Below, piece after piece: positions 1 to 11,028 of a stretch of 11,028 nt of DNA. Position 1 is the first letter of the stretch. Each line of letters starts with the position of its first letter. This DNA is from Candidatus Zixiibacteriota bacterium (GTDB taxonomy: Bacteria; SM23-81). The DNA lies in NCBI GenBank assembly GCA_030628225.1, contig DAOVRJ010000061.1, forward strand, positions 1 to 11,028, given 5' to 3'. The notes beneath the pieces are model-generated. The model was given only the letters and a program-made list of their open reading frames with translations. It was not told the origin of the DNA and ran no database searches. The position numbers were made by a program, and so were the translations under genes.

Positions 1-118
1 CCTATATCTTAAGATCTTGTTCCAGAATGTTGGATTCTCAACATTAAGGCTTTATGGATTCCGCTTTATATCTTCTACAACCAAGTTTTTAACCAGGATC
101 CAGCATCCAGGATCGGTC
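1..118 (-). repeat. Long dispersed repeat, copy A (inverted relative to copy B)
   Basis: Bases 1-96 are the reverse complement of 7676-7771 with about 5 mismatches and no gaps by hand alignment. Both copies keep an internal palindrome (AATGTTG at 26-32 pairing with CAACATT at 39-45, 6-nt loop). Bases 97-118 continue with GATCC-rich tail units (CCAGCATCCAGGATCGG) that also occur near copy B at 7631-7650. The element lies just downstream of the 3' end of the lipoprotein gene and points in its direction of transcription. The left boundary is not visible because the window starts inside or at the edge of the repeat. Confidence 0.85.
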
Positions 119-193
119 TTTTTCACTAGCATCTCGTACTTTCCCCACAGCTGACACAACCCACAAAGTCTTGCCTGCTATAGCGCTTTAACC

Positions 194-721
194 TCACTGT
201 GGTGGGAATTTCTTCAGCATCTTCTCCACCGCTTCTTCCATTTTCTGCCCCACAGTTTCCGGATAGTGAATGGTCCCCACCGCCGTGCCGCGCCAGATAA
301 GTTCCTCGAGCTGTGGGTCGACGAGATCCAGGATCAAGGTCCCCTCTTTATATTTTTCCACCTCCGTATACGTGCCCCAGCGGTGCCCTCTGTATCCATA
401 GCGGTATCCATAATGGGTCACATCCACTCTATTCTGGGCTCCGATGTGAAAGGCGATCAGCAAATCCGGTTTGTCGCCGATGGCTTTCTGGTAGCCTTTA
501 AGCAGCAATTCTCTTTCCACCGTACTTTTAACCTGTCTTTCCACCAGCGAACGCCTATGTTGCTTCCTGGGCGGCAGGTTTGGCTTCTTCTTAATCCAGC
601 CGAATGTTTTATACTTGGCGAAATTGGCCTCTTGATCATAGTCGATGCTCACGCGCATGGATGAGCAGCCGATGAGTCCCATAGTCAGCGCGGCGATGAG
701 CAGCTTGCTCAGGGTCTTCAT
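194..721 (-). CDS. DUF4136 domain outer-membrane lipoprotein
   Basis: A 175-residue exported lipoprotein of unknown molecular function. Residues 1-18 form a lipoprotein signal peptide (basic Lys2/Lys6, hydrophobic core) ending in the lipobox L-I-G-C with Cys19 as the lipidated residue. Ser at +2 favours transport to the outer membrane under the usual Lol rule. The rest matches my memory of the DUF4136 family: an N-terminal Y-D..A-N-F-x-x-Y-K-T-F-x-W block (28-42), a central K-P-D-L-L-I-A-F-H strand (84-92), a Tyr/Gly-rich Y-G-Y-R-Y-G-Y-R loop (104-111), and the G-T-L-I-L-D-L-V-D block followed by L-I-W-R-G-T-A (127-147). The length is normal for the family. The start is supported by a near-perfect Shine-Dalgarno site. 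The gene is monocistronic and divergent from the Rrf2 regulator, with its own promoter. No partner or substrate can be inferred. Confidence 0.9.
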   Translation of the reverse strand: MKTLSKLLIAALTMGLIGCSSMRVSIDYDQEANFAKYKTFGWIKKKPNLPPRKQHRRSLVERQVKSTVERELLLKGYQKAIGDKPDLLIAFHIGAQNRVDVTHYGYRYGYRGHRWGTYTEVEKYKEGTLILDLVDPQLEELIWRGTAVGTIHYPETVGQKMEEAVEKMLKKFPPQ

Positions 722-724
722 GTT

Positions 725-733
725 TCACCTCCT
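725..733 (-). promoter_or_regulatory. Strong ribosome binding site of the DUF4136 lipoprotein gene
   Basis: On the minus strand this reads AGGAGGTGA, full complementarity to the 16S rRNA 3' end. The core GGAGG is six bases before the ATG at 719-721. It fixes the start and predicts efficient translation. Confidence 0.85.
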
Positions 734-768
734 ATCTGTAGGTGAATCTTATTGAGTCGTGCAGGCAG

Positions 769-797
769 ATGTTAAGACATCAGACCTCTGATGTCAA
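769..797 (-). promoter_or_regulatory. Sigma70-like promoter of the DUF4136 lipoprotein gene
   Basis: On the minus strand a consensus -35 TTGACA (792-797) is followed after exactly 17 bases by TAACAT (769-774), a moderate -10. Transcription would start around 760 and leave a short 5' UTR before the start codon at 721. The dyad at 776-795 occupies the spacer and part of the -35. Confidence 0.6.
776..795. promoter_or_regulatory. 20-bp perfect dyad, candidate operator
   Basis: The sequence GACATCAGA-CC-TCTGATGTC has perfect 9-bp arms with a 2-bp centre. It overlaps the -35 element and fills the spacer of the lipoprotein gene promoter, a typical position for a repressor site. It differs from the dyad at 917-942, so a different regulator is likely. 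The regulator is unknown. Confidence 0.6.
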
Positions 798-893
798 GAA
801 TATTTTACAAGAGGAGAAAATTGCCTGAAAAGGGCTATGTATCATATTTAAGCAATAGATGTGCCGAATCGTGGAAACTTTTGATATTTTTCC

Positions 894-922
894 TTGACAA
901 AAAGGTTAAATTATGGTATACT
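894..922 (+). promoter_or_regulatory. Consensus sigma70-type promoter of the rrf2-hcp unit
   Basis: TTGACA (894-899), a 17-base spacer, then TATACT (917-922) is close to the ideal housekeeping promoter. The -10 hexamer is the first part of the perfect inverted repeat at 917-942, so a bound repressor would block polymerase. The predicted start of transcription (about 929) leaves a leader of roughly 30 bases. Confidence 0.8.
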
Positions 923-942
923 GGTATTTGATTACCAGTATA
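917..942. promoter_or_regulatory. Perfect inverted repeat, probable Rrf2 operator
   Basis: TATACTGGTA (917-926), a 6-base centre and TACCAGTATA (933-942) form a perfect dyad with 10-bp arms. It overlaps the -10 and the likely transcription start, directly before the Rrf2 gene. Rrf2 dimers bind dyads of this size, and autorepression is common in the family, so the encoded regulator is the natural ligand. No identical copy was found elsewhere in the window. Confidence 0.75.
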
Positions 943-957
943 AAGAGGATATAAAAG

Positions 958-1389
958 ATGCCCAAGGTGATGAAGATAACCGAAGCTACTTCCCTTGGCC
1001 TGCACAGTATGGTTTTTCTAGCCTCAAGGCCGGAGAAAGTTGTTTCGATCAAAAAGATCGGCACCGTGTTGCGCGCCTCCCAGGCGCACCTGTCCAAAGT
1101 GCTTCAGCGATTAGCCAGAGCAGGACTGGTCAGGTCCAGTCGGGGACCCCGGGGGGGCTTTATGCTGGCCAGGCCAGGTGATCAAATAACTCTCCTGGAG
1201 GTATACGAGGCCATTGAGGGGCCGCTCGTGTCCAGAAAATGTCTGTTCGATACACCCATATGTACTGGTGAACAATGCATTTTCGGCGATCTGTTGGAGA
1301 CGACAAGCAATCGGTACAGGGTTTATCTGGAGGGAATGAAGCTGTCTAAGCTGACCGAGGTATATGTAAAGGAAGATGCTCATGCGTAG
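958..1389 (+). CDS. Rrf2 family Fe-S type transcriptional regulator
   Basis: A 143-residue cytoplasmic DNA-binding repressor of the Rrf2 family (relatives IscR, NsrR). The winged helix-turn-helix covers about residues 5-72, with the recognition helix in A-S-Q-A-H-L-S-K-V-L-Q-R-L and the wing in R-S-S-R-G-P-R-G-G-F. A cysteine cluster follows: Cys95, Cys102 and Cys107 (C-x6-C-x4-C), near but not equal to the C-x5-C-x5-C pattern of IscR/NsrR. It probably holds a [2Fe-2S] or [4Fe-4S] cluster that senses NO or redox state. The start is supported by AGAGGA at 944-949, eight bases upstream. It is first in a unit ending with hcp, and NsrR-type control of hcp is well known, so control of NO detoxification is likely. 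It overlaps the next gene by 8 bp. I did not assign nsrR because the signal is unproven. Confidence 0.92.
   Translation: MPKVMKITEATSLGLHSMVFLASRPEKVVSIKKIGTVLRASQAHLSKVLQRLARAGLVRSSRGPRGGFMLARPGDQITLLEVYEAIEGPLVSRKCLFDTPICTGEQCIFGDLLETTSNRYRVYLEGMKLSKLTEVYVKEDAHA
1368..1373 (+). promoter_or_regulatory. Ribosome binding site deciding the start of the ferredoxin-like gene
   Basis: AAAGGA lies only two bases before an ATG at 1376 but eight bases before the in-frame ATG at 1382. This spacing favours 1382, so the gene starts inside the 3' end of the Rrf2 gene and translation may be coupled. Confidence 0.55.
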
Positions 1390-2158
1390 ACAAATCATCA
1401 GGATCGACGAGGAAAAATGCGATGGTTGTGGGCTGTGCGTCCCCGCCTGCGCCGAGGGGGCCATCCAGATCATCGACGGCAAGGCCAAGCTGGTGAGCGA
1501 GGTGTACTGTGACGGTCTGGGGGCCTGTCTGGGCGAGTGTTCTCGTGGTGCCATCACCATCGAGGAACGGGAGGCGGAAGAGTTTGACCCGGAAGCCGTG
1601 CGAGGTCATTTGGAATCTCAGAAGCAATCGTGGCAGGAGACGAAGTCGACCGCCCACGCCAGTGCCATAGACTGCGGGTGTCCGGGGTCAGCATCCCAGG
1701 TGCTGCGCAAGAGAGAGACAGGGCCTGCCGAAGAGAGCTCTCCGGAATCAGGCGGAATTCCTTCGCAGTTAGGTCACTGGCCGGTACAGCTGTGTCTTGT
1801 CCCAGTACAGGCTCCGTGCTTTCAGGGTGCCGACCTGCTCATCGCCGCCGACTGCGTGCCCGTGGCCTATGCCGATTTTCACCGGCGCTTCCTGACCGGG
1901 CGGACCGTGTTGCTAGGTTGCCCGAAATTCGACGATCTCGAGGCATATCACCAGAAATTGACGGAGATATTCCGTCAGAACGATATCCGGTCTGTGGAAA
2001 TGGTGTACATGGAAGTGCCCTGCTGTTTCGGCCTGGTGCATCTGGTGCAGCTGGCCCTGCAGGACTCGGGGAAGGAGATACCCGTTACCATGACCAAGAT
2101 CGGCATCCGGGGCGATATATTAGATAGAAACCAGCCGGCTCCGGCAAAAGCTCCATGA
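1382..2158 (+). CDS. Ferredoxin-like 4Fe-4S protein with cysteine-rich C-terminal domain, hcp-associated
   Basis: A 258-residue cytoplasmic iron-sulfur protein (260 residues if the ATG at 1376 is used). The N-terminal ferredoxin domain has a classical C-x2-C-x2-C-x3-C motif (Cys13, 16, 19, 23). A second, atypical half-motif has only three cysteines, C-x5-C-x3-C (Cys43, 49, 53). A variable, low-conservation linker runs from about 65 to 130 and contains C-G-C (98, 100). The C-terminal domain begins at G-H-W-P-V-Q-L and carries further cysteines in A-A-D-C-V-P (158), L-L-G-C-P-K (180) and V-P-C-C-F-G (214-215). I recall this architecture as a conserved ferredoxin-like protein of anaerobes, often annotated only as 4Fe-4S binding protein and often near hcp; its reaction is not established. 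Its place between the regulator and hcp suggests electron supply or cluster handling for Hcp, which is inference. Its TGA overlaps the ATG of a 41-codon ORF. Confidence 0.88.
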   Translation: MRRQIIRIDEEKCDGCGLCVPACAEGAIQIIDGKAKLVSEVYCDGLGACLGECSRGAITIEEREAEEFDPEAVRGHLESQKQSWQETKSTAHASAIDCGCPGSASQVLRKRETGPAEESSPESGGIPSQLGHWPVQLCLVPVQAPCFQGADLLIAADCVPVAYADFHRRFLTGRTVLLGCPKFDDLEAYHQKLTEIFRQNDIRSVEMVYMEVPCCFGLVHLVQLALQDSGKEIPVTMTKIGIRGDILDRNQPAPAKAP

Positions 2159-2280
2159 GGAACAAAGGGACCAAAAACGCAGCCATTATCCTTTTCCAGG
2201 TAGAGCCATCGCGGCTCCAGAGACGGGATAGACTGGCTATACAACAAACTGTAATCAACATCGTTACGGAATTCACTTAA
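2155..2280 (+). CDS. Possible small protein, 41 residues, unknown
   Basis: An open frame starts at an ATG sharing bases with the TGA of the ferredoxin-like gene (ATGA overlap at 2155-2158) and ends in TAA at 2278-2280. It fills most of the otherwise empty gap before the cupin gene. The product begins MRNKGTKNAAIILFQ and ends VINIVTEFT. It has no cysteine and no clear signal peptide or membrane segment. No good Shine-Dalgarno precedes it, so expression would depend on translational coupling. I recognise no family. It could equally be a chance frame. Confidence 0.25.
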   Translation: MRNKGTKNAAIILFQVEPSRLQRRDRLAIQQTVINIVTEFT

Positions 2281-2310
2281 AGAATTTTATTAGATGATAT
2301 ACAGGGTCAC

Positions 2311-2316
2311 AAGGAG
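2311..2316 (+). promoter_or_regulatory. Ribosome binding site of the cupin gene
   Basis: AAGGAG lies six bases before the ATG at 2323. This rules out the overlapping out-of-frame ATG at 2294 as the start of a real gene. Confidence 0.8.
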
Positions 2317-2322
2317 AAAAGC

Positions 2323-2673
2323 ATGTCCAAATCCTGTTGTTCGGAAGCAGGCCAGATGCCAACAGGGGAGGCTATTAACATGGCCAGCCTGGTGGATTAC
2401 GCTTCGGGGTCAGTTGTCAGCAGAACGCTGGTCAAAAACGATGCCGGCACCATCACCTTGTTCGCCTTCGACATTGGGCAAGGTCTCAGCGAGCACTCCG
2501 CGCCCTTTGATGCCATCGTGTACATCCTCGAAGGCCAGGCCGAGTTGATCATCGGCGGCGAGACGGTGAAAACTACCACTGGTCAGTTGGTGATAATGCC
2601 CGCCGACGTGCCCCATGCCGTTAAGGCGCCGGGAAGATTCAAGATGCTGCTGACTATGTTAAGGGCGAAGTAA
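2323..2673 (+). CDS. Small single-domain cupin protein
   Basis: A 116-residue cytoplasmic cupin. The beta-barrel spans about 38-113 and shows both cupin motifs in degenerate form. Motif 1 (G-L-S-E-H-S-A-P-F-D-A, 54-64, through to I-L-E-G) keeps His58, but the second His is Ala60. Motif 2 (P-A-D-V-P-H-A-V, 93-100) keeps His98 but lacks the final Asn. Metal binding, if any, therefore uses a reduced ligand set. The N-terminus has a Cys-Cys pair (5-6). Small cupins with the S-E-H-x-A-P-F-D-A signature are, as I recall, frequent neighbours of hcp and 4Fe-4S genes in anaerobes, but their substrate is unknown. The gene lies 164 bp after the ferredoxin-like gene and 208 bp before hcp, in the same direction, presumably co-transcribed from the rrf2 promoter because I see no terminator between them. 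Confidence 0.88.
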   Translation: MSKSCCSEAGQMPTGEAINMASLVDYASGSVVSRTLVKNDAGTITLFAFDIGQGLSEHSAPFDAIVYILEGQAELIIGGETVKTTTGQLVIMPADVPHAVKAPGRFKMLLTMLRAK

Positions 2674-2715
2674 GATGCTGAAGATAAGAGACTTGAGACT
2701 CGGGACCCGGGAAAG

Positions 2716-2755
2716 AGCTCGAAGCTCGTTTGTCAAAGCTTGAGGCTCGACGAGA
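2716..2755. repeat. Short dispersed repeat with imperfect hairpin, copy 1
   Basis: AGCTCGAAGCTCGTT at 2716-2730 recurs exactly at 4708-4722. Here it is followed by AAGCTTGAGGCTCG, giving an imperfect hairpin. It lies in the cupin-hcp gap, where no gene is visible. Confidence 0.5.
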
Positions 2756-2808
2756 TCTCTCTTTTCTGACAGATATTCTGTGGGAGACATCTCCCGATGT
2801 CGATTTCC

Positions 2809-2850
2809 TTCCACCCCTAGTTCCCAAACTTCCACCCCTGGTTCCCAAAT
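2809..2850 (+). repeat. Two tandem 21-bp repeats upstream of hcp
   Basis: Bases 2809-2829 and 2830-2850 are adjacent direct repeats of 21 bp with two differences (A/G at position 11 and C/T at position 21). Each contains TTCCACCCCT and GTTCCCAAA. The second copy supplies the left arm of the hairpin at 2840-2864. Confidence 0.85.
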
Positions 2851-2864
2851 TCTGTTTGGGAACC
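2840..2864 (+). promoter_or_regulatory. Hairpin immediately upstream of the hcp ribosome binding site
   Basis: GGTTCCCAAA (2840-2849) pairs perfectly with TTTGGGAACC (2855-2864) around a 5-base loop, ending three bases before AAGGAG at 2868. There is no following T-tract, so it is not a standard terminator. It could stabilise a processed hcp mRNA end or tune translation. No regulator is known. Confidence 0.6.
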
Positions 2865-2867
2865 TTG

Positions 2868-2873
2868 AAGGAG
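2868..2873 (+). promoter_or_regulatory. Ribosome binding site deciding the hcp start
   Basis: AAGGAG lies eight bases before the ATG at 2882. The frame is open upstream to 2780, but those extra 34 residues are encoded by repeat DNA and do not resemble Hcp. Confidence 0.85.
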
Positions 2874-2881
2874 AACAACGC

Positions 2882-4531
2882 ATGAGCATGTTCTGTTACC
2901 AATGCGAGCAGACGGCCAAAGGGACCGGCTGTACCACACAGGGTGTCTGTGGCAAAGATCCGCAGACGGCAACCCTGCAGGATCTGTTGATATATGCCAC
3001 CAAAGGATTGTCCATGTACGCCCATAGGGCGCGGGAGTTTGGCGTCAAGGACCACGAGATCGACGTGTTCACCCTGGAGGCCCTGTTCACCACGGTGACC
3101 AATGTGAACTTCGATCCGCAGCGGCTGCAGGGGTTGCTCAGGAGAGTGGCTGAATTGCGCGACAGGGCTAAAAGCCTTTACGAAGAGACGTGTAGTAAGA
3201 ACGGGCAAGAGCCGGAAGATCTGGGCGGTCCTGCTTTATGGTCGCCAGCCAAGGATCTTGATGGCCTGATCCAGCAGGGCCGGGAGGTGGGCATCGCCGG
3301 GCGAAAGGAGCGTCTCGGCGAGGATATCACCGGCCTGCAGGAGCTGCTCACCTATGGGCTCAAGGGCATGGCTGCCTACGCCGATCACGCTCAGATCCTG
3401 GGTCATGAGGACGATGAGGTGTATGCCTTCTTCCACGAGGCTCTGGATTTTCTGACCAAAGAGGACCTCACCGTTGATGAACTGGTGGCCATGAACCTCA
3501 GCTGCGGTGAGGTGAACCTGAAGGTCATGGAGCTGTTGGATGCTGCCAATACCGGCGCCTACAGGGATCCGCTGCCCACCCCGGTGCGCATCGAGCCGGT
3601 CAAGGGCAAGGCCATCCTGATCTCCGGGCACGACCTGAAAGATCTGGAAGCGCTGCTCAAACAGACTGAAGGCAAGGGGATCAATGTCTATACCCATGGG
3701 GAGATGCTTCCCGCCCACGGCTATCCCGAACTGAAGAAGTACAAACACTTCGTGGGCAACTACGGCGGTGCCTGGCAGGACCAGCGCAAAGAGTTCGACC
3801 AATTTCCCGGGGCCATTTTGATGACCACCAACTGCATCCAGAAACCCAGGGAAACCTACAAGGGCCGGATATTCACCAGCGGGCTGGTGGCCTGGCCCGG
3901 CGTCGTGCACATCAAGAACCGGGACTTTACCCCGGTCATCGATGCCGCCCTGGCCGCCGAGGGTTTTACCCAGGACGGCCCGGATAAGACCATCATGGTC
4001 GGCTTCGGACACGCCGCTGTCCTGGGCGTGGCCGACAAGGTGGTCGACGCGGTCAAGCGCGGGGCCATCAAGCATTTTTTCCTCATCGGTGGCTGCGACG
4101 GGGCCAAGTCCGGCCGGAATTACTACACCGATCTGGCTCAGGCCGTTCCCCAGGATTGTCTCATCCTGACCCTGGGCTGCGGTAAGTACAGGTTCAACAA
4201 GCTGGACTTCGGGGACATCGAGGGCATCCCGCGGCTGTTGGACATCGGGCAGTGCAACGATGCCTACTCGGCCATCCAGATCGCCCTGGCCCTGGCCAAG
4301 GCCTTCGACACGGACGTGAACGGCCTGCCCCTCTCCCTGAACATCTCCTGGTATGAGCAGAAGGCCGTCTGCATTTTGCTGACCTTGCTGTATCTGGGCA
4401 TCAAGAACATCCGTCTGGGGCCAACCCTGCCTGCCTTCGTCACTCCGGCTGTGTTGCAGGTGCTGGTGGACAATTTCAACATCATGCCTATCACCACCGC
4501 CCAGGAGGATCTGAAGGCCATATTGGGGTAG
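2882..4531 (+). CDS. hcp: Hybrid cluster protein (hydroxylamine/nitric oxide reductase), class I
   Basis: A 549-residue cytoplasmic Hcp. The family reduces hydroxylamine to ammonia in vitro and acts in cells mainly as an NO reductase making N2O, and also in protein S-nitrosylation. The N-terminal cluster motif is C-x2-C-x8-C-x5-C (Cys5, 8, 17, 23), the class I [4Fe-4S] type of strict anaerobes rather than the longer-spaced class II motif. All ligands of the hybrid 4Fe-2S-2O cluster can be placed: His250, Glu274, Cys318, Cys405 (the persulfide position, in G-G-C-D-G-A), Cys433 (L-G-C-G-K-Y-R-F), Cys458 (G-Q-C-N-D-A) and Glu492, with Lys494 nearby (S-W-Y-E-Q-K). The length is typical of class I and no residue is missing. 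It is the last gene of the rrf2 unit and is followed by a terminator. The start is set by the AAGGAG site; MFCYQC at 2888 is a less likely alternative. No hcr reductase gene is adjacent, so the electron donor may be the ferredoxin-like protein upstream. Confidence 0.97.
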   Translation: MSMFCYQCEQTAKGTGCTTQGVCGKDPQTATLQDLLIYATKGLSMYAHRAREFGVKDHEIDVFTLEALFTTVTNVNFDPQRLQGLLRRVAELRDRAKSLYEETCSKNGQEPEDLGGPALWSPAKDLDGLIQQGREVGIAGRKERLGEDITGLQELLTYGLKGMAAYADHAQILGHEDDEVYAFFHEALDFLTKEDLTVDELVAMNLSCGEVNLKVMELLDAANTGAYRDPLPTPVRIEPVKGKAILISGHDLKDLEALLKQTEGKGINVYTHGEMLPAHGYPELKKYKHFVGNYGGAWQDQRKEFDQFPGAILMTTNCIQKPRETYKGRIFTSGLVAWPGVVHIKNRDFTPVIDAALAAEGFTQDGPDKTIMVGFGHAAVLGVADKVVDAVKRGAIKHFFLIGGCDGAKSGRNYYTDLAQAVPQDCLILTLGCGKYRFNKLDFGDIEGIPRLLDIGQCNDAYSAIQIALALAKAFDTDVNGLPLSLNISWYEQKAVCILLTLLYLGIKNIRLGPTLPAFVTPAVLQVLVDNFNIMPITTAQEDLKAILG

Positions 4532-4571
4532 AGGTGAGTGTGGGCCTTCGCCCGAATGTGAGAGATACGAT

Positions 4572-4607
4572 AAGGCGAGCCAGGATGTTTCTGGCTCGCC
4601 TTTGTTT
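4572..4607 (+). terminator. Rho-independent terminator after hcp
   Basis: AAGGCGAGCCAG (4572-4583) pairs perfectly with CTGGCTCGCCTT (4591-4602) over 12 bp with a 7-base loop, followed by TTTGTTT (4601-4607). It lies 40 bases after the hcp stop codon and closes the unit. Confidence 0.92.
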
Positions 4608-4705
4608 CATCGGTGGATTTGTACCCACTGGTTCCTTGCCCCGCAGAGGCTCCTGCCTCTGCGGAAGAAGGTGATGTTTTGAACAGGCCAGATGCCCGTT
4701 CTACC

Positions 4706-4765
4706 GAAGCTCGAAGCTCGTTAAGTGAAATTCACCAGAGGTTTTGTCTTTCAGCTTCGAGCTTC
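4706..4765. repeat. 13-bp perfect inverted repeat with shared dispersed 15-mer
   Basis: GAAGCTCGAAGCT (4706-4718) is matched by AGCTTCGAGCTTC (4753-4765) with 34 bases between. The left arm overlaps AGCTCGAAGCTCGTT (4708-4722), which is identical to 2716-2730 on the other side of hcp. Confidence 0.75.
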
Positions 4766-4841
4766 AGCATCAATATCCACCATACTCTTCACTAGCACCA
4801 TACGTCTCACCACGAATAGAGGGGGTAGCGAAAGACCGCGA

Positions 4842-4960
4842 GGCTGGCGGCCGGCCGAACGGGAGAGCGAGGACGGCATGCCCCGGGCTTGTCCCGGGGC
4901 ATAGCCAGCCGATGGCGCGCAGCGCCACGCGGGCTGAAGCGAGGGGGATACTTCCCCCTC
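4842..4960. repeat. Cluster of GC-rich hairpins
   Basis: Three perfect hairpins lie in a row. ATGCCCCGGG (4878-4887) pairs with CCCGGGGCAT (4893-4902) over loop CTTGT. TGGCGC (4913-4918) pairs with GCGCCA (4922-4927). GAGGGGGA (4941-4948) pairs with TCCCCCTC (4953-4960). GGCTGGC (4842-4848) and GCCAGCC (4904-4910) could enclose the first hairpin. It could be a REP/BIME-like cluster or a structured RNA; the sequence alone does not decide. Confidence 0.6.
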
Positions 4961-5015
4961 CTAATCCTTCCCCAGCGGCAGTCGGCATGATTTTACCACC
5001 CCACCCCAAAAGCAG

Positions 5016-5048
5016 ATTCTTCGACCTCTTCGAGGTCTCAGAATGACA
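5016..5048. repeat. REP-like imperfect hairpin ending in GAATGACA
   Basis: ATTCTTCGACCTC (5016-5028) and GAGGTCTCAGAAT (5032-5044) match as inverted arms at 11 of 13 positions around a 3-base loop, followed by GACA. The AATGACA end is the same as that of the 89-bp element at 7791-7879, so this may be a shortened or decayed relative. Confidence 0.55.
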
Positions 5049-5099
5049 GGAATGTTTATTTTTCCCGAGCCCCGGTCACCTCTAAACTTTCATTATTCC

Positions 5100-5128
5100 T
5101 TGACATTCAGCATAGCCAACGATATATT
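5100..5128 (+). promoter_or_regulatory. Sigma70-type promoter for the 5221-7606 gene pair
   Basis: TTGACA (5100-5105), a 17-base spacer and TATATT (5123-5128) match the housekeeping consensus in all but one base. The leader to the ATG at 5221 would be about 85 bases. Confidence 0.7.
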
Positions 5129-5220
5129 AAATTTTCGGTTGAGCACCCGGTTCAACCGCTCGGGGACGGACAGAGCCCTGGCGGAATGGTCAACCTTCTT
5201 TCAGCAAAGGGGGTAGGATC

Positions 5221-6264
5221 ATGGAACGGATGGGACGGATCTGGGAACTGGTGGGGAGAAGTCTGGGGGTGGGTTGTTGCCTGGGCCTGGCGGTCATGGT
5301 GGCGATTTCTCCGGTCGTCGGCGACGAGGGCGGGCCGGTCCCGGATACGGACGAGGAGTATGAGCTGTTTCTCAAGGAGAATCCGGAGTATAAGGCCCAG
5401 ATGGAGGAGATGGACAGCCTTTTGGCCGGGGACGAGGAGCTGGAGGAGAGCTATTTAGCCTATCAGGAATCTCTCAACGCCAACCCGGAGCTGGCCGGGC
5501 AGGAGAGCACCTTCTTCGAGATCCTGGAAGAGGATACCGTGCTGGCCCAACGGCTGACAGAGTTCGAGGGGATCGCCGCCCAGGACTCGGAGGCAGTGGA
5601 CCAGCTTGCCGGCATGGACAGCCTGCTGGCCGCCGAGCCGGAGCTGGCCGAGAGGGTCGAGGAGTTTGAGGTTGCTGCCGCAGAGGACGCTGAGTTTTTC
5701 GATGAGTACGAGGAGCAGATCGCCTATCTGCAGACCAATCCTGAGGAGGCCGAGGAGTTCTTCGCCGACGAGGACGGTCCCAACTACACGGGAGACGATC
5801 CCGACATGGTGGTCTTCGTCAACTACCTAACGGTCCATCCACCTCTGTACCGGGCATACTGGCGGCTGTACTACTATCTGAGGACGCATCCGCCGCTGGC
5901 CCAACGGGTCTACCGGCACTGGCGCTGGTACTGGCCGCGCCGGCCACTGTGGAGAGCTCACTGGCGCTATCGCCTGTGGGCGGCCCGTAAGGTGAGAGTT
6001 CACCGAATCGTGTGGCGCCGGCGCATCTATTTTGGGCGCCGTCCCTGGCTGAACAGGGGGATCCGGCATCACCGGTTAGTGGTGGCCCGGCGGCCGTGGG
6101 CCAGGCCGGTCTTACGGCGGCACCGCGCCTTCCTGATCAGGCACCCCAAATACTCCCATGCTGTGGCCCGGCACCACCACTGGGTGAAGAAGCACCATCC
6201 CCGGCCGTATAGGCCAAGGCCACACCACAGGCCGAAACCGCCGCCCAGGCCGCGCCGGCCCTGA
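5221..6264 (+). CDS. Secreted two-block acidic/basic protein, unknown family
   Basis: A 347-residue protein of no family I recognise. Residues 1-34 look like a signal peptide (basic start, core G-C-C-L-G-L-A-V-M-V-A-I, then P-V-V-G-D). Residues 35-195 are strongly acidic, with about 53 Asp/Glu against four Lys/Arg by hand count. They contain repeated helical segments with N-P-E or E-P-E (54-56, 88-90, 139-141, 173-175) and M-D-S-L-L-A twice (64-69, 132-137). Residues 196-347 contain no Asp or Glu but about 59 Arg/Lys/His and many Trp and Tyr, with repeated H-P-P-L (206-209, 223-226) and a Pro/His/Arg tail. Apart from Cys19-20 in the signal region there is no cysteine. An AAAGGGGG ribosome binding site (5206-5213) supports the start. 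The basic block could bind nucleic acid, polyphosphate, lipopolysaccharide or the protein's own acidic block. A phosphoesterase gene follows after 37 bases, so the two are probably co-transcribed. Confidence 0.8.
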   Translation: MERMGRIWELVGRSLGVGCCLGLAVMVAISPVVGDEGGPVPDTDEEYELFLKENPEYKAQMEEMDSLLAGDEELEESYLAYQESLNANPELAGQESTFFEILEEDTVLAQRLTEFEGIAAQDSEAVDQLAGMDSLLAAEPELAERVEEFEVAAAEDAEFFDEYEEQIAYLQTNPEEAEEFFADEDGPNYTGDDPDMVVFVNYLTVHPPLYRAYWRLYYYLRTHPPLAQRVYRHWRWYWPRRPLWRAHWRYRLWAARKVRVHRIVWRRRIYFGRRPWLNRGIRHHRLVVARRPWARPVLRRHRAFLIRHPKYSHAVARHHHWVKKHHPRPYRPRPHHRPKPPPRPRRP

Positions 6265-6301
6265 GAATGATTTGCAGCGTATCATTTGATGAGGTAAGTA
6301 G

Positions 6302-7606
6302 ATGATTCGTCTGAAAAGCGGTTGGCTCATCTTTATGCTGACCGTGGTGATGCTGATCTGTGCCCGAGATGTGAACGCTGTTCCTCTCGACATCTCGGGC
6401 ATCGTCTTCCAGGATGCCAATGCCAACGGCCGTCTGGACGCCGACGAGCACTCTTTGCCGGAGGTTGTCATATCCGATGGTGTGCAGGTGGTGCGGGGCG
6501 ACCGGTGGGGGCGGTATCGCCTGTCCACGGAGAGCTCGCGGGTGCTCTTCGTCTGTCCGCCCGGGGACTACCGGGCCAATGGCGAGTTCTTCGAATATCT
6601 GCTCGGGCATCGCAACGGGGACATCGTCGATTTTCCCCTAGTCAAGCACGACTGCTCGGACACCTTCTGCTTCCTTTTCTTCACCGACTCTCATGTGACC
6701 GCAGAGGAGAAATTCAACGCCGTGGCCGGGATGAAGGCGGCCGTGGCCCACATGAGCCGCCAGGAAGTGGATTTGGTCATCTCCGGGGGCGACCTGATCA
6801 TGGATGCCCTGAGAGCTTGTGAGCCCGAGGCCAGAGCTCAATATCAGCTTTATCAGGAGCTGGTTTCCCCGCTGAAGGTGCCCCTGTTCAACGCCGTGGG
6901 CAATCACGAGCTGTACGGGGTCTACTTAGAGGGCGTGGGAGAGGATCCATGCATCGTGGAGGAAGACGATCCCCTGTATGGTATGGGCATGTACCGGGAG
7001 TATCTGGGGCCGGACCACTACTCCTTTAACTGGGGACCTTACCACTTCGTGGTGCTCAATACCCTGGGTCTTACCCGGGTGCGAAATTCCCGGGGGGACA
7101 CCATCAGGACTTACTACGGCACCGTGGGACCGGAGCAAATCGAGTGGCTGCAGAGGGATCTGCAGATGGTCCCAGCCGAAGCTCCTATCGTCCTGGTGGG
7201 CCATATTCCCTTCGTCAGCCTCACGCTCACCTTCGAGGGTTACCACGACTGGCAGGTGATCGACTACGACCTGGAGGACCCGAAAGCGAAGAGCTTCGTT
7301 CATACCGTCAACAACACACCCCGGGTGATCAACAAGGTACTGGCCGGTCGCCGGATCATCCTGGCCCTGGCCGGGCATCATCACAACTACGAGGTGAGTC
7401 GCTGGGCCGACAACGAGCACGACCTGACCTTCGTCACCGGAGGATCGATCTGCGGCCAGTGGTGGGCGGGAGACCGGCGCATCGCCGGCAGTAGTTGGCC
7501 GGAGGGGTATGTCCTGGTTAGACTTAAGGATGGCCGGCTGGACGATCTACGTTACGTCTCCTACGGATGGCGGGGATATAAAGAAAGACAGATCCTTGAT
7601 CCTTGA
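6302..7606 (+). CDS. Exported calcineurin-like metallophosphoesterase with EF-hand-like N-terminal domain
   Basis: A 434-residue exported phosphoesterase. A signal peptide spans 1-26 (hydrophobic 8-20, probable cleavage after V-N-A). Residues 31-114 form a small beta domain like the N-terminal domain of calcineurin-like phosphoesterases. It carries a calcium loop D38-x-N40-x-N42-G-x-x-D46-x-x-E49 and then V-I-S-D-G-V-Q-V-V. The catalytic domain starts near 121 and has the full metal set: D129-x-H131, G163-D164, G200-N201-H202-E, G300-H301 and G358-H-x-H361. It should hydrolyse a phosphomono- or diester outside the cytoplasm; the substrate cannot be named. GAGG at 6291-6294, seven bases upstream, supports the start. 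The 37-base gap after the two-block protein indicates one operon. The last residues, Q-I-L-D-P, are encoded by the start of the GATCC-rich repeat tract, so the original C-terminus may have been altered. Confidence 0.92.
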   Translation: MIRLKSGWLIFMLTVVMLICARDVNAVPLDISGIVFQDANANGRLDADEHSLPEVVISDGVQVVRGDRWGRYRLSTESSRVLFVCPPGDYRANGEFFEYLLGHRNGDIVDFPLVKHDCSDTFCFLFFTDSHVTAEEKFNAVAGMKAAVAHMSRQEVDLVISGGDLIMDALRACEPEARAQYQLYQELVSPLKVPLFNAVGNHELYGVYLEGVGEDPCIVEEDDPLYGMGMYREYLGPDHYSFNWGPYHFVVLNTLGLTRVRNSRGDTIRTYYGTVGPEQIEWLQRDLQMVPAEAPIVLVGHIPFVSLTLTFEGYHDWQVIDYDLEDPKAKSFVHTVNNTPRVINKVLAGRRIILALAGHHHNYEVSRWADNEHDLTFVTGGSICGQWWAGDRRIAGSSWPEGYVLVRLKDGRLDDLRYVSYGWRGYKERQILDP

Positions 7607-7682
7607 TACTGGATCCTGGTTAAAGAAAAGCCGATCCTGGATGCTGGATGCTTGTAAAAAACCCGATCCGGGATGCTGGTTA
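7591..7682 (+). repeat. GATCC-rich degenerate tandem units overlapping a gene 3' end
   Basis: Units starting GATCCTTG or GATCCTGG followed by GATGCTGG-like and A-rich segments repeat imperfectly from 7591 into the long repeat copy B. The first units encode the final codons and stop of the phosphoesterase. The same unit appears, inverted, at 90-118 next to copy A, with one unit fewer. Confidence 0.7.
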
Positions 7683-7771
7683 AAAACTTGGTTGTAGAAG
7701 AAATAAAGCGGAATTCATAAAACCTTAATGTTGAGAATCCAACATTCTTGAACAAGATTTTAAGATATAGG
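7676..7771 (+). repeat. Long dispersed repeat, copy B
   Basis: This is the reverse complement of 1-96, about 95% identical by hand, with the internal palindrome AATGTTG/CAACATT kept (7727-7733, 7740-7746). It follows a gene end in the same relative orientation as copy A, so each copy would be read in the same sense as 3' untranslated RNA. No open frame is shared. Confidence 0.85.
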
Positions 7772-7790
7772 ATCCAGGATCCGCTTTTCC

Positions 7791-7879
7791 TGTCATGCCT
7801 GCGCATGCAGGCATCTCCGAAAGCAGAACAAGTGAAGGATACGGCCAATGCGGAGATTCCGGCATTCGCCGGAATGACA
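7791..7879. repeat. 89-bp MITE/REP-like element with 28-bp imperfect terminal inverted repeats
   Basis: The left end (7791-7818) and the complement of the right end (7852-7879) match at 23 of 28 positions; both begin TGTCAT. Each arm is itself a palindrome (CCTGCGCATGCAGG on the left, CCGGCATTCGCCGG on the right), so the whole can fold as a double hairpin. No coding capacity. The form is like the abundant REP-type repeats of deltaproteobacterial genomes, whose cognate transposase acts from elsewhere. Confidence 0.75.
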
Positions 7880-7890
7880 AAAGAGAGGTT

Positions 7891-7943
7891 CTCCCAACTC
7901 TCACAACTCGCCTAACTCTCAAAACTCTCTCAACTCTCAAAAC
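7891..7943. repeat. Low-complexity AACTCTC tract
   Basis: The words CAACTCTC and AAAACTCTC alternate imperfectly over about 50 bases. No gene or promoter is visible within it. It is followed by another GATCCTGGAT-like word on the minus strand (about 7950-7965). Confidence 0.6.
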
Positions 7944-7972
7944 TATAATCCAGGATCGAGGATGCATATTTT

Positions 7973-8001
7973 TTCGATATAAGCTTTTATTCTGGTACTA
8001 T
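7973..8001 (+). promoter_or_regulatory. Possible sigma70-type promoter of the GH13 gene
   Basis: TTCGAT (7973-7978), 17 bases and TACTAT (7996-8001) lie in an AT-rich stretch just upstream of the gene. The -35 matches only four of six consensus bases. The leader would be about 15 bases. Confidence 0.4.
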
Positions 8002-8010
8002 TTTTGCAGA

Positions 8011-8016
8011 GAGGAG
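8011..8016 (+). promoter_or_regulatory. Ribosome binding site supporting a GTG start
   Basis: GAGGAG lies seven bases before the GTG at 8024. No in-frame ATG precedes the signal peptide, so GTG is the best start. Confidence 0.75.
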
Positions 8017-8023
8017 AATATAG

Positions 8024-10930
8024 GTGATTGAAGCAAGAAAGCACCCTGATGCGGTGATATCGTCGTCGTTTTTGATCCTCTGTCTGCTCCTTATTTTCAG
8101 CTGGACTCCGGGATGCACAGCTCAGGAAGCGGAGCTGACCGTTCACTATCTGCGTCCGGCAGGTGACTATGAGGGCTGGACACTGTGGACCTGGGACGAT
8201 GGGACACAGGGGGATTCCCAGGAGCTGGAGGCGGTCGGTCGGGATGAAGACGGCCTGATCTTTCATGTGCTCAAGGAGGAGTACGGGGATGGCACCCAGA
8301 TCGGCCTGTTGCCCAAGTTCGGAGACTGGGACTCCAAAGATGCCCCGGACCGGGTGTGGATGCCTGGGATGGGTGATGAGGTATGGATCCTGGCCGGATA
8401 TCCAAAACTACTTTCGGAGAGACCGGAGATGAGCATGACAGAGGTTAAGGGCAAGCCGCAGTTGACCGTCCACTACCACCGCCCGGAGGGCGACTACGGG
8501 GGCTGGACCCTGTGGACCTGGGACGACAAGACCGAGGAAGATTCCCAGGAGCTTATGCCGGTGGAGCAGGACGACTACGGCCTCGTTTTCCGCGTGAAGA
8601 AAGCCGATTACGGGGATGGCACCCAGATCGGTCTGTTGCCCAAGTTCGGCAACTGGGTCGACAAGGATGCACCGGACCGGATCTGGTTCTCCTTCACCGG
8701 GGATGAGGTATGGATCGTCAGCGGGGATGGTGAGCTTTACGCGCAGAAACCGGATGTGTCGCCCTGGGTGCGCAGGGGCTTCGTGGATGGCCCCACAGAT
8801 GTGATCCTTTCCCTGTCCAGAGCCATGCCGGCGGAGGAGATCGAGGCGGACAACATCACCCTGCGAGATGCTGCCGGCGAAAAGATCGAGATCCTCCAGG
8901 CAGAGGGACTGCCTCCCTCGGCACCGGCGGCCCGGGAGATACGGTTAAAGGTGGGTCGCCCCTTTCAGCTGCACACGGACCGGCTGGATGAGTTCACGGT
9001 CGAGGCAAAGGGATACCGGCCGGGATATCTATCCGCCCGGGGCATATTGGACTCAGCGGACTACGTGACCGATCAGCCCCTGGGTGCCCTCTATACGCAG
9101 GAAAAGACCGTCTTTCGCGTCTTCGCTCCCAGTGCGTCAAACTTGGAGTTACTGCTCTACGACCAGCCCGTGGGGGGCGAACCCCGTGTGGTGGAGATGT
9201 CCCCCGGGAAGGGTGGCCTGTGGGAGGCCGCCGTGGAGGGCGACCTGCGGGGGACCTATTATACCCTCAGGGCCGATGGCGGCGACCCCCGCTTCGATCC
9301 CCAGCGAGAGCTGCTCGACCCCTACTCCCGGTGCAACACAGCGCATGACGGCCGGGGGATGATCCTGGTCGATGATACTCCGGTCGCCGACCGTCCCGGC
9401 TTTCACGTTGACGAAGCCATCATCTACGAGCTGCACATCAGGGATTTCACCATCGATGAGGACTCCGGTATTCAACACAAGGGAAAATACCTGGGTCTGA
9501 CCGAGGAGGGCACCACCATGCCCGGCCATCCTCAGGTGAAGACCGGTCTGGATCACCTGGTGGAGCTGGGCGTCAACGCCGTTCAGATCATGCCCATTCA
9601 GGATTTCGAGAACGACGAGTCCAGCGATGCCTACAACTGGGGCTACATGCCGGTGCACTTCAACTCCCCCGACGGCTGGTATGCCACCGATCGGCACGGC
9701 CCCGCGCGGGTAGAGGAGTTCAAGAAACTGGTGGATGCCCTGCACCGCCGGGGCATCAGGGTGATCATGGATGTGGTTTACAATCACACCGCCGAGACCA
9801 GTCCTGCTAAGATATTCAGCTTCAACGGGCTGGCACCCGGTTACTATTACCGGCTGAAGGAGAACGGCAGCTACTGGAACGGCTCCGGGTGCGGGAACGA
9901 AATCCGCTCCGAGGCTCCCATGGTGCGCAGGTTCATCCTGGACTCCGTGGAATACTGGGTGAGGGAGTATAAGGTGGATGGTTTTCGCTTCGACCTGATG
10001 GGCCTGATGGATCTGGAGACAATGGTCCAGCTGACCAGAAAACTGCGCTCGATCGACCCGAATCTTCTGATCCAGGGCGAGCCGTGGACCGGCGGCCAGA
10101 CACCGATCGCCCCCACGGTAAAGGGCGCACAGAGAGGAAAAGGGTTTGCCGTCTTCGGCGACCACTTCCGCGATGCCATCAAGGGTGGGGTCTTCGACCT
10201 GAACCCGGGCTACGTTCAGGCGGGCATCAACATCGACCGGGTGAAGAGCGGCATTCAGGGAAGCGTCAACGACTTCGCCGACAGCCCCCTGGAAACCATT
10301 AACTACGTAGCCTGTCACGACAACCGTACATTCTGGGACCGTTTGGCCATCACCACCGAGAAGCGGACCGACATCACCGAGGCCGACCGCGTGCGCATGG
10401 ATAAGATGGGTGCCGTCTTGGTGCTCACCTCCCAGGGCATCCCCTTTATCCACTCCGGCCAGGAAATGCTGCGCACCAAGGGCGGGGATCACAACAGCTA
10501 CAACAAGCCCGACGCGGTGAACAAGATCCGCTGGCAGTGGAAGGTGGACCACCGCGATGTGTTCGAGTATTACCGGGGTCTCATCGCCCTGCGCAAGGGA
10601 CACCCCATCTTCCGGATGAAGACCCGGGAGGAAGTCCTGGGCAACCTGAGATTCTTCGACGATCACCTGGGTATTCCGGTGCCGGCAAGATGCATCGCCT
10701 ACCGGCTGACCAGTGGTAATTCCGGCGATGTCTGGGATCAGGTGCTTTTGCTGTTCAATCCCAACCAGGAACAGGTGACCTTCTCCCTGCCTGAGGGGAA
10801 ATGGACGGTGGTGGTAGATGAGGACGAGGCCGGGGAGACCCCGGTGAAAACGGGACCTGCTGTTTTATCCAAGGGCGAGGCGCAGGTGCCCGGGACCAGC
10901 GCCATGGTGATGTGCTTGGAGGAGGGTTGA
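8024..10930 (+). CDS. Exported pullulanase-type GH13 glycoside hydrolase with two CBM41 modules
   Basis: A 968-residue alpha-glucan debranching enzyme, probably cleaving alpha-1,6 bonds of pullulan, starch or glycogen outside the cytoplasm. Residues 1-30 are a signal peptide; T-P-G-C31 could be a weak lipobox, but the -3 residue is unusual. Two CBM41 starch-binding modules lie at about 37-129 and 147-240 (L-T-V-H-Y..R-P..G-D-Y..G-W-T-L-W-T-W). A pullulanase-associated beta domain (245-340) and a CBM48-like domain (about 352-450, T-V-F-R-V-F-A-P-S-A) follow. The GH13 barrel runs from about 463 to 860: region I D-V-V-Y-N-H (583-588), nucleophile Asp657 in G-F-R-F-D, acid/base Glu686 in Q-G-E-P-W, and His765-Asp766 in A-C-H-D-N. 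A C-terminal beta domain ends the protein. The pullulanase signature reads Y-N-W-G-Y-M-P (537-543), with Met where type I enzymes usually have Asp, so the exact specificity is uncertain. The stop overlaps the next gene, so the two are probably co-translated. Confidence 0.93.
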   Translation: MIEARKHPDAVISSSFLILCLLLIFSWTPGCTAQEAELTVHYLRPAGDYEGWTLWTWDDGTQGDSQELEAVGRDEDGLIFHVLKEEYGDGTQIGLLPKFGDWDSKDAPDRVWMPGMGDEVWILAGYPKLLSERPEMSMTEVKGKPQLTVHYHRPEGDYGGWTLWTWDDKTEEDSQELMPVEQDDYGLVFRVKKADYGDGTQIGLLPKFGNWVDKDAPDRIWFSFTGDEVWIVSGDGELYAQKPDVSPWVRRGFVDGPTDVILSLSRAMPAEEIEADNITLRDAAGEKIEILQAEGLPPSAPAAREIRLKVGRPFQLHTDRLDEFTVEAKGYRPGYLSARGILDSADYVTDQPLGALYTQEKTVFRVFAPSASNLELLLYDQPVGGEPRVVEMSPGKGGLWEAAVEGDLRGTYYTLRADGGDPRFDPQRELLDPYSRCNTAHDGRGMILVDDTPVADRPGFHVDEAIIYELHIRDFTIDEDSGIQHKGKYLGLTEEGTTMPGHPQVKTGLDHLVELGVNAVQIMPIQDFENDESSDAYNWGYMPVHFNSPDGWYATDRHGPARVEEFKKLVDALHRRGIRVIMDVVYNHTAETSPAKIFSFNGLAPGYYYRLKENGSYWNGSGCGNEIRSEAPMVRRFILDSVEYWVREYKVDGFRFDLMGLMDLETMVQLTRKLRSIDPNLLIQGEPWTGGQTPIAPTVKGAQRGKGFAVFGDHFRDAIKGGVFDLNPGYVQAGINIDRVKSGIQGSVNDFADSPLETINYVACHDNRTFWDRLAITTEKRTDITEADRVRMDKMGAVLVLTSQGIPFIHSGQEMLRTKGGDHNSYNKPDAVNKIRWQWKVDHRDVFEYYRGLIALRKGHPIFRMKTREEVLGNLRFFDDHLGIPVPARCIAYRLTSGNSGDVWDQVLLLFNPNQEQVTFSLPEGKWTVVVDEDEAGETPVKTGPAVLSKGEAQVPGTSAMVMCLEEG

Positions 10931-11028
10931 TGAGGTTTTCATGCATATGTTTTGTGCTGGCGGCGCTGGTGCTCTTGTCCCCGTGGTCATTTGCTCAGGA
11001 GCACGGCTCCGCGCTGTCACCTCACCCG
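10930..11028 (+). CDS. N-terminal fragment of an exported protein, cut by the window end
   Basis: An ATG at 10930 shares one base with the TGA of the GH13 gene and opens a frame that runs 33 codons to the window end. GGAGG is just upstream (10920-10924). The visible part is a signal peptide: M-R-F-S-C, a hydrophobic core F-V-L-A-A-L-V-L-L, then S-P-W-S-F-A followed by Q-E, a likely cleavage site after residue 22. The mature domain is not visible, so no function can be given; co-translation suggests a role in extracellular glucan use. Confidence 0.75.
   Translation, partial: MRFSCICFVLAALVLLSPWSFAQEHGSALSPHP

What the first reader, a model, noticed from the sequence alone, without database searches (positions are those of the whole stretch)
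5221..6264. Secreted protein with a strictly segregated charge: acidic block then 152 residues without Asp or Glu
About 53 acidic residues in 35-195 are followed by a Trp/Tyr/Arg/His-rich block with no acidic residue. This is not a composition artefact of a wrong frame: codon use is regular, and there is a signal peptide, strong promoter and ribosome binding site. Such a diblock may self-associate, phase-separate, bind nucleic acids, phosphate polymers or LPS, or act as a pro-peptide-masked cationic toxin or antimicrobial. I recognise no family.
Basis: partly seen in the sequence, partly recalled or inferred. Interest (0 to 1): 0.68.

Follow-up and report, generated by a model that had tools for sequence, protein, structure and literature searches.

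The report
Charge-split helical repeat secreted protein
A probably secreted bacterial protein is built from one 17-residue helical unit repeated about sixteen times, the first eight copies strongly negative and the last eight strongly positive; this suggests a sticky, self-assembling or polymer-binding envelope protein that no protein-family library yet names.

Summary
Residues 35-195 hold 53 Asp/Glu; residues 196-347 hold none (pI 4.05 versus 12.0). Eight acidic units (49-184), a 16-residue linker (185-200) and eight basic units (201-336) share one register. Hydrophobic positions are kept while exposed positions swap charge. The 17-residue period stands out in each half alone (0 of 2,000 shuffles).

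The unit resembles an unnamed family of secreted repeat proteins (W-L-x-x-H-P-E-V-A-x-x-L-Y-x-N-R) found in a few bacteria of other phyla, usually behind EF-hands. A profile built without the window protein recognises both halves, weakly but above shuffles, TPR and DUF3106 controls. In a relative's AlphaFold model the units form a compact alpha-solenoid. The window protein's own model is unusable (pLDDT 43). No Pfam, NCBIfam, PHROG or PDB match was found, and the sister genus lacks the gene at the same locus. Two of the four closest relatives show a milder acidic-to-basic polarity.

Most likely role (inferred): an envelope or extracellular electrostatic scaffold, with the basic half binding polyanions or the acidic half of a neighbour. 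A masked cationic antimicrobial is possible but unsupported. Interesting, not revolutionary.

The parts
5100..5128 (+). sigma-70-like promoter TTGACA-17-TATATT
   Evidence: Consensus scan, 11 of 12 matches; 2 sites found in the region versus 1.1 expected, so suggestive only
5221..6264 (+). 347-aa charge-split 17-residue repeat protein (whole gene)
5221..5322 (+). putative signal peptide, residues 1-34 (hydrophobic core LGVGCCLGLAVMVAIS, possible cleavage after VVG)
   Evidence: Read from the sequence; no predictor available
5365..5772 (+). eight acidic 17-residue units, residues 49-184 (net -3 to -7 each)
   Evidence: Periodicity 17/34, 0 of 2,000 shuffles; unit charges; match to relatives-only profile
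5773..5820 (+). 16-residue linker DGPNYTGDDPDMVVFV, residues 185-200; charge switches after Asp195
   Evidence: Layout
5821..6228 (+). eight basic W/Y/R/H-rich 17-residue units, residues 201-336 (net +2 to +7 each); the last is degenerate
   Evidence: Period 17, 0 of 2,000 shuffles; unit charges; match to relatives-only profile; hhalign in register
6229..6261 (+). Pro/Arg-rich tail, residues 337-347
   Evidence: Read from the sequence; tail composition tested
6302..7606 (+). downstream calcineurin-like phosphoesterase, 37 bp after the stop, possibly co-transcribed; kept next to pullulanase in the sister genus without the repeat gene
   Evidence: Pfam Metallophos 3.5e-8; synteny

Best explanation
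An exported alpha-solenoid of about sixteen 17-residue helical units, a divergent member or close analogue of an unnamed 'W-L-x-x-H-P-E-V-A-x-x-L-Y' repeat family, in which exposed positions have become all-acidic in the N-terminal half and all-basic in the C-terminal half while the hydrophobic core positions are kept. It most likely acts in the envelope or outside the cell as a bipolar electrostatic scaffold. The basic, aromatic-rich half grips polyanions (LPS, exopolysaccharide, extracellular nucleic acid or polyphosphate) or the acidic half of a neighbouring molecule. The acidic half offers the complementary surface and may bind divalent cations, in the place where the closest relatives carry EF-hands. 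Shown by computation: the charge split, the 17-residue units in both halves, and their similarity to the family. Inferred: export, the solenoid fold of this protein, and every binding or assembly step.
For: Period 17/34 in each block separately. Column hydrophobicity profiles of the acidic units, basic units and relatives correlate at 0.79 pairwise only at zero offset; the next best offset is 0.49. The column table shows conserved hydrophobics at positions 2, 3, 9 and 13, and charge exchange at positions 6, 8, 11, 15 and 17. A relatives-only HMM scores the acidic block 17.4 bits and the basic block 16.2 bits; maxima of 2,000 shuffles are 10.4 and 9.7, and reversed sequences score -0.9 and 3.0. 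TPR controls score 3-7 bits and DUF3106 -0.2. hhalign of acidic units and of basic units against relatives: 84% and 78%, in register, above 200 column-permuted controls each. The relative P0002 is modelled with pLDDT 80-90 over residues 91-220, one short and one longer helix per 17 residues. The low-confidence model of the window protein still breaks its helices at about 17-residue steps. Polarity in relatives: P0002 -5 to +24 (14 of 5,000 shuffles), P0003 -13 to +14 (67 of 5,000).
Against: Sequence similarity to the family is weak (16-20 bits in all), and the two halves do not match each other directly by hhalign. AlphaFold gives no confident structure for the window protein (pLDDT 43, pTM 0.20). 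The third and fourth close relatives show no significant polarity (902 and 575 of 5,000 shuffles), nor does the more distant P0006. No conserved gene neighbourhood ties the relatives to one process. The gene has no detected orthologue, so conservation of the charge split cannot be tested. Nothing shows that it is expressed or exported.
Confidence: 0.45

Rival explanations
1. Masked cationic antimicrobial or cell-damaging protein: the acidic half is a pro-region that neutralises the basic half until a protease cuts in the 185-200 linker, as in eosinophil pro-major basic protein (recalled, not tested).
For: The charges nearly cancel (-49 and +42). A Gly/Pro/Asp-rich linker lies at the switch. 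The C-terminal stretch HWVKKHHPRPYRPRPHHRPKPPPRPRRP contains YxPRP and resembles insect proline-rich antimicrobial peptides in composition.
Against: The acidic half is not a generic pro-region but the same 17-residue unit. YxPRP also occurs in 593 of 20,000 shuffles of that tail. No immunity-like or protease gene adjoins it. Relatives keep mild, repeat-rich C-termini unlike antimicrobial peptides.
Confidence: 0.12
2. Ion- or metal-buffering or envelope-stress protein: the acidic half binds Ca2+ or other divalent cations (taking over from the EF-hands of relatives) and the His-rich basic half binds metal or haem.
For: Three relatives carry EF-hands before the repeats. Two EF-hand relatives and P0005 score above the Pfam cut-off for the haemophore domain MHB (30.2, 31.7 and 29.5 versus 27.4). 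In G174 the family gene lies by an ECF sigma factor, a zf-HC2 protein and a DUF3106 protein. The basic half of the window protein has 17 His.
Against: The window protein has no EF-hand and no MHB match. The MHB scores are mostly sums of weak repeated stretches. The sigma factor link is seen in one genome only.
Confidence: 0.2
3. Disordered polyampholyte: the 17-residue register is inherited but the protein is now a charge-blocky, largely unfolded polymer that forms condensates or a matrix.
For: Very low model confidence, Pro/Arg-rich tail, extreme charge density, no orthologues.
Against: Hydrophobic positions 2, 3, 9 and 13 are kept in both halves at zero offset, which drift to disorder would erode. 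Low pLDDT with four divergent rows is not evidence of disorder.
Confidence: 0.18
4. Artefact: frameshift, misassembly or fusion of unrelated genes at about residue 196.
For: The single genome is a draft assembly in 306 contigs, and the sister genus lacks the gene at this locus.
Against: Codon preference and GC3 are the same in both halves; the other forward frames of the basic block have stops; both halves share one repeat unit and register with relatives.
Confidence: 0.03

Closest known systems
Unnamed secreted EF-hand plus 17-residue 'HPEVA' repeat proteins (P0002 from Candidatus Hydrogenedentota J006, RFFU01000074.1; P0003; P0004)
   Same: Probable signal peptide, uninterrupted 17-residue units with hydrophobics at positions 2, 3, 9 and 13 and Pro at 7, basic C-terminus; a profile built without the window protein recognises both of its halves
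   Different: They have EF-hands, strongly conserved WLxxHPEVA units with near-neutral charge and only mild polarity; the window protein has no EF-hand and fully charge-segregated units
P0005 (genome G766), probable signal peptide plus nine to ten 17-residue units, no EF-hand
   Same: Same architecture of signal peptide, acidic N-terminal stretch, repeats and basic tail, without EF-hands
   Different: Units are near neutral; no Trp/Arg/His-rich block
DUF3106 (PF11304) secreted helical repeat proteins
   Same: Short Pro-Glu-capped helical repeats in exported proteins
   Different: Roughly 18-residue units in the one example seen (L029), no acid/base split; the window protein does not match PF11304 and the DUF3106 control scores -0.2 bits against the 17-residue profile
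MHB haemophore domain (PF16525)
   Same: Shares the short 'YLxxHP' motif with relatives of the window protein
   Different: The window protein itself gives no match
Eosinophil pro-major basic protein (recalled)
   Same: Acidic N-terminal segment followed by a strongly basic segment in one secreted precursor
   Different: Unrelated C-type-lectin fold and no 17-residue repeats; analogy only

Membership tests
17-residue HPEVA-type secreted repeat family | contiguous 17-residue units | tested here: met
   Period 17/34 in each half, 0 of 2,000 shuffles
17-residue HPEVA-type secreted repeat family | unit profile (W/Y-L at 2-3, H/N-P at 6-7, L/V-A at 9-10, L/V-Y at 13-14) | tested here: met
   Weak but specific: 17.4 and 16.2 bits, 0 of 2,000 shuffles each, above TPR and DUF3106 controls. 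Individual units are degenerate
17-residue HPEVA-type secreted repeat family | N-terminal EF-hand pair (three of the four closest relatives) | tested here: not met
   No EF-hand match in the window protein. P0005 also lacks it, so it is not universal
17-residue HPEVA-type secreted repeat family | signal peptide | tested here: inconclusive
   Judged from sequence only; no predictor on hand
17-residue HPEVA-type secreted repeat family | alpha-solenoid fold of 17-residue hairpins | tested here: inconclusive
   Confident only for relative P0002; the window model has pLDDT 43
MHB haemophore (PF16525) | match to the MHB profile | tested here: not met
   No match in Pfam scan or own-genome search
DUF3106 (PF11304) | match to the PF11304 profile | tested here: not met
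   Not among matches at E up to 10
TPR repeats | 34-residue TPR profile match | tested here: inconclusive
   No Pfam TPR match; phmmer to the O-GlcNAc transferase TPR domain E 0.0066, weak; period 34 is a multiple of 17
Proline/arginine-rich antimicrobial peptides | killing of bacteria after uptake, by binding the ribosome or DnaK | not testable with these tools
   Only composition and a YxPRP motif that 3% of shuffles also contain

The most novel reading that the evidence does not exclude
A natural protein in which one helical repeat unit has been charge-inverted block by block, giving a folded electrostatic diblock solenoid whose acidic half of one molecule docks on the basic half of the next, so that the protein assembles head-to-tail into an envelope or extracellular matrix without partner proteins.
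Probability: 0.17. Interest if true: 0.72.

Novelty: new variant of a known kind. Interest (0 to 1): 0.46.

Why it matters
If folded, it is a natural example of repeat-protein surface reprogramming: one core, two opposite charge states in one chain. That would be a direct testbed for how charge blockiness drives assembly in folded rather than disordered proteins, and a ready-made design template. It also points to a sparsely distributed, unnamed family of 17-residue helical repeats, seen in several bacterial groups and often linked to EF-hands, that Pfam and NCBIfam do not yet describe.

Tried and rejected
Pfam, NCBIfam and PHROGs: no family for the window protein. The CHASE3, Ntox1, MCP and GspM matches are far below cut-off and reflect acidic helical composition. 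PDB by sequence: only weak TPR-like O-GlcNAc transferase and coiled-coil matches. The A1 profile match to a pneumococcal surface protein is a sum of weak repeat matches to 'YLKSDG' motifs and was rejected. Fold search of the relative's model: only generic armadillo/HEAT-like solenoids with Z up to 9.7, inside the range the tool warns is common for helical repeats, plus EF-hand matches to the N-terminus. No specific fold is claimed, and absence of a better row is not evidence of a new fold. No relatives in phages, plasmids or viral contigs: tblastn of the window protein against phages and plasmids and of P0002 against plasmids, a viral-contig search, and a DNA pattern giving 58 single matches in viral contigs, taken as chance. 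Genome-contig scans found no relative of the window protein and only P0002 itself for P0002. Hits in G365 and G641 are TPR proteins and L005 is TPR too. Frameshift and fusion rejected. Origin of the basic block by recent DNA duplication of the acidic block: only a 13-base match, so not supported. No Rfam hits or tRNAs. Literature searches found no description of the family.

Full report
Observation. The ORF at 5221-6264 (+) encodes 347 residues. Residues 35-195 contain 53 Asp/Glu and 4 Lys/Arg. Residues 196-347 contain no Asp/Glu and 42 Lys/Arg, 17 His, 11 Trp and 12 Tyr. The longest acid-free run is 152 residues, against at most 61 in 20,000 shuffles of the mature sequence. The halves have pI 4.05 and 12.0 and the whole mature chain is nearly balanced, net -7. 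Codon preference and GC3 match neighbouring genes in both halves, and the other forward frames of the basic half have stop codons. The gene is therefore real and not a frameshift. A promoter-like TTGACA-17-TATATT lies at 5100-5128.

Each half is periodic at 17 residues when tested alone with shuffles of its own composition (0 of 2,000 shuffles reach the observed value at lag 17, for both a BLOSUM and a hydrophobicity measure). Laid out on 17, residues 49-184 give eight acidic units (LFLKENPEYKAQMEEMD, SLLAGDEELEESYLAYQ and so on). Residues 185-200 are a 16-residue linker. Residues 201-336 give eight basic units (NYLTVHPPLYRAYWRLY, YYLRTHPPLAQRVYRHW and so on). Per-unit net charge runs -3 to -7 and then +2 to +7. 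By column, positions 2, 3, 9 and 13 are hydrophobic in both halves, while exposed positions change from Asp/Glu/Asn to Arg/His/Lys.

Relatives. A search of 145 genomes found a 352-aa protein (P0002, E 8.5e-7 over the basic half) with EF-hands and units WLNEHPEVAKKLYENR. It lies in Candidatus Hydrogenedentota J006. Profile A1 built from its units, those of P0003 and the window's own found further members: P0004 in G174 and P0005 in G766. P0005 has no EF-hand. A looser group with irregular HP/NP spacing (P0006 and others) appeared as well. The family is sparse: five genomes with strong matches in about 1,960 genome searches, which overlap in part. The matches to the window itself with A1 are circular, because its units are in that alignment, so separate tests were made.

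Independent tests. An HMM of units from P0002-P0004 only scores the acidic half 11.7 bits and the basic half 14.0 bits; the best of 1,000 shuffles of each are 5.7 and 7.3. Adding P0005 raises these to 17.4 and 16.2, against 10.4 and 9.7 in 2,000 shuffles. TPR proteins score 3.1-6.8 and a DUF3106 repeat protein -0.2 with the same model. Among 1,295 decoy frames the only ones near this level were the window protein's own locus and viral frames that had been fetched because they contain WLxxHPEVA. hhalign places acidic and basic units on the relatives in register (84% and 78%), above every one of 200 column-permuted controls. Acidic and basic units do not match each other directly in hhalign, so the relatives are the link between them. 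Hydrophobicity profiles agree at zero offset only (0.79 for all three pairs).

Structure. AlphaFold with three rows models P0002 with pLDDT 80-90 over residues 91-220; each 17-residue unit is a short helix of about 6 residues and a longer one of about 9, stacked as a solenoid. PDB comparison gives only generic solenoid matches. The window protein's model is not usable (pLDDT 43), but its helices still break at about 17-residue steps.

Genomic setting. In the window the gene follows hydroxylamine reductase and precedes, by 37 bp, a calcineurin-like phosphoesterase and a type I pullulanase. The sister genus (G001) keeps the Rrf2 regulator, ferredoxin protein, cupin, phosphoesterase (72% identical) and pullulanase in order, but has no repeat gene before the phosphoesterase. 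The gene is thus lineage-restricted and dispensable for that cluster. In G174 the family gene sits by an ECF sigma factor, a zf-HC2 protein and a DUF3106 protein, a weak hint of envelope stress.

Interpretation. The anatomy is well supported: one repeat unit, two charge states. The mechanism is inferred. Polarity from acidic N-terminus to basic C-terminus is significant in P0002 (14 of 5,000 shuffles) and P0003 (67 of 5,000), but not in P0004, P0005 or P0006. The window protein therefore looks like an extreme form of a tendency seen in part of the family. The best reading is an exported bipolar electrostatic scaffold that binds envelope or extracellular polyanions, or its own kind. Metal or haem binding, a disordered polyampholyte and a masked antimicrobial are rivals. 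The absence of orthologues and of a confident structure keeps confidence moderate.

Novelty. No library names the repeat or the protein, and literature searches found no description; the libraries and papers searched are not exhaustive. It is best called a new variant of a known kind: secreted short helical-repeat proteins.

Noticed in passing
L029 (G174:C8) 3745-6660: EF-hand/17-residue repeat gene followed by ECF sigma factor, zf-HC2 anti-sigma-like and DUF3106 secreted repeat protein: a possible envelope-stress regulon.
   Followed up: partly
L095 (G766:C70) 2589-2840 and 5143-5826: A full-length 17-residue repeat gene and a separate 3' remnant copy on one contig, suggesting duplication and decay.
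   Followed up: partly
window residues 320-347 (6178-6261): Pro/Arg/His-rich tail with YxPRP, compositionally like insect proline-rich antimicrobial peptides; 593 of 20,000 shuffles also contain the motif.
   Followed up: partly
P0002, P0003, P0005: 17-residue repeats of relatives score above the Pfam cut-off for the mycobacterial haemophore domain MHB, a lead to haem binding or to a shared short HP-helix motif.
   Followed up: no
L096, L099, L101: A looser secreted protein group with 'YLDRHPDVAKQLSANPHLIDNPQYLAQHPELREW' motifs scores 40-50 bits with the 17-residue profile for the two members scored (P0006 from L096 and the L099 protein), despite irregular spacing; the L101 protein looks alike but was not scored.
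   Followed up: partly
window 7890-7944 and 2808-2849: Short tandem repeats between genes: a 9/18-bp array and a 21-bp duplicate upstream of the hydroxylamine reductase gene.
   Followed up: no
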